Source of the DNA: Mucilaginibacter tundrae
Lineage (GTDB): Bacteria; Bacteroidota; Bacteroidia; Sphingobacteriales; Sphingobacteriaceae
Direction of reading: 5' to 3'
DNA length: 64,000 nucleotides
Assembly: GCF_013408825.1 (NCBI RefSeq)
Contig: NZ_JACCBZ010000003.1
Location: 248,001 to 312,000 of the forward strand
Shown: positions 1-64,000 of the stretch, in pieces
Layout: every line of letters starts with the position of its first letter
Position numbering within the stretch: the stretch's first letter is position 1
Made by a program: the position numbers and the translations under genes
Notes under the pieces: generated by a model
The model's database searches: none
Told to the model about the DNA's origin: nothing
What the model saw: the letters and a program-made list of their open reading frames with translations, nothing else

Positions 1-152
1 ATTTACAAATAAAAGTTTTTAGCGAAAAAGTTTATCTAAAAGAAAAAACAGAGTAATCTAGTTCAAAATAAAGTTTCAACTTATATTCTATAAATAGTAT
101 CAATCATGGGAATGTACGATTAATTATTAGTGTACAGTTTATACTTATAAAA

Positions 153-183
153 TGTGGGCGGTTATAACATATTTTTATATTTG
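153..183 (+). promoter_or_regulatory. Candidate promoter of the HAD gene
   Basis: An exact Bacteroidota -7 box, TATATTTG (TAnnTTTG), lies at 176-183. Nineteen bases upstream is TGTG at 153-156, one mismatch from the -33 box TTTG. The box overlaps the GTG at 183, which argues that translation starts further down, at ATG 195 or 204. Prediction from consensus only. Confidence 0.4.
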
Positions 184-203
184 TGATCTTATTGATGATA
201 TAT

Positions 204-863
204 ATGCCCCCAAAAGCTTTGTTATTTGATTTAAATGGCACTATAATAGATGACATGAGCTATCATACCAAGGCATGGCTGGACTTGTTTAATAATAAGT
301 TGGGCGCTAACCTTACCTGGGAAGATCTTAAAAAAGAAATGTATGGTAAGAATCCGGAAGTACTGGTTAGAGTATTTGGGCCAGATAGATTTACCCAAGC
401 TGAGATGGATACACTTTCGATTGAAAAAGAAAAAAAATATCAACAGGAATTTTTGCCGCATTTAAAAATGTTACCAGGTTTGCATGAGCTCTTAGAAATT
501 GCTCATCAAAAAAATATCCCTATGGCAATTGGATCGGCGGCCATTCCTTTTAACATTGACTTTGTGTTAGATAACCTAAATATTCGTCATTACTTTAAAG
601 CAATTGTAAGTGCCGACGATGTTAAAATGAGCAAACCAGACCCGGAAACGTTTTTGATCGCAGCGAAATTATTAAAAGTTGAGCCGACTGATTGCATTGT
701 TTTTGAAGATACACCTAAAGGCGCTGAAACCGCTTTTAATGCTGGCATGAAATGTATTGTTTTGACGACTACTCATCAGAAAGAAGAATTTGATCATCTT
801 GATAATATTTTAAATTTTTCATCTGATTATGATAATGCTTATTTTAAAAATCTATTAATATAA
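204..863 (+). CDS. HAD-superfamily hydrolase, beta-phosphoglucomutase-like
   Basis: Predicted cytoplasmic haloacid-dehalogenase-type phosphatase or phosphosugar mutase, about 219 residues, with a helical cap after motif I. Motif I is FDLNGT, motif II is the Ser in IGSAA, motif III is the Lys in KMSKPDPETF, and motif IV is FEDTPKG. The second Asp of the usual DxD is Asn (DLN), a variant that would weaken classical phosphatase acid-base chemistry. I chose ATG 204, giving MPPKALLFDLNGT; GTG 183 and ATG 195 are also in frame, but GTG 183 overlaps a predicted -7 box. The gene stands alone, 0.2 kb upstream of the uronate operon and separated from it by that operon's promoter. Its substrate cannot be read from the sequence, so a link to uronate metabolism is only positional. 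Confidence 0.8.
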   Translation: MPPKALLFDLNGTIIDDMSYHTKAWLDLFNNKLGANLTWEDLKKEMYGKNPEVLVRVFGPDRFTQAEMDTLSIEKEKKYQQEFLPHLKMLPGLHELLEIAHQKNIPMAIGSAAIPFNIDFVLDNLNIRHYFKAIVSADDVKMSKPDPETFLIAAKLLKVEPTDCIVFEDTPKGAETAFNAGMKCIVLTTTHQKEEFDHLDNILNFSSDYDNAYFKNLLI

Positions 864-944
864 TAACCTACAATGAATGATGTGGAATAACGTTGATTTT
901 GAAAATCGATCAACCAAATACTTTCAGGTTTAATTCGGATTTTG

Positions 945-966
945 ATTACTACATCGTTTGAGTAAA
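945..966 (+). promoter_or_regulatory. Candidate LacI-type operator upstream of kdgK
   Basis: Imperfect palindrome centred on the CG at 955-956, with outer arms TTACT (946-950) and AGTAA (961-965). The 16 bases at 955-970 are identical to 6240-6255 upstream of uxaC. The centre lies about 50 bp upstream of the kdgK -7 box, the same spacing as at the other two sites. The LacI-family protein encoded at 5173-6216 is the obvious candidate ligand (inference). Confidence 0.6.
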
Positions 967-982
967 TAATAACACTACAAAG

Positions 983-1013
983 TTTGAAAACGCAGCTTTT
1001 CACCATATTTTTG
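983..1013 (+). promoter_or_regulatory. Promoter of the kdgK-eda-exuT-kduI operon
   Basis: TTTG at 983-986, a spacer of exactly 19 bp, then TATTTTTG at 1006-1013. Both elements match the primary sigma consensus of Bacteroidota (TTTG / TAnnTTTG). Transcription would start near 1020, leaving a leader of about 50-85 nt depending on the kdgK start used. Confidence 0.65.
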
Positions 1014-1072
1014 AAATTCACTTCAAGATGATGAACACGCTCTTTACAAAGTAGCGTTATTTTGGTCTGAAG

Positions 1073-2116
1073 TTGCCAATATATAAACAACTAATAAAAA
1101 AAGATTTGGGTAAGGTACTATGCTTTGGCGAATTATTGTTTAGGATCAGTCTTGATGCCGAAGGTAGTTGGCTTAAAAAAAACAACGTGCCATTTTATAT
1201 GGGTGGCGCAGAGTTGAATGTTGCTACAGCATTGGCACTGTGGGATGTACCTGTGGAATATTTTACAGCTCTGCCGGATAATTACATGTCTGCACAGATC
1301 GGCTCGCATTTAAAAGACAAGAACATTGGTTCCGACAAGATCTATTATCATGGTGACCGTATTGGTTTATACATTTTAAGTAAAGGCGCCGATTTAAAGA
1401 ATGATTCCTTAATATATGACCGTGCCTACTCTGCCTTTGCGGAACTAAGAACCGGCATGATCGATTGGGATAGGGTGCTTGATGGGGTTAGCTGGTTTCA
1501 TTTCAGCGCGATTTGCCCTGCTATTAATCAAAATGTAGCTGATGTTTGTAAAGAGGCCTTAATCGCTGCATCTGCAAAAAATATTACTATATCCATTGAT
1601 TTAAACTATCGCTCCAAATTATGGAAGTATGGTAAGAGCCCTGAACAGATTATCCCTGAATTGGTAAGCTATTGCGATCTGGTTATGGGTAATATATGGG
1701 CTGCAGAAACAATGCTGGGTATACCGGTTGAAGATGGCCTGCATAACATTGCACAAAGGGATAATTATTTACAGGCAGCTTTAAAAACTTCAAAATATAT
1801 CACCCAAAATAATCCTAAATGCAAAACGGTTGCGAATACCTTTAGGTTTGATACGAATGGTGGCATTACCTATTACACATCGTTATATACGAATGGCGAC
1901 TACTACAATACAACTGATTATGCTGCGGCTAAAATAGTAAACAAAGTTGGCAGCGGGGATTGCTTTATGGCAGGCCTTATTTATGGTTTTTATAACAAAA
2001 GATCGCCGGCTGAGGTGCTGGAATTTGCCACTGCGGCCGCTTTCGATAAATTGTTTTTAGAGGGCGATGCCACGAGCAGAACCAGTGAAGAAATTAAAAA
2101 TACAATTGCGCAATGA
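1073..2116 (+). CDS. kdgK: 2-keto-3-deoxygluconate kinase, PfkB family
   Basis: Cytoplasmic sugar kinase that would phosphorylate KDG to 2-keto-3-deoxy-6-phosphogluconate (KDPG), the step before Eda. It is 347 residues, normal for the family. Visible are the N-terminal strand KVLCFGELL, the substrate-loop motif GGAELN at residues 44-49, and the PfkB signature VGSGDCFMAG with catalytic Asp296. No ATG precedes the conserved N-terminus: the start must be TTG 1073 or TTG 1106, and the second gives a more family-like MGKVLCFGE. The gene overlaps eda by 4 bp (ATGA), so translation is probably coupled. The KDG assignment rests on the eda/kduI neighbourhood as much as on sequence; another PfkB sugar kinase activity is possible but unlikely. 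Confidence 0.88.
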   Translation: MPIYKQLIKKDLGKVLCFGELLFRISLDAEGSWLKKNNVPFYMGGAELNVATALALWDVPVEYFTALPDNYMSAQIGSHLKDKNIGSDKIYYHGDRIGLYILSKGADLKNDSLIYDRAYSAFAELRTGMIDWDRVLDGVSWFHFSAICPAINQNVADVCKEALIAASAKNITISIDLNYRSKLWKYGKSPEQIIPELVSYCDLVMGNIWAAETMLGIPVEDGLHNIAQRDNYLQAALKTSKYITQNNPKCKTVANTFRFDTNGGITYYTSLYTNGDYYNTTDYAAAKIVNKVGSGDCFMAGLIYGFYNKRSPAEVLEFATAAAFDKLFLEGDATSRTSEEIKNTIAQ

Positions 2117-2772
2117 GTACTAATCAAGATATAGTTAAAAGTATTATAACCCAGGGGATGCTCCCGCTGTTTTTTCATGCAGATGCGGAAGTTAGTTTGC
2201 AGGTTACCCGCTCGCTATATAAAGCAGGTGTAAGGGTAATTGAATACACCAACCGCGGGCCTGCCGCGCTGGAAAACTTTAAACTGTTAAAAAAAGCGCG
2301 GCAAAAGGAAATGCCTGAGTTGGCACTTGGCATCGGCACCATAAAAACGGAAGCTGAGGCTATTGACTTTATTGATGCCGGTGCGGATTTTATTGTAGCG
2401 CCTATAGTTAACCCTACAGTGGCGAAAGTAGCGCATGACAATGGCTTATTGTGGTGCCCCGGCTGCATGACCCCTACAGAGATATTTTTGGCACAACAAC
2501 ATGGCGCCGCGTTAATAAAACTATTCCCTGCTAACATTTTAGGACATTCTTTTTTAAGCTCGATTAAAGAACTATTCCCAGGTCAATTATTTATGCCGAC
2601 CGGAGGAGTAGAATTAAATACAGAAAATATTAGTCAATGGTTTAAGGCTGGCGTTTGCGCAGTTGGTTTGGGCAGTAAACTGATAACCAAAAACGTTTTA
2701 GAACAGGGCCTATATGAACAACTTTTCACCGATACACAAAAAGCATTACACCTTGTGAAAATATCGAGGTAA
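2113..2772 (+). CDS. eda: KDPG aldolase (2-dehydro-3-deoxyphosphogluconate aldolase)
   Basis: Class I aldolase that splits KDPG into pyruvate and glyceraldehyde-3-phosphate, the last step of both uronate routes encoded here. The 219-residue length fits the small TIM-barrel Eda family. Glu44 in IEYTNRG and Lys136 in ALIKLFPA match the catalytic Glu and the Schiff-base Lys of the family. No signal peptide, so cytoplasmic. The start codon overlaps the kdgK stop, and exuT follows 14 bp after the stop. No anomalies seen. Confidence 0.92.
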   Translation: MSTNQDIVKSIITQGMLPLFFHADAEVSLQVTRSLYKAGVRVIEYTNRGPAALENFKLLKKARQKEMPELALGIGTIKTEAEAIDFIDAGADFIVAPIVNPTVAKVAHDNGLLWCPGCMTPTEIFLAQQHGAALIKLFPANILGHSFLSSIKELFPGQLFMPTGGVELNTENISQWFKAGVCAVGLGSKLITKNVLEQGLYEQLFTDTQKALHLVKISR

Positions 2773-2786
2773 TTTATTTATAGACC

Positions 2787-4133
2787 ATGCTAAACGAAAC
2801 AAAGATCAGGAACTACAGATGGGTGATAGCTGCGCTCCTGCTTTTTTCTACGACCATTAACTACATGGACAGGCAGGTGTTAAGTTATGTGAAAGATTTC
2901 TTTTGCTTGCCTATTGCTAAAGGTGGTTTCGGATGGACAGATAACCAGTACTCATATGTGACAGCTTGCTTCACGGCATTTTATGCAGGGATAACCGTTG
3001 TAGCAGGGTTGGTTGTAGACAAAATCGGCACGAAATTGGGATTAGCGCTGTCACTCATCATCTGGTCGGTATTTGGTATAGCAAATGCTTTTGCTGGTAG
3101 TTCGGTGGTTACGCATACTATCATCAGGAGTTTATTCGGTATTGGCGAAGCTGGTAACTTTCCGGCATCAATAAAAACAGTGGCAGAGTGGTTTCCGAAA
3201 AAGGAACGTGCGCTGGCAACCGGTATATTTAACAGTGGTGCTAATATTGGTGCTATGGTCGCAGCGATTTTTGTGCCCTGGTGTCTGATCCATTGGGGCG
3301 AAGCTGAAGGCTGGAAAATGGCTTATATTATAACCGGGGCGGTAGGATTTTTATGGCTTATATTTTGGTTCGCTTTATACAATCCGCCGTCCAAATGCAA
3401 GTATATTACCAAAGAGGAATTTGAACTTATTCACGAGGATGAAGTAGCTGTACACGCAGCTCCATCGGAGGATGTTTCGCTGCATGAGAATATTTCATGG
3501 GGCAAATTGTTTAGATATCCGCAAACCTGGGCATTCTTTTGGGGAAAATTCTTAACAGATGGTATATGGTGGTTCTTGTTATTCTGGCTGCCCGATTACT
3601 TAAAGAAACAGTTCGGTATGGACGTTCACCACATAATGTGGCCAACATTCATCGTTTATTTTATTTCGATATTTGGCAGCACATTTGGTGGCAACCTACC
3701 GCGCATGATGATAAACCGTGGCACACCAGTATACAAAGCGCGTATGAGGGCAATGTTTCTTATCGCCCTATTTCCTTTATTTTTGTTGCTCACTCAATAT
3801 TTTGGCGACAAAGAAATATTTGGTTCTTATGCGTCAACTTTAGCAATTGCCGTAATTTGTATCGGAGCGGCTGCGCATCAAGCCTGGTCAGCAAATTTAT
3901 TCACAACCGTATCCGATATGTTCCCTAAAAAAGATATTGGCTCAGTAATTGGCATTGGCGGCATGGCTGGTGGTATAGGTGGTGTGGTTATTCAAAGGCT
4001 ATCTGGTATATTAAATACCTCCTATCCTAAAGATGCTTATATGATCATGTTCAGCATATGCGCTTTCTCTTATATACTGGCATGGACAATTATTAGAGTA
4101 TTGACGTTAAAGCCATCCAAAATAGCCCTTTAA
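2787..4133 (+). CDS. exuT: Hexuronate transporter, MFS (anion:cation symporter family)
   Basis: Inner-membrane major facilitator of 448 residues, about 12 hydrophobic segments, with a central hydrophilic loop near residues 205-235. The NYMDRQVLSY sequence at the end of helix 1 and GIGEAGNFPASIKTVAEWFP are typical of the ExuT/GudP-like ACS family. The expected role is proton-coupled import of galacturonate and glucuronate from the periplasm, which fits its place between eda and kduI. The symbol is assigned by family and context. Tagaturonate or an unsaturated monouronate could also be substrates. Confidence 0.85.
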   Translation: MLNETKIRNYRWVIAALLLFSTTINYMDRQVLSYVKDFFCLPIAKGGFGWTDNQYSYVTACFTAFYAGITVVAGLVVDKIGTKLGLALSLIIWSVFGIANAFAGSSVVTHTIIRSLFGIGEAGNFPASIKTVAEWFPKKERALATGIFNSGANIGAMVAAIFVPWCLIHWGEAEGWKMAYIITGAVGFLWLIFWFALYNPPSKCKYITKEEFELIHEDEVAVHAAPSEDVSLHENISWGKLFRYPQTWAFFWGKFLTDGIWWFLLFWLPDYLKKQFGMDVHHIMWPTFIVYFISIFGSTFGGNLPRMMINRGTPVYKARMRAMFLIALFPLFLLLTQYFGDKEIFGSYASTLAIAVICIGAAAHQAWSANLFTTVSDMFPKKDIGSVIGIGGMAGGIGGVVIQRLSGILNTSYPKDAYMIMFSICAFSYILAWTIIRVLTLKPSKIAL

Positions 4134-4169
4134 AAGTGCTAAAATAATTATCAAGCTAAATAAATACCC

Positions 4170-5000
4170 GTGAGAGTAATACACAGCGTCCATCCGGAAG
4201 ATTTTAAAACGTATCAAACAGGTTTAATACGTTCGCGTTTTTTGATCGATAAGCAGGTACAAGCCGATCAGTTAAATTGCACTTATACACATTACGATCG
4301 GATGATCGTAGGATTTGCGAACCCGGTAAATTCAAAACTGAAATTACCGGCTTACCCAAATTTGCGTGCTGAATATTTCCTGGAACGTCGCGAGATCGGC
4401 ATTATCAATGTTGCGGGAGATGGTATTATTACAGTTGATGGAGCAACTTATGAACTTAATAAACTCGATTGTCTGTATATTGGCAAAGGGAATAAATCAG
4501 TAACTTTCGCAAGTAAAAACCCTCAAGCGCCGGCTGTATTTTATATGCTCTCTGCTCCCGCCCACGCGGTTTATCCGACAACGCTGTTAACTAATGAGAA
4601 TGCAGTAAAAGTCACTCTGGGGTCAGCTTCGACAGCAAATCATCGCACTATAAACAAATACATACATTTGGAAGGAATACAAAGCTGCCAGTTAGTGATG
4701 GGCTTAACTATTTTGCATGATGGCAGCGTGTGGAACACCATGCCGCCGCATGTGCATGACCGCCGTATGGAAGCTTATTTTTATTTTGACGTTCCGCAAG
4801 GCCAAAAAATATTCCACTATATGGGCGAAGGCGACGAAACAAGGCATATTACCATGGATAATTACGATGCGGTAGTTTCTCCGCCATGGAGCATCCACTC
4901 AGGTAGCGGAACAGCAAGCTACAGCTTTATTTGGGGTATGGCCGGTGAGAATTTGGATTACACCGATATGGATGCTATCGCGATAACAGACATCAAGTAA
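4170..5000 (+). CDS. kduI: 5-dehydro-4-deoxy-D-glucuronate isomerase
   Basis: Cytoplasmic cupin isomerase that converts 5-keto-4-deoxyuronate, formed spontaneously from unsaturated galacturonate, into 2,5-diketo-3-deoxygluconate. It is 276 residues, close to the 278 of E. coli KduI. The zinc ligands are all visible: His194 and His196 in PPHVHDRRMEAY, Glu201, and His243 in WSIHSG. Start is GTG 4170; no upstream ATG is in frame. It is the last gene of the kdgK operon. The next enzyme of the route, KduD, is not found in this window. Confidence 0.93.
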   Translation: MRVIHSVHPEDFKTYQTGLIRSRFLIDKQVQADQLNCTYTHYDRMIVGFANPVNSKLKLPAYPNLRAEYFLERREIGIINVAGDGIITVDGATYELNKLDCLYIGKGNKSVTFASKNPQAPAVFYMLSAPAHAVYPTTLLTNENAVKVTLGSASTANHRTINKYIHLEGIQSCQLVMGLTILHDGSVWNTMPPHVHDRRMEAYFYFDVPQGQKIFHYMGEGDETRHITMDNYDAVVSPPWSIHSGSGTASYSFIWGMAGENLDYTDMDAIAITDIK

Positions 5001-5172
5001 AACAAGGATATATCGCAGTGATTTGATGTCCTTCAGATCATCCATGTTTAGCTACGTAACTCCGGTTTTACAATACGGATTAGCTTTATTGGCATTTATT
5101 TTCTTATGTTTACTTTAACGGGTTTTACCAATGGCCCGTAATCCTGTTATAATCGATTTTTAATATAGTATA

Positions 5173-6216
5173 ATGAATTTTGAGGCTGTTACCATTAAAG
5201 ATATCGCGAAGGAATTGGGTATATCCGCTTCTGCTGTTTCAAAAGCACTGAAAGACAGCCATGAGATTAGTGAAAAAACAAAAAAGCTGGTTTTAGAGTG
5301 CGCCAAAAAACACAACTATCAACCCAACCCAATGGCACAAAGCCTAAAACGGGGCAATAGTAAATCTTTGGGAATTGTTATTTCAACTATTGATAATCAG
5401 TTTTTCTCACAGGTTATCAGTGGTATCGAGTCTGTGGCGTACAGCAAAGGTTATAATGTCATCATCACACAAACACATGAATCTTATGATTTGGAGGTTT
5501 CCAACGTACAGCACCTTACTGTTAGGGCTATTGATGGGCTATTGATCTCCCTCTCTACTGAAACAAAAAATACTGATCATATCAGAAGACTACATGATAA
5601 AGGCCTACCTATTGTTTTTTTTGACCGTGTAACCGAAGATATTGAAACCCATAAAGTTATCGCCGATAATTTTGGCGGGGCTTATGAAGCCACCAAGAGT
5701 TTAATCGACTTAGGGTACCGTAAAATAGCGCATATTACCAATTCGGCGCATGTTTCTATTACTATTGCCCGCTTAAATGGTTATATCCGCGCATTAGAGG
5801 AAAGTAATATGCCTGTTGATGATAAGTATATTAAATATTGTGTACATGGTGGAAGAGACATTGCAGAGGTTGAAAAAGTATTAAATGAATTGCTTAATTC
5901 AGGAGATCGCCCGGATGCTGTTTTCGCTGCATCTGACAGGATAACAACAACAACACTAGGGCTTTTACATGATCTGGGTTTTAAAATACCGGATGATATC
6001 GCGCTGTTAGGCTTTTCGAACACGCATTTGGCTAAGGTACTCAACCCATCGTTAAGTACTGTTTGCCAGCCGGGATTTGAAATGGGTAAAATAGCCACAG
6101 AGATGATTATTAAGCTGATTGAAAGCAAACGCCCGGTTACTGAGTTTGAAACAGTAGTATTACCTACAGAAGTAATTATCCGCAACTCATCTCAACCGGC
6201 ATCAATCGTCAAATAA
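5173..6216 (+). CDS. LacI-family transcriptional regulator
   Basis: DNA-binding regulator of 347 residues. An N-terminal LacI helix-turn-helix (about residues 7-55: VTIKDIAKELGISASAVSKALK, hinge region up to SLKRGNSKSLGIV) is followed by a periplasmic-binding-protein-like sensor domain (about 60-340). It sits between the kdgK operon and uxaC, on the same strand. Three palindromic CG-centred sites at the heads of the surrounding uronate operons are its likely targets. Because they lie upstream of the -33 boxes, it may act as an activator or anti-activator rather than as a simple steric repressor. The effector is probably a uronate or KDG-type intermediate (inference). The 172-bp leader of this gene contains no convincing copy of the operator, so autoregulation is not evident. 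Confidence 0.88.
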   Translation: MNFEAVTIKDIAKELGISASAVSKALKDSHEISEKTKKLVLECAKKHNYQPNPMAQSLKRGNSKSLGIVISTIDNQFFSQVISGIESVAYSKGYNVIITQTHESYDLEVSNVQHLTVRAIDGLLISLSTETKNTDHIRRLHDKGLPIVFFDRVTEDIETHKVIADNFGGAYEATKSLIDLGYRKIAHITNSAHVSITIARLNGYIRALEESNMPVDDKYIKYCVHGGRDIAEVEKVLNELLNSGDRPDAVFAASDRITTTTLGLLHDLGFKIPDDIALLGFSNTHLAKVLNPSLSTVCQPGFEMGKIATEMIIKLIESKRPVTEFETVVLPTEVIIRNSSQPASIVK

Positions 6217-6229
6217 TCAATTTATTAAA

Positions 6230-6251
6230 TTTACTGCAACGTTTGAGTAAA
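6230..6251 (+). promoter_or_regulatory. Candidate LacI-type operator upstream of uxaC
   Basis: The best of the three palindromes: left arm TTTACTGCAA (6230-6239), central CG (6240-6241), right arm TTTGAGTAAA (6242-6251). Eight of ten arm positions are symmetric. The centre is about 51 bp upstream of the uxaC -7 box. Confidence 0.65.
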
Positions 6252-6268
6252 TAATTATTGGCGATGTG

Positions 6269-6299
6269 TTGGCAGATACTTATATCAACTCTAATTTTG
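6269..6299 (+). promoter_or_regulatory. Promoter of uxaC
   Basis: TTGG at 6269-6272, 19 bp spacer, then TAATTTTG at 6292-6299, an exact TAnnTTTG. The predicted start of transcription is near 6306. That favours ATG 6331 over GTG 6319 as the uxaC start codon. Confidence 0.6.
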
Positions 6300-6330
6300 A
6301 CCTTGGCGATAAACTAATGTGCCCATATTT

Positions 6331-7734
6331 ATGAAACCTTTTTTAGATAAAAACTTTCTTTTACAAAGCAAAACCGCGGAACGTTTATACCATGAATATG
6401 CTGCGCATTTACCTATTATAGATTATCATTGCCATCTTGATCCTGTACAGATCGCGAATAATATAAATTTTGCTAATCTAACAGAGATCTGGCTTAAGGG
6501 TGATCATTATAAATGGCGCGCCATGCGGGCGAATGGCGTAAATGAGCAATATATTACCGGCAGCAAAACTGATCTTGAAAAGTTTGAGAAATGGGCCGAA
6601 ACTGTTCCATATACCCTGCGCAATCCGTTATACCATTGGACGCACCTAGAATTGCAACGCTACTTTGATGTGCATGATGTAGTGTCACCCAAAACGGCTA
6701 AAGCAATATATGAAGAGTGTACCGCTAAACTGCAAACAGCAGAATACAGCGTACAAAGCATCATCACAAAAATGAATGTGGATGTTATTTGTACCACTGA
6801 CGACCCTATCGACAATTTGGAATATCATCAGAAAATAAAACAAAGTGATTGGAAGGTTAAGGTTTATCCGGCGTTCAGGCCTGATAAAGCGATGAATGCA
6901 GATGATCCGAAGTCATTAAACGAATACATTAACAAACTTGAGGCGATTAACGCCAAACCTATTCAAAACTATAATGATTATCTGCTGGCATTAAAAAAGC
7001 GCCACGATTATTTTGCAGAAAACGGTTGTAGTGTATCCGATCATGGTTTAGAGCAAATATATGCCGAAGACTATAGCAATGATGAAATTGCTATCATATT
7101 CGCCAAAATACGTAAAGGCGAATCATTACAAGCCGTTGAATCGCTTAAATTCAAATCAGCAATGCTTTATGAATTTGCCATTTGGGATCATGAAAAAAAC
7201 TGGGTACAACAATATCACCTAGGTGCGTTACGCAATAATAATGCCCGTGCTTATACTGAAATAGGTCCTGACACTGGCTATGATTCAATCGGTGATTTTA
7301 CACAAGCACAGGCCTTGTCTCGCTTTTTAAATAAGCTGGATACAACCAATCAATTAGCTAAAACCATCCTTTATAATCTTAATCCGGCAGATAACGAACT
7401 GTTCGCGACAATGGCTGGTAATTATAATGATGGCACCGTTGCTGGTAAAATTCAGTTTGGCGCAGCCTGGTGGTTTTTAGATCAAAAGGATGGAATGACA
7501 AAGCAAATAAATGCTTTATCAAGTATGGGCTTATTGAGCAAACTGGTGGGTATGCTTACCGATTCGCGCAGCTTCTTGTCGTATCCAAGGCATGAGTATT
7601 TCCGTCGCTTACTTTGCAACTTACTGGCTAAAGATATTGAAAATGGCGAACTACCTGCAGATATAGAATGGACTGGCAAAATAGTACAGGACATTTGCTA
7701 TTACAACGCTAAAAACTACTTCACATTCAAATAA
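6331..7734 (+). CDS. uxaC: Glucuronate/galacturonate isomerase
   Basis: Cytoplasmic metal-dependent isomerase of the amidohydrolase superfamily. It interconverts D-galacturonate with D-tagaturonate (and D-glucuronate with D-fructuronate). It is about 467 residues from ATG 6331, normal for UxaC. The metal-binding HxH is seen in DYHCHLDP near the N-terminus. Further family blocks are ARAYTEIGPDTGYDSIGD and the C-terminal GMLTDSRSFLSYPRHEYFRR. A GTG 12 bp upstream is possible. The gene has its own promoter and operator and is followed by two hairpins, so it may be monocistronic. UxaB and UxaA, which act next, are in the following operon. Confidence 0.95.
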   Translation: MKPFLDKNFLLQSKTAERLYHEYAAHLPIIDYHCHLDPVQIANNINFANLTEIWLKGDHYKWRAMRANGVNEQYITGSKTDLEKFEKWAETVPYTLRNPLYHWTHLELQRYFDVHDVVSPKTAKAIYEECTAKLQTAEYSVQSIITKMNVDVICTTDDPIDNLEYHQKIKQSDWKVKVYPAFRPDKAMNADDPKSLNEYINKLEAINAKPIQNYNDYLLALKKRHDYFAENGCSVSDHGLEQIYAEDYSNDEIAIIFAKIRKGESLQAVESLKFKSAMLYEFAIWDHEKNWVQQYHLGALRNNNARAYTEIGPDTGYDSIGDFTQAQALSRFLNKLDTTNQLAKTILYNLNPADNELFATMAGNYNDGTVAGKIQFGAAWWFLDQKDGMTKQINALSSMGLLSKLVGMLTDSRSFLSYPRHEYFRRLLCNLLAKDIENGELPADIEWTGKIVQDICYYNAKNYFTFK

Positions 7735-7758
7735 ATTATGCTGGATAACCAGCTTAAT
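7735..7758 (+). terminator. Hairpin directly after uxaC
   Basis: GCTGG (7740-7744), loop ATAA, CCAGC (7749-7753). The flanking AATTA and TAATT extend the stem beyond a single T-T mismatch. It begins immediately after the uxaC stop. There is no long T-run, so it is either a weak intrinsic terminator or an mRNA 3' stabiliser. Confidence 0.4.
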
Positions 7759-7769
7759 TCCCGCATTTT

Positions 7770-7818
7770 AATGGGCAACTAATTTACGCAAACGTTGAAG
7801 TTGTTTTAGTTGCCCATT
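7770..7818 (+). repeat. Perfect 13-bp inverted repeat flanking an operator-like loop
   Basis: AATGGGCAACTAA at 7770-7782 is perfectly repeated in inverse orientation, TTAGTTGCCCATT, at 7806-7818. The 23-base loop (7783-7805) holds the third CG-centred operator-like sequence. In uxaC mRNA it would form a strong stem-loop but lacks a T-tract. In DNA it frames the site upstream of the GH28 promoter. Confidence 0.7.
7783..7804 (+). promoter_or_regulatory. Candidate LacI-type operator upstream of the GH28 operon
   Basis: Left arm TTTACGCAAA (7783-7792), CG at 7793-7794, right side TTGAAG. CAAACGTTG (7789-7797) is the reverse complement of CAACGTTTG (6237-6245). Symmetry is weaker than at uxaC, but the distance from the centre to the -7 box (about 51 bp to 7845) is the same. 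Confidence 0.5.
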
Positions 7819-7821
7819 TAC

Positions 7822-7852
7822 TTCCTTATTGATTAATAGTGTCTTAATTTTG
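7822..7852 (+). promoter_or_regulatory. Candidate promoter of the GH28-CE8-uxaB-uxaA-GH105 operon
   Basis: TAATTTTG at 7845-7852 is an exact TAnnTTTG box. The -33 position (7822-7825, TTCC) is a poor match, which would suit an activated promoter. The leader would be about 80 nt. Confidence 0.45.
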
Positions 7853-7939
7853 TTTTAATAGTCACATTGACATTATTAATTAATAAACCATTTGAGCTAA
7901 TAGGTGCACTTGCATTAATCTCGAATAACAACCAATAAT

Positions 7940-9595
7940 ATGCTTATTATTAAAAGATTGCTTATTGCTACCTGGTTACTTATTAGCTGGTCATTTATAG
8001 CATCTGCACAAACAACACTATATTCATGGCAGCACTTGCCTGCTGTTGCTCACACCTCATTCAAAAAAGACACATTTAACATTGTAAAATATGGGGCTAA
8101 AGGCGATGGTATAACCCTTAATACTATAAACATTAACAAAGCTATTACCATTTGTAGTAACAAAGGCGGCGGTGTGGTACTAATACCACAAGGTTTATGG
8201 CTTACCGGGCCAATTGTAATGAAATCAAATGTGAACTTGCATGTTAGTCGTGCCGCATTATTACAATTTACAGATGATAAAACACAATACCCATTGGTGG
8301 AAGGTAATTACGAAGGCCATGCCGCTGTTCGCAACCAATCACCTATTTCAGGTACTGATTTAACGAACATTGCCGTAACCGGCGAGGGTATTATTGATGG
8401 ACACGGTGAAGTATGGAGAGCTATAGGTAAAGATAGGCTAACTGAAAATGAATGGAACGCATTGGTAGCCACCGGCGGCATACTAAGCCAAAATGGCAAA
8501 GCATGGTATCCATCGCAAAGTTACTTAAACGGGTTAAGTACGCCAGATGCAGGTATAATAAAACCGGGTAAAAAGCTAGATGATTATCAATCGATGAAAG
8601 ATTTTTTCAGGCCTAATATGCTGGTATTAACCAACTGTAAAAAGGTTTTATTGCAGGATGTAACTTTCCAAAACTCCCCGGCATGGTGCCTGCATACGTT
8701 AATTTGCGAAGACCTCACCCTTAAAGGTGTTCATGTACGCAACCCATGGAATGCGCAGAATGGTGACGGTATTGATGTAGAATCCTGTAAAAATGTATTA
8801 ATTGAGGGCAGCACTTTTGAAACAGGCGATGACGGGATCTGTATTAAATCCGGCAGAGATGAAGAGGGACGAAAAAGAGGGAAACCTACTGAAAATGTAA
8901 TAGTGCGGAACAATGTGGTTTACCGCGCGCATGGCGGCTTTGTCATAGGCAGTGAAATGTCGGGCGGGGCACGCAATATTTTTGTGTCCGATTGTACATT
9001 TATTGGTACCGATGTTGGCCTTAGGTTTAAAACTAATCGTGGCCGTGGCGGTATTGTAGAGAATATCTACATTAAAAATATCAGCATGCGCAATATTGTT
9101 ACCGATGCTATACTGTTTGATATGTACTATATGGGCAAATCGCCGGGCGAGGCTGAATCAGGTGGCACAGAAACCGTTCCTCCTGTTACAGAAGCTACTC
9201 CGCAATTCAGAAATTTTTATGTAGACAATGTGGTATGCATAGGCGCTGAAAAAGGGCTACAGGTAAGAGGACTGCCTGAAATGAATATTAAAAATATTTA
9301 TCTGAGTAACTTGATCTTAAAAACTAATAAAGGCGCTGATATTATTGAAGGCAGTAATATCAACCTAAAAAATGTTTATTTCGATTGTAAGGACACTTCT
9401 CCTCTGGTTAATATAGCGAACAGCAATAACATCAATTTTGATCATGTTACTTACTCAAATGCACAACTGTTATTTTCGGTAAGCGGTAAAAAAACAGCTC
9501 AGATAAAAGTATCAAATACAGATACAAGCAAAGCAGTTGAGGCAACCTCGTTCAAATCAGGAGCGGATAAAAACTCACTCGTAAAAGCTAATTAG
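7940..9595 (+). CDS. GH28 polygalacturonase, secreted
   Basis: Right-handed beta-helix hydrolase for alpha-1,4-galacturonic linkages in pectin. A signal peptide (to ASAQ, residue 24) sends it to the periplasm or beyond. The N-terminal strand VKYGAKGDGITLNT is followed by the four GH28 signatures: NGDGID (Asn274, Asp276), GDDGICIKSG (Asp297/Asp298), HGG in RAHGGFVIGSEMSGG (His331), and RFK (Arg362, Lys364). It is 551 residues, longer than simple endo-enzymes, as is common in exo-acting or oligogalacturonide-active members, but the mode is not readable. It heads an operon with CE8, uxaB, uxaA and GH105, so demethylation, release and catabolism of galacturonate are co-expressed. Confidence 0.93.
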   Translation: MLIIKRLLIATWLLISWSFIASAQTTLYSWQHLPAVAHTSFKKDTFNIVKYGAKGDGITLNTININKAITICSNKGGGVVLIPQGLWLTGPIVMKSNVNLHVSRAALLQFTDDKTQYPLVEGNYEGHAAVRNQSPISGTDLTNIAVTGEGIIDGHGEVWRAIGKDRLTENEWNALVATGGILSQNGKAWYPSQSYLNGLSTPDAGIIKPGKKLDDYQSMKDFFRPNMLVLTNCKKVLLQDVTFQNSPAWCLHTLICEDLTLKGVHVRNPWNAQNGDGIDVESCKNVLIEGSTFETGDDGICIKSGRDEEGRKRGKPTENVIVRNNVVYRAHGGFVIGSEMSGGARNIFVSDCTFIGTDVGLRFKTNRGRGGIVENIYIKNISMRNIVTDAILFDMYYMGKSPGEAESGGTETVPPVTEATPQFRNFYVDNVVCIGAEKGLQVRGLPEMNIKNIYLSNLILKTNKGADIIEGSNINLKNVYFDCKDTSPLVNIANSNNINFDHVTYSNAQLLFSVSGKKTAQIKVSNTDTSKAVEATSFKSGADKNSLVKAN

Positions 9596-9602
9596 TACCA
9601 GG

Positions 9603-10619
9603 ATGAAAAAGTTCGCACCGCTTATTATTTTCTTTTTCGCTTCGATGGGCTTGTTTGCGCAAACCACCACCTACCCTACGCACTTTACTGTAGCACAGGA
9701 CGGCAGTGGCAATTTTAAAACTATACAGGAAGCGGTAAATGCAGTACGGGATCTCTCGCAACAACAGGTCACTATCCTTATTAAAAATGGAATATACCAC
9801 GAGAAATTAGTGATCCCCTCATGGAAAACCAAAATCTCTTTGGTCGGCGAGGATAAAGAGCACACCATAATTACTAATAGCGATTATTCAGGTAAAGCAA
9901 ATCCAGGCGGTAACGATGCTTTTGGAAAGGATAAATTTACCACATACACTTCATATACGGTTTTAGTACAGGGCAATGATTTTGTTGCCAAAAATTTAAC
10001 TATCGAAAATACGGCCGGAAAGGTTGGCCAGGCCGTTGCCCTGCATGTGGAAGGCGATAGGTGCATTGTTAAAAACTGCAACTTGTTAGGTAACCAAGAT
10101 ACTTTGTATGCAGCTACAGAAAATAGCAGGCAATACTATACCGACTGCTTTATACAAGGCACCACAGATTTTATTTTTGGCGAAGCAACAGCAGTTTTTA
10201 GTCATTGTGTTATTAAAAATTTAACCAACTCCTATATTACGGCTCCATCTACTACACCACGTCAGCAATTTGGGTACGTGTTTTTTGATTGTAAGCTGAT
10301 AGCAGATTCATCAGCCAGAAAAGTATATCTCGGGCGCCCGTGGAGGCCTTATGCGCGGTCGGTTTATATACATACAGAAATGGGTGCGCAAATAACACCC
10401 GTAGGCTGGGATAACTGGAAAAATCCGGATAATGAAAAGACAGCGTTCTTTGCCGAGTATGAAAGTACCGGCCCCGGTGCGAACACCAAAGATCGCGCGG
10501 CATGGTCGCATCAATTAACATCAAAAGAACTCAAAACATATACTATAGCAAACATTCTTTCGGGTAAAGACGGCTGGAATGTCGAAGATGTTTTACAGCA
10601 TTTAAATGATTCTAAATAA
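9603..10619 (+). CDS. Pectin methylesterase, CE8, secreted
   Basis: Removes methyl groups from galacturonate of pectin, exposing it to GH28 and PL1. The signal peptide ends at FAQ (residue 20). Beta-helix fold with family residues in place: Gln143 (GQAVAL), Gln165 and Asp166 in GNQDTLYA, Asp189 in TDFIFG, and Arg245/Trp247 in YLGRPWRPYA. The two Asp residues are the catalytic acid/base and nucleophile of the family. Length 338 is typical. The gene starts 7 bp after the GH28 stop, and its end nearly touches uxaB. Confidence 0.95.
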   Translation: MKKFAPLIIFFFASMGLFAQTTTYPTHFTVAQDGSGNFKTIQEAVNAVRDLSQQQVTILIKNGIYHEKLVIPSWKTKISLVGEDKEHTIITNSDYSGKANPGGNDAFGKDKFTTYTSYTVLVQGNDFVAKNLTIENTAGKVGQAVALHVEGDRCIVKNCNLLGNQDTLYAATENSRQYYTDCFIQGTTDFIFGEATAVFSHCVIKNLTNSYITAPSTTPRQQFGYVFFDCKLIADSSARKVYLGRPWRPYARSVYIHTEMGAQITPVGWDNWKNPDNEKTAFFAEYESTGPGANTKDRAAWSHQLTSKELKTYTIANILSGKDGWNVEDVLQHLNDSK

Positions 10620-10620
10620 T

Positions 10621-12114
10621 ATGATCTTATCAAAAAACAATTTAAAAAACATTCACGTTTCCGGATTACAAATACCCGGCGAACAAATTTTTGACCTGCC
10701 TGAAAAGGTGCTTCAATTTGGAACTGGCGTTTTATTGAGAGGATTGCCTGACTACTTTATTGATAAGGCCAATAAACAAGGTATTTTTAACGGCCGTGTG
10801 GTAGTGATCAAATCAACCTATACAGGATCATCTTCGGATTTTGATAAGCAGGACGGATTATATACTATTTATTCCAAAGGAATAGAAAATGGAGTTGAGG
10901 TTGAAGAATCAACCATTTGCTCATCCATCAGCCGCGTATTGTCTGCAGCTAATGAATGGGAGGCAATACTTGATGTAGCTAAGAGCCCCGACCTTCAGGT
11001 AATTATATCTAACACCACCGAGGTTGGGATACAATTAGTTAAAGAGGAAATCACTGATAACACACCTGCCTCCTATCCGGGAAAGCTGCTTGCTATTTTA
11101 CATGAGCGATATACTACCTTCAATGGCAGCGCCGAAAGTGGGCTGATTATTATTCCTACGGAGCTGATTGTTGACAACGGCAAAAAGTTAGAGGCAATTG
11201 TAATTGAACTGGCTCATTTAAACAATTTTGAATTTGAGTTTATAGATTGGCTTGAAAATCACAATACCTTTTGCAATTCATTAGTTGATAGGATTGTCCC
11301 GGGCAAACCGGCAAAAGAATTAGCTACTGATCTGGAAAATAAACGTGGCTATACCGATGATTTAAATATCATGTCTGAAACCTATAGTCTTTGGGCTATT
11401 GAAGGTGACGAAAAAGTAGCCGCAGTATTATCGTTCGCAAAGGTTGATAAAGGCGTAGTGATCACACCGGATATTCAATTATTCAGAGAATTGAAATTAC
11501 GCCTGTTGAACGGTTCACATACATTGAGTTGTGCAGTAGCGTTTCTTTCAGGTTTTGATACCGTTAAGGAAGCTATGGATGATGATAAATTTTTACAATT
11601 TATTAATGGGTTGGCTTACGATGAAATAATTCAGTCCATTCCTTATGAGATAGCCCCTCAAATAGCTAAAGATTTCGCAGGAAAAGTATTGGACAGATTC
11701 CGTAATCCGCATATCAGGCACGAATGGTTGAGTATTTCCGTTCAATATTCAGCTAAATTAAAAATGCGAGTGGTACCTTTACTGTTAAACTATTATAAAT
11801 TAAATAATTCGGTGCCAGCAAATATGGCGTTGGGTTTTGCAGCCTTTATCCGTTTTATGAAAGTGAAGCGCAAAACTGACGGAACTTATGTTGGGTCAAT
11901 TAACGGCAGGGAATATAGCGTTACTGATACCCAGGCTTCTTATTTTTCAAAGGTATGGAAAGCACAGGACACCGATTTAATAGTCAATAACATTTTAAGT
12001 AACCAGCAGCTTTGGGATACCGATCTTACTGCTCTACCGGGTTTTAAACAAGCTGTTATAAACAATCTTAATACATTACTAACCTACGGCATTACAGAAC
12101 TGACCGCAGTATAA
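10621..12114 (+). CDS. uxaB: Tagaturonate reductase (altronate oxidoreductase)
   Basis: Cytoplasmic NADH-dependent reductase of the mannitol-dehydrogenase family that converts tagaturonate to altronate. A Rossmann motif QFGTG is near residues 32-36. The catalytic block KLRLLNGSHT carries Lys292, Asn297 and His300 (numbering from ATG 10621). An alternative ATG at 10606 would overlap the CE8 end by 14 bp; 10621 avoids the overlap. UxaB rather than mannonate-forming UxuB is chosen because uxaA follows and no uxuA is present. It links UxaC (own unit) to UxaA. Confidence 0.9.
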   Translation: MILSKNNLKNIHVSGLQIPGEQIFDLPEKVLQFGTGVLLRGLPDYFIDKANKQGIFNGRVVVIKSTYTGSSSDFDKQDGLYTIYSKGIENGVEVEESTICSSISRVLSAANEWEAILDVAKSPDLQVIISNTTEVGIQLVKEEITDNTPASYPGKLLAILHERYTTFNGSAESGLIIIPTELIVDNGKKLEAIVIELAHLNNFEFEFIDWLENHNTFCNSLVDRIVPGKPAKELATDLENKRGYTDDLNIMSETYSLWAIEGDEKVAAVLSFAKVDKGVVITPDIQLFRELKLRLLNGSHTLSCAVAFLSGFDTVKEAMDDDKFLQFINGLAYDEIIQSIPYEIAPQIAKDFAGKVLDRFRNPHIRHEWLSISVQYSAKLKMRVVPLLLNYYKLNNSVPANMALGFAAFIRFMKVKRKTDGTYVGSINGREYSVTDTQASYFSKVWKAQDTDLIVNNILSNQQLWDTDLTALPGFKQAVINNLNTLLTYGITELTAV

Positions 12115-12123
12115 GTTATCATC

Positions 12124-13776
12124 ATGAAACAAAGAATAACAAAGGTTCATCCTAAAGATAATGTAATGGTAGCGCTCACCGATTTGCAAGCCGGTGAAGA
12201 ACTAACCTATAAGGGCGAAACCTATAAACCTATTGAGTTTATCCCGGGCAAGCATAAATTTGCCATTAATGATCTGCCTACCGGAACTCAAATAATTATG
12301 TATGGGGTATTGGTTGGTGTTACACAAAATGACATCCCCGCTGGTGGATTATTAACAACAGCCAACATTAAACACGCGGCAAGCGGTTTTATAACCGGGA
12401 ATAACCATGCTCATTGGGATAAACCCGATGCAACCAAATGGGAATTAGCCACATTTAATGGATATCACCGCGAAAATGGTGATGTGGGTACCGCCAATTA
12501 TTGGTTGGTAATACCTATGGTATTTTGCGAGAACCGTAATATAGAGGTTTTGCAGGAGGCTTTGGTAAAACCATTAGGCTATGGCCGCAAAAAAACTTAT
12601 GAGATAAAAGCCCAGCAACTTATAGACAAAATTGCTTCGGGTAGCGGTGTGGATGAGGTTTTATTTACTGAAATCGGCAGCGAAGACGCCAATGCACATC
12701 AGCATAAATTATTTCCTAATGTAGATGGTATTAAGTTTTTAACTCATACAGGAGGCTGCGGCGGTACCAGGCAGGATTCTACAACTTTATGTGGCTTGTT
12801 GGCCGGGTATATCACTCACTCAAATGTAGCGGGAGCGACCATATTGAGTTTAGGCTGTCAAAATGCAGAAGTTAAAACACTACAGGATGAAATTGCCAAG
12901 CGCGATCCTAACTTTAAAAAACCGCTTTACATCCTCGACCAGCAAAAAGTTGGATTGGAAACAGATTTGATTGAATTAGCCATACGCCAAACTTTAGCAG
13001 GGCTGATACAAGCTAACGAAAACACCCGCAAACCAGCATCTTTAAATAAACTGGTTATCGGTTTGGAATGTGGTGGTTCAGACGGATTCTCTGGCATTTC
13101 AGCTAATCCTGCGATAGGTTATACTTCAGATTTACTAGTATCGCTTGGCGGTTCGGTTATATTGGCGGAGTTCCCTGAGTTGTGTGGCGTTGAGCAAAAT
13201 TTGATTGACCGTTGTGTTGATAAGGATAAGGCAGAACGTTTTTCATCATTAGTGCGTAGTTATAGTCAGCGGGCAGATGAGGCTGGATCAGGCTTTTACA
13301 TGAATCCTTCACCGGGCAATATAAAAGATGGATTAATCACCGATGCAATTAAATCAGCAGGCGCGGCAAAAAAAGGCGGCACTTCACCAGTTACAGATGT
13401 ATTGGATTATCCTGAAAAAGTAACCAAACCGGGCCTTAACTTGTTGTGTACGCCGGGTAATGATGTCGAATCAACAACTGCCGAAGTTGGTTCCGGGGCA
13501 AATGTGGTTTTATTTACTACAGGTTTAGGCACCCCTACCGGCAATCCTATTACACCCGTTATAAAAATTGCGACAAACACCAGTCTTTATAAACGCATGA
13601 ATGATATTATTGATATTAATACAGGAACCATTGTTGAAGGTGATGAAACCATTGAACAAGCAGGCGAACGTATTTTAGATTATATTATTAAAGTAGCCAG
13701 CGGCGACATAGAAGTTAGCGCGGTGAGACACGGTCAAAACGACTTTATCCCCTGGAAAAGAGGCGTTTCGTTATAA
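12124..13776 (+). CDS. uxaA: Altronate dehydratase
   Basis: Cytoplasmic dehydratase turning D-altronate into KDG, which joins the KdgK-Eda route. It is 550 residues with the normal two-part build: an N-terminal SAF domain (about residues 10-95) and the large UxaA domain. Conserved blocks are THTGGCGGTRQDS, ILSLGCQNAE and GLECGGSDGFSG, whose Cys and His residues probably bind the iron centre. It follows uxaB by 9 bp. No frame defects. Confidence 0.95.
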   Translation: MKQRITKVHPKDNVMVALTDLQAGEELTYKGETYKPIEFIPGKHKFAINDLPTGTQIIMYGVLVGVTQNDIPAGGLLTTANIKHAASGFITGNNHAHWDKPDATKWELATFNGYHRENGDVGTANYWLVIPMVFCENRNIEVLQEALVKPLGYGRKKTYEIKAQQLIDKIASGSGVDEVLFTEIGSEDANAHQHKLFPNVDGIKFLTHTGGCGGTRQDSTTLCGLLAGYITHSNVAGATILSLGCQNAEVKTLQDEIAKRDPNFKKPLYILDQQKVGLETDLIELAIRQTLAGLIQANENTRKPASLNKLVIGLECGGSDGFSGISANPAIGYTSDLLVSLGGSVILAEFPELCGVEQNLIDRCVDKDKAERFSSLVRSYSQRADEAGSGFYMNPSPGNIKDGLITDAIKSAGAAKKGGTSPVTDVLDYPEKVTKPGLNLLCTPGNDVESTTAEVGSGANVVLFTTGLGTPTGNPITPVIKIATNTSLYKRMNDIIDINTGTIVEGDETIEQAGERILDYIIKVASGDIEVSAVRHGQNDFIPWKRGVSL

Positions 13777-13811
13777 TTAGATAGACTTATTAGATATCGC
13801 CAATCATTACC

Positions 13812-15716
13812 ATGAAAAAAATACTCTTTATAATAATTACTTTTTTTGCCGGAGTTAGTTTTGTTAATGCGCAGGATCAGCCATGGTCGCAGCGCATGGC
13901 GGGCACAGCAATGAAACTATGGGCTGACACAAGCAAAGCACACTGGACCTACGAACAGGGCGTCGTGCTTAAAGGCATGGAGGAAGTTTGGTTACAAACA
14001 GGCGATAAAAAATATTTTAAGTATATCCAAAATTACATGGATGCCTTAGTTGCAGACGATGGAACAATTAAAGGCTATAAAAAAGATGATTACACATTGG
14101 ATAATGTTTTATGCGGACGGTCTGTTTTGCTATTGTATAACGTACTTCAAAAGGAAAAATATCGTAAAGCACTATTGCAAATCCGCGATCAGTTAAGCAA
14201 CCAACCTCGTACTACCGATGGTGGTTTTTGGCATAAGAAGAGGTACACCAGCCAAATGTGGTTGGATGGCTTATATATGGCCGAACCATTTTATGCTGAA
14301 TATGCCAGCACCTTTAAAGAGGACACTGATTTTAATGATATTGCCAGACAATTAATTTTGATAGATAAACATGCCCGCGATGCAAAAAGCGGCCTGTATT
14401 ATCACGGATGGGATGAAAGCAAGTCAGAAAAATGGGCAAATCCACAAACAGGCTTATCCCAAAATATTTGGGGCCGTGCTGATGGATGGTACGCAATGGC
14501 TTTAGTTGATGTACTTGATAAATTTCCGGCTAACAACCCTCATAGGGTTGAATTACTGGCTATATTAAACCGCTTCGCGGCAGCAATTCAAAAGTATCAG
14601 GATCCTAAATTAGGTTTATGGTATCAAATAATGGATAAACAGCAAACTACCGGCAATTATCCCGAGGCTTCGGCATCATGCATGTTTGTTTATGCTTTGG
14701 CTAAAGGTGCTCGTGAGGGATATTTGCCTGCCAGCTATTTGGCAGTCGCAAAAAAAGGTTACGAAGGTATTTTAGCTAAATTTATAACAACCAATGCCGA
14801 TGGAAAAGTAAATTTGAACGGTACTGTTAGCGTTGGCGGCTTAGGTGGTAAACCTTACCGCGATGGTAGCTATCAGTATTACCTGAGTGAGAAAGTTGTT
14901 CAGAACGATCCAAAAGGCATAGGCGCCTTTATACAAGCTAGTGTTGAGATGGAACGGTTAGCGCACATCAACGAGGGGGCAGGAAAAACAGTAATGCTTG
15001 ATAGTTATTTTAACGACGAACATAGACATAACGGACTTGGCAAAATGGTGTCTTACCATTACAAATGGGATGAGATGGACAATGACGGCTTCTCCATGTT
15101 TGGGCATATTTTTGACAATTATGGGGTAAGAAAAGAAACGCTTTTCACCGCTCCTACTGCTCAAAACCTAAGTAAATCGAATATTTATATTATTGTCGAT
15201 CCTGATATCCCGAAGGAAAACCCAAATACGAAATATATAAAAGACGATCACATTAAAGCGATCAGCGAATGGGTACATGCAGGTGGCGTATTATTAATTT
15301 TAAATAACGATACAGGCAATGCAGAGTTTAAACACTTAAATAACCTAATTGCAAAATTCGGGATTCAGTACAATGAAGACAGCCGCAATCATGTACAGGG
15401 TTACCAGTTTGAACAAGGCGCCATATATATACCCGCAGGCAATGAAATATTTAAAACAGCGAGGAAAGTTTACATCAAAGATATTAGTACGCTTACGGTA
15501 ACGCCACCCGCTTATTCAGCTTTAACAGATAAGAACGATGTAATTGTAGCAGTAGCCAAATATGGCAAGGGTGCAGTATTTGCCGTAGGCGACCCATGGT
15601 TTTATAATGAGTATACCGATGGCCGTAAATTGCCTTATGATTTCCAGAATTTTGAAGCGGCTAATGATTTGGTTAAATGGGCTATCGATCAAACAAAAAA
15701 CAATAGAAGTAAATAA
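13812..15716 (+). CDS. GH105 unsaturated galacturonyl hydrolase with C-terminal DUF4350-like domain
   Basis: The signal peptide ends at VNAQ (residue 21). Residues about 25-380 form the six-hairpin GH105 domain, which removes the 4,5-unsaturated galacturonate left by pectic lyases. The conserved Asp152 in MWLDGLYMAEPFY is the family's likely catalytic acid. His198/Trp200 (YYHGWDESKS) and WGRADGWYAMA are the other signature blocks. Residues about 395-630 resemble the DUF4350 (glutamine-amidotransferase-like) module often attached to such enzymes (IYIIVDPDIPKENP, WVHAGGVLLILNND). Its product feeds KduI. The gene lies 35 bp after uxaA. Confidence 0.9.
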   Translation: MKKILFIIITFFAGVSFVNAQDQPWSQRMAGTAMKLWADTSKAHWTYEQGVVLKGMEEVWLQTGDKKYFKYIQNYMDALVADDGTIKGYKKDDYTLDNVLCGRSVLLLYNVLQKEKYRKALLQIRDQLSNQPRTTDGGFWHKKRYTSQMWLDGLYMAEPFYAEYASTFKEDTDFNDIARQLILIDKHARDAKSGLYYHGWDESKSEKWANPQTGLSQNIWGRADGWYAMALVDVLDKFPANNPHRVELLAILNRFAAAIQKYQDPKLGLWYQIMDKQQTTGNYPEASASCMFVYALAKGAREGYLPASYLAVAKKGYEGILAKFITTNADGKVNLNGTVSVGGLGGKPYRDGSYQYYLSEKVVQNDPKGIGAFIQASVEMERLAHINEGAGKTVMLDSYFNDEHRHNGLGKMVSYHYKWDEMDNDGFSMFGHIFDNYGVRKETLFTAPTAQNLSKSNIYIIVDPDIPKENPNTKYIKDDHIKAISEWVHAGGVLLILNNDTGNAEFKHLNNLIAKFGIQYNEDSRNHVQGYQFEQGAIYIPAGNEIFKTARKVYIKDISTLTVTPPAYSALTDKNDVIVAVAKYGKGAVFAVGDPWFYNEYTDGRKLPYDFQNFEAANDLVKWAIDQTKNNRSK

Positions 15717-15772
15717 ATATTGGCTGATTGAGCATTGTATGTGATATTCGTGTAACCCATATAAACCAATAG

Positions 15773-18091
15773 ATGAAATTAAGATGTTTGTTACTATGCT
15801 TATTCGTAACGTTTAGCTATTCATCTGTTAAGGCACAGTTAACAGAACTTAAATCGAACGATTTAACCTGGTATACTGAAAGCAAAAACTCAAGCGAGTC
15901 CATGCCTTGTGGCGGTGGGGACATCGGTTTGAATGTTTGGTGCGAAAACAATGAGATCTATTTCTACATTTCCAAAAGTGCCACGTTTGATGAAAATAAC
16001 GCCTTTTTAAAATTAGGGCGCGTTAAAATCAGGCTGTCTCCTAACCCGTTCTCTGATACTAATTTTAAACAACATCTATCATTACAAGATGGCTCAGTAA
16101 TCATCACCGGTAAAAATGGCAACCTAAGTACCCAGGTAAAGCTATGGGTTGATGTTCACAGGCCTGTAGTTCACATTGAGATCAATAGTAATCAACCTGT
16201 TAAGACTGAAGCTGATTATGAAAACTGGCGCTATCGCGATCGTGAATCGCATGGGCAAGAAAATAATCAAGGTTCGTGGAAATGGGATAATGCAGTACAA
16301 GTTAAAACTATTAAAGACAGCGTCGCTTTTATAAATAACGCTGTTCAATTCTATCATCAAAATAAAGATACCTCCGTTTTTGATGCGACCGTACGTGAGC
16401 AGGGATTAGAATCTGTAAAATCACAACTATTTAATCCGCTGCATAATTTAATTTTTGGCGGGATGCTATCTGGCGAGGGTATGATACCGGCAGGAACGTA
16501 TTCAGGTAAATACATGAATACCGATTTTGAAGGTTGGATTTTAAAAAGCGATAAAGGGAAGAGCAAACAAGAACTGGAAGTCTGTTTAAATACAACTTAT
16601 GCAAGTTCAGCTAAAATATGGCAGGACAGGCTGGATAGTATAACCCGTGATGCCAAAGCAAACCGATCCTCAGCATTAAAAGCAACTCAAAACTGGTGGA
16701 AGCAATTTTGGGAACGCAGCTATATATTTATCGATCCTGACAATATAGATACCAGTAATATCGCTTGGCAGGCGGGACGTAATTACCAACTATTTCGTTA
16801 TATGCTGGGCTGTAATGCGTTTGGTAAATACCCTACCAAATTTAATGGGGGATTATTCACTTTTGATCCGGTATATGTAAATCCCAAATTTAACTTCACA
16901 CCCGATTTCAGAAACTGGGGTGGCGGTTTGATGACGGCTCAAAACCAAAGACTTGTTTACTGGCCTATGCTTAAAAGTGGTGATTTTGACCTGATGAAAC
17001 CGCAGTTTGATTTTTACCTCCGCTCATTACAGAATGCCGAATTACGAAGCAAAGTTTACTGGGGTCATGAGGGGGGATCATTTACCGAACAAAACGAGAG
17101 TTTCGGGCTGCCAAATATCGCGGAATATGGTTTAAAACGCCCCGCTGGGTTTGATAAGGGAGTTGAATACAACGCCTGGCTGGAATACACATGGGACACC
17201 GTATTGGAGTTTTGCCAGATGATGATGGAAACCAATCATTATTCAGATGCTGATATCAAACAATACATTCCGTTTATTGAGAGTTGCCTTACCTTTTTTA
17301 ATGAACATTACCAATATTTGGCTAAACAACGGGGCATAAAAGCATTCGATGGTGATGGTCATCTGGTACTATTTCCGGGATCAGGGGCGGAAACCTATAA
17401 AATGGCTTATAATTCTACATCGACCATAGCCGGACTGCAAGCTGTTCTTAAAACTTTATTACAATTGCCTCCGCAGTATTTAACTGTTGAAGAACGCACA
17501 AAATGGGAAACCATGCTAAAACGCCTCCCTCCCCTTAATTTCCGTGAGTTTGATGGACATAAAACCATTTCACCTGCACAATCATGGGAACGAATTAACA
17601 ATGTAGAAACAATGCAGCTTTACCCTGTTTTTCCATGGGGAATATATGGCATCGGCAAGCCGGATCTGGATGTAGCTATCAATACCTGGAAATATGATAC
17701 ACTTGCTATTAAATTCCGTAGCGGAATGGGCTGGAAGCAGGATAATATCTTCGCCGCAAGGATGGGATTGACAAAAGAAGCGGCAGACCTAACCACATAT
17801 AAATTAAAAAATTCAGGCAGACGTTTTCCTGCATTCTGGGGGCCGGGTTTCGACTGGGCGCCTGACCATAATTGGGGCGGATCAGGGATGATCGGCCTAC
17901 AGGAAATGCTGATGCAGGTAGATGATAAAAAGATCTACCTATTCCCGGCATGGCCTAAGGACTGGGATGTACACTTTAAGCTGCATGCGCCTTATAATAC
18001 TACGGTTGAAGCTATAATTAAAAATGGAAAAGTAACTTCACTAATTGTGTTGCCGAAAGAGCGTGAAAAAGATGTGATCAGCATGCTTTAA
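15773..18091 (+). CDS. Secreted DUF5703-type protein, putative glycoside hydrolase (GH95-like fold)
   Basis: 772 residues with a signal peptide ending near residue 21 (VKAQ). The N-terminus (MPCGGGDIGLNVWCENNEIYF, GRVKIRLSPNPF) looks like the beta-sandwich of DUF5703, which commonly precedes an alpha/alpha-toroid. The C-terminal half (WYWPML region, GPGFDWAPDHNWGGSGMIGLQEML, YLFPAWPKDWDV) reads like the toroid and C-cap of GH95-type fucosidases/galactosidases. No catalytic residues can be assigned with certainty. It is last in the GH28 operon, so a role on a pectic side-chain sugar such as L-galactose or L-fucose is plausible but inferred. Its stop codon directly abuts the stop of the convergent GH127 gene. 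Confidence 0.65.
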   Translation: MKLRCLLLCLFVTFSYSSVKAQLTELKSNDLTWYTESKNSSESMPCGGGDIGLNVWCENNEIYFYISKSATFDENNAFLKLGRVKIRLSPNPFSDTNFKQHLSLQDGSVIITGKNGNLSTQVKLWVDVHRPVVHIEINSNQPVKTEADYENWRYRDRESHGQENNQGSWKWDNAVQVKTIKDSVAFINNAVQFYHQNKDTSVFDATVREQGLESVKSQLFNPLHNLIFGGMLSGEGMIPAGTYSGKYMNTDFEGWILKSDKGKSKQELEVCLNTTYASSAKIWQDRLDSITRDAKANRSSALKATQNWWKQFWERSYIFIDPDNIDTSNIAWQAGRNYQLFRYMLGCNAFGKYPTKFNGGLFTFDPVYVNPKFNFTPDFRNWGGGLMTAQNQRLVYWPMLKSGDFDLMKPQFDFYLRSLQNAELRSKVYWGHEGGSFTEQNESFGLPNIAEYGLKRPAGFDKGVEYNAWLEYTWDTVLEFCQMMMETNHYSDADIKQYIPFIESCLTFFNEHYQYLAKQRGIKAFDGDGHLVLFPGSGAETYKMAYNSTSTIAGLQAVLKTLLQLPPQYLTVEERTKWETMLKRLPPLNFREFDGHKTISPAQSWERINNVETMQLYPVFPWGIYGIGKPDLDVAINTWKYDTLAIKFRSGMGWKQDNIFAARMGLTKEAADLTTYKLKNSGRRFPAFWGPGFDWAPDHNWGGSGMIGLQEMLMQVDDKKIYLFPAWPKDWDVHFKLHAPYNTTVEAIIKNGKVTSLIVLPKEREKDVISML

Positions 18092-20140
18092 TTACCGTTC
18101 AAAAGGGATCCAGGTTTCCATATCTGCGTGTCCACGATTATCCCACGCATAATACGGTATCAAACGGATGCTATGTGTGGTGTTTGTATTGCTTAAGGAA
18201 ACTTCTTTATATAGCTTATTCTTCCAGTTATTTTCATTCCGCACTTCCGCGATACCTGTTAAGCTCATAATATCACTATTGTCAATTTTTATAAGTTGGG
18301 GTTGAAGATTTGTTTTATAATTGAGTGCAATATCAACCACTTTTTCTCCCTTGGGTAGATCTTTTGATTCCAGGCAATAAACAATCGGGCCGCGCTTTAC
18401 TGCTACCTGATTGCGGGCTTCTTCAACCAAGGGATTGGCTTCCATAAATTTAACCGGCATAGGTAGTTGCAACTCGATTTGATCACCAGCTTTCCATTTA
18501 CGGGCTACTTCAGCATATTCACCAGGGGTTAGATTGATATTGGCAGACTTGCCATTAACTGTTAACAGTGCATTTCTACACCATCCTGGGATGCGAAGAA
18601 AAACAGAAAAATTCTTTCCTGATGTTTCATCAAACCGGATATTGATATTACCATTCCACGGATAAGCTGTAGTTTGGGTTAATTTTATAACTGAACCATC
18701 TTTTAATTTAGTTGACAATTTATTACCGCCATATAAGTTAAACCAAAGCCCTTTATCGGATATATTATAGGCATAATTACTCACCTCGGCAATGGTACGC
18801 ACAACATTCGGCGGGCAACAATCTGAATAAGCAATGTAACCTACCCTATCCCGCGACCAACGATCCCGGAAAGGAAGATCGTCATTAACGCTTAATGGGT
18901 TGGTATAAAAGAAGCTTTTACCATCTAAACTAATGCCTGATAGCATGCCGTTGTATAATGTAAGCTCCATCACATCGGCATATTTAGCGTCACCTGTTAG
19001 TTGCAGCATACGCCAGTTCCATAACACGTTGCCTACGCTTGCGCAGGTTTCGTTATGGGCGGTAAGGCTGGGTAATTGATAGTCACGGCCATAAGCCTGA
19101 TGTACTTCCTGCACATCTTTCAACAAATAAGAAGTTCCATCCGGCGAAACACCATCATACAAAGCTCCGCAACCACCTGTAATATACATTTTGCGGTTAA
19201 CCACGTCATTCCAAACTAAATTAAGGGTGTGCATTAGCGTGGTGTCACCAGTTTCGGCATAAACATCTGCGGCTCCCGCATATAAATAATTAGCTCGCAC
19301 AGCGTGGCCTGTTGCCTGAGTTTGTTCCCTAAATGGTATTCGATCCTGGTTATCATCAGTACCTTCCTTCATTAACCCTCGAATATTGATCAGGTTTTTG
19401 GCTAATTCCAGGTATTTAGGATCATGTGTGGTACGATACATCTCAACCACGCCCATATAATGTGATGGACAAATAGCATTTCTGGCCAATTCAGGCGATG
19501 CTGTTTTATAGAACCTATACAGGTAATCAGTTGCTTTAATGGCTACGTTTAAAAAATTCCGTTTACCTGTTACCCGATAATGAATGCAGGCGGCAGTCAT
19601 TAAGTGGCCCAGGTTGTAGGTTTCAAAATTCAGCCTATCTTCAAACGCTTTCGCTTTTTTCGGATTGTTTCGCTCTTCTATTAATGTTGGGGTATGGATA
19701 TAGCCATCAGCACGTTGCGCTTTTGCTATCAGCGTGATCGTATTATCCATTAATTGATCTAATTTAGGATCACGGGTAGTCGCATACATACTGGCTACAG
19801 CTTCAAATAATTTATAGAAATCGCCATCCTGAAACGGCGGGCCAACATGCGAACCTGTATCTAGCCCTGCAGCAATCTCAAAATTCTGAATCGCATGGCC
19901 CATCTTTGGGTCGCTATATATTTTCCATAAGTTGGGGATCATCGTTTCCCTGCACACTTTAAAACGATCAGCCCAAAAACCTGTTGTCCAGGTTACATCG
20001 CCCATGTTAACGCTGTGCAGTTTGGCGTAGGGACTGGCAGAGGTATTTACCAGGGCTTTATCTTGCGCATATAAAAAATTTGTGCATAATGTTAATCCCA
20101 TCAACATCACAATCCCTTTCAGCGTATTTTTCATCATCAA
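18092..20140 (-). CDS. GH127 beta-L-arabinofuranosidase-like enzyme
   Basis: Secreted enzyme (signal peptide to YAQ, residue 26) of 682 residues. It carries the GH127 zinc-thiolate set: Glu364 and Cys366 in HNETCASVGN, and Cys441/Cys442 in DCCPPNVVRT. These match the Glu-Cys-Cys-Cys site of HypBA1, in which a Cys acts as nucleophile. A six-hairpin core (about residues 45-450) is followed by beta-sandwich domains. Likely job: removing beta-L-arabinofuranose or a related sugar from pectic side chains; some relatives act on other L-sugars. It is the last gene of the long minus-strand operon, 7 bp after GH106. Confidence 0.9.
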   Translation of the reverse strand: MMMKNTLKGIVMLMGLTLCTNFLYAQDKALVNTSASPYAKLHSVNMGDVTWTTGFWADRFKVCRETMIPNLWKIYSDPKMGHAIQNFEIAAGLDTGSHVGPPFQDGDFYKLFEAVASMYATTRDPKLDQLMDNTITLIAKAQRADGYIHTPTLIEERNNPKKAKAFEDRLNFETYNLGHLMTAACIHYRVTGKRNFLNVAIKATDYLYRFYKTASPELARNAICPSHYMGVVEMYRTTHDPKYLELAKNLINIRGLMKEGTDDNQDRIPFREQTQATGHAVRANYLYAGAADVYAETGDTTLMHTLNLVWNDVVNRKMYITGGCGALYDGVSPDGTSYLLKDVQEVHQAYGRDYQLPSLTAHNETCASVGNVLWNWRMLQLTGDAKYADVMELTLYNGMLSGISLDGKSFFYTNPLSVNDDLPFRDRWSRDRVGYIAYSDCCPPNVVRTIAEVSNYAYNISDKGLWFNLYGGNKLSTKLKDGSVIKLTQTTAYPWNGNINIRFDETSGKNFSVFLRIPGWCRNALLTVNGKSANINLTPGEYAEVARKWKAGDQIELQLPMPVKFMEANPLVEEARNQVAVKRGPIVYCLESKDLPKGEKVVDIALNYKTNLQPQLIKIDNSDIMSLTGIAEVRNENNWKNKLYKEVSLSNTNTTHSIRLIPYYAWDNRGHADMETWIPFER

Positions 20141-20147
20141 ATCCTTA

Positions 20148-23100
20148 TTAATATTCCAATTTCACAATCCTTACAGGGCCCAATAAGCCGGCCGACAATA
20201 AAGGTTTATCATCTAGTCTGTAAACTGCATTCGTCCAGGTGGTTCGTTTATTTTCCGGTAAAGCATGATCGCCAATTAAGCGATTCGCCCAGGTATTGCT
20301 TACCTCAATTCTGATTTTATTGTTCCCTTTTTTCAAAGCTTTACTAATACTAACCCGGTACGGATATGTCCATGCTGTTCCGCAATGTATGCCGTTTACA
20401 TATATATCTGCCAAGTTATTTACCTTACCAAGATCAAGCCATATGTTGTTATTCACGTTACTTTGCCAATTGAAATTTTGAGTATAAGATGCTGTACCCG
20501 AGTAATACTTGATAGCATCATTTGCGTTCTGGCTCCAATCAGTTAGGCCATTAAAAGTCACCGATTTTTCTGGGCCGCCGAATGATTTATTAAATTGAAC
20601 CAGCCAGTTTTCTTTAAGTGTTTGGGCGATGCTAACCGATGGAACATTTGAGTGCTTTTTCGCTACAGTAGTTGTAACCTGTTGCTTTAAAACAATAAAT
20701 ACAGAACCGCTGGCATCTAAACTTATTGTTAATATTGTTCTTCCCTTTTCAATTTTCCAATCCCCGGCAGTTCTTATATCACCTGTCAGCGGATCCCATA
20801 ATTCAGGTACTTTCCCCGAGGTTCTTAATGATAAAGTTATGGTGCGCTGACGATTATCCTGATTAGATATAAAATAGATATCAAACCCCGCCCCTGCCCT
20901 ATGATTCCAAGCGATATTTTTTGCAAAGTTGCCAGTTGAATCAGTAACGATCACATCCCTGGCTATTCCTATCCCATCAAATGTTGCATCTGTATAAGGA
21001 GCTTTCAGTATTTTTTTGTTTAGGACTGATGAATTGAAAAGCTCGTCAGCATTTTGTTTAACGATATTATCATCAGATAAACCGGGCGCTTGAGTTGGAT
21101 GATCGCCTATGATAATTGTCGCGCCATTTTTAACTAATTGTCTAATTTTCTCAATTGCGGGTATCGACATCATAGTATTATCGGGTGACATCGGACGGCT
21201 ACCAGGGATTACCAAAACACCGTAACTTGCTCCGCCGGGTAATATGATACGGCCATTCTTGCCTACCGTTGCTAATCTTAATAACGCATCCAGATTAAAT
21301 GAATCATAAGCATAACCGCGCATTGGATTGATCCATTGCTGAGGTTCGGCCATGTTTGCAGAACTGTTTACCCCGTCGGGGATGGTTTGCATGGGTTCAC
21401 CTTTGTTTTCAAGGCGCATTTTTTCAGATTTCACTCTTTCTTCGCCAAAAATTCCCGGCAGTGTAGTCACCAATCTTTCCGGTAAAATAGCACGGCGTGG
21501 GGTTTCCTCACCTGTAAATACAGCTACATCTACTACGGGATGGCCTAATTGCAACATAGCCTCGCAACGTTGTATGTATTGCACCCATGCTTTGCCGGGT
21601 TTCCACCATGTTTGATCCCGCTGAAAGAAAGAACCGATGCCATCCAAAGTCATCCCCGGTTTACGATCGAGCCATGGGTTATGTACATCTACATGAAAAG
21701 TAAACCGGTTAATACCAAGCGCGAATTCCCTGTCGGCTATGACTTTTAACATAGCGGGATGCTCGTCCCACATCAGGCGAAGCTCGGTAAACGCTTCCGC
21801 CTGAATTATATTCTTGCCATAAATATGCCCTCCGGAAATCGCGTCCAGTATATCGTTAGGTTTATCATGTGTAGGGCTGCGTAACCAAAATTCTCCCATT
21901 GGTAAATCAACTTTGCTATAATGCAGCATACCGTCGCTTTCCATGGTTGGCGCAACGCTCTCAGCGCTAAAGCTGCATCCCTGCGCATGCGCTAGTTTAG
22001 CCATCGTACCAAAAAAGTTGTCCGAAACTAACTCAGCAATGGTTTCTCTTACATCACTCAATACTTTCTCCGATACCGATGCGCTTTGTACCGGTACACC
22101 AGCCATTACGGGTAAATAAGGCAACAGATCGTATCCTCTACGTTTTTTAAATTCCGTAGCAAATACAGGCGACCAGTTTTGGCTGCCCGCCTCCCAACTA
22201 TCTACATGAAATATTTTTAAAACGCGTTTGGCAGCTTGTTCACCAACTTGTTTAACGGCCTCGCCAAACCACTTATCATACTGTAGCTTTACTGCCGCAG
22301 GGTTAAATTTATCACACTCCAGACCCTTACCTGCACCACCTGTTGCATTGGTGTGCCCGGTTGAGGTGTAACCGACCCGTAATATTGTCCAATTTCCGGC
22401 CGGCACTTGCCAGTTTAATACGCCATTGGAATTCAGCTTCTCGGTGATATCAATGATCTTATCTTTTGGCACACATAAATCATCCGGCAATTGCTGGGTA
22501 GTGGTACGTTTGCTTATACGCCATACCTCCCCTGTTTTGCCTTCATACTGATGAATAGATGATTCGGCAGATAATTCAATACCGGATAATTTTAATGATG
22601 GTTTCCATTTGGCGAAATCCAAGTCTTCTGACCCGGGCTCTGAGCCTGCTTTATCATATACAAAACGAAAAAATTTCGCTGTAGTGGGAATAATGTCATT
22701 TGTAATTTGGGCATCGCCGTCCTGCCAGCCGTGGCGTGGCGGTTCTAATCGGGTTAGTGGTTTAAAGGTCTTACCATCATCGCTTATTTCAACCAGTAAA
22801 CGTTCTGTTTCATAGTTGCTGGCATTGGTATGAATAATCAATGATCTGCACGTAAAAGGCTGTGCAAATTCAAGCTGGATCCAGCAGGACGTGCTGCTGG
22901 CAAAGTTGGTTTTATTGCCGGCTTCGGCAAGGTATTGTACATTCGCGCCGGTGCTGGCTGTTACGTTTGGCACTATTGTATAACTGGTAATACTGCTACC
23001 TGCGGGTGATGGGTAAGCCAAAATTTTTATATCCCGATAATACCCTTTGTAGCTTTGCGGTCTGGTTAAAGTATCATGAAATAGCTTACCACCATTTAGT

Positions 23101-23558
23101 AGGTTTTTTGTCCATACCACTTTTTGCATCGACAGTTCGGGCGTTATCCATGGGCCGCCTGCTACCGCGAAACCATCACAATCATGCAAAGCCAACTTTA
23201 AGCCTAACCTATCTGCTTCGCTAAAGGCAAATTTCACCATATCCCACCATGGTTTGCTCAATTGCTCGATTGGCGGGGTCATATAAGGCGGAGTTGCAGG
23301 ACCTTTAATAGTCATTAAATAAGCACCTTCAAAGCCTTCAGATTTAATTGATTCCAGGTCGGCTGTTATGCCAGCGCGCGATACACTAGATTGCATCCAA
23401 TACCAATAAACCCAGGGCTTAGCGTTTTCAGGTGGATGTAAAAAGCTTTGCTTAAGCACATCATAATTCTTCTTTTTAACCGCCTGTGAAAAACCAGACA
23501 GTGCAAACCAACTGCTGCCGCATGCACAAATAAGCAATAAAAGAATGAACTTTTTCAT
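20148..23558 (-). CDS. GH106 alpha-L-rhamnosidase
   Basis: 1136 residues, secreted (signal peptide around residues 1-25). Typical GH106 start: a PPENAKPWVYWYWM block followed by a TIM-like barrel with LHDCDGFAVAGGPW. The hallmark FHVDSWEAGSQNW places Asp453 and Glu456 at the expected catalytic-acid region. The C-terminal part has beta-sandwich modules (IWLDLGKVNNLADIYVNG) of carbohydrate-binding type. The frame stays open upstream to 23717, but that extension lies inside the preceding gene. ATG 23558 gives a clean signal peptide and a 1-bp gap. GH106 enzymes remove rhamnose from RG-I or RG-II; it is one of three rhamnosidases in this operon. Confidence 0.92.
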   Translation of the reverse strand: MKKFILLLLICACGSSWFALSGFSQAVKKKNYDVLKQSFLHPPENAKPWVYWYWMQSSVSRAGITADLESIKSEGFEGAYLMTIKGPATPPYMTPPIEQLSKPWWDMVKFAFSEADRLGLKLALHDCDGFAVAGGPWITPELSMQKVVWTKNLLNGGKLFHDTLTRPQSYKGYYRDIKILAYPSPAGSSITSYTIVPNVTASTGANVQYLAEAGNKTNFASSTSCWIQLEFAQPFTCRSLIIHTNASNYETERLLVEISDDGKTFKPLTRLEPPRHGWQDGDAQITNDIIPTTAKFFRFVYDKAGSEPGSEDLDFAKWKPSLKLSGIELSAESSIHQYEGKTGEVWRISKRTTTQQLPDDLCVPKDKIIDITEKLNSNGVLNWQVPAGNWTILRVGYTSTGHTNATGGAGKGLECDKFNPAAVKLQYDKWFGEAVKQVGEQAAKRVLKIFHVDSWEAGSQNWSPVFATEFKKRRGYDLLPYLPVMAGVPVQSASVSEKVLSDVRETIAELVSDNFFGTMAKLAHAQGCSFSAESVAPTMESDGMLHYSKVDLPMGEFWLRSPTHDKPNDILDAISGGHIYGKNIIQAEAFTELRLMWDEHPAMLKVIADREFALGINRFTFHVDVHNPWLDRKPGMTLDGIGSFFQRDQTWWKPGKAWVQYIQRCEAMLQLGHPVVDVAVFTGEETPRRAILPERLVTTLPGIFGEERVKSEKMRLENKGEPMQTIPDGVNSSANMAEPQQWINPMRGYAYDSFNLDALLRLATVGKNGRIILPGGASYGVLVIPGSRPMSPDNTMMSIPAIEKIRQLVKNGATIIIGDHPTQAPGLSDDNIVKQNADELFNSSVLNKKILKAPYTDATFDGIGIARDVIVTDSTGNFAKNIAWNHRAGAGFDIYFISNQDNRQRTITLSLRTSGKVPELWDPLTGDIRTAGDWKIEKGRTILTISLDASGSVFIVLKQQVTTTVAKKHSNVPSVSIAQTLKENWLVQFNKSFGGPEKSVTFNGLTDWSQNANDAIKYYSGTASYTQNFNWQSNVNNNIWLDLGKVNNLADIYVNGIHCGTAWTYPYRVSISKALKKGNNKIRIEVSNTWANRLIGDHALPENKRTTWTNAVYRLDDKPLLSAGLLGPVRIVKLEY

Positions 23559-23559
23559 G

Positions 23560-26865
<3,306 letters not shown>

Positions 26866-26868
26866 TTA

Positions 26869-29052
26869 TTACAAGGCGTTATAATCGACTGTAAAATATG
26901 TTCCTTTTTGTACCTGTAGTTCAAATATGTTAGCACCTTTCGCTATAATCTTAGCCTGTTTACAGGTTGGTGTTGTTTTACTTTTAAAACGGAGTATTCC
27001 TAAGCCATCATCACTACTTACTTTAATTTGTTTAGTGCTCACATAAACCTTTATATCGCCATTAGGTGTAGGAACACTTCCTTGCATCCATTGTAAACCA
27101 CCTAAATTAGGTTCAATTATGTAATCCCTATAACCAGGTGAGGTAGGTTTTACACCCAGATAGTATTTTCCCAACAAATAAATCGGACTTGCGCCCCAGG
27201 CATGGCATAAGCTTTTACCATAAGGCCTGCCATACATGGCATAAATATTAGCGCCCGTATCCGTTGGATTATATTCCTCCCAAAATGAAGTTGCCCCCAG
27301 TTTGAGCATACCTCCCCAATAATCCTTCATTTGCTTTAAAACATAACTTTGCTCGCCCATTGCGCATAGTGATTCCAGTTCGTAAAAGTGCATATAAGGT
27401 GTAGTGATCTTAGGCACCTCGTTATTTAACAATACATATTTTTTAACGTCCTGCTTTTTAGCATCGTCCAAATAATTAAAGAAGATAGAGAACATGTTGG
27501 CGTAACGGGTAACACTATCTGTTGGTTTACCATTAATTCGGCTATGAACAAGCGCATGTTTCTGCTCATTCCAATAATAGTTAAATATTTTGGACCGCAA
27601 ATCGGCGGCTATCGTAGCGTACTTTTTAGCTCCGGCATCATCATGCGCTAGTTTGGCGCATTGTGCCATGGTTTCCAGGCTGCGGCAAAATAAGATCTGC
27701 TCGAAACTAACTTCGCCTTGTTTACTCAAACCATCGGCCCAATCAATAAATACCCAATCGCCTGTTAAACCCTGCATGAAGCCATCCTTATCCCGGCGGG
27801 AAAGGCAATAGTCCATCATGCTTTGCATACGCGGGTAATTTTGTTCGATGAATGTTTTATCGCCTGTGTATTGGTAATAATCATTGATGCCTAAAAACCA
27901 GTAAAACGTATAATCCATTATGGTATTGATGTGGCTGGTAACGGGGTCTTTACCGCGCAATGCAAGCAGTGTATGAGTTACTGTGGGTGAATCAAAGAAC
28001 AGGTAATAATTCATTAAATAACTTTGATAGGCATCACCAGACCATACCCACCTGTCACGTTTGATACCATCGATGAAGAACTCACGGGTATTGAGATGTA
28101 GCGTGTAAGCGGACACATCCCATATTTTATTGACCTCCTCATCAGAACATTTGAAACTGCCACGCTGCTTAACCGGCGAATATTCGTAAAGCATTGACAC
28201 ATCGTTTATGCTAACGTTATCATCGTAATAAACGGTTACGTATCTGAAAGCCCTTGAGCCATTGAAGGTAAGATCACCGCTTTGCTGATCAACATCTATT
28301 TTGTCTGATAATTCACAACGCGCGGTATCCTTAGCCTCTTCGGGTGATTCACCAAAGTATAGCGAAACACGTCCTTTTCCTTTTAGTCCATTAAGCTTGA
28401 TGTAACCAAAGGTCTCTTTCCCAAAATCCACAAATAATGAATGCAGTTTCCTGCTGATGGTGCCTGCCTTGTGCTCTTCAACAGGTAAGTGATAGGTTGA
28501 CGGCAATACATTTGGATCAGTAAAATTCCAGCTTCCGGCGAGTAAATATTTTGTAGCTGATACATCAGAGGTTTTACCCGATGCATCAATCCACTCTTTA
28601 TCTTCATAAGTCACCAACCACGAAGTATCTGAAACCAGATGAGTGCCCTGAATAAATATGGCCGGTACATTTGCCTGGTTATACACTTTTAGACTGAGGC
28701 GGTGTTTACCGGCTGGGATATGAATTACCTTAGGATAACCACGAATTGTCTTCCCATCTAAACTTACATTATATTGCCCTTCCACATATAATTTTGCGTC
28801 TTCAGGATTAGCTAATTCAAAATCCTTGTGGAAATTCATCAGCACGAAATGGTTGTCCAGTTTCCAGAATGGCGGCAAGAAGGTGCCACGTTCTGTACGC
28901 CTGGTTTGCATTTTGTTACTCAGCCAAACTTCATAATCACCGGGATACCATATCCATGATGCTTTTTGCGCTTTAGCGGCATCACTAAACAGCATTAAGC
29001 CGAGCAAAACAACTAAAACATATTTTAAGCTAACCGCTTTTTTATCTTTCAT
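26869..29052 (-). CDS. GH78-type alpha-L-rhamnosidase (short form)
   Basis: 727 residues, signal peptide ending AKAQ (residue 29). Beta-sandwich domains up to about residue 290 precede a six-hairpin barrel with the signature DGIKRDRWVWSGD (Asp328, Asp333, Asp340). A WEEY block near residue 607 probably holds the base. In the position where the longer GH78 of this operon has Glu (RNER), this protein has Asp (KRDR), a common alternative in this subgroup. Predicted to cut terminal rhamnose from pectic oligosaccharides in the periplasm; the exact linkage is unknown. It lies 5 bp after the symporter gene. Confidence 0.85.
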   Translation of the reverse strand: MKDKKAVSLKYVLVVLLGLMLFSDAAKAQKASWIWYPGDYEVWLSNKMQTRRTERGTFLPPFWKLDNHFVLMNFHKDFELANPEDAKLYVEGQYNVSLDGKTIRGYPKVIHIPAGKHRLSLKVYNQANVPAIFIQGTHLVSDTSWLVTYEDKEWIDASGKTSDVSATKYLLAGSWNFTDPNVLPSTYHLPVEEHKAGTISRKLHSLFVDFGKETFGYIKLNGLKGKGRVSLYFGESPEEAKDTARCELSDKIDVDQQSGDLTFNGSRAFRYVTVYYDDNVSINDVSMLYEYSPVKQRGSFKCSDEEVNKIWDVSAYTLHLNTREFFIDGIKRDRWVWSGDAYQSYLMNYYLFFDSPTVTHTLLALRGKDPVTSHINTIMDYTFYWFLGINDYYQYTGDKTFIEQNYPRMQSMMDYCLSRRDKDGFMQGLTGDWVFIDWADGLSKQGEVSFEQILFCRSLETMAQCAKLAHDDAGAKKYATIAADLRSKIFNYYWNEQKHALVHSRINGKPTDSVTRYANMFSIFFNYLDDAKKQDVKKYVLLNNEVPKITTPYMHFYELESLCAMGEQSYVLKQMKDYWGGMLKLGATSFWEEYNPTDTGANIYAMYGRPYGKSLCHAWGASPIYLLGKYYLGVKPTSPGYRDYIIEPNLGGLQWMQGSVPTPNGDIKVYVSTKQIKVSSDDGLGILRFKSKTTPTCKQAKIIAKGANIFELQVQKGTYFTVDYNAL

Positions 29053-29056
29053 AAAA

Positions 29057-30652
29057 TTAATGTCCGTTAAATATTAGGTACAGGCATATCATCACAATGA
29101 TTAAAACGCCCCAGGCAATTTTCACCCGTTTGGTGGGTTTAATAATAGTTATTAACCTGTCCGGAATGTACATCACAGGGTTTGTGTCCAGTAATGATAT
29201 CATAACTGCCAACGCCATCAGGAATGCGAAAATGTAGAAAGAGAGCAATAAGTAATGCGGCCAAATGGGGTATTTGTCAGGCGTAAAAACCCACAAATAC
29301 AATATGCCGGTACCTAAACTGAATGCCGAGCCGGCAGATAAGACCGTATTAACCGCTTTACGACTGGTTTTTTTCCAAAATACCGTTAGCAGGAATACGA
29401 CAGCCAACGGCGGCGCTATAAAGCCTAAAACGGATTGAAAAACATCAAACAGGTTAAGCCCTTTTATATTATCAATAGCCAAAGCGACAGCGACAGCGAA
29501 TATGCAACCTGCTACTACGGCTATGCGGCCTACTTTTATTATTTGCTTATTAGTTGCATCCGGATTAAATTTTTTAACATAAACATCCATCGTAAACACG
29601 GTGCTTAGAGAGTTTAGTGATGAACCGATAGTGCCTACTAACACAGCTATCAATACCACAATCACCAATCCATTCAATCCCGGTGGAAACAGATGGGTAA
29701 CCATAGTCATGTAAGCTTCAGCGGGATCTTTTAATCCCGGATAGAGGATAAAACACAATATCCCTGTAAGGATAAAAAGTGGTAGTGACAGTATTTTAAG
29801 CCATGCGATAAAGTTTACACCCAATTGCCCCTGTTCCAAATTTTTAGCACCTAAAACCGACTGCACCATTGCCTGATCGGTACAGAAGAAAGCAATAGCG
29901 GAGACTGGATAACCTAATAAAATGGCGTACCACGGATATTTCTTATCGCTGGCGGGATGTACCAGGTTCCAATAATCATGCGGTACTTTGTGGTATACTG
30001 CTGATAGACCGCCGACTTTTATGACGCCTATTACTGTCAATAATAATGATACCGCTATCAATAATATCATCTGGAAAAAATTGACCTTGGCTATGGTCTT
30101 TAATCCGCCTGCGAAAGTGAAAAGGCCTGCAAATGATACTAATACAATTACAGACTCCCACATAGGGATGCCCAATATCTGCCTTACTAGAAAGCCGCCT
30201 GCAAACAAACCTAATGATAACCACGAGATCAATATTTTGATCAAGGCATACCAGGCCAATATATTTTGAGTAGAATCGCCATAGCGTTTGCCCATGAACT
30301 CGGGCATGGTGCTTACTTTGGCTGCTAAATATTTTGGCGCAAAGACTATTGCCAGTAACAACAGGAAAACAAAAGCATACCAATCAAAATTTACGGCTAC
30401 AATGCCTGTGGTATAGCCGATGCTTGCAAAGGCTAATAACATTGAAGGGCCAACATTAGTACCCCACATATTAAAGCCAATACTGGCCCACCCCAATGAT
30501 TTATTGGCAAGGAAAAGCGTTTCATCTTTGTTTTTCTTCTTTGCAAAACTGGATCTATACCCAATAATCATCAGCACAACGATGTATACCGCTACAATGG
30601 CATAATCCAGCGGTGTTAAATTGGTAACCAAACTACCCATCGCTAATATCAT
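29057..30652 (-). CDS. Sodium:solute symporter (SSS family), sugar transporter
   Basis: Inner-membrane protein of 531 residues with about 13-14 hydrophobic helices. Motifs of the SLC5/SSS family include GFNMWGTNVGPSMLLAFASI (helix 1-2 region) and the internal FAGGLKTIAKVNFFQ. It would import a monosaccharide freed by the surrounding enzymes using a sodium gradient; rhamnose, arabinose, galactose or a rarer RG-II sugar are candidates. Its ATG overlaps the stop of the Gfo/Idh/MocA gene by 4 bp (ATGA), implying coupled translation and a shared pathway. A second in-frame ATG lies 12 bp downstream. Confidence 0.88.
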   Translation of the reverse strand: MILAMGSLVTNLTPLDYAIVAVYIVVLMIIGYRSSFAKKKNKDETLFLANKSLGWASIGFNMWGTNVGPSMLLAFASIGYTTGIVAVNFDWYAFVFLLLLAIVFAPKYLAAKVSTMPEFMGKRYGDSTQNILAWYALIKILISWLSLGLFAGGFLVRQILGIPMWESVIVLVSFAGLFTFAGGLKTIAKVNFFQMILLIAVSLLLTVIGVIKVGGLSAVYHKVPHDYWNLVHPASDKKYPWYAILLGYPVSAIAFFCTDQAMVQSVLGAKNLEQGQLGVNFIAWLKILSLPLFILTGILCFILYPGLKDPAEAYMTMVTHLFPPGLNGLVIVVLIAVLVGTIGSSLNSLSTVFTMDVYVKKFNPDATNKQIIKVGRIAVVAGCIFAVAVALAIDNIKGLNLFDVFQSVLGFIAPPLAVVFLLTVFWKKTSRKAVNTVLSAGSAFSLGTGILYLWVFTPDKYPIWPHYLLLSFYIFAFLMALAVMISLLDTNPVMYIPDRLITIIKPTKRVKIAWGVLIIVMICLYLIFNGH

Positions 30653-31734
30653 GCGCTTAATATTTCAGGTGATAATTTATATTCAGAAAGTATATCAGCA
30701 ATTTTTATCGGCTGCCCAGTTTTTAATGTCCTGTCCATCGCTTGTAATAATGCTACTGTACCTACCCCCTCTTGAATGTCAGGATAGGCAGTTTTGCCGC
30801 TTGTTAAACAATCAGCAAAGTATTCAAGGTAGTTTTGATATTCGCCGGCATGATGGCTTTGGCCTTCAAACCGAAAATAATATTTCAGCGTTTTATCGCC
30901 CCAGTAGACAATCTTTTCTTCGCCCGTTTTATCTGTCACAGCATAACGCAGCTCGTGGTAATCCGCTTGCGATGCACCTTCGGCGCATCTTAATATCACA
31001 CTCATGCCGCTATCACGTTGGGTAGGTTGGGTATAACCAGTGTAGGCACCACTCACCCGGGCAATCCGCCCGTCGGTCGATTTAAAGATGAAGTGCATGG
31101 TGTCTTCATTCTTTAATCCGGCAGCTTTTCCGTTATTACTGATCATGCCGTATCCCATTACTTCCTCAACGTTTGGCAAATACCAGCGTATAAAATCTAC
31201 GGGATGACTTAAACCACCATATAACCATTTGAAAGCATTTTCAAGCGCCCAGGGCTTTTCTAAAAACCATCGATGATCTGCATGATAATGACTTTCCACT
31301 GTAATCAGATCTCCAATTAGGCCTTCTTCATAATCTTTTCTTTGTCTTTTCGCAGGTTCGAAAAATCGGGAACTTTGGCCTACAAAAACCTTTTTACCGG
31401 TCCGCTTTGCCAAGTCAAGCAATTCCTGTGCTTTTGAAAGATCATCAATAAATGGTTTGGTGCAGATGACATGCTTGTTATGCAATAAAGCTTGTTTTAC
31501 ATGTTCAGCATGTAAATGATCGGGGGTATAAATAGCGATCACATCAATCTCTACATCATCCAACATTTGCTGGTAACTGGTTGTATATTGATGAAAATTG
31601 AACTCTTCCGCGCGTTGTTTACACATTTCAATGTTCCTATCGCATACCATTTTGAGCTCATATTTTGCGCTGTTTAATGCTGCCGACATGGTACTGCGGC
31701 CTTCTCCTAATCCTAATATACCTAATTTTAACAT
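30649..31734 (-). CDS. Gfo/Idh/MocA-family oxidoreductase
   Basis: NAD(P)-dependent sugar or cyclitol dehydrogenase, 361 residues. A Rossmann N-terminus (KLGILGLGEGRS) is followed by IYTPDHLHAEHV and the catalytic-Lys motif CTKPF (Lys93), a variant of the usual EKP. The C-terminal alpha/beta domain contains WLYGGLSHPVDFIRWYLP. There is no signal peptide, so it should act in the cytoplasm, unlike most neighbours. Coupling to the symporter suggests it acts on an imported sugar. The actual substrate is unknown. Confidence 0.85.
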   Translation of the reverse strand: MLKLGILGLGEGRSTMSAALNSAKYELKMVCDRNIEMCKQRAEEFNFHQYTTSYQQMLDDVEIDVIAIYTPDHLHAEHVKQALLHNKHVICTKPFIDDLSKAQELLDLAKRTGKKVFVGQSSRFFEPAKRQRKDYEEGLIGDLITVESHYHADHRWFLEKPWALENAFKWLYGGLSHPVDFIRWYLPNVEEVMGYGMISNNGKAAGLKNEDTMHFIFKSTDGRIARVSGAYTGYTQPTQRDSGMSVILRCAEGASQADYHELRYAVTDKTGEEKIVYWGDKTLKYYFRFEGQSHHAGEYQNYLEYFADCLTSGKTAYPDIQEGVGTVALLQAMDRTLKTGQPIKIADILSEYKLSPEILSA

Positions 31735-31759
31735 CGTTATCGGTTGTTACCCTTATCTG

Positions 31760-32446
31760 TTATTCAATAAATTTCTTTTCGTTAACATTTTTAAAAACTA
31801 CCCAGGTTTCACCTCTTTTAGTACCGGCAACACCTTCCTGGTACTTTTTCATCATATTGTTCCAATCATCGACCCGTGGATTATTTTTGGTAGTCAGCGG
31901 GTTTAGTTTATCCAAACTTTCGCCTTTTGGTATGCTGATAACCAGCATCAATTGCCTGCCGGTTTTAAAAACCAGCAATTGCTGAAAATCAGCATTACAA
32001 AAACCCTGTGAAACTTCCGGCCACTTTTGAAACTGCGTAGCATGATAATTAAGATACTCCTGCTGCATCTTTGGGTTGTTTACTAAATTGGCGGTGAGGA
32101 TGATATTATCCCATTGCTTAGCGACTGTTTTATTGTCGCAATATTTCCTGTTAAAATCGTAGAATGGATTCTGAAACAGGATAACCTGATCCGTGGGAAA
32201 ATCTTTTACTATATGCATTTTTAATTGCTCGGGAGAAGTGGTATTCGCATAAACAATTACCAGATTATTCCATTGCTGGATGTTCTGTATTCCATAACCC
32301 TTCATATCCGCAAAAACACCGAATTTGAAAGCAGAGCCTTTGGGCGAAATAATTTCCACGATCACAGGTTTACCAAGCGTAGACTGTGCATTTGAATATC
32401 CAAAAGCAACGATTAAGAGGAATAAGATAACTAGTCGCTTCTGCAT
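31760..32446 (-). CDS. Secreted L-rhamnose mutarotase-like protein
   Basis: 228 residues with a signal peptide (to NAQ, residue 21). The C-terminal half (about 115-222) resembles the dimeric alpha+beta barrel of RhaM/DUF718: YLNYHATQFQKWPEV with a conserved His, then WNNMMKKYQEGV. The N-terminal half may be a degenerate second ferredoxin-like repeat. RhaM converts anomers of L-rhamnose in the cytoplasm; here export is predicted, so mutarotation would occur in the periplasm where the rhamnosidases release the sugar. Function is inferred from weak similarity. It lies 25 bp from the oxidoreductase gene. Confidence 0.6.
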   Translation of the reverse strand: MQKRLVILFLLIVAFGYSNAQSTLGKPVIVEIISPKGSAFKFGVFADMKGYGIQNIQQWNNLVIVYANTTSPEQLKMHIVKDFPTDQVILFQNPFYDFNRKYCDNKTVAKQWDNIILTANLVNNPKMQQEYLNYHATQFQKWPEVSQGFCNADFQQLLVFKTGRQLMLVISIPKGESLDKLNPLTTKNNPRVDDWNNMMKKYQEGVAGTKRGETWVVFKNVNEKKFIE

Positions 32447-32448
32447 AA

Positions 32449-34374
32449 TTAATGATTTATAGGTTGATTGCCCAGGTTAACTTTTATACCTTTTAACAGA
32501 TATTTATAAGGCATCTGCAATCCTGCCGAATTCTTTATGCTTTCGGCTACCATTGGGCCGTTATTCTCCCAAACATTACCGGGGCCATTGGCATTTTTGA
32601 GGAATTTTTCTGACGGACACCAATTGTTCTTTATCGTAATATAGGATGAGCCTTCGTCAGTATACAAGTAAAACCAATGTTCCAGATCATGTGCATAAGA
32701 AACTCTGTAGATGCTATCTACATAATTGCTATCGATAACAGAATTTGGTTGTGCCGATAGCGTATAAATACCAGCCACATCATACATGTGTTTAGCATAA
32801 TGATGTATCTTATTTGCACGAATGATATTGTCGCTCATTGCGTTGGCAGCTTTTGTCCAGCCCCAACCTACGCTTATGCCCGAATAGGATACATCACAGA
32901 TCTCGTTATGTTCAATTTTTATCCCTTTTACATAACCGGCAGCTATGCCAAGGCATCCCCAATCTTCATTAGTAACATCCGCGACTAAGTTATTTTCAAT
33001 ATGCTCATTAGTACATATCTCACGTAAATCTGATGGATTATAGGGTAAATGCGCTTCAAAAGCTTCATCAGAATAAATGCCAATTTGTATAGCGGTGCCC
33101 CCTATGTCGGTAAATAGATTTCCTTTTATTTCGTCGTCACGCGTCCCTCTTGTGTAATCCAAGGCGGTTGACGCAAGGTGTGTAAAGGTGCAATTCTCAA
33201 ACCCGGTGTGATTTGTATAGGATAATTCTACCGCGGCAGCGGGGCGACCCACCCATGCCTGATTTTCCAAGCCGCTCTTTTCAGGCGTACCTTTTATTTT
33301 TAATTTGTAAGCATCCAGCAAATACATACCAGCCTGCAATGGTACGTGGCCCTGTTGTGACGGACGAAGCCAGGTTGTATTTTCAAAAATGATCCCTTTA
33401 AACCATACAAAACTTACCGGTCTTTCTATAGTTCCGGTAACCTTTACTAGTGTTTCCAGCGATGGCGCGATTACTTTTGCATCGAGCATGTTTTCTCCTT
33501 TGCGTGGCCAGTAGTATAATTTATTGGTATGCATATCCTCATACCATTCACCCTGTCTATTTAAAAATGATAACGAGTTTGTTAAATAAAACGCCGAATT
33601 ACCGTTCATTTTATGACCTTTATCTATCACAGGCGCAGGCCAGGGATGTTCAAATTCTATTTTACTTTCGGGCTGATAAAAGGTTAATCTCGCTTGATTC
33701 CCTTTAATGGTGATAGATTTAACCCGCAAATTAGCGCTGGCCCACATTTGGTGAATAACCATCTCCATCTGATCGGGGTATTTTGGCAAACCGCTTGCAG
33801 GCATGTGGATCCAAATCTCCTGGTTTTGTTTATCTACTGATAAAATGCGGTTCATTTCTCCATCAGTGTTACTTTCCCTTGCACGAATTGCTTTGATACC
33901 ATTCACCCAAAGCTGCCTGAATAACAAAGTGTTGCCTCCAACTTGCGGTATGGTTGCAACCCAAACTTTACCCTGTGCTTTTTTTGGCAAACCGAAAATA
34001 TTAGCTGGTACTCTTTTCCAATCTTTAACGTCCACGCCGCCGCTAATTACCGGCTTTGCACCGAGGGCATTTTCAATTACAGTTGGCGATGTAGCAGTAC
34101 CTGAGTCTTCAGGACGAATAAATAAAGGTTCATCTAAAACGTACTCCCCACCTTGTAAAATAATGTTTATGCCATTGGTTATTGAAGGATCATTTAACCT
34201 GCGTAACTCCCGTGCTTGGCGCAGGGCTGCCGCTATGGTAAGTTTCGGTTGATCTTTTGTACCCGGATTATTATCATTGCCATTTACAGTCACCCATATA
34301 TCGGCAGCATGGCTATTTACGCTTATAAAGCATAGCATGCAAATACCCAATAATATGGCATGAGCTGATTTCAT
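32449..34374 (-). CDS. Secreted right-handed beta-helix protein, GH141-like
   Basis: 641 residues, signal peptide ending SHA (residue 23). The N-terminus (IWVTVNGNDNNPGTKDQPKLTI, QGGEYVLDEPLFIRPEDSGT) and the long beta-helix with an inserted sandwich (residues about 120-310) follow the layout of the GH141 family, which includes the RG-II fucosidase of Bacteroides thetaiotaomicron and a xylanase. Catalytic residues cannot be fixed from sequence alone; acidic residues in the ENNLVADVTNEDWG and YDVAGIYTLSAQ regions are candidates. In this operon a fucosidase on RG-II is the best guess. A lyase or other beta-helix enzyme is possible. Confidence 0.6.
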   Translation of the reverse strand: MKSAHAILLGICMLCFISVNSHAADIWVTVNGNDNNPGTKDQPKLTIAAALRQARELRRLNDPSITNGINIILQGGEYVLDEPLFIRPEDSGTATSPTVIENALGAKPVISGGVDVKDWKRVPANIFGLPKKAQGKVWVATIPQVGGNTLLFRQLWVNGIKAIRARESNTDGEMNRILSVDKQNQEIWIHMPASGLPKYPDQMEMVIHQMWASANLRVKSITIKGNQARLTFYQPESKIEFEHPWPAPVIDKGHKMNGNSAFYLTNSLSFLNRQGEWYEDMHTNKLYYWPRKGENMLDAKVIAPSLETLVKVTGTIERPVSFVWFKGIIFENTTWLRPSQQGHVPLQAGMYLLDAYKLKIKGTPEKSGLENQAWVGRPAAAVELSYTNHTGFENCTFTHLASTALDYTRGTRDDEIKGNLFTDIGGTAIQIGIYSDEAFEAHLPYNPSDLREICTNEHIENNLVADVTNEDWGCLGIAAGYVKGIKIEHNEICDVSYSGISVGWGWTKAANAMSDNIIRANKIHHYAKHMYDVAGIYTLSAQPNSVIDSNYVDSIYRVSYAHDLEHWFYLYTDEGSSYITIKNNWCPSEKFLKNANGPGNVWENNGPMVAESIKNSAGLQMPYKYLLKGIKVNLGNQPINH

Positions 34375-34375
34375 A

Positions 34376-35263
34376 TTACCGTTGGAAGATTGATTTTACG
34401 TAAGCTATATTGGCAGTGAAATTCTTCTTTACATTTTTAGGGTCACTGGCATCGCGCGAGCGTTCTATCACCAGCCAACCGCTCCAACCCATTTTGTCGA
34501 GCGTTTGTTTTATACTTTTCAGGTCGATCTTAGTATCATTTTGTAACCACACACCATCATCATCAGTACAATGGATTTGGATGATGTTGTTTTTACCCAG
34601 CGTTTTCAACTCCTGAACAATATCTCTGTTATTTTTTACCGCGTTAGCGAAATTGAAATAGCTTTTAACTGCTGGTGAGCTTACATCTTTTAATAATTGT
34701 AATTCATCTTTTGCACTCAATGATGTTTCGATGCCGATTGTTACGCCTGCTTGTTCAGCTATTTTACCTGCGGCTTTCAAGCGCTCAATAATAGCTGGCC
34801 TGAGTTCAGGATTCTTTACCAGATCGCCTTGTACGCCGAATGGAAGGAATATGACCTTAACATTCATCACTTTTGCCGTATTGATGCAATCCTGAACTGC
34901 TTTAACTGCAGTTGGCCTTTGCGCGAAGGACTGAGAATAGAAACCAGTCATTGCCAGGGAACTTATCTGTATATTTAACTCCTGTGATTTAGCCAGAAAC
35001 TGCGTCCTATTAGAATCTATAGCAAGTTTGTTGTCGAATGTTTCCCTGTCGCCTAAGCCGCCCATATCCACTTCAACACCATCGGCACCTAATTCTTTTG
35101 TTAACGGAAATGCTCCTATTTTTTGCCTTTTTAATATCATAATATCGGCAACGGCAACTTTGTATCGCTTATCAATTTGCGCTATTGCTGATTTAGGGCA
35201 TAAGTTTAATATCATCAAAAAACTGATGCCCACGAGAGTAAATTTGATTGTTTCTTTTTTCAT
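34376..35263 (-). CDS. Secreted sugar phosphate isomerase/epimerase-like TIM-barrel protein
   Basis: 295 residues with a signal peptide (about residues 1-29, ending AIAQ). The xylose-isomerase-like TIM barrel is recognisable from ELGADGVEVDMGGLGD, FLPFGVQGD, IGIETSLS (Glu179), QIHCTDDDG (His231) and WLVIERSRD (Glu267). These are metal-site positions of the family, but the usual Asp in the YxDxxN block is Asn204 (YFNFAN). A phosphorylated substrate is unlikely outside the cytoplasm. It may instead isomerise, epimerise or cleave an unphosphorylated or oxidised sugar. It lies 2 bp from the GH141-like gene. Confidence 0.75.
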   Translation of the reverse strand: MKKETIKFTLVGISFLMILNLCPKSAIAQIDKRYKVAVADIMILKRQKIGAFPLTKELGADGVEVDMGGLGDRETFDNKLAIDSNRTQFLAKSQELNIQISSLAMTGFYSQSFAQRPTAVKAVQDCINTAKVMNVKVIFLPFGVQGDLVKNPELRPAIIERLKAAGKIAEQAGVTIGIETSLSAKDELQLLKDVSSPAVKSYFNFANAVKNNRDIVQELKTLGKNNIIQIHCTDDDGVWLQNDTKIDLKSIKQTLDKMGWSGWLVIERSRDASDPKNVKKNFTANIAYVKSIFQR

Positions 35264-35269
35264 ATCGGC

Positions 35270-36685
35270 TTAATCAACAGGGTTCTTTTCTCTTGGAGCA
35301 GTTGCAAAAACATGTAGTAGGTTTTCGTAACCATGTATGGCATCTCTGGGTAAATACTGTCCATGATCGCCAAAAACATACATTAGTGGTTCTTTCTCAA
35401 TAGTTACTTCGGATTCATCTATGTTGCCACTTTTATCTTCAATCTTATGTATATCGAGATTAAAGTTTTTAGCGACAAACTTATAAAGCGCATTACGCTT
35501 TGATGGGCCGTAGTCATGACCCTCATTTGGTAAATGCACGTTTTCAACCAAATTGGTTTTACCGTAATAGCCGTACATCTTTTGCAAATAAGGGAAATCG
35601 TGTTCAGGCATGTGGGCTGTCCAGTCTTTGCCATCTGTTATCAATAGCTGCGGATTTGGCGCTGCCATTGCGGCTAACTCTACATTATCTGTACCGCTGC
35701 AAACCATGTGTATAGGCATGCCGCTTTCGCATGGGCATCCACCATAAAAATAAGATGACACAGCTACTACCGGCGCGCTTAACTTAATGCGAGGATCTAA
35801 TGCCGCCATTAAAACGGTATGACTTCCACCACCTGAACCGCCGCTGATGCCTAATCTGTTAGGATCGGTTTCTTTTAAGGTTAACAGATAATCAATAATG
35901 CGGATAGCGCCTAAAGTTTGCACCACCTGTGCTATACTTGTACGGTGGTCTTCGGATTTAAACTGCAACAAAGACTCGCCCCAGGCAAAAAGATCATAGC
36001 TGTATGCCATGCAACCCATACGGGCCAGCGTCGCGCAACGCAGCTGGCAATCGGCACGGTAACGCTGTTTGTCCCAATGCCCATCAGGACTTAACATTAC
36101 CGGAATTTTGCCTTTATAATGCAATGGTTTATAAAGCGACCCATTGATATACAAACCGGGTAAAATTTCTATAGCTATATTTTCAACCGAGTAACCGTTG
36201 TAAATTCTTTTTTGGGTGATGATCGGTTTTGAACCAGGCTTAGCAGGCAGTGGGTATAGATCAAGCGCTTTATATAATGCCGGGCGCAGCAGTTCCTTTC
36301 TCTTTTCCCAGCTTGCTTCATCGTGATATAATTTGGCTATGCTATCCAGCTTTGCCCAACCATCGGCAACCGACCAAACATTGTATTCATAATCTTTTAA
36401 TTTGTAGGATGTTGGCCCGGTTTTGTTAACCTTCATATCTACCGGTGCAAGTACATTATCCAGGGTTTCATCAACTGTGTTTCTGAACCGCCAGTCCGCA
36501 TAGTTCACGTATTTATCCTTTACCTGATCTTCCGAATATTTGATTTTTACATGAAATCTTGCTTGTATCTCATCCAACACATCTTTTAATGATTTTCTGT
36601 AAAGATGATCAGTATCCTGTTGCGCCCAGATGAGCATCGGCAAAAAAGCCAAAGCAATTATCAGTGTATATGACTTGTACCTCAT
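35270..36685 (-). CDS. STN domain-alpha/beta-hydrolase fusion, putative acetyl esterase
   Basis: 471 residues, signal peptide ending WAQ (residue 21). Residues about 28-98 read as an STN domain (KSLKDVLDEIQARFHVKIKY, then TVDETLDNVLAPVDMKVNK), the small fold usually found on TonB-dependent receptors, FecR-type proteins and secretins. The rest is an alpha/beta-hydrolase of acetyl-xylan-esterase type: nucleophile Ser284 in SGGSGGGSH, probable acid Asp351 in LLITDGKDW, and His390 in NEGHDYG. A cysteine pair GGCPCESG sits in the lid region. It probably removes acetyl or other esters from pectin fragments. The STN-esterase combination is unusual. Confidence 0.75.
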   Translation of the reverse strand: MRYKSYTLIIALAFLPMLIWAQQDTDHLYRKSLKDVLDEIQARFHVKIKYSEDQVKDKYVNYADWRFRNTVDETLDNVLAPVDMKVNKTGPTSYKLKDYEYNVWSVADGWAKLDSIAKLYHDEASWEKRKELLRPALYKALDLYPLPAKPGSKPIITQKRIYNGYSVENIAIEILPGLYINGSLYKPLHYKGKIPVMLSPDGHWDKQRYRADCQLRCATLARMGCMAYSYDLFAWGESLLQFKSEDHRTSIAQVVQTLGAIRIIDYLLTLKETDPNRLGISGGSGGGSHTVLMAALDPRIKLSAPVVAVSSYFYGGCPCESGMPIHMVCSGTDNVELAAMAAPNPQLLITDGKDWTAHMPEHDFPYLQKMYGYYGKTNLVENVHLPNEGHDYGPSKRNALYKFVAKNFNLDIHKIEDKSGNIDESEVTIEKEPLMYVFGDHGQYLPRDAIHGYENLLHVFATAPREKNPVD

Positions 36686-36696
36686 AGTTTCAATCT

Positions 36697-37836
36697 TTAA
36701 AGATCCTTTGTATCACCTGTTACTGCCGGCGCTGTATAACCATCAACTTTAGGCCATACACCGTCTTTTATTTCTTTCAACACTAACTTATTGGGATCGA
36801 TAACCACATGCTTGATCCGCTGCCTGCGCCAAGTGTAAACGATATGCACCAAACCGTCCTTAGTTTGAATTACTGATGGATAAGAATATTGGCTAATTGG
36901 TGAATCTTCCAGTATTAACACAGCATACCAGGTCTTACCATCTTTTGAGATGGCTACATTTAAAGGTGTGCGTGCACCTTTGGCTAAGTTGCCCGGCGGC
37001 AAAACGTGGTTATAAACCAATAGCAAGCGGCCATCCTTTAATGATACCCCATCAATACCCGAATTGTTATTAGGCAGTGATGTTTGTGCAAGCGGAGACC
37101 AGGTAAGCCCATTATCTTTTGACCAAGTTTCAAATATCGCCCTATTCTGCGTGCGGCAAAGTGCTTGGATACTGCCATCTTGATGAACCAAAATAGTCGG
37201 TTGCAATGTTTTAATGGTTTTACCGTCACCTGATGGGCCGGTTATTGTCCAGGTTTTGCCTTGATCTTTTGATATTTCAAAATGGATCTTGGCACCACCG
37301 CTTTCAGTGCCTGATGGCGATAAAATATTTCCATTGCCCAGCATCACCGGTTTGTTTTTTACCGGGCCTAAAATACTGTCAGGCAAAGCTTGTTGTGCCG
37401 ACCAGCTAATCCCGCCATCTTTAGAAATTCGTTCAAACCCTTTCCATTTAGCTGGTGATGGGCCTATTTTATAGTACAAAAATAAGTCTCCATTTGGAAC
37501 CTGGTAAAGAACCGGGTTCCAGCAAGCATAACGCAGGGTATCATTTTGGATGCCGTTTGCAACGTTTACGGCCTCTGTCCATTTACCATTTACCAGGCGG
37601 CTTACCCAAATACAAACATCAGGGTTACGTTCTTTTGTGCCGCCAAACCAAGCGGCTACCAAGCCTTGATCAGTCTCAGCTATTGTGGCCGCGTGACATT
37701 CGGGATATGGCGCTTTTTCAAAGATGAATTCATCAGTTATCATCCCATGTTGCCATAGTTTTAGTTGAGCCTTTGTTGTTAAACCAAAGCCCAAACATAT
37801 CATCGTTATTAAAAAACCTCTCTTGTATATCATCAC
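36697..37836 (-). CDS. Secreted sialidase-fold beta-propeller (BNR repeat) protein
   Basis: 379 residues, signal peptide ending TKAQ (residue 23). Asp-box repeats are clear: SKDGGISW, SKDQGKTW, SKDNGLTW and SKDGKTWY. The opening PECHAATIAETDQGLVAAWFGGT is typical of the predicted-neuraminidase group. A six-bladed propeller is expected. True sialidases need an Arg triad and a Tyr/Glu pair, which I cannot assign here. In RG-II loci, GH33 relatives release the acidic sugars Dha and Kdo, so that is one option; a lyase or rhamnosidase-type propeller is another. Confidence 0.65.
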   Translation of the reverse strand: MMIYKRGFLITMICLGFGLTTKAQLKLWQHGMITDEFIFEKAPYPECHAATIAETDQGLVAAWFGGTKERNPDVCIWVSRLVNGKWTEAVNVANGIQNDTLRYACWNPVLYQVPNGDLFLYYKIGPSPAKWKGFERISKDGGISWSAQQALPDSILGPVKNKPVMLGNGNILSPSGTESGGAKIHFEISKDQGKTWTITGPSGDGKTIKTLQPTILVHQDGSIQALCRTQNRAIFETWSKDNGLTWSPLAQTSLPNNNSGIDGVSLKDGRLLLVYNHVLPPGNLAKGARTPLNVAISKDGKTWYAVLILEDSPISQYSYPSVIQTKDGLVHIVYTWRRQRIKHVVIDPNKLVLKEIKDGVWPKVDGYTAPAVTGDTKDL

Positions 37837-37846
37837 TAATTACTCC

Positions 37847-40618
37847 TTATTCAAAATAATTACTCGCCGCAAAATGGTAATCGCCTGACCCTATTTCTAT
37901 TTTCGCTTCGTCTCTATCCTGCCCTAAATATTTAAAACCACTTGCAACTGATATTCTTTTGCCACCTTCTCTGATACCGGAAATACTATTAACAGGGAGA
38001 TAAACTATTGCTTTTGAATTCGCTGGTATGGTAATCGACCAGTCAAGTTGCTTGTCGTGTTTTTTCCAATTGCTTTTTACCAGGCCATAAGGCGTTTGGT
38101 AAGATGCATTTACGCTATCCAAACCAGCAACTTCAGCAGGTTTCATGATGATGGTTTTAAAACCGGGTTCATCAGCTTTAATTCCGCCCAAATCCTGGTA
38201 AAACCAGGCAATGAGATCGCCCAAAAGCATTACGTGGTTGCGCGAGTTCATTGCAGGAGCAGCGGTATCTCCGTTCCATAATTCCCATATAGTTGTTGCT
38301 CCGCGCTTAACCATGTAACCCCAGCTTGGGTAATCGTCGTTAGCGGCAATATGATAGGCAATGTCAGGACGGCCAAAATCTGTTAAGCCACGCATGAGCC
38401 ATTGCGTACCTATTACCCCGGTACTAATATGACTATTGGCATCGATAGTTATTTTATTGACGATATTATTGAATACCGCCTTTTTATCAGCTTCTGGCAC
38501 CATACCAAAATACAATGGCAGCAGGTTGGCGGTAACTGTATTGTTATCGTACCTCAAAGTCTTTTTGTCAAGAAACTTTTGATTGAACGCATTTTTTGCT
38601 TGCAAAGCCAAAGCTGAGAACGACCGTGCATCAGCCGGTTTATTTAGCAGCGTTGCAAAGTGTTGCATTAAATACAGCATGCGATAATAATAGGCCGTTG
38701 CGATCAATTCGCCACTGGTATTACGTGATGAATCCCTTGAATGGATCAATTCAGGTGATTCGGGCGGAACACACCAATCGCCGTATTTATCCTTGGTCAT
38801 CAGGTTATTTTTATCGTATTTCTGGCGCATATAATCAAGCCATTTTTTCATGGATGCATAATGCTTTTCAATAGGCGCTTTATCAGCAAACTGATTGTAT
38901 AGCATGTCCGCTATCAAAATATAGGTGCCTGGCCAGGTCATGTTATCGCTGTAATAGTTCCAATAAGCAGGCGCTACATCCGGGATAGATCCATCCGGTT
39001 TTTGTGATTGCTCAATATCATCCAGCCATTTGGCGTAAAGGTTTTCATTATTAAACACAAAACTCTCGCCTAAAGAACCTGTTGCACGGTCGCCCAGCCA
39101 GGGCATGCGTTCGTTGCGTTGGGGGCAATCCACCGGCATGCCTTTGTAGTCGCTCCGTATTCCCCAATAAGCGTTATGATAAATTTGATTGATCAAGGTA
39201 TTAGATGTTTCAAACTGACCTGTGTTAGCCATATCATCATATACTACCTGACCGATAAAATCGCCAAGTGTTGGCATACCCGGATAACCAGTTATCTCCA
39301 CATATCTAAAACCATGGTACACAAAAACCGGATGCCATATTTCTTCATCGCCACCTTTTAAAGTATATACATCGGTCGCTTTGGCATCACGAAGGTTAGC
39401 TGTATATAAATCACCCTCTGGCTTTAATGTTTCCGCATAGCGGAGGGTAACTTTGTCGCCACGGTTACCTTTTACTTTCATTTGAACCCAGCCGGCCATA
39501 TCCTGACCCATATCCATTATCCAGGTACCTGGTTTTAGTTGGTTTATGCTGATCGGCTTAACCGTATCCATGATCTTGATGGGAGCATCCATTTGAGCCG
39601 CTACCTTCCCTCCCGGTGATCCCACTAACTCAGGTTTTAGCCAGTTGCTATCATCGTAACCTATTTTATTCCAACCTGTTAATTGTTTTGTGGCATCGTA
39701 TTCCTCACCATCATATTCGTTATTGGTTCTAATCGGGCCATTAGCGGTAAATTTCCAGCTGTCATTACTGATAATTGTTTTTTTGCTGCCATCCTGATAA
39801 GTTATTTCCAGTTGTAATAGCAACCTCGGGAATCCGAATTCTTTTATCTTTTGGGGCTTATATTTTGGTCGCATGGTAAAAAAACGACCGTTTCCTAATA
39901 CCGTGCCGATAACATTGTCGCCTTGTCGAATATCGTCAGTAACATCAAACGTATTATACAGCACCGATTGCGTATAATCTGTAGGCGCTTCTGCTAAAAC
40001 CTGGTCGCCAATGGTTTTGCCATTGATATAAAGTTCGTAATGGCCTAAACCAACGATGTATACAGTAGCCTTTTTTATTGATTGTAGAGTTTGAAATTGT
40101 TTGCGATAATAACGAGCGGATAACCTCGAAAATTTGCTTACGCTATCCCGGGGGAAACCATGTTCGTAACCTATCCATTTAGCCTGCCAATCATTTGGAT
40201 TCAATAACCCAACGCTCCAGTTTGCGGGTTGGTTGCTCCATTCGCCCGTGCCTTTGTTTGTCCATACCCGAACTTTCCAATAACATTGAGAGCGGCTGGT
40301 TAATGGTTTACCTGCATAACTAACCATAATGGATTTATCCGAGATTGTTTTGTGCGAATCCCACAAATCACCTTCATTAAGTGTCAGTTTCTGTTTTGAT
40401 GAGGCTACTATAATTTCATAGGCGGTTTGAACTATATTACGCTGATCGCTAGTTATTTGCCAGCTTAAACGGGGATGTGTCGTACTAATACCTTGCGGAT
40501 TATACAGCATTTCACAACGCAAATCGGTAACGCCGATGGCTGCGAAAGCGGCATTACTGATGCAACAGCTTAAGAAACCGACTAATATAAGGGCAATATA
40601 AATTGATCTTTTCATCAT
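37847..40618 (-). CDS. GH78 alpha-L-rhamnosidase (long form)
   Basis: 923 residues, exported; the leader either ends at AFA (residue 26) or is a lipoprotein signal (FLSC at about 15-18). Domain order: fibronectin-like (about 30-135), N-terminal beta-sandwich domains (about 145-450), six-hairpin barrel (about 465-815), C-terminal sandwich. The catalytic block is DCPQRNERMPWLGD with Glu503 as likely acid and Asp510; WELWNGDT further down holds the probable base. Most GH78 enzymes read QRDER where this one reads QRNER. Removes alpha-linked rhamnose from RG or flavonoid glycosides; here pectin is the likely source. Confidence 0.92.
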   Translation of the reverse strand: MMKRSIYIALILVGFLSCCISNAAFAAIGVTDLRCEMLYNPQGISTTHPRLSWQITSDQRNIVQTAYEIIVASSKQKLTLNEGDLWDSHKTISDKSIMVSYAGKPLTSRSQCYWKVRVWTNKGTGEWSNQPANWSVGLLNPNDWQAKWIGYEHGFPRDSVSKFSRLSARYYRKQFQTLQSIKKATVYIVGLGHYELYINGKTIGDQVLAEAPTDYTQSVLYNTFDVTDDIRQGDNVIGTVLGNGRFFTMRPKYKPQKIKEFGFPRLLLQLEITYQDGSKKTIISNDSWKFTANGPIRTNNEYDGEEYDATKQLTGWNKIGYDDSNWLKPELVGSPGGKVAAQMDAPIKIMDTVKPISINQLKPGTWIMDMGQDMAGWVQMKVKGNRGDKVTLRYAETLKPEGDLYTANLRDAKATDVYTLKGGDEEIWHPVFVYHGFRYVEITGYPGMPTLGDFIGQVVYDDMANTGQFETSNTLINQIYHNAYWGIRSDYKGMPVDCPQRNERMPWLGDRATGSLGESFVFNNENLYAKWLDDIEQSQKPDGSIPDVAPAYWNYYSDNMTWPGTYILIADMLYNQFADKAPIEKHYASMKKWLDYMRQKYDKNNLMTKDKYGDWCVPPESPELIHSRDSSRNTSGELIATAYYYRMLYLMQHFATLLNKPADARSFSALALQAKNAFNQKFLDKKTLRYDNNTVTANLLPLYFGMVPEADKKAVFNNIVNKITIDANSHISTGVIGTQWLMRGLTDFGRPDIAYHIAANDDYPSWGYMVKRGATTIWELWNGDTAAPAMNSRNHVMLLGDLIAWFYQDLGGIKADEPGFKTIIMKPAEVAGLDSVNASYQTPYGLVKSNWKKHDKQLDWSITIPANSKAIVYLPVNSISGIREGGKRISVASGFKYLGQDRDEAKIEIGSGDYHFAASNYFE

Positions 40619-40620
40619 TA

Positions 40621-43431
40621 TTATCTGCCAGAAAAATCAAAATATAAAGTGAGCGATAGCGCATCTTCGATATGCTTATCGTAATTAAAATATTGGTTTA
40701 GCTGGCCTTGTGGCCCTAGCTTTTCCGGTTTCTGCGATTTGGTACCGATGGGCGGGATGCCATGCATAAACGAGATATCGCCCGTTGGAAAAGCAGGGGC
40801 TATATTATTGCCGTAAGTAAGTTTTGGATATTGCGGCGTAAACAAGCGCATAAACACATCCCGGCTATCACAAATAATGGTGATTGGCTGGGTGCTGGTT
40901 TCAAGTTTCATCCAATACAGGTTGGAATAATAGCCCTTAAATTCAGGGTAGATGAGTTTAGTGCTGTCTTCACCGGTTATGGTGTTGTTATAGGTTTTAT
41001 TCCAAACATTTAGCGTAACGCCTTTCATCCGATCTTTCCAAACCCGGTAAGGACCACCACCCATATACTCTACTCCTTTTACATCCTTTTCGGGATAGTT
41101 AAAGCTTACGCCCAGCAGGTTCGCTTCTTCGCCAATTGGCCAGTACTTCACATCTAACCGAATCAATCCCGAAGGAAATATCATCCATCTCAATTGAGCT
41201 TCAGTAGTTTTTTTAGCGAATTCTGCCTCAACAATCAGTGTATCAGCAGCATAGCGGTAACTTAATTTTTGGAACCCTGCCTTATCCTGGCCTTCGGCTA
41301 ATATCGGGCCATTGATCAAAGGGATATCGCCTTTTTTATTGGTTACTTTTTTTAAGATGCCCGAATTACGATTTATCTCTAATTTAATCCCGTTAGCGCT
41401 TATTTTGTATAAGGAATCTGTTTCTTTTATTTCAGGTTTATTACTGCCTGCTGTGGCTATCATGCGTTTGGCTATTGCAGTATGACTTGCTATTGGCCAG
41501 CTCCAGGTAAACAGTTCATTTTTGTATGGGTCGAAAGCTGTAACGTATAATACATCATAATTTTGCCAGCCGGTAGGTAAATTGATGTTGAGCGAACCAT
41601 ATTGGCCTGGCACTACATCCGGCGAAACAATAGTACCACGTAATGTTGCAGCCTGCGTAGTTTGATAAGGATTACTTAATTTAACTAATTTATAAGTAAA
41701 GCTGCATTGCCTAAGGTTGGTATATAAATACCTGTTCTCCAGTTGTAATTTACCATCAAAAGCTGGCGTAATTTCTTTTGGTTCGAGATGTACCGGGTTC
41801 CAAACCTCTTTAATGGTATAATAGCTGCCTTCTTTTTCGTGATACGGGCCTAAAATACCGTCGGGGCCGTGGTCACCATCGGAATCGAGCAGACCTTTTT
41901 TGTCTGTACGAACGACTGCCTCATCAGCAAATACCCATATAAAACCACCTGCTGATATAGGGGTGTGCCACATCTGTTCCCAATAATCATCTAAACCTGC
42001 ACCTGCGCCACCATCGTATATGCCATGCAAAAATTCAGTCGGGAAGAATACATCGTGACCGTGCATAGCGGTATTAATACCATAATCATAGTTGATATAA
42101 TGCTGGGTATTAGTACCCAGGAAAACAGCCCAGGGATGGATCAATGGTCGTTTTTGGATGTCCAGATCATTAAACCAATGGTCGAGATCGAAATTGAAGC
42201 CCCCTTCGTTCCCGTTATCCCAGATGACTATGGACGGGTGATTTTCGTCCTTCGAGATCATTTCCTTAGCTAATTTTGAACCAACTTGGGTATCATAAGC
42301 ATGGTGCCAGCCGGTTAGTTCATCCAATACGAACAAACCCAGCGAATCGCATACATCCAGGAAGTGATCATCCGGCGGGTAGTGCGACATACGCACAGCA
42401 TTCATGTTCATATCCTTGATTAGTTTTACATCAGCAATGCTGATGTCCTTATTTAGCGCTCTGCCGGTTGTGGGCCAAAATGAATGGTGGTTTACACCTT
42501 TAAATTTCACTTTTACATTGTTTACATAGATACCATCGTGTAAACGCAACTCAACCGTGCGGAAGCCAAACCTTTGTTGTACAGCATGAATCGCCTTACC
42601 ATTGGATTGAAGCGTGAAAACTACATTGTACAGATTAGGAGATTCCGGCGTCCATAGTTTTGGCGAAATAAAATGCGTTTTGATTAATGCCGATGTATCG
42701 CCAGCTTTTATGTTGACAGAAAAGGCGGCACCTGCTTTTTGTCCACCGGTAGTATAAAATTGCCCGCTTATTGTACCCGCATTTTTTATGTTAGATAGTT
42801 TAAGCTCAGCTTTAAAATTGCCATCGGCTTTACCATCAACAGCAACGTGGCTGATGTGCTCTTTGGGGAATGCCTCTAAAAACACAGGTCTGAAAATCCC
42901 ACCAAAGACCCAAAAATCACCTTTACGCTCAGCTGCGTTAACAGATGCATTTGCAGAGTACTTGGATACCGTAACTTCTAATAAATTGCTTTGCCCGTAT
43001 TTAAGCAATTTGGCAATATCGTACTTAAAACGATAGAAAGCCCCCTGGTGAATGTCGCCAGCCTGAACGCCGTTGATCATTACTTTAGTATCGGTCATAG
43101 AGCCATCAAATACGATATTGATATCCTTCCCCTGCCATGCTGCAGGTACGTTGAACTGATATTTATATAAGCCTTGTTCTTTGCCTTTCAAACTGTCCTT
43201 ATCCAGGCCATAATTGTATTTGCCGAAGCCCTGCAGTTCCCAGTTTGATGGCACGGGGATAGTCGTCCACTTGCCAGAGTTTTGGCCCGCTGTGCAATAG
43301 AATTGCCAGTTTACGGTATGATCGCTACCTGTACCGGATAAGAACTGAATTTGTGTTTTTTGCGCATAGGTATTTACCGCCGGGATAATTAGCAACCAAC
43401 AAATAAATATTTTAAGAGAGGCATATCTCAT
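40621..43431 (-). CDS. GH2 exo-beta-glycosidase, secreted
   Basis: 936 residues, signal peptide ending TYAQ (residue 24). Jelly-roll sugar-binding domain (about 40-190), immunoglobulin-like domain, and TIM barrel (about 290-560). Acid/base Glu409 in WDNGNEGGFN and putative nucleophile Glu466 in FFPTEFLHG. A long C-terminal half (VKYWPIGEEANLLGVSF, GGGPYRVWKDRMKGV) forms beta domains. The active-site surroundings differ from the LacZ-type gene at 23560, so the two GH2 enzymes probably cut different linkages: galactoside, glucuronide or arabinopyranoside. The specificity is not readable. Confidence 0.88.
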   Translation of the reverse strand: MRYASLKIFICWLLIIPAVNTYAQKTQIQFLSGTGSDHTVNWQFYCTAGQNSGKWTTIPVPSNWELQGFGKYNYGLDKDSLKGKEQGLYKYQFNVPAAWQGKDINIVFDGSMTDTKVMINGVQAGDIHQGAFYRFKYDIAKLLKYGQSNLLEVTVSKYSANASVNAAERKGDFWVFGGIFRPVFLEAFPKEHISHVAVDGKADGNFKAELKLSNIKNAGTISGQFYTTGGQKAGAAFSVNIKAGDTSALIKTHFISPKLWTPESPNLYNVVFTLQSNGKAIHAVQQRFGFRTVELRLHDGIYVNNVKVKFKGVNHHSFWPTTGRALNKDISIADVKLIKDMNMNAVRMSHYPPDDHFLDVCDSLGLFVLDELTGWHHAYDTQVGSKLAKEMISKDENHPSIVIWDNGNEGGFNFDLDHWFNDLDIQKRPLIHPWAVFLGTNTQHYINYDYGINTAMHGHDVFFPTEFLHGIYDGGAGAGLDDYWEQMWHTPISAGGFIWVFADEAVVRTDKKGLLDSDGDHGPDGILGPYHEKEGSYYTIKEVWNPVHLEPKEITPAFDGKLQLENRYLYTNLRQCSFTYKLVKLSNPYQTTQAATLRGTIVSPDVVPGQYGSLNINLPTGWQNYDVLYVTAFDPYKNELFTWSWPIASHTAIAKRMIATAGSNKPEIKETDSLYKISANGIKLEINRNSGILKKVTNKKGDIPLINGPILAEGQDKAGFQKLSYRYAADTLIVEAEFAKKTTEAQLRWMIFPSGLIRLDVKYWPIGEEANLLGVSFNYPEKDVKGVEYMGGGPYRVWKDRMKGVTLNVWNKTYNNTITGEDSTKLIYPEFKGYYSNLYWMKLETSTQPITIICDSRDVFMRLFTPQYPKLTYGNNIAPAFPTGDISFMHGIPPIGTKSQKPEKLGPQGQLNQYFNYDKHIEDALSLTLYFDFSGR

Positions 43432-43438
43432 GCTCAGA

Positions 43439-44902
43439 TTAATTAGCTGTTAATGTAAATTTTAGCGGATTATCGGTGCGGAAAGGAACCGCCGGCAATC
43501 CATTTTTATTATAGAAGTTTGGCTCTGCTACTTCAGTCCAGGCGAAACGTGCGGCTACAGGGTTCATTACTTCTGGTGAGGACACTAACACTTTATTACC
43601 TTCAATAACGGCTTTCGCTGCAACAAATTTGCCATCGCTGCCTGCTATCTCGAAATAATCAAGCGGTTTGCCATCATGGCTAACAAGGCCATCGCCTACA
43701 TATTTAAAATCGAGGATGATCTTATTTCCCTTAACGTGCATGCTTTGGTACATCGGGCCAGAGAAAACCACATTCTTTTTACAATAGGTATTTGCCAGTG
43801 CCTGTAATTCCAAACGGCGGCCTACCACCCATTTAAATGCCGGGTGAATGTTAGTTAATGAATCATTCAAATCGGTAGTTACAATCATCCCTGTATGCGG
43901 AATTTTGAGGGCCATGGTTTGAGCCTCGCGAAATTCAGGCTCGGTATAGATGGTATAAGTTATATTGCTTTTGGCCCTCGAATAATAAAAAGGCGCGATC
44001 TGTACATAATAGAACGGCAGATTATTATCTCCCCAAATATGCCGCCACCAGTTGATGAGTGCTTCCATTTTGTAGGTATAGCTGATGGTTTCGCCTAAAT
44101 AGGCGCCGCTTTCGCCCTGATACCATAGGAAACCGCGTAAAGCGTAAGGCGCTACGGGCGATATCATATTGACATAAAGCTTACCGGGATCACCATCCAC
44201 TTTTACATTGTTTTGCTTGAAATAAGGGATGGCATCAAATGCTTCGGTTGGCATCCATGGTTCGATCCTGCTGCCACTTATCGCGGAGCAGATGATACCA
44301 ACCGGAACATGCAGATCATGGTTCAGATTCTTCGCGAAGAAATATCCAGCTGCGGAGAAGTTGCGCAAAGCTGTTCCTTCGGCCACATCCCAGCCTGAAT
44401 GGGTGGAATCAGGCGTTCTTAAATTATGTTGAGTAACCAGAAAGATCCTGATCTGTGGATTATGCGCCTTGTCGAGTTCATCAATCGGTGTATTAACTGT
44501 AGTGGTATCTGGCCTACGTACCTTGCTGTTCTTACGCATTTCGTACGACATGTTGGATTGGCCCGAGCATAGCCATACCTCGCCAACTAAAATGTTATCG
44601 AGTTTAATGGTATTGGTTCCGCTTATTTCTAATACCTGTGGCGTAGGTGATGCCTTCATAGGATCGAGCATTACTTCCCACTTACCCGTAGCATCAGCGA
44701 TAGTTTTTTTAACCTGACTGTTGAATTTAACAGTAACGTTTTCTCCTGCGGTAGCGGTTCCCCAAATGGGTACTGGTTTATCGCGTTGCAGTACCATACC
44801 ATTACCCAATATTTTGGGTATAACTACAGCCGCGAAACTATTTGAAGCTATCGCGCTACAGCTTATTAAGAAAACGATAACTATGTATTTCCTGAGTAGC
44901 AT
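43439..44902 (-). CDS. Sialate O-acetylesterase-type (SGNH) esterase
   Basis: 487 residues, signal peptide about 1-25. SGNH hydrolase of the SASA type: the nucleophile Ser116 lies in CSGQSNMSYEM, further blocks are YQGES and a C-terminal DLNDSLTNIHP with the Asp/His pair. In plant-polysaccharide loci such enzymes remove acetyl groups from pectic or hemicellulosic sugars rather than from sialic acid; RG-II carries acetylated fucose and aceric acid, which are possible targets. The start codon shares one base with the stop of the upstream gene (TAATG arrangement), suggesting coupled translation. Confidence 0.88.
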   Translation of the reverse strand: MLLRKYIVIVFLISCSAIASNSFAAVVIPKILGNGMVLQRDKPVPIWGTATAGENVTVKFNSQVKKTIADATGKWEVMLDPMKASPTPQVLEISGTNTIKLDNILVGEVWLCSGQSNMSYEMRKNSKVRRPDTTTVNTPIDELDKAHNPQIRIFLVTQHNLRTPDSTHSGWDVAEGTALRNFSAAGYFFAKNLNHDLHVPVGIICSAISGSRIEPWMPTEAFDAIPYFKQNNVKVDGDPGKLYVNMISPVAPYALRGFLWYQGESGAYLGETISYTYKMEALINWWRHIWGDNNLPFYYVQIAPFYYSRAKSNITYTIYTEPEFREAQTMALKIPHTGMIVTTDLNDSLTNIHPAFKWVVGRRLELQALANTYCKKNVVFSGPMYQSMHVKGNKIILDFKYVGDGLVSHDGKPLDYFEIAGSDGKFVAAKAVIEGNKVLVSSPEVMNPVAARFAWTEVAEPNFYNKNGLPAVPFRTDNPLKFTLTAN

Positions 44903-46749
44903 TAGTAGGTAGATGTTTTAAATGATTTGATATAAAAAGCAGCAGGCGGAGCCGGTTCGCCGGGATTAGGTTGATCATAATCCTGATCGGTTGGGGTATC
45001 AGCGGTTGGGAAACGCCTTACATCGCCGGTGCGGAAAACTATTCGCTCAACAGAAAGTACCGGGGCGAAAAACAGGTTGGTTAGCACATCTTTACCATTC
45101 ACATTTACGGTATAGAAACGGGTATCGGTATTTAATTTTATGGTGATGTGATAAGCCTGATTAGCTACATACTTCAACATATTTTTTGAACGGTATCCGG
45201 TTTTAGCCCGAAAAACTCCGGTTGAATCAAAGGTTAAGCGTAAGGCCGCGTCACCTGCTGCATTCTGACACTCAATATCCAGCATACCTGTATTGTTTTG
45301 TGCGGGGATGATGGTAAAATCAGCGATCAGTTTTTTTGATTCAGGGATCACGCGTTCGGCTTTGGCGTAATCAAATTTATCCCAATCTTTCAGCGCAAGG
45401 GCGCGTGAACCATCGGGCGCTTTATCGATACTAACAGGTGCCCAAAGTGAGCTGTAGGTATTCCATTTTTCCAGTGTTTTACCGGTAGGAAGGATGTTAA
45501 AATCTTCGTCAGCTTGTGCTGTGGCAATTTCAGTTAGCGGTACGGGAATGGATGACACCCAGATGTCTTCCTTGTTCATACTGTAAGTAACCCACAGTTT
45601 ACCATCAGGTGGTACACCATTACCTTCTTCGATACCACGGGTGTACTGCGGGCCGTATGATTTGTAATTGCCGCCATATCGCATAGTTGGGATCTCGCCA
45701 TTAACCAATAAAAGATTGGTGTAATTTAGACCATCCTGACTAATCGAAGCTGCCAGCGGCCACCTAAATTCGGACGGATTATAAACTGTAACATATTTGC
45801 CATCTGAGGTACGTTGTCCCCATATTTTTGCGTTGCTGGTTACAAACCTTGGCGCACGACTTGCATTAGCTGGCCATGTTTTGCCATTATCGGTACTTAT
45901 AGCGGTTAAGGCATATTTCCATAATCCTACCACTCTGCCATCGGGCAAATGATAAAAATTGAATGCTTTATAATCTTTGTGAAGCGGAATTAAAGGATCA
46001 CCGCGATCTGTTTCTTCTTGCCATTGCATCATCATTAAGGGGTTGGCCATTAATTCGTCACATGCCTGAATAAATCCTTTATCCTTGCTGGTTTTGTAGA
46101 ATGGGTATGACGTATTGCTTTCGTTCCATTTTGGGTTGTAATGGATAAAATATATAGGGCCAAATTTTCCATTTGGATAAACTTCACGTACTACCCTGCC
46201 TATTCCTTTGCCATCGTTAGGATCATCATGCGCATCTAAACAAATCCCGTAAAAACCAAGCACCAATAAACGTTTTGATTTAGCAGTGTAAAAACCCATG
46301 CGCTGATGCATAACCGCATACAGATCTTTAGCAACGCCGGGGTGACCTTCTTTGGTGGTACCATCCGGTATTTTGTATTGGGGGAAAATAACTGTTGGGT
46401 TTGACCAGGTTGCTCCGTCTTTAGATGTAATAAGCAATGTTTGACCAGGAGGAACGCTCTCTCCTACCTTATCACTTAAATACTCTACATAAAAAGTATT
46501 ATTCCAATAGGCCAGCATGGGCTGGTGGTTATAGGTAAAACCAAAGCCATCGGCTTGCTCGGGATGTTCACGGTTTGCTCGGAATATCTGCATACTATGC
46601 ACGCCTATTACAGGTGTCAGCCTGCCATTATGATAATCAACACTGGCAACAGTATTGCCTGTATATCTAACGGTGTCCTGTGCGAAAATATTGAGGTTAA
46701 ATCCGGCAATTACGATCAGAATAATATATATTTTAACTTTCAGCATCAT
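44902..46749 (-). CDS. Secreted beta-propeller protein with C-terminal lectin-like domain
   Basis: 615 residues; signal peptide ending IFAQ (about residue 24). The propeller (about 30-440) has sialidase-like strands and degenerate Asp-boxes (SKDGATWSNP, STDNGKTWPA, SQDGLNYT). Residues about 445-615 look like a laminin-G/concanavalin-type sandwich (ADFTIIPAQNNTGMLDIECQ, YHITIKLNTDTRFYTVNVNG). Strongly conserved-looking polar segments (KWNESNTSYPFYKTS, EETDRGDP, NPSEFRWP) may line the active site. It recalls propeller enzymes acting on rhamnosyl-glucuronate caps of arabinogalactan or RG, but I cannot assign a family or reaction. Confidence 0.55.
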   Translation of the reverse strand: MMLKVKIYIILIVIAGFNLNIFAQDTVRYTGNTVASVDYHNGRLTPVIGVHSMQIFRANREHPEQADGFGFTYNHQPMLAYWNNTFYVEYLSDKVGESVPPGQTLLITSKDGATWSNPTVIFPQYKIPDGTTKEGHPGVAKDLYAVMHQRMGFYTAKSKRLLVLGFYGICLDAHDDPNDGKGIGRVVREVYPNGKFGPIYFIHYNPKWNESNTSYPFYKTSKDKGFIQACDELMANPLMMMQWQEETDRGDPLIPLHKDYKAFNFYHLPDGRVVGLWKYALTAISTDNGKTWPANASRAPRFVTSNAKIWGQRTSDGKYVTVYNPSEFRWPLAASISQDGLNYTNLLLVNGEIPTMRYGGNYKSYGPQYTRGIEEGNGVPPDGKLWVTYSMNKEDIWVSSIPVPLTEIATAQADEDFNILPTGKTLEKWNTYSSLWAPVSIDKAPDGSRALALKDWDKFDYAKAERVIPESKKLIADFTIIPAQNNTGMLDIECQNAAGDAALRLTFDSTGVFRAKTGYRSKNMLKYVANQAYHITIKLNTDTRFYTVNVNGKDVLTNLFFAPVLSVERIVFRTGDVRRFPTADTPTDQDYDQPNPGEPAPPAAFYIKSFKTSTY

Positions 46750-46755
46750 ATGATA

Positions 46756-47706
46756 TTAATTAGCCGTTGATGCGGCTGCTAACTTTAAGTTTTTAAGCGT
46801 CTTCTCGTTTACTTTAAAAATTGTCCCGTGTTTGTGGCCCTGGGGAACACTAATAGAATCGGCTATGTTGGTAAATGTTTTAAAATCGGGTGTACGCATA
46901 CAGCCGAATTTTTTGAGACGGTATGAATCGTAATAGATCAACCAATTTTTGCCTGTTTTTGTTATTGTCGGGCCTTCGGAATACATCTCTGTAAACCGTT
47001 TAGAATAGTTTGTATATGGTCCAAGCGGATTATCGCTAAAAGCTACCAAAATATTACGGTTTGGCCGCGTATTATCTTTCATCACCAAAACGTATTTACC
47101 ATCAGCTATTTTTACGATCTCAGGATCTATCACGCTAAAACCGGGATCAAGAAATAGCTTGGCTGGTGTAAAGGTTTTAAAATCCTTAGTGATGGTATAA
47201 TAAAGGCGGTGATTATTATTTTCATCTTCCTCGCCCTTGGCAAAACGAAATGGCACGGTTGACGCCCAGGTGATTATAAACTGTTTTTGGGTGCCGTCAT
47301 AAAACAATTCCGGTGCCCAGGCATTAACGGCGGTTGGTTCATCATCCATAACATTTATGTGCTGCTCCGGCGACCAGTGGATCAGATCCGAAGATTCAGC
47401 GTAGCCAATGCCGGTATCATTTTTCCAGCCGGTTGTCCAAACTAAATGATAAATACCATCAGGGCCTTGTTCTATTGATGGATCACGGATTATTTTAGCA
47501 TCACCTACTTCAGGTTTTATGAAGATATGGTTGAGATCGGTCCAGTGATAAGCATCATGGCTGTATAATAATCTCAACCCGGCACTTGCAGGCTCGTTAA
47601 AGGACGTAAAAAGGTATACGTCTTTCTTGCTTTTGCAGGAAAATAATAGCATCCCTGCTAACACAACTAGGTATATTTTTTTAGATCCTACCATCACTAT
47701 TTTCAT
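46756..47706 (-). CDS. GH43-type arabinanase/arabinofuranosidase-like lipoprotein
   Basis: 316 residues, a single five-bladed propeller. The GH43 triad is visible: base Asp75 (IRDPSI), pKa-tuning Asp194 (VIDPEI) and acid Glu244 (YSEGPT). AWAPELFYD is a frequent family block. The leader ends in a lipobox, LLFSC (Cys24), so the protein should be anchored in a membrane, likely the outer membrane; this differs from most neighbours, which have cleavable AQ-type signals. Probable substrates are arabinose or galactose side chains of pectin. Confidence 0.85.
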   Translation of the reverse strand: MKIVMVGSKKIYLVVLAGMLLFSCKSKKDVYLFTSFNEPASAGLRLLYSHDAYHWTDLNHIFIKPEVGDAKIIRDPSIEQGPDGIYHLVWTTGWKNDTGIGYAESSDLIHWSPEQHINVMDDEPTAVNAWAPELFYDGTQKQFIITWASTVPFRFAKGEEDENNNHRLYYTITKDFKTFTPAKLFLDPGFSVIDPEIVKIADGKYVLVMKDNTRPNRNILVAFSDNPLGPYTNYSKRFTEMYSEGPTITKTGKNWLIYYDSYRLKKFGCMRTPDFKTFTNIADSISVPQGHKHGTIFKVNEKTLKNLKLAAASTAN

Positions 47707-47712
47707 GTACGA

Positions 47713-49086
47713 TTATATGGCATCTAGTATCAATACCCAATCATTGCCATTTGCAGGTTTACCGGGAGGATTAAATTTCGCTATTTTTTGTTTATTATAA
47801 ATGCCTATAGCTGTAACAACTCCATTACGCGGATTATACCAGGATGCCTTAATTTTTTTACCGGGTAATTGCCCTGTATTTATATCCATACTACGGCCGG
47901 TGTAGGTATAAATAAAAGCGTAACCTTTACCCCTGGTGGCTATGAGTCTGTTATATTTTTCGCCCTGATTGGTTGCTATTAATGATTGAGCCGGCACACG
48001 CTCAAAATATGGGCGTGATAACATTAGCTTTTCTAAGTAGATCATTTGCTGTGCGCCAGGGTCATTAATGGATTTATACCAATAATCCTTTGAGCCATAG
48101 GCACTGCCTTTGTCTTTCGGGTTATGCATTTGCATTACATCGTTATTACCATAGGTATAACCGCATGCCCCTGCAAAAACCGACCAGTAACCGTAACGCC
48201 TTACATCGGCATCCGTCCACCGTGGTAAAGTTATATCATGTAATCCATAAGGTATTTTTTCGTACGATGGTTCGGCATCCAATGTGGGTTTAATTGGTAT
48301 TTTGTTATAATCTGTTTGTACATAGCGCCAATTATCCTCGCCATAATGAAGATCATTTTTTGAGGTATCCTGACTGTAATTCCGGTGCCCGGATTGAATA
48401 CTGTTAAAGCTTAACCAAGGTTCATTATGAAACCAGATTGATGATTCTGTTCTTCCACGGGGATGGAAAGTGATCAAATGATTCGGATCAATGGCGTGAA
48501 TGGTATTGCCAATGGTATTCCAAACTTTTATGGAATCACTTCCCGGTATATCGCCTCCATTCATCCAAATCACATTACTGTATGATTTATAACGATTGGT
48601 CAGGAATGTCGCGTATGTTTTAGCCTGATTTTGATTGATATGTGCTGATTTTACCACCGAACCCCAAACCGGAACCAAAGCAATATAAATACCTTTCTCC
48701 TCGGCTTTTTTTAATACCCAGTCAATATTGTTCCAATAGTTATTGGGAGAATTGGCATCGGCGATTTTAGGATTGGTGATATTCCTGTTATTCAGAGCGG
48801 AATCGCCGTAAAAATCCGTTTCTGAAAGACTATGTAAAACCATCACCTGTATTACATTGAACCCTTGTTTACGGCGTATTTCAAGGTATTTCTCTGCATC
48901 TTCACGGTTTAGCTTGGAGAACAAAAGCCATCCGGTATCACCCATCCAAAAAAAAGGTTTACCATCAGCCTGAAAAAAACGGTGATTAGCCGAGATCTCC
49001 AGTTCTGGCAATACTCCGGCTTGCTGGCTTTTTATGGAAAGAAGCACACAAGAAATAAGACCGACAAGAACAATATTTTTAAACAT
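47713..49086 (-). CDS. GH140 apiosidase-like enzyme (DUF4038)
   Basis: 457 residues from ATG 49086, with signal peptide MFKNIVLVGLISCVLL...; the frame is open to ATG 49110, which would overlap the upstream gene's end by 19 bp. The DUF4038 TIM barrel is clear: FFWMGDTGWLLFSKL, GFNVIQVMVLH, MNGGD (Asp179) and TLDAEPSYE (Glu272), the expected catalytic pair of GH140. A C-terminal sandwich (about 365-457) resembles the usual appended domain. GH140 of Bacteroides thetaiotaomicron releases the side chain from apiose in RG-II, which makes this gene the strongest sign that RG-II is attacked. Confidence 0.85.
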   Translation of the reverse strand: MFKNIVLVGLISCVLLSIKSQQAGVLPELEISANHRFFQADGKPFFWMGDTGWLLFSKLNREDAEKYLEIRRKQGFNVIQVMVLHSLSETDFYGDSALNNRNITNPKIADANSPNNYWNNIDWVLKKAEEKGIYIALVPVWGSVVKSAHINQNQAKTYATFLTNRYKSYSNVIWMNGGDIPGSDSIKVWNTIGNTIHAIDPNHLITFHPRGRTESSIWFHNEPWLSFNSIQSGHRNYSQDTSKNDLHYGEDNWRYVQTDYNKIPIKPTLDAEPSYEKIPYGLHDITLPRWTDADVRRYGYWSVFAGACGYTYGNNDVMQMHNPKDKGSAYGSKDYWYKSINDPGAQQMIYLEKLMLSRPYFERVPAQSLIATNQGEKYNRLIATRGKGYAFIYTYTGRSMDINTGQLPGKKIKASWYNPRNGVVTAIGIYNKQKIAKFNPPGKPANGNDWVLILDAI

Positions 49087-49091
49087 ATTAT

Positions 49092-52000
49092 TTAAATACG
49101 GACAAGCCACAAAATAGCTTCTCCCGTTCCGGGATTTTTAATTTCGGTATTGCTACCGCCTTTTACCTGCTCTTCATCCGGCAAAACCTCACCTGTTTTT
49201 GGGTTGATCCATTTGGCTTTGTAGTTTGCGTTCGCGGCCAGATCAAGATGAATACTATTTATATTGCTGTAGACGATATAACCTTTCGCGGCATTACCCA
49301 AAGCCCATTGATCTTTTGGGCTGCCAGGCAGATCAACGCTATGCATTGTTGACGCAGCGGTTAAAAATTGTTTATCCGTAGTAGCAGGCAATGCGGGTAA
49401 TGATCCCCCTGCTATAAAAACAGCCCAACCAAAATGATCGTAAGCATCGGCAGAATATAAAACCGCTTTAGCAGGATATCTTTCCTTGTACTCATGCACC
49501 GCATGGTAAACATCTTCGAAAGTTGGCGCTTTAGGTTTGTAAATGCGTTCTTGCTGGCGTGGTGCCAGGCTTTGGCCGCCCTGTGGAGCATAAAGCTTGC
49601 CATTACCCTCGTAATACCAGTAACGGATATCGATAGCATCAATAACTGAAGCTTTTGCGGGATCGGCAAGGATAGCATCCTGCACATCTTTTGTCGCACC
49701 AAGGCAGATGATCTCTTTCTTTTTATGGGTTAGTTCCCATTGTTTAATGGTTTCAACCCAAAACTGCATAAAATGCAGGGGTCCTGTAAATTCGGCACTT
49801 ATTGACTGGATAACGCCATTGTTATCAGCAAAGTTGTCCATACATTTATTAATGTAGGCTATTAACAGTTTGCGCCTTGTAGGTTCAGTTTCATCATAAA
49901 ACTGTTCCGCCATAAACTGGCGTTTGTCGCCTGCATAATTAACCGGTTCAGGGAAACCTGTACTGTTGATATTATTGGCCGTTCTCCATGGGAAATCAGC
50001 ATAATGCGCGCCTGCTTCAATAATGTTATGCTGGAAGAAATTGTTATGGAAAAGTACTAAGCCTTTTTCATCTGCAATATTGGCAAACTGTTTAAGCCTA
50101 CTCCAGTACCAGGTATTGTATTTGGTTAGATCATATTTGCTTAAACCGTCCCAAGCCAGTTCTTTGCCGCTACGCTGGAAAGGCAATTCATAAAACGGAG
50201 GCCAAACATCACCATCCATACGACGAATGCGCTCATGGTCATCACGCCGACGCTCATACCATAAGCCGTAATTGTGTTCAAGCACAACGATATTAGCTTT
50301 TTGCATCCATGCGGCTACATCATCCAGGTTATCAGTTAAACCTGTGCCTGTACGCCCAGGAACCCAACGTGTAATATCAGGTTTAGCTTCTTTTAAGTAA
50401 TCAGGTTTAACAGTTCCGCTCCACCATGGTGCTTCAAAATGTCTGCCTTCTAAAACAGTTGTACCGCGTACTAACCACCCATTGGTAACAGTCATTTTAG
50501 GGGCCATTGCTGGTAAAGCAGGTTGCTTATAACCTATAACATCGATATTTTTTGCTCCTGATGACGCGATACTAATCGGATTTCTTTTTGGTGCTTCATC
50601 AACCCAATCAGCTATTGTAGTGGCAGGTTTGCGGGCAGCTGCCATAAGTGCGGCGGCTTCAGCAACGGTTGGGCTGCTTGATGGTTCTGTTTCAATGCGC
50701 AGTATACCTGCTTGCTTGCTAACATCTTTATCTAAACGATCGGCCAGTTGCGCATAATAAAAGCTACGCGGGCTAAGTATCTCATTTGATGCTTGCCAGT
50801 AGCCATCACCCCCAAATTGTGCCCATGTGCCGAAGGCCCAGTTTTGGGCAGTTGGTGGCTGGTAACAATCCACGTGTGCAGCGCTGCAATTCCATAATAC
50901 GCTGTTTGCAATGTTCCAGCCTGCTCCCTGCTCATCCTGACCTTTGTTCATATAACTTAATGGCTCACCATCAATATTCGCTATATCAAACAAAACACCC
51001 GATGACCAGCTATCTATGCCGCCGCTGTAGCCTAAAGATTGCCATGCGCTACATTGCACAAAAGCAGTTGGGCCAGGTGTGCAATAACCGGTAGCAAAAT
51101 CATGTATTCCATTTACAGAGTAAAGGCGCTGAAAAAGTGTTTGACCTCCAGTTGTCCAAAAAGTATAGCGGCGCTGCCCACCGATCTCGGATATTGGTGA
51201 CAGCGATTTACAATCTTCAACAGTAACGCGGTTAGCTGTTTCCTGTACAAAAACAGCTGAACCCGCGAAATGCTCAAAAATTACCTGGCGAACCCAGGCA
51301 TCTGAAACATTTTCCATTGTGATGGCCATCCAACGATGGGCTTCATCTTTAGGGTTGCTTACATCATAAGTTGATTGTAAACGAATATTTTCAATGCCGA
51401 CCCGGTCAATTCTCCCCGGCCAGTCATATTTTGCTATCAGACCGCCTCCGTAGGCGCTATCTAATGCTGTAGTAATGGGCGCATCAATAGTAACAGTATT
51501 ACCATTAATGGCTGTTATTTTTCTATCCCAATAAATATCACGCTCACCGGGTTTCCATGCTAAAGCGGTTAAATCGCCGCCGAAATGATCTGTGCCTAAG
51601 GCAGTGATCCAGGCTTGGGTACTTGGCCTGTGTATCACAATCATATCGCCAGCTTTTAGGCTTTCGGGATTAGCTATGTTAAATGTAAATGCATTTACAG
51701 GCACATAACCGTCTGTAATTTTAATTTCTTTTGATTTCTTTCTATCGTTTTTACCGGCTACCTGTATTAAGGTCGCACGATCTTTTCCGGCACCAAGCAA
51801 TATAGTACCATCATTCCCCATGCCGCTGCCTCGAAGAATAACACCGGAGGCATTTATTTTCAGACTTCCGTAAACTTCATAAACACCTTTATTCAATAGT
51901 ACCGCACCACGAAAACCGTTTGCATCTGCAGGTAAGGACGCTACATAATCTAATGCTGATTGGATACGTAAAGTAGCATCGCCTTTTTTATTGGGAACTA

Positions 52001-52244
52001 CTACCTGTACCGGCACGAAAGGAATAGCCTGATTAGAAGCCATATATCCGCAATATGAAAAATCGGGTATCCTATCACCGTTAGCATCTGCCTTATAAAC
52101 CAGTTTACCGTCCTTTGAGACGGTAACCGGTGCTTGTTCTTTTTGTGATTTCTTGTTTTTTTGCGCCATTGCGGGGGAACAAAATGTTCCCCCGATCAAT
52201 AGCGACATCAATAAACCGACTGTACTATCTTTTAAAATTCTCAT
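49092..52244 (-). CDS. Large bipartite secreted protein: pectate-lyase-like beta-helix plus DUF6298-like domain
   Basis: 1050 residues, signal peptide ending PAMAQ (residue 28). Residues about 60-540 form a right-handed beta-helix (TLRIQSALDYVASLP, GVILRGSGMGNDGTILLG, VTVEDCKSLSP). Residues about 605-960 read as a separate catalytic-looking barrel (DDVAAWMQKANIVVLEHNYG, WSRLKQFANIADEKGLVLFH, AEFTGPLHFMQFW, DAIDIRYWYY), and a small C-terminal domain ends the protein. I believe the second part is the family named DUF6298, but the name is from memory. No activity is known to me. Candidate catalytic acids are the Glu in LEHNYG and in SAEFTG. It directly follows PL1 in the operon. Confidence 0.65.
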   Translation of the reverse strand: MRILKDSTVGLLMSLLIGGTFCSPAMAQKNKKSQKEQAPVTVSKDGKLVYKADANGDRIPDFSYCGYMASNQAIPFVPVQVVVPNKKGDATLRIQSALDYVASLPADANGFRGAVLLNKGVYEVYGSLKINASGVILRGSGMGNDGTILLGAGKDRATLIQVAGKNDRKKSKEIKITDGYVPVNAFTFNIANPESLKAGDMIVIHRPSTQAWITALGTDHFGGDLTALAWKPGERDIYWDRKITAINGNTVTIDAPITTALDSAYGGGLIAKYDWPGRIDRVGIENIRLQSTYDVSNPKDEAHRWMAITMENVSDAWVRQVIFEHFAGSAVFVQETANRVTVEDCKSLSPISEIGGQRRYTFWTTGGQTLFQRLYSVNGIHDFATGYCTPGPTAFVQCSAWQSLGYSGGIDSWSSGVLFDIANIDGEPLSYMNKGQDEQGAGWNIANSVLWNCSAAHVDCYQPPTAQNWAFGTWAQFGGDGYWQASNEILSPRSFYYAQLADRLDKDVSKQAGILRIETEPSSSPTVAEAAALMAAARKPATTIADWVDEAPKRNPISIASSGAKNIDVIGYKQPALPAMAPKMTVTNGWLVRGTTVLEGRHFEAPWWSGTVKPDYLKEAKPDITRWVPGRTGTGLTDNLDDVAAWMQKANIVVLEHNYGLWYERRRDDHERIRRMDGDVWPPFYELPFQRSGKELAWDGLSKYDLTKYNTWYWSRLKQFANIADEKGLVLFHNNFFQHNIIEAGAHYADFPWRTANNINSTGFPEPVNYAGDKRQFMAEQFYDETEPTRRKLLIAYINKCMDNFADNNGVIQSISAEFTGPLHFMQFWVETIKQWELTHKKKEIICLGATKDVQDAILADPAKASVIDAIDIRYWYYEGNGKLYAPQGGQSLAPRQQERIYKPKAPTFEDVYHAVHEYKERYPAKAVLYSADAYDHFGWAVFIAGGSLPALPATTDKQFLTAASTMHSVDLPGSPKDQWALGNAAKGYIVYSNINSIHLDLAANANYKAKWINPKTGEVLPDEEQVKGGSNTEIKNPGTGEAILWLVRI

Positions 52245-52260
52245 TTTTTAACTAACGGAA

Positions 52261-53931
52261 TTAATTCAATTTACCTGAACCTGGCATCGGGTGCTCTCCA
52301 CGGTTGGCCACTGTATTCAAATATACTTCGATATTGCTATAACCTCCGCCGTTTTTAGCAGGTTTGGCCGCATCACTTGGATCGTGTGGATTTAAACCAT
52401 GCGCGATTTCCCATGAATCGGGAATACCGTCGTTATCACTATCCTTGTAAGGCGTTCCTTTATATTCAGGATAGCCCCCTACTTGCCAAGGCGCAGTTAT
52501 AATGCCCAGCTTATAAGAATCTCTTGGTAATTTTCTTACTTTAAACTGAAAATCGGTATCAGTTCTCATTTCTTTGTAAGCGATTTTACCTGTTCTTACC
52601 TGTTCTGCGATACGTAAATCTACCGCGTCACGGTGAGGTAAAGTCGCCCCGGCATTGTTCACTACAAATTTGTAAGCATCCTGTGCCGACATGATAGTTA
52701 CAGGCGCCATTGGGAACGGCTCATCAGATTTCATATAATCTTTATATTTACCAGCATCAGGTAATTCTTTACCACCGTCTTCTTCAACCTGGATGCCACC
52801 TTTCCACGGATCTTTAGTTATTTCAGGATAGCCCTCCATAATGTTACCGCTGGCATATACGCGACCAAAGTATTTTTCTTTGAGTTTGCTTCGGCCTGAT
52901 TCCGGTTTTAATATACGGTGACCTACCGGTTCATTTTTAGGTGTTACCGGGCCTGGTTTGAAATAATTGTTGATGATATTAAAGTTAGTAGTGTAATCGC
53001 CACCATCCATTGAGCGGTGGTGCCAGTTAAATACTACGTTATTTACAAATGTGTAAATGCCATTCCAGCCAACTGATGGGTTACGACCAGTATTATCAGC
53101 CCACATATTGCGGATCAATGTACTGTTTTCGCCACCGGTAGTACTACCGAAGGAGTGATTCCAATAATCCAATGCTTCGGCATAGATACAGTTTTGTATA
53201 GTGATATTAACGGTACCTAATTTTTCGGCTATCATACCAGCGCCCGGATCAAACATGTGGCGGTACATGGAGAAATTCTCGTCCAAACCCCAGCTTGTAG
53301 AAGTATGGTCGACAATGATATTACCAACAGGATCACCACCTAAAGCATCGTCGCGGCGACCAACATTGGTTTCACCTCTTCTGAAACGCATGTAACGGAT
53401 AATCACGTCATGTGTATTTACCCAAAATGATTCGCCTGCTACGCATACACCGTCGCCGGGAGCTGTTTGGCCTTCGATAGTGATGTAAGGGGCACGTACA
53501 ATAATAGGTGACTTAATATGGATAATACCAGCTACGTTAAATACGATAATACGCGCGCCACCTTGTTCGCAAGCCCAGCGTAAAGTACCGGGTCCATCAT
53601 CAGCAAGGCTGGTTACTACGTAAACTTTACCACCGCGACCACCAAAAGTAAATTTACCACCACCTTCGGCGCCGGGAAATGCAGGTATTTTAGCTTGCGG
53701 CAAATCTGTAGGCCTACCAGCCCATGGTACATAAACCTTTCCCCTGCGCTGATCTGCCTGCACAATAGGTAATGCAACTGCCCACGCCGAGTCTGAATGG
53801 CGCATTGCTTTGGCCATCATAGAATCACTCTCAGCCTGAACGTTTTTGGGAACGTGAGGGTATTGAGCAAATGCACAATTGGCTAAACCCATCATCGCCG
53901 CCAACAAAAATAAACCTGTCTTCTTTTTCAT
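52261..53931 (-). CDS. PL1 pectate lyase, secreted
   Basis: 556 residues with a signal peptide ending FAQ (residue 23). Beta-helix lyase of polysaccharide lyase family 1: AFPGAEGGGKFTFGGRGGKV, calcium-site region GRRDDALGGD (Asp194/Asp195), and IIVDHTSTSWGLDE (Asp208, His209, Asp217). It would cut homogalacturonan by beta-elimination, giving unsaturated ends that GH105 and KduI process. A C-terminal DSDNDGIPDSWE segment is a calcium-binding thrombospondin-3/dockerin-like repeat. First enzyme gene after susD, beyond a strong hairpin. Confidence 0.93.
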   Translation of the reverse strand: MKKKTGLFLLAAMMGLANCAFAQYPHVPKNVQAESDSMMAKAMRHSDSAWAVALPIVQADQRRGKVYVPWAGRPTDLPQAKIPAFPGAEGGGKFTFGGRGGKVYVVTSLADDGPGTLRWACEQGGARIIVFNVAGIIHIKSPIIVRAPYITIEGQTAPGDGVCVAGESFWVNTHDVIIRYMRFRRGETNVGRRDDALGGDPVGNIIVDHTSTSWGLDENFSMYRHMFDPGAGMIAEKLGTVNITIQNCIYAEALDYWNHSFGSTTGGENSTLIRNMWADNTGRNPSVGWNGIYTFVNNVVFNWHHRSMDGGDYTTNFNIINNYFKPGPVTPKNEPVGHRILKPESGRSKLKEKYFGRVYASGNIMEGYPEITKDPWKGGIQVEEDGGKELPDAGKYKDYMKSDEPFPMAPVTIMSAQDAYKFVVNNAGATLPHRDAVDLRIAEQVRTGKIAYKEMRTDTDFQFKVRKLPRDSYKLGIITAPWQVGGYPEYKGTPYKDSDNDGIPDSWEIAHGLNPHDPSDAAKPAKNGGGYSNIEVYLNTVANRGEHPMPGSGKLN

Positions 53932-53956
53932 AGTTAATTATATGTAATCGTATTAA

Positions 53957-53989
53957 ATCAAGGAGCAGGCGATACGCCTGCTCCTTGAT
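53957..53989 (-). terminator. Strong hairpin between susD and the enzyme genes
   Basis: Perfect inverted repeat: ATCAAGGAGCAGGCG (53957-53971), loop of 3, CGCCTGCTCCTTGAT (53975-53989). A 15-bp GC-rich stem in an AT-rich spacer. On the transcribed (minus) strand it is followed only by a short TTTAATA, so full termination is uncertain. Partial termination or 3' protection of the susCD message is likely. Confidence 0.75.
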
Positions 53990-53996
53990 GGTGTTA

Positions 53997-55916
53997 TTAT
54001 TTAGTAGGATCGAATGGACCGCCCCAGGTATTATTTTGCTGGAGATTCGGATCGCTGATAATCGCATTAGGTGTTATACCAAAAAAGTAATCTGCGGGCT
54101 GGAAAGCAATAGGCGTAGCATCCAAGTAAAATAATTCACCTAATTTACTACTTGAGCCAACTGACACAGGAGAGTAACTAAAATACTGTGTGTAAATAGC
54201 ATCGAGTCCTGAGGTGGTTATTAAGCTATTGCGTGTAGCTGCAAGGTAGTCGGTATAGCTGCTGCTATTAGGCTTCAATACAATCGTTAATCCCTCCCTT
54301 TTTATCCCATTTAAGGTACTCTCCAATAATCTCCAACGTCTTAAATCCCAATAACGTTTGCCTTCATAGGCGAATTCTATTTGCCTTTCATACAATACAG
54401 CCATTGCGAGACTCGTACCTGTTAAACCCGTAGTAAGCCCATACATACCATCAGTGCCGGCTTCAATACCCGCCCTTTTGCGTATAGCTATCAGATCGTT
54501 ATAAGCAACTGTTGAGTTACCGATCATAGCGGCAGCTTCAGCCTGGTTTAACAATACTTCTGCATACCTTATCTCTTGCCAATTAATGCCTGAATAAGGA
54601 AGATTTGCAAGTGACAGATTTGGATCAACGGCCTTACGGCAATAAAATCCTGTTGAACTTGCGCCGGAAGCTTCTGTTGTAGCAGTTTTTGTGCTTGATG
54701 TATAATAATAATAAGTCCATAACCGGTTAGTTGTGTTGCCTTGTAAGGGCCATAAGCAACCATTATAAGCTATAGTTTGCGCAAAACGAGGATCACGATT
54801 GTCATAAAAATGTACCGGATCCCAAGGATATTTAGTAGAAGCATTAGGTGTACTACCAGTTAAATTGGGTACTTTACCGTCTAACATAGGAAATGCTATT
54901 ACTTCATTCCAAGTTGGCGCATTCGAACCAGCTCCACCCAACGATTTAGGCGTATTTGATTCTGTTAAGGTATTATTGAAACCGAGATTTTGATCGTTAA
55001 GCGTGTTATATTCTGTAACCATTACAGCTTCAGGGTTTACTGGCTTTGCAATTGCAGCACCAGTGCTTGTACCACCTTGTGTAGTCCACATAGTAACATC
55101 CCATGTTGGATAAAGGCCGTAACCGCTTGCAGTTAATGTAGTAATGGCATTAGTACTAGCGGTGTAGGCAGCCTGCCAGCGACTTGCGTCATTAGTAGTA
55201 TTAAATTGCGGGCTTGCCCAGGTTAATAGCACCCTACCCAGGAATGCTTGCGCAGCGCCCCTTGTAATGCGGCCATAATCCTGTCCCGGCCAATTATTAG
55301 GAAGATATACGATTGCAGTATCAAGATCAGCAACTATTTGATTGAACGTTTGTGTTGTAGTATTACGGGGTAACTCGTCGGCCTGTTTTGCAGCGTTACC
55401 AACAACAGGCAACGGTGTTAAAACAAGTGGCACGCCACCATACAACCTAACTAAATCAAAATAGCGGTATGCTCTCCAGAACAACGCCTGGGCTTTAAAC
55501 CTGTTTTTAGTAGGAACAGGTATCGGGCTTGCTGGCAAGTTTGATATAAAATCGTTTATGTTGCGAATTTTAGCATAGTTATTATTATTTGCATTAGCTG
55601 AACCCAAATCTCCAACCGTAGATGTAGTAACTGTACCAAGAGTAAATGTATTGCTTGAATAACTTTCTTCCGTTAAATTACCAGGACCAGTGGTACTGAT
55701 GGTACTGAGCGAACCGCCGTTACCCGCCCATCCCGGTAGGTTGGCCGTGTAAATTGAGTTGATATACTGTACTGCTACTACTGAGTCACTAAACAAAAGC
55801 GTTGCTGTATAAGTAGATTCGGGTACTTTATCGTCAAGTACTTTTTTACAACTTGTTATATCTAGCAGTGCCATTGAAAACAGCCCCGCTAATGCTATGT
55901 AATATAATTTTTTCAT
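53997..55916 (-). CDS. susD: SusD/RagB-family surface glycan-binding lipoprotein
   Basis: 639 residues, lipoprotein with Cys23 in DITSCKKVLDD, expected on the outer face of the outer membrane as the lid of the SusC channel. TPR-type helices run through the N-terminal half (QALFWRAYRYFDLVRLYGGVPLV). Typical C-terminal blocks: WQEIRYAEVLLNQAEAAAM and the RKRAGI block, then ERQIEFAYEGKRYWDLRRW. The symbol denotes the family; the ligand is presumably a pectic oligosaccharide, as inferred from the operon. 11 bp after susC. Confidence 0.95.
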   Translation of the reverse strand: MKKLYYIALAGLFSMALLDITSCKKVLDDKVPESTYTATLLFSDSVVAVQYINSIYTANLPGWAGNGGSLSTISTTGPGNLTEESYSSNTFTLGTVTTSTVGDLGSANANNNNYAKIRNINDFISNLPASPIPVPTKNRFKAQALFWRAYRYFDLVRLYGGVPLVLTPLPVVGNAAKQADELPRNTTTQTFNQIVADLDTAIVYLPNNWPGQDYGRITRGAAQAFLGRVLLTWASPQFNTTNDASRWQAAYTASTNAITTLTASGYGLYPTWDVTMWTTQGGTSTGAAIAKPVNPEAVMVTEYNTLNDQNLGFNNTLTESNTPKSLGGAGSNAPTWNEVIAFPMLDGKVPNLTGSTPNASTKYPWDPVHFYDNRDPRFAQTIAYNGCLWPLQGNTTNRLWTYYYYTSSTKTATTEASGASSTGFYCRKAVDPNLSLANLPYSGINWQEIRYAEVLLNQAEAAAMIGNSTVAYNDLIAIRKRAGIEAGTDGMYGLTTGLTGTSLAMAVLYERQIEFAYEGKRYWDLRRWRLLESTLNGIKREGLTIVLKPNSSSYTDYLAATRNSLITTSGLDAIYTQYFSYSPVSVGSSSKLGELFYLDATPIAFQPADYFFGITPNAIISDPNLQQNNTWGGPFDPTK

Positions 55917-55927
55917 TTTTTTAATTA

Positions 55928-58900
55928 TTAAAAACTTGCATTTATACCTAATGTAATTGTTCTCTCCTGTGGATAAACATTCACTGCCGATCCCGGTGCC
56001 CTGTATGACTCTGGGTATGGGTTAACTAAATATGCAACGTTGGTACATTGTGTAAATAAACGTGCGCTTGCAAGACCTACATGCTTTATCCAATTTCCAG
56101 GTATTACATAAGATATATTAGCTTGTGAGATATTCCAGCTAAAACTGTTGATAAACCAGAAATTACTTGTTACTGAATAATCAGCATAATAATAAGGAGC
56201 AGGTAATTTAGCATTCGGCGTTTGAGGGGTCCAGTACCCTTCATTCCATAGCGCGGTCCTGTTTTCCTGCAAATCGCCATGAGCCGAATAATATGTACCA
56301 TAATCATAACTGCCCAACTGGCCGGTACCTCCCCACGAAAGGCCGGTAACAACACTTATGCTAAGAGATTTGTATGTTATCCCATAATTAAATCCTACCC
56401 CATTATGGTTGTTTGCTTTATTACTCAGGTATTTTTCGTCGGCATATGCGTTTGTGGATGAGGGGCCTATTATACCGTTATGATCCAAGTCGGCATAGTT
56501 GATCATACCAGGTGCAGGTACTAAGCCAAATATTTTAACGTTGCTTGCACCACCGGCTTCTGCTGCGCGGGAGGCAATAATAGCGTTAGCTTGCGCTTGT
56601 GTGCGGATCAAACCTAAACTTTCATAACCAAATACACCACCATCATCAGATTTTCCGTCGCGATCCTGGGCAGTACCTATTATACCTGCAGCCTGCGGCA
56701 CCAGGATATCTTTATCATCGCTCCAGTTGTAAAATGCTGTAATGTTATAGCTCCAATCCTGGTTTATATGGTCTCTCCATGTAATGGTAACTTCTGTACC
56801 AAAGTTATTTACGGAACCATAATTTTCTACCGGCGCTGTATTGCCGACAGTTAAAGGTGTAGCTGCGGAAGTAGCTGCAAGCATGTCATATGCGTGCGTC
56901 CAATAATAATCAGCGGTTACTGCCAAACGGTTCTTCAAAAATGCTGCATCCACACCATAATCCGTTTCAAATTTATGATCCCATGTAGCATCCGGGTTCG
57001 GAAGTGCAGCTGCAGTAATACCATTGCCCCGGCTTCCTTCAGCAAATACCGCGCCGCCACTGCTGCCTTGTCCTATATTGTATTGTTGAAAATACTCATA
57101 AGCAGATTTGTTTACAGAAGATGTTCCTAATAAACCCCAATCTCCCCGTACTTTTAACTGATCAACCCAAGGGGCTGCAGCTTTAAAAAATGGTTCATTC
57201 GAGATTACCCAACCTGCTGATACCTGCCCAAATCCTCCCCACCTTTTACCGGGTGCGAAGTATGTGGTACCATCTTCACGCCCAGTAAGCTGCAAAAGAT
57301 AAGTTCCATCATAGTCATAATTTAAACGCTGTACAAATGATTCAAAGGCATACTCATACACAATACTGTTGGCCTGGTTTACGGTTTGAGCACCTGTGGC
57401 AAAATTATCATTTGGTAAGGCTCCAATAATTGGGCTTCCAACTGATGTAACTACCCCATCGCCGCTATTGCCTGTTTGCTCGTATAGTGCCAATGCAGAT
57501 ATGTTGTTTTTACCGAAACTGTGCTGGTAATTAAGCTTTGCGTCTAACTGATAGCTTTTTACCAGGTCGGGACTAAATGTAACATCATCTCCGTTAGAAA
57601 TTGGTTTTGCAGTACCTATCGTTCCTCCTGGTATATGATCATTATCGCCTAATCCTGAATATGTGTAATAAGTAAATGCAGTTCCATATTGTGATGAGAA
57701 GGCAGTATTTATATTATCATTGAATGAAAAACCAGCCGACAAACCCTTAATGCCCGGTATTTCGTAATCAACATGGGCCAAAAAGTTGGTAACATAGTCA
57801 GGTTGTTGTTCAAAGTTATTTGAGCTTTGTAAAAGGGGGAAGTTTACAAGATCAATCGTGTTTGCAACACTACTGTTTCCAATCGAGTACACAGGATTCC
57901 CATTTATAGAATATGGCATCCATGGCAAGTGCTCACCAAGTATCAAAACGTCGTTATTAAGACTTTCTGATGGATATTTCATCCAAAATTCCTTTGCATA
58001 TGAATAATCAAAACTAAGGTTAACGCCAATTGTCAGACCTTTTGCAGGTTTTGTTTCGACATTTGCGCGCAAGCCCCATTTGTAGTTTTCAAGGCCTGAA
58101 AAATTTGAGTTTTGATTTGTAAAATTACCTGATATAAAATAGGTCGCCTTATCAGTACCGCCTGATACATTTAAATTTTCGTGTTCAACATCGGCTGCAT
58201 GAAAATAGTTTTTAAGCCAGTTCTGATTATTGGCCGGATTGGAAAAATAGGCCAATTCATCCGGCGTGTACCAACCAGTATTCAATTTATTATTTAATAC
58301 ATCATAGCCGTCAGCTTTAAGTGAATCACCTGTAAGTGCACCAGTCGGTGACATAACACTAGTTTGTGTGTAGGCATTGCTCCACTTGGCCATTTCTGCA
58401 CCAGTAAGGTATTTGGGCAGTTGCATGGCATTTGAGGTACCAAATTGGCTTGAAAAACTAATTTTTGGCGCGCCTGCCCTTCCTTTTTTGGTACGCACTA
58501 TAATGGCTCCATTGGCACCGTTCACACCATAAATGGCAGCTTCAGCATCCTTCAATATAGAGATACTTTCAATCTCACTCGCATCTAAAAGATCAAAATC
58601 TGCCTCACTACGCTGTACATCATCAATAATGAAAAGCGGAGTAGTAATGCCCCCATTTGAATTGAGCGTTACAGGATTACGGATTGTTACGCTCGATGTT
58701 GGCTGGCCTGGTCGGGCATTTTCACTTACACTCAGATTAGGAGTTTGCCCAACCAAAGTACCAAGAAAGTTAAGGCCAGGTATATCCTGAACATCTTTAG
58801 GACTTATGGTAGCTACCGAGCCTGTTAATGTTGATTTCTTTTGCGTACCGTAACCCACTACTACAACTTCATCAAGGTTGTTAGTAATAGGCACTAAATT

Positions 58901-59188
58901 AAAATCGGCATTCTTTTCGCCTACTTTTAACGTTTTGGATTGATAGGTATAGCCAACAAAGCTTACGCCTATTACAACATTTTGTAAATTAGTTACTTTT
59001 ATGGCGTATTTGCCATTTACATCAGTAACAGTGGCTGCACTACTACCCTTAACCTGTACGGTTACACCGGGTAGCGGTTGGCTTTTTTCATCGAGCACTG
59101 TGCCTGAGACAGTCCGATTTTGTGCCTGTAGCACGTTGCTGATGCTGAGTAGCAGCAGCACTAAAAATAAAAGGTAAACTTTTCTCAT
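55928..59188 (-). CDS. susC: SusC/RagA-family TonB-dependent outer-membrane transporter
   Basis: 1086 residues, signal peptide ending LQAQ (residue 23). Carboxypeptidase-regulatory-like domain at about 25-110 (VSGTVLDEKSQPLPGVTV), then the conserved EVVVVGYGTQKKSTLTGSVA, plug (about 115-235) and a 22-strand barrel ending in Phe, as expected for BAM insertion. No STN domain, so no anti-sigma coupling is expected through it. Imports oligosaccharides bound by SusD using TonB energy. It starts 80 bp after the DUF3826 gene; no clear promoter is seen in that gap. Confidence 0.96.
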   Translation of the reverse strand: MRKVYLLFLVLLLLSISNVLQAQNRTVSGTVLDEKSQPLPGVTVQVKGSSAATVTDVNGKYAIKVTNLQNVVIGVSFVGYTYQSKTLKVGEKNADFNLVPITNNLDEVVVVGYGTQKKSTLTGSVATISPKDVQDIPGLNFLGTLVGQTPNLSVSENARPGQPTSSVTIRNPVTLNSNGGITTPLFIIDDVQRSEADFDLLDASEIESISILKDAEAAIYGVNGANGAIIVRTKKGRAGAPKISFSSQFGTSNAMQLPKYLTGAEMAKWSNAYTQTSVMSPTGALTGDSLKADGYDVLNNKLNTGWYTPDELAYFSNPANNQNWLKNYFHAADVEHENLNVSGGTDKATYFISGNFTNQNSNFSGLENYKWGLRANVETKPAKGLTIGVNLSFDYSYAKEFWMKYPSESLNNDVLILGEHLPWMPYSINGNPVYSIGNSSVANTIDLVNFPLLQSSNNFEQQPDYVTNFLAHVDYEIPGIKGLSAGFSFNDNINTAFSSQYGTAFTYYTYSGLGDNDHIPGGTIGTAKPISNGDDVTFSPDLVKSYQLDAKLNYQHSFGKNNISALALYEQTGNSGDGVVTSVGSPIIGALPNDNFATGAQTVNQANSIVYEYAFESFVQRLNYDYDGTYLLQLTGREDGTTYFAPGKRWGGFGQVSAGWVISNEPFFKAAAPWVDQLKVRGDWGLLGTSSVNKSAYEYFQQYNIGQGSSGGAVFAEGSRGNGITAAALPNPDATWDHKFETDYGVDAAFLKNRLAVTADYYWTHAYDMLAATSAATPLTVGNTAPVENYGSVNNFGTEVTITWRDHINQDWSYNITAFYNWSDDKDILVPQAAGIIGTAQDRDGKSDDGGVFGYESLGLIRTQAQANAIIASRAAEAGGASNVKIFGLVPAPGMINYADLDHNGIIGPSSTNAYADEKYLSNKANNHNGVGFNYGITYKSLSISVVTGLSWGGTGQLGSYDYGTYYSAHGDLQENRTALWNEGYWTPQTPNAKLPAPYYYADYSVTSNFWFINSFSWNISQANISYVIPGNWIKHVGLASARLFTQCTNVAYLVNPYPESYRAPGSAVNVYPQERTITLGINASF

Positions 59189-59268
59189 AAAAATTAGGTT
59201 AATTTATAATTGGTATATATTTAGGGCTCACTTGATAATACTTCTCACTTTATTACCAAATTCTTTTA

Positions 59269-59940
59269 TTATCCTTTTTGGTTCGATTTATCCTTAATGC
59301 GTTGCTGCCAATCAGCTGCTTCTTTTTTCATATCGTATCCCTGGGCTGATAGGTAATTATTAATCCTGCCCTTGTATTTGCCAAACCAGGCGTGTTTCTT
59401 TTCTGATGATTCTGCATCTATCGCATGTTCCCTTGCTTCTACCAGCCATGCTTTAATTTGCGTTTTTTGTACATCAGTTAAATTTGGTATCTCATCTGTG
59501 TAGGCATTATAAGTTAAAGGCAATATGCGGTAGGTCATTTGATCTTTAACCTCGTCAATCTGCTCGTTGTTTAATTCTGTGCCCAGTTTTGCTAAATAAA
59601 CATTATGTAACTTATCAAGCTGCTTATCTACATTACTATCAATTGCCGCTATTTGTTTATCAGCCGAGGCTTTATCATCATCTTGTTTTGATTTTATATC
59701 TTTTACTTGTTCATTACGGGTGTCATGTATAGCGCTTAAGTTGCGGTATTGATCTACTATTATAGCAACTACACGTTTAAACTTCGCAGAATCTGTAATG
59801 TTAAGCGCATTAACAATTTTCTCTGATCTTTTGGTAATTACTTGTGTATAATTTGCCTGCTCATTGGCATCAGTACTCTGAGCATAAGTAAAGCTAAAAC
59901 TGCACAATGTTAATCCGGCTATTAAAAGGTACTTCTTCAT
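59269..59940 (-). CDS. Secreted DUF3826-type helical protein
   Basis: 223 residues from ATG 59940, with signal peptide ending TYAQ; an ATG 54 bp upstream would add a long hydrophilic leader and is less likely. The mature protein is helical and charged (VKDIKSKQDDDKASADKQIAAIDSN shows a possible coiled coil), ending in DMKKEAADWQQRIKDKSNQ. It resembles DUF3826, a family of unknown function frequent in pectin loci of Bacteroidota. It is the first gene of the 42-kb operon, before susC, so it may be a periplasmic accessory or sensor. No catalytic motif seen. Confidence 0.75.
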   Translation of the reverse strand: MKKYLLIAGLTLCSFSFTYAQSTDANEQANYTQVITKRSEKIVNALNITDSAKFKRVVAIIVDQYRNLSAIHDTRNEQVKDIKSKQDDDKASADKQIAAIDSNVDKQLDKLHNVYLAKLGTELNNEQIDEVKDQMTYRILPLTYNAYTDEIPNLTDVQKTQIKAWLVEAREHAIDAESSEKKHAWFGKYKGRINNYLSAQGYDMKKEAADWQQRIKDKSNQKG

Positions 59941-60365
59941 TATTATATAGTATATCAAAAATGGCTTATATAAATTCTTACTCTTATAATTCAATCATCA
60001 ATAAGATAATTGTATTTAAAACACTCATTAATTATTCAACTAAACATCAAATACTTAATCCTGAAAAAAATAATATATATAGTTATTAACTGGTTTTATA
60101 ATCTTGGAGACTTGCTATGCATTTGGACTGTCTACAATAACAAATATCATTTAAACGTAATTGTTATTACTACCCATATTTATCAACTTATTGTATCATC
60201 TTATCATAAGGATAATTAGCGTATATAGCAACATATTTACATAGTATTTTATAAGGATACTTGATTGGATAAATTATTTTTCAGTAAATTTAAAATCTCA
60301 ACGCGGATAGCTAATTTTTTCCAAGCCAATTATCTGATTTTTATTTTATTAGATTTTAGTTCAAA
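59941..60365. other. AT-rich divergent intergenic region (425 bp)
   Basis: Separates the 42-kb minus-strand operon from the AraC-type regulator. No credible coding sequence; the short open frames lack ribosome sites and family features. The AraC-side promoter is listed separately. On the minus strand I find no full TTTG-N19-TAnnTTTG; the nearest is CATTTTTG (complement of 59956-59963) without a -33 box, which would suit an activator-dependent promoter. Binding sites of the AraC protein are expected here but none can be identified by eye. Confidence 0.6.
60260..60292 (+). promoter_or_regulatory. Candidate promoter of the AraC-type gene
   Basis: CTTG at 60260-60263 and TAAATTTA at 60285-60292 with a 21-bp spacer, each one mismatch from the TTTG / TAnnTTTG consensus. 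About 70 bp before the start codon. Weak prediction. Confidence 0.35.
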
Positions 60366-61268
60366 ATGAAACCACATTTTCTTAAAGTAGCTGTACAGCC
60401 ACAAAATTCCTTTAGTATAAGGCATGATATTTTGCCTACCTTCAGGGGTATATGGCACTATCACCCGGAACTTGAACTGCACTATGTTATAAAAGGTGAA
60501 GGGGTACGTTTTATTGGTGATAATATCAGCAACTTTTCTTCGGGAGAAATATTACTATTAGGAGAAAAATTACCGCATTGCTGGCGTTGTAAAGAAGAAT
60601 ACTTCCAACCGGATTCCGGACTCAATGTAGAAGTGATCGTTATACATTTTTTACCTGATTGCCTGGGGCGCTATTTATTGAATTTACCGGAGGCTTATTT
60701 ACTGCCTAAGCTTTTTGAAAAAGCTAAAAATGGCCTTATTATAAATGGCAAGGCTAAAGAAGAACTTAAACAACTAATGCACCGTGCGGTAAATGCCAAT
60801 AACCTGGATAGGATTATTGTGCTGCTATCCATACTTAAGGTTTTAGCTGAAAATGAAGATTTTGAACCAATAACACTATCGCATAACGAGTTTCATCAAT
60901 CAAACGAGTTAGATACTATACGCCTTAATAAAGTTTGCTCATACACACTGACTAACTATAAAAAGGAGATAAGCCTTAATGAGATCGCGGCTATTGGCAA
61001 CTTAAGTGTTACCTCGTTTTGCAGGTACTTTAAGTTGATGACTAAGAAGACATTCTCTGACTTTTTGACGGAGATAAGGATAAGTCATGCCTGTCGTTTT
61101 TTGATCGAGGATAAATTGCCTACGGAAGTAATTTGTTTTGAGTGTGGTTTTAACAATATTTCCAACTTTTACCGGCACTTTAAGAAGGTAACGGGTATGA
61201 CCCCATTAGAATATAAGCGGAGGTATTTGAAAGGACAAACCACCCATATAGTTGCCCAAAGCGCTTAA
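60366..61268 (+). CDS. AraC-family transcriptional regulator
   Basis: 300 residues. N-terminal cupin sensor (about 15-110: HYHPELELHYVIKGEGVRFIG, LLGEKLPHCW) and a C-terminal AraC double helix-turn-helix (about 190-290: ISLNEIAAIGNLSVTSFCRYF, and CFECGFNNISNFYRHFKKVTGMTPLEYKRRY). Cytoplasmic. It is transcribed away from the DUF3826-susC operon and is the only regulator next to it, so it probably activates that operon on binding a free sugar. Rhamnose, arabinose or galactose would suit the enzyme set (inference). Its stop is 2 bp from the convergent GH2 stop. Confidence 0.88.
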   Translation: MKPHFLKVAVQPQNSFSIRHDILPTFRGIWHYHPELELHYVIKGEGVRFIGDNISNFSSGEILLLGEKLPHCWRCKEEYFQPDSGLNVEVIVIHFLPDCLGRYLLNLPEAYLLPKLFEKAKNGLIINGKAKEELKQLMHRAVNANNLDRIIVLLSILKVLAENEDFEPITLSHNEFHQSNELDTIRLNKVCSYTLTNYKKEISLNEIAAIGNLSVTSFCRYFKLMTKKTFSDFLTEIRISHACRFLIEDKLPTEVICFECGFNNISNFYRHFKKVTGMTPLEYKRRYLKGQTTHIVAQSA

Positions 61269-61270
61269 AT

Positions 61271-63667
61271 TTACTTTGAATTTAAAACCGTAGTTGATGG
61301 CTTTAAACCAACTGAACTGGCTTCAACTAAAACTTTCCCCTTGGTTTTTTGCGAACGTACTATGAGCAGGCACATGCCATGGAACGCTTTGCGATGGTTC
61401 GCTTTAAATGGTTCCATACTTATTTGGGAGCCATTATCAACGCCCGCTATGCCGGCAGGGCCTTTTATTTTAAAATTAACGAGATTTTCGGCATCGGGTA
61501 CTATGTTTCCATCTTTATCTAAAACTTTTACCTTTATAAATGACATGTCGTTGCCATCAGCATTGATAGATTTCCTATCGGCAATTAACTGGATTTTTGC
61601 TGGCGAACCTGCTGTATGAACTTCCTCCGATAATATGATCTTTCCATTTTTGCGGGATATTGCTTTTAATATACCCGGTTCAAATTTCACTTTCCATACC
61701 ACATGCAGGTCATCCCCTTGTTTTTTCTTTATTCCTAATGATTTACCGTTTAAAAAAAGTTCCACCTCATCGGCCTGGCTATAGTATGCCCAAACATCAA
61801 TTATTTGTCCGGGTTTCCAGTTCCAGTGAGGCAATAGATGCAGAACAGGTTTATTCGTCCACTCGCTTTGATACATATAATAAACATCTTTGGGGAAGCC
61901 TGCCAAATCAACAATACCAAAATATGAACTGCGGGAAGGCCATGGATATGGTGTCGGCTCGCCCAGGTAATCGAAGCCAGTCCATATAAAAAGGCCTGAA
62001 AGGAAATTATACTTTTTGATGATTTTCCAGGTTTCCTCGTGTGTTGAACCCCAGTAAGCGGCTACATTATCATAGGCGGTAACCGCGAATTGAGGATTAC
62101 CCTGTGTAAATGGAATTTTTGAACTCTGAGGCCAATGGCGGGAAGTATCAGTTGGAGTATCATAAAATCCCCGGGTTTCCAGCGCCGACATAGTTTCCGT
62201 AGCGATAAATTTTTGATTGGGATAATTCTTTAAAAAGTCGGCATATACTTCCTGGTGATAGTTTAAACCAACCAAATCCAGGGCACCTGATTGATAGATG
62301 AAATTTTTATGCGGGTCAGATTCGCTTAATGCAGATGTAACCGGCCTGGTATCGTCAATATTCTTTACGATTTTAACCAGCTCCCGGGTTATTGAGATAC
62401 CGGTGCTATCAAATTGTTCGCGGATCTCGTTACCTACACTCCATATAAAAACGCAGGGGTGGTTACGATCGCGGAGGATTTGGTCTGTCAGATCTTGTTT
62501 GTGCCATTGGGCCCAGTCTTCATGATAATCGTGTTTAGTTTTTTTCTTGGCCCACATATCAAATGCTTCATCCATTACTAAAAAGCCCATTTTATCGCAG
62601 AGGGTTAAAAACTCAGGAGCCGGCGGATTATGTGAAGTGCGAATAGCATTACAACCCATTTGCTTTAGAATTTGCAGCTGCCTTTCAATTGCACGGGTAT
62701 TTACTGCTGCTCCTAACGCACCTAAATCGTGATGCATACAAACGCCTTTTATTTTCATTTGGATGCCGTTTAGAGAAAAACCCTTTTGACTATCGAACTT
62801 AAACGAGCGGATGCCTATGTTAACGTTATAATCATCCAATAATTCATTTCCCTTAAATAACTGCAAAACAACTTTATATAAATAAGGATGATCTGTAGAC
62901 CACAAAATTGGGTTTTGGATAACTATGTCTCTATCAATGGCATCAACCTGGTTATTAATTGATGAAGTATTATCAGCAACAACTTTACTCTTTTCATCAT
63001 AGATAACAGTTTTTAAATTCAGGTTTTTATCGGTAGATGATATGCCGGTTTTGATATTTACAGTTGCGCTATGATCACTGATTTGTGGCGTGGTTATAAA
63101 AGTGCCCCATTGTTTAAAATGGGATTTATTTACGGCAGTGAGCCATACATTGCGGTAAATGCCTGAACCGCTGTACCAGCGGGAGTTAGGCTGGTCGGAA
63201 TTGTCAACCCTTACCGCAATAACGTTTGTTTGATTGCCGAATTTTAAATAACCGGTAAGGTCATAATTGAAAGAGATATAGCCGTTAGGCCTTTTGCCCA
63301 GGTAATGGCTGTTTATCCAAACTTCGCTGTTACGGTAAACGCCATCGAAATTGATGATGATGTTTTTGCTTTTTGACGATAATGGTAATGTGAATGTTTT
63401 GCGATACCAGCCAATCCCTGTTGGTAAACCACCCTCATTTGCTGTTGAAGGATTTCTTTGGCTGAAACTACCTTCTATGCTCCAATCATGCGGCAGATCG
63501 AGGGTGCGCCATTTGTTGTCGTTAAATGTATTGCTTTTGGCTAAACTGTCATCGCCAAGCATAAACTTCCAATTCCTATCGAAACTTTCGACTTTACGTG
63601 CCGATTGCGCAGATGCGGTAAACCATCCTGCGAAAACAAAACTGATAAAAACAAAAAACAGCTTCAT
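61271..63667 (-). CDS. GH2 beta-galactosidase, secreted (DUF4982 type)
   Basis: 798 residues from ATG 63667; a GTG 9 bp upstream is in frame but gives a poorer leader. Signal peptide ending ASAQ. Sandwich domain (about 25-175), Ig-like domain, TIM barrel (about 290-590), then DUF4982-like and bacterial Ig-like domains (PAKIQLIADRKSINADGNDM). Acid/base Glu414 in WSVGNEIREQ, nucleophile Glu491 in FIATETMSALETRG. Substrate probably beta-galactoside of plant origin. Spaced 9 bp from the upstream isomerase-like gene, so co-transcribed with it rather than with the large operon. Confidence 0.9.
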   Translation of the reverse strand: MKLFFVFISFVFAGWFTASAQSARKVESFDRNWKFMLGDDSLAKSNTFNDNKWRTLDLPHDWSIEGSFSQRNPSTANEGGLPTGIGWYRKTFTLPLSSKSKNIIINFDGVYRNSEVWINSHYLGKRPNGYISFNYDLTGYLKFGNQTNVIAVRVDNSDQPNSRWYSGSGIYRNVWLTAVNKSHFKQWGTFITTPQISDHSATVNIKTGISSTDKNLNLKTVIYDEKSKVVADNTSSINNQVDAIDRDIVIQNPILWSTDHPYLYKVVLQLFKGNELLDDYNVNIGIRSFKFDSQKGFSLNGIQMKIKGVCMHHDLGALGAAVNTRAIERQLQILKQMGCNAIRTSHNPPAPEFLTLCDKMGFLVMDEAFDMWAKKKTKHDYHEDWAQWHKQDLTDQILRDRNHPCVFIWSVGNEIREQFDSTGISITRELVKIVKNIDDTRPVTSALSESDPHKNFIYQSGALDLVGLNYHQEVYADFLKNYPNQKFIATETMSALETRGFYDTPTDTSRHWPQSSKIPFTQGNPQFAVTAYDNVAAYWGSTHEETWKIIKKYNFLSGLFIWTGFDYLGEPTPYPWPSRSSYFGIVDLAGFPKDVYYMYQSEWTNKPVLHLLPHWNWKPGQIIDVWAYYSQADEVELFLNGKSLGIKKKQGDDLHVVWKVKFEPGILKAISRKNGKIILSEEVHTAGSPAKIQLIADRKSINADGNDMSFIKVKVLDKDGNIVPDAENLVNFKIKGPAGIAGVDNGSQISMEPFKANHRKAFHGMCLLIVRSQKTKGKVLVEASSVGLKPSTTVLNSK

Positions 63668-63676
63668 ATCAAACAC

Positions 63677-64000
63677 TTAACAAACTTGTACAACATTTAT
63701 ATTAAGCAATTGCCCCAGCTTGCTGATTTTTGAAGCGATATGCCCCACGCCTACTGCACAGTGATGGGCAGGGCCGTAGCTATTCCAATCATTTACAAAT
63801 TTTCGGGCACCTAAGCTAAATTTATACCGGCTATTGGTGTTGCCTATTTGCAATATCGGGCCTGGTACTGATTCGCCTTCGGCTACCAGCAATATTAATT
63901 TGCCACCCGCTTGCTCCACCACCGACAATAAAGTTACCGGGCCGGTTTTCACCGACATTTCAACAGATAAACCACGACCAACTTTGCCGTGAAATACTTT
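63677..64000 (-). CDS. L-fucose/L-arabinose isomerase-like protein, C-terminal part (cut by window edge)
   Basis: The frame is open to the end of the window: 107 residues up to the stop. It includes KVFHGKVGRGLSVEMSVKTG, then LQIGNTNSRYKFSLGARKFV and a C-terminal NSYGPAHHCAVGVGH block. A GPxHH ending of this kind is typical of the L-fucose/L-arabinose isomerase-like family found in Bacteroidota. The conserved His pair fits a metal or substrate site. The real start lies beyond 64000. The identity of the sugar is not determinable from the fragment. Operonic with the GH2 gene. Confidence 0.6.
   Translation of the reverse strand, partial: KVFHGKVGRGLSVEMSVKTGPVTLLSVVEQAGGKLILLVAEGESVPGPILQIGNTNSRYKFSLGARKFVNDWNSYGPAHHCAVGVGHIASKISKLGQLLNINVVQVC

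Follow-up and report, generated by a model that had tools for sequence, protein, structure and literature searches.

LacI-family operators at a fixed distance from the promoter box mark a predicted uronate regulon in Mucilaginibacter tundrae, with activation through RNA polymerase contact as its probable mode of action

We find that three uronate operons of Mucilaginibacter tundrae share a composite promoter, in which a CG-centred operator stands at a near-invariant distance before the -7 box and is followed, on the promoter side, by a short A/T tract, and that this module co-occurs across genomes with an orthologue of the LacI-family regulator encoded in the same locus. The reading we favour, with a probability of roughly two in three, is that this regulator would bind at about -63.5, contact RNA polymerase and, most likely, activate transcription. 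The operons lie in the window analysed here, a stretch of 64,000 nucleotides (C3:248001-312000 of a 4.83 Mb genome), and the features concerned are listed below (tracts and boxes as read from the sequence, operator scores from the matrix described further on).

945..966, + strand: operator S1 (ATTACTACATCGTTTGAGTAAA) of the kdgK operon, score 19.6, CG starting at 955
967..970, + strand: A/T tract TAAT of S1, at CG+12..15
1006..1013, + strand: -7 box TATTTTTG, 51 bp from the S1 CG
1073..2116, + strand: kdgK-like PfkB sugar kinase (PfkB fold; KDG-kinase models below cut-offs, function from context)
2113..2772, + strand: kdgA/eda, KDPG aldolase (PF01081; NCBIfam matches below cut-off)
2787..4133, + strand: MFS hexuronate-type transporter (profile matches; substrate from context)
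4170..5000, + strand: kduI, 5-dehydro-4-deoxyglucuronate isomerase (NF002091 above cut-off), without an operator of its own
5173..6216, + strand: LacI-family regulator (Pfam LacI, Peripla_BP_3), predicted binder of the sites
6230..6251, + strand: operator S2 (TTTACTGCAACGTTTGAGTAAA) of uxaC, score 23.5, CG starting at 6240
6252..6255, + strand: A/T tract TAAT of S2
6292..6299, + strand: -7 box TAATTTTG, 52 bp from the S2 CG
6319..7734, + strand: uxaC, uronate isomerase (PF02614; NF002794 above cut-off; alternative ATG at 6331)
7783..7804, + strand: operator S3 (TTTACGCAAACGTTGAAGTTGT) of the GH28 operon, score 20.6, CG starting at 7793
7805..7808, + strand: A/T tract TTTA of S3
7845..7852, + strand: -7 box TAATTTTG, 52 bp from the S3 CG
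7940..9595, + strand: GH28 polygalacturonase-type hydrolase (PF00295)
9603..10619, + strand: pectinesterase (PF01095)
10606..12114, + strand: uxaB, tagaturonate reductase (NF002969 above cut-off)
12124..13776, + strand: uxaA, altronate dehydratase-type (PF20629, PF04295)
13812..15716, + strand: GH88/105 family hydrolase (PF07470)

As predicted from these assignments, the gene set of the locus covers galacturonate and much of unsaturated-uronate catabolism, and the predicted targets of the regulator are uronate catabolic genes (kdgK, kdgA, kduI, uxaC, uxaB and uxaA). The regulator itself is a member of the LacI family, with matches to PF00356 (N-terminal helix-turn-helix and hinge) and PF13377 (periplasmic-binding-protein-like domain) above gathering scores. 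No site among the 15 best scores of the window, with either matrix, falls in the gap upstream of lacI (5001-5172), and lacI may be transcribed from the upstream operon; this missing site is not counted in favour of activation. Upstream of kduI, both the operator and the box of near relatives are absent in this genome, where 36 bp separate kduI from the transporter gene, compared with 143 bp in relative G217.

The initial annotation had described three matched palindromic operators at nearly equal distances from TAnnTTTG boxes. The operators are indeed located where it placed them, the distances from CG to box are 51, 52 and 52 bp, and the 16 identical bases of S1 and S2 (955-970 and 6240-6255) were confirmed on rechecking. 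Palindromy is more uneven, with 7/11 matching pairs in S1 and 9/11 in S2, and the GH28 site, at 5/11, is a weak palindrome. After each of the three CGs, a single TAnnnTTG occurs within 13-159 bp. With 40 occurrences of TAnnTTTG on the + strand across the window, the naive chance of finding all three boxes in one 2-bp slot is about 2e-9, a test that was chosen post hoc and carries less weight than those made in other genomes. A TTG of the -33 type precedes the box by 22 bp at kdgK and 23 bp at uxaC; at GH28 it does so by 16 bp, and that promoter consequently lacks a -33 element at the usual place. At kdgK and uxaC, though not at GH28, 17 bp separate the operator from this TTG.

Conservation of this arrangement was assessed with a matrix trained on 26 of 32 sites from other genomes (24 distinct), leaving out four weaker or downstream sites, one site from a 97% relative and one duplicate. 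S2, S3 and S1, in that order, are the three top scores of the 64 kb, the next being 9.1, and the best score in 20 mononucleotide shuffles of the window was 15.4. Within 350 bp upstream of orthologous genes, the best matrix site was then picked blind to boxes in 42 regions (kdgK 10, uxaC 10, GH28 8, GH105 1, kduI 13), five of which belong to loci picked up by a composite hit (L065, L092); the rest belong to the window or to loci retrieved through LacI. A box follows the best site at 50-52 bp in 40 of these 42 regions: at 51-52 bp in 10/10 for kdgK (own genome included), at 52 bp in 10/10 for uxaC and at 51-52 bp in 8/8 for GH28, while for kduI the site is present in 12/12 relatives and absent in the own genome. 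That kduI region and the GH105 gene, from a locus in which no GH28 was found, are the two failures. The weakest sites among the 40 positive regions score 8.1 and 9.9, and all 40 have the central CG in their best site, a feature that the matrix favours. The comparison proposed in the initial annotation, conservation of the sites upstream of orthologous operons, thus came out in its favour.

A further scan took in 40 of 57 LacI loci, which contain 52 sites with a score of 15 or more; 48 of these are followed by a box at 50-53 bp and four are not. No site reached 15 in 9 of the 30 loci L113-L142, and some LacI loci fetched by orthology (L080, L081, L082, L085 and L088 among them) showed no composite in a separate scan. 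Some loci in both the 40-locus scan and the orthologue comparison represent genomes or sites that also served in matrix training.

The anatomy of the module emerges from a stack of 101 unique composites drawn from the 57 loci, in which the operator, the even palindrome with central CG characteristic of the LacI family (the CG being required by the scan), is followed in order by strict A/T at CG+12..15, then a weak TT lying 23-22 bp ahead of the box, and finally that box. The weak -33 signal is described from this stack. The scan imposed half-operator and box, so that their conservation is partly a product of selection; the tract was not imposed. All four positions of CG+12..15 are A/T in 98/101 composites, compared with 32/101 at the mirrored position, 20/84 in half-operators without a box and an expectation of about 18%. 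The tract lies between operator and -33, on the promoter side, and the mirrored-side counts follow the direction of the promoter, indicating that it goes with the promoter and not with the operator: among operators with a strong distal half and a single promoter, 14/42 are A/T on the mirrored side, and among those flanked by boxes on both sides 6/6 are (near side 5/6). These six bidirectional operators all precede kduI orthologues (in one, the divergent yhcH gene was verified) and therefore amount to one evolutionary case. The tract as a part of the operator is disfavoured by the same 14/42 in strong one-directional operators. This directional four-base A/T tract adjoining the operator is a new observation, and in following the direction of the promoter it behaves as a candidate docking site for the alpha-CTD of RNA polymerase would.

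In one flavobacterium, positions -12 to -5 are taken up by the sigma-A box TAnnTTTG, according to the available text of PMC9723704. Carried over to the present promoters, this would put the dyad near -63.5, the tract from -52 to -49 and the transcription starts near 1018, 6304 and 7857. The mechanism we consider most likely is that the LacI-family protein encoded at 5173-6216, its orthologues and its close paralogues would bind a CG-centred even palindrome approximating TTTACKNAAACGTTTNMGTAAA, with the dyad held 51-53 bp before the -7 box. The bound regulator would then contact polymerase at the promoter, most likely through an alpha-CTD seated on the A/T tract, leading to activation of the kdgK, uxaC and GH28 operons; the ligand is probably an intermediate of the uronate pathways that favours the activating state. 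Polymerase contact is suggested by the near-invariant spacing together with the directional tract. At class I promoters, CRP binds as an activator at -61.5 with the alpha-CTD adjacent on the promoter side, and the present operators likewise lie upstream of -33 at fixed helical phase, with the tract facing the promoter, though the protein family is unrelated. LacI-family proteins are generally regarded as repressors, and a module of this kind would point instead to direct contact with the polymerase.

The sign of regulation is less firmly indicated than the contact. The initial annotation had seen an activator-type arrangement here, a view that the upstream-acting geometry, the directional tract and the freedom of the core promoter from operators support, but position leaves the sign unfixed. 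The main rival is accordingly contact repression, in which the same protein, at the same sites and through the same contact, traps RNA polymerase until uronate intermediates release it. LacI-family catabolic regulators are usually repressors. Fixed spacing and an alpha-CTD site are also compatible with repression, and from gal OE (-60.5, on the polymerase face) Escherichia coli GalR inhibits P1 by polymerase contact and activates P2 (PMC4693257, available text). GalR is similar to the present case in acting as an upstream LacI-family dimer through contact with the polymerase alpha subunit, and differs in that it concerns one operon with overlapping promoters. What speaks for activation is the weak -33 signal, of a kind often seen at activator-dependent promoters, together with the 17-bp gap between operator and -33 at kdgK and uxaC, which is near the distances of LacI-type regulators elsewhere. 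According to the available text of PMC6882875, Bifidobacterium AraQ/MalR1 are believed to activate from sites located 15-16 bp before -35 at two genes and 33-35 bp before it at three, and for CcpA a distance of 14 bp is cited; at some promoters these regulators thus share binding 14-16 bp upstream of -35. The AraQ/MalR1 distance varies by promoter, however, whereas here it is near-invariant over many operons. We consequently regard contact repression as unlikely, if still to be taken seriously. AraQ/MalR1 and CcpA also provide precedents for a LacI-type activator, which the initial annotation had considered a notable arrangement.

Could another protein bind the sites, for example a different LacI paralogue, the adjacent regulator being incidental? 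The own genome contains six LacI-family matches at E<=1e-40 (the 5173 gene included), and the same site type occurs at the locus of a 68% paralogue, where a composite lies beside yhcH, GH88, uxuA and an alginate-lyase-family gene. Moreover, the kduI operon of genome G185 has a site, with lacI not found in the stretch fetched. Nevertheless, across 120 genomes of the genus, the LacI orthologue and the narrow composite occur together in 51 and are both missing in 47, with 12 having LacI only and 10 the composite only (Fisher 2e-12). The strict pattern is thus absent in 12/63 genomes with the orthologue, and its presence in 10/57 without one fits another binder. The orthologue was defined here by at least 62% identity, a cut set post hoc at a gap in the list (the next lower value being 59%).

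A second data set gives the same association at a distance from the locus. Composites outside the window in the own genome precede a yhcH-type gene (C3:241952) and fbp, encoding fructose-1,6-bisphosphatase (C3:331409), the latter about 76 kb from lacI and unlinked to it; fbp and yhcH, the second of which recurs at the paralogue's locus, would thus be among the regulator's targets. Among the 30 best-scoring fbp loci of the 98 genomes with a match, the site is found in 9/12 genomes with a LacI orthologue and 0/18 without (Fisher 1.5e-5), with the box at 52 every time; it is missing in the remaining 3/12 LacI-positive genomes. The strong co-occurrence in two data sets, the repeated adjacency of lacI to the sites and the similar helix-turn-helix region among relatives with site-bearing loci make a different binder improbable. 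The proposal of a uronate regulon around the LacI gene is strongly supported by orthologous sites, co-occurrence and fbp, and the regulon reaches well beyond the window, linking the use of pectin sugars to a gluconeogenic enzyme.

Ordinary repression by steric block or looping, with the upstream location incidental, appears slightly more improbable still. A second operator does lie 20-75 bp upstream in 20/101 composites, so that paired binding may occur at some loci, but 19 of these 20 have their own divergent box at 50-53 bp. A second operator scoring at least 12 over the core promoter (-33 to start) was found in 0/101 composites, and a steric block would leave both the constancy of spacing to about 1 bp and the directional A/T tract unexplained. 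Finally, a chance origin of the sites is ruled out, and the claim that equal spacing would hardly arise by chance upheld, by the matrix ranking, the orthologous regions and the offsets counted in other genera.

The latter counts concern the breadth of the module. When a box was allowed anywhere 37-67 bp after a half-operator, the 120 genus genomes gave 40 cases at 52 among the 150 matches listed from a larger set, besides 11 at 53 and 5 at 51, the remaining offsets having 0-8 each; this wide-gap pattern is mostly noise, the reversed control being similar by eye, and the offset peak alone was used. The narrow composite gave 102 matches in the same genomes against 13 for its reversed control (eye count). 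In the offset histograms, 26/34 matches of the own genus fall at 50-53, as do 59/94 in other genera of the family (12 expected), where an extra cluster of 15 stands at 49; the associated probabilities assume independent matches, an assumption that orthologues violate, and some operators with two boxes count twice. Across 395 genomes sampled from the phylum, the reversed control exceeded the pattern (about 51 matches versus 29, by eye), so that there is no general excess and only a cluster in another family, f2, stands out: leaving aside four matches in genomes G000 and G062, 7/25 fall at 50-53, and the six of these that stand at 52 come from six f2 genomes. Three of these six sites directly precede GH28 and one a SusC-type gene.

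In 20 loci from other genera and f2 taken together, the site stands directly before GH28 (six), SusC-type genes (two), uxaB (one), kdgA (one) or a short-chain dehydrogenase near uxaC (one); seven sites precede genes of other function and two loci lack annotation. The other functions are 3-keto-disaccharide hydrolase (three), a xylose-isomerase-like barrel, a Gfo/Idh/MocA oxidoreductase, a metallophosphatase (offset 49) and anthranilate synthase. Tentatively, and with the odds somewhat against it, a whole set of LacI-family regulators in this class of Bacteroidota may act as direct activators, each promoter having one site, with its dyad some 63 bp ahead of the start and beside it an A/T tract for polymerase docking, in an arrangement common to uronate genes and, under different paralogues, to other targets (3-keto-disaccharide hydrolase, SusC, fbp). 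If this were true, activator operons could be read from genome sequence. A module conserved across genera would in any case offer a predictive regulon rule for Bacteroidota, with a testable mode of action.

Uronate regulons of the LacI family are already known in Bacteroides, where KdgR, UxaR and UxuR control them (Ravcheev 2013, PMC3878776; 2014, PMC4052901). Going by the descriptions in the available text, the likeness lies in LacI-family control of glucuronate and galacturonate catabolism, palindromic sites and prediction by comparative genomics; those regulators differ in belonging to other families of the phylum, and the same text describes neither a fixed distance to a -7 box nor activation for them. 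Escherichia coli Cra (FruR), a LacI-family activator of gluconeogenesis genes (PMC4052901, available text), invites comparison through the fbp copy in the predicted regulon, but it is a regulator of central metabolism, and no fixed composite promoter is described for it in that text. A fixed module of operator and box was not found described in the open literature at the level of the titles and abstracts listed, and the fixed-spacing composite promoter accordingly appears to be new.

Several stricter patterns were tried and set aside. The exact asymmetric pattern TTTACNNNNCGNNTTTGA gave zero matches and one in its reversed control; the palindrome TTTACTCAAACGTTTGAGTAAA, with up to 3 mismatches, recovered, in the whole genome, S2 and a single further place; and the consensus TCTACGCAAACGTTTGCGTAGA, with up to 3 mismatches, matched in 28/120 genomes, being too strict because one half of the operator is often degenerate. 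Allowing up to 3 mismatches in the composite gave, in the own genome, four places at offset 52 (control 1) and two at offset 51 (control 2), one of the latter being S2 again; in view of these control counts, a place on C13 with 3 mismatches is not claimed. The LacI protein of the window is 97% identical to that of Mucilaginibacter sp. L196.

The M. tundrae genome (G000) also encodes a 68% paralogue of the window's LacI-family regulator (C5:262997-264016, locus L031), which adjoins a yhcH-GH88-uxuA-alginate-lyase-family operon, and the same type of site occurs at this locus with an offset of 53 bp from the operator's central CG to the start of the -7 box. Given that the paralogue's operon possesses this site type, the sequence suggests cross-talk or a subdivided control of uronate genes. 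Within the window, the operator and promoter preceding kduI have been lost, leaving only 36 bp between the transporter gene and kduI (4134-4169), while both are present in near relatives.

Outside the window, a composite promoter (operator plus downstream box) with an offset of 52 is found at the fructose-1,6-bisphosphatase gene (C3:330270-331316; L170, L172), a second fbp copy of which lies at C3:43805. Additionally, the palindrome TTTAATCAAACGATTGATTAAA at C6:224866-224887 (L052) matches the operator consensus with 3 mismatches.

In other genera, composites with offsets of 50-52 precede genes of the 3-keto-disaccharide-hydrolase family (L103, L111, L112), and no close LacI relative was found within the stretches fetched for these loci. 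A related palindrome, TTTACGCAACCGTTTGCGTAAA, recurs in four genomes, where the TAnnnTTG box follows it at an offset of 38 rather than 52:

G208:C9:33234, palindrome with box at offset 38
G236:C2:451289, the same
G241:C245:30385, the same
G250:C1:2123860, the same

This palindrome is perhaps the site of another LacI paralogue that has its own fixed spacing. Offset 49 is represented by 15 clustered operator-box matches of near-identical sequence in genomes of genus g14 (e.g. L108), and in the single locus fetched from this cluster a metallophosphatase gene lies downstream of the site.
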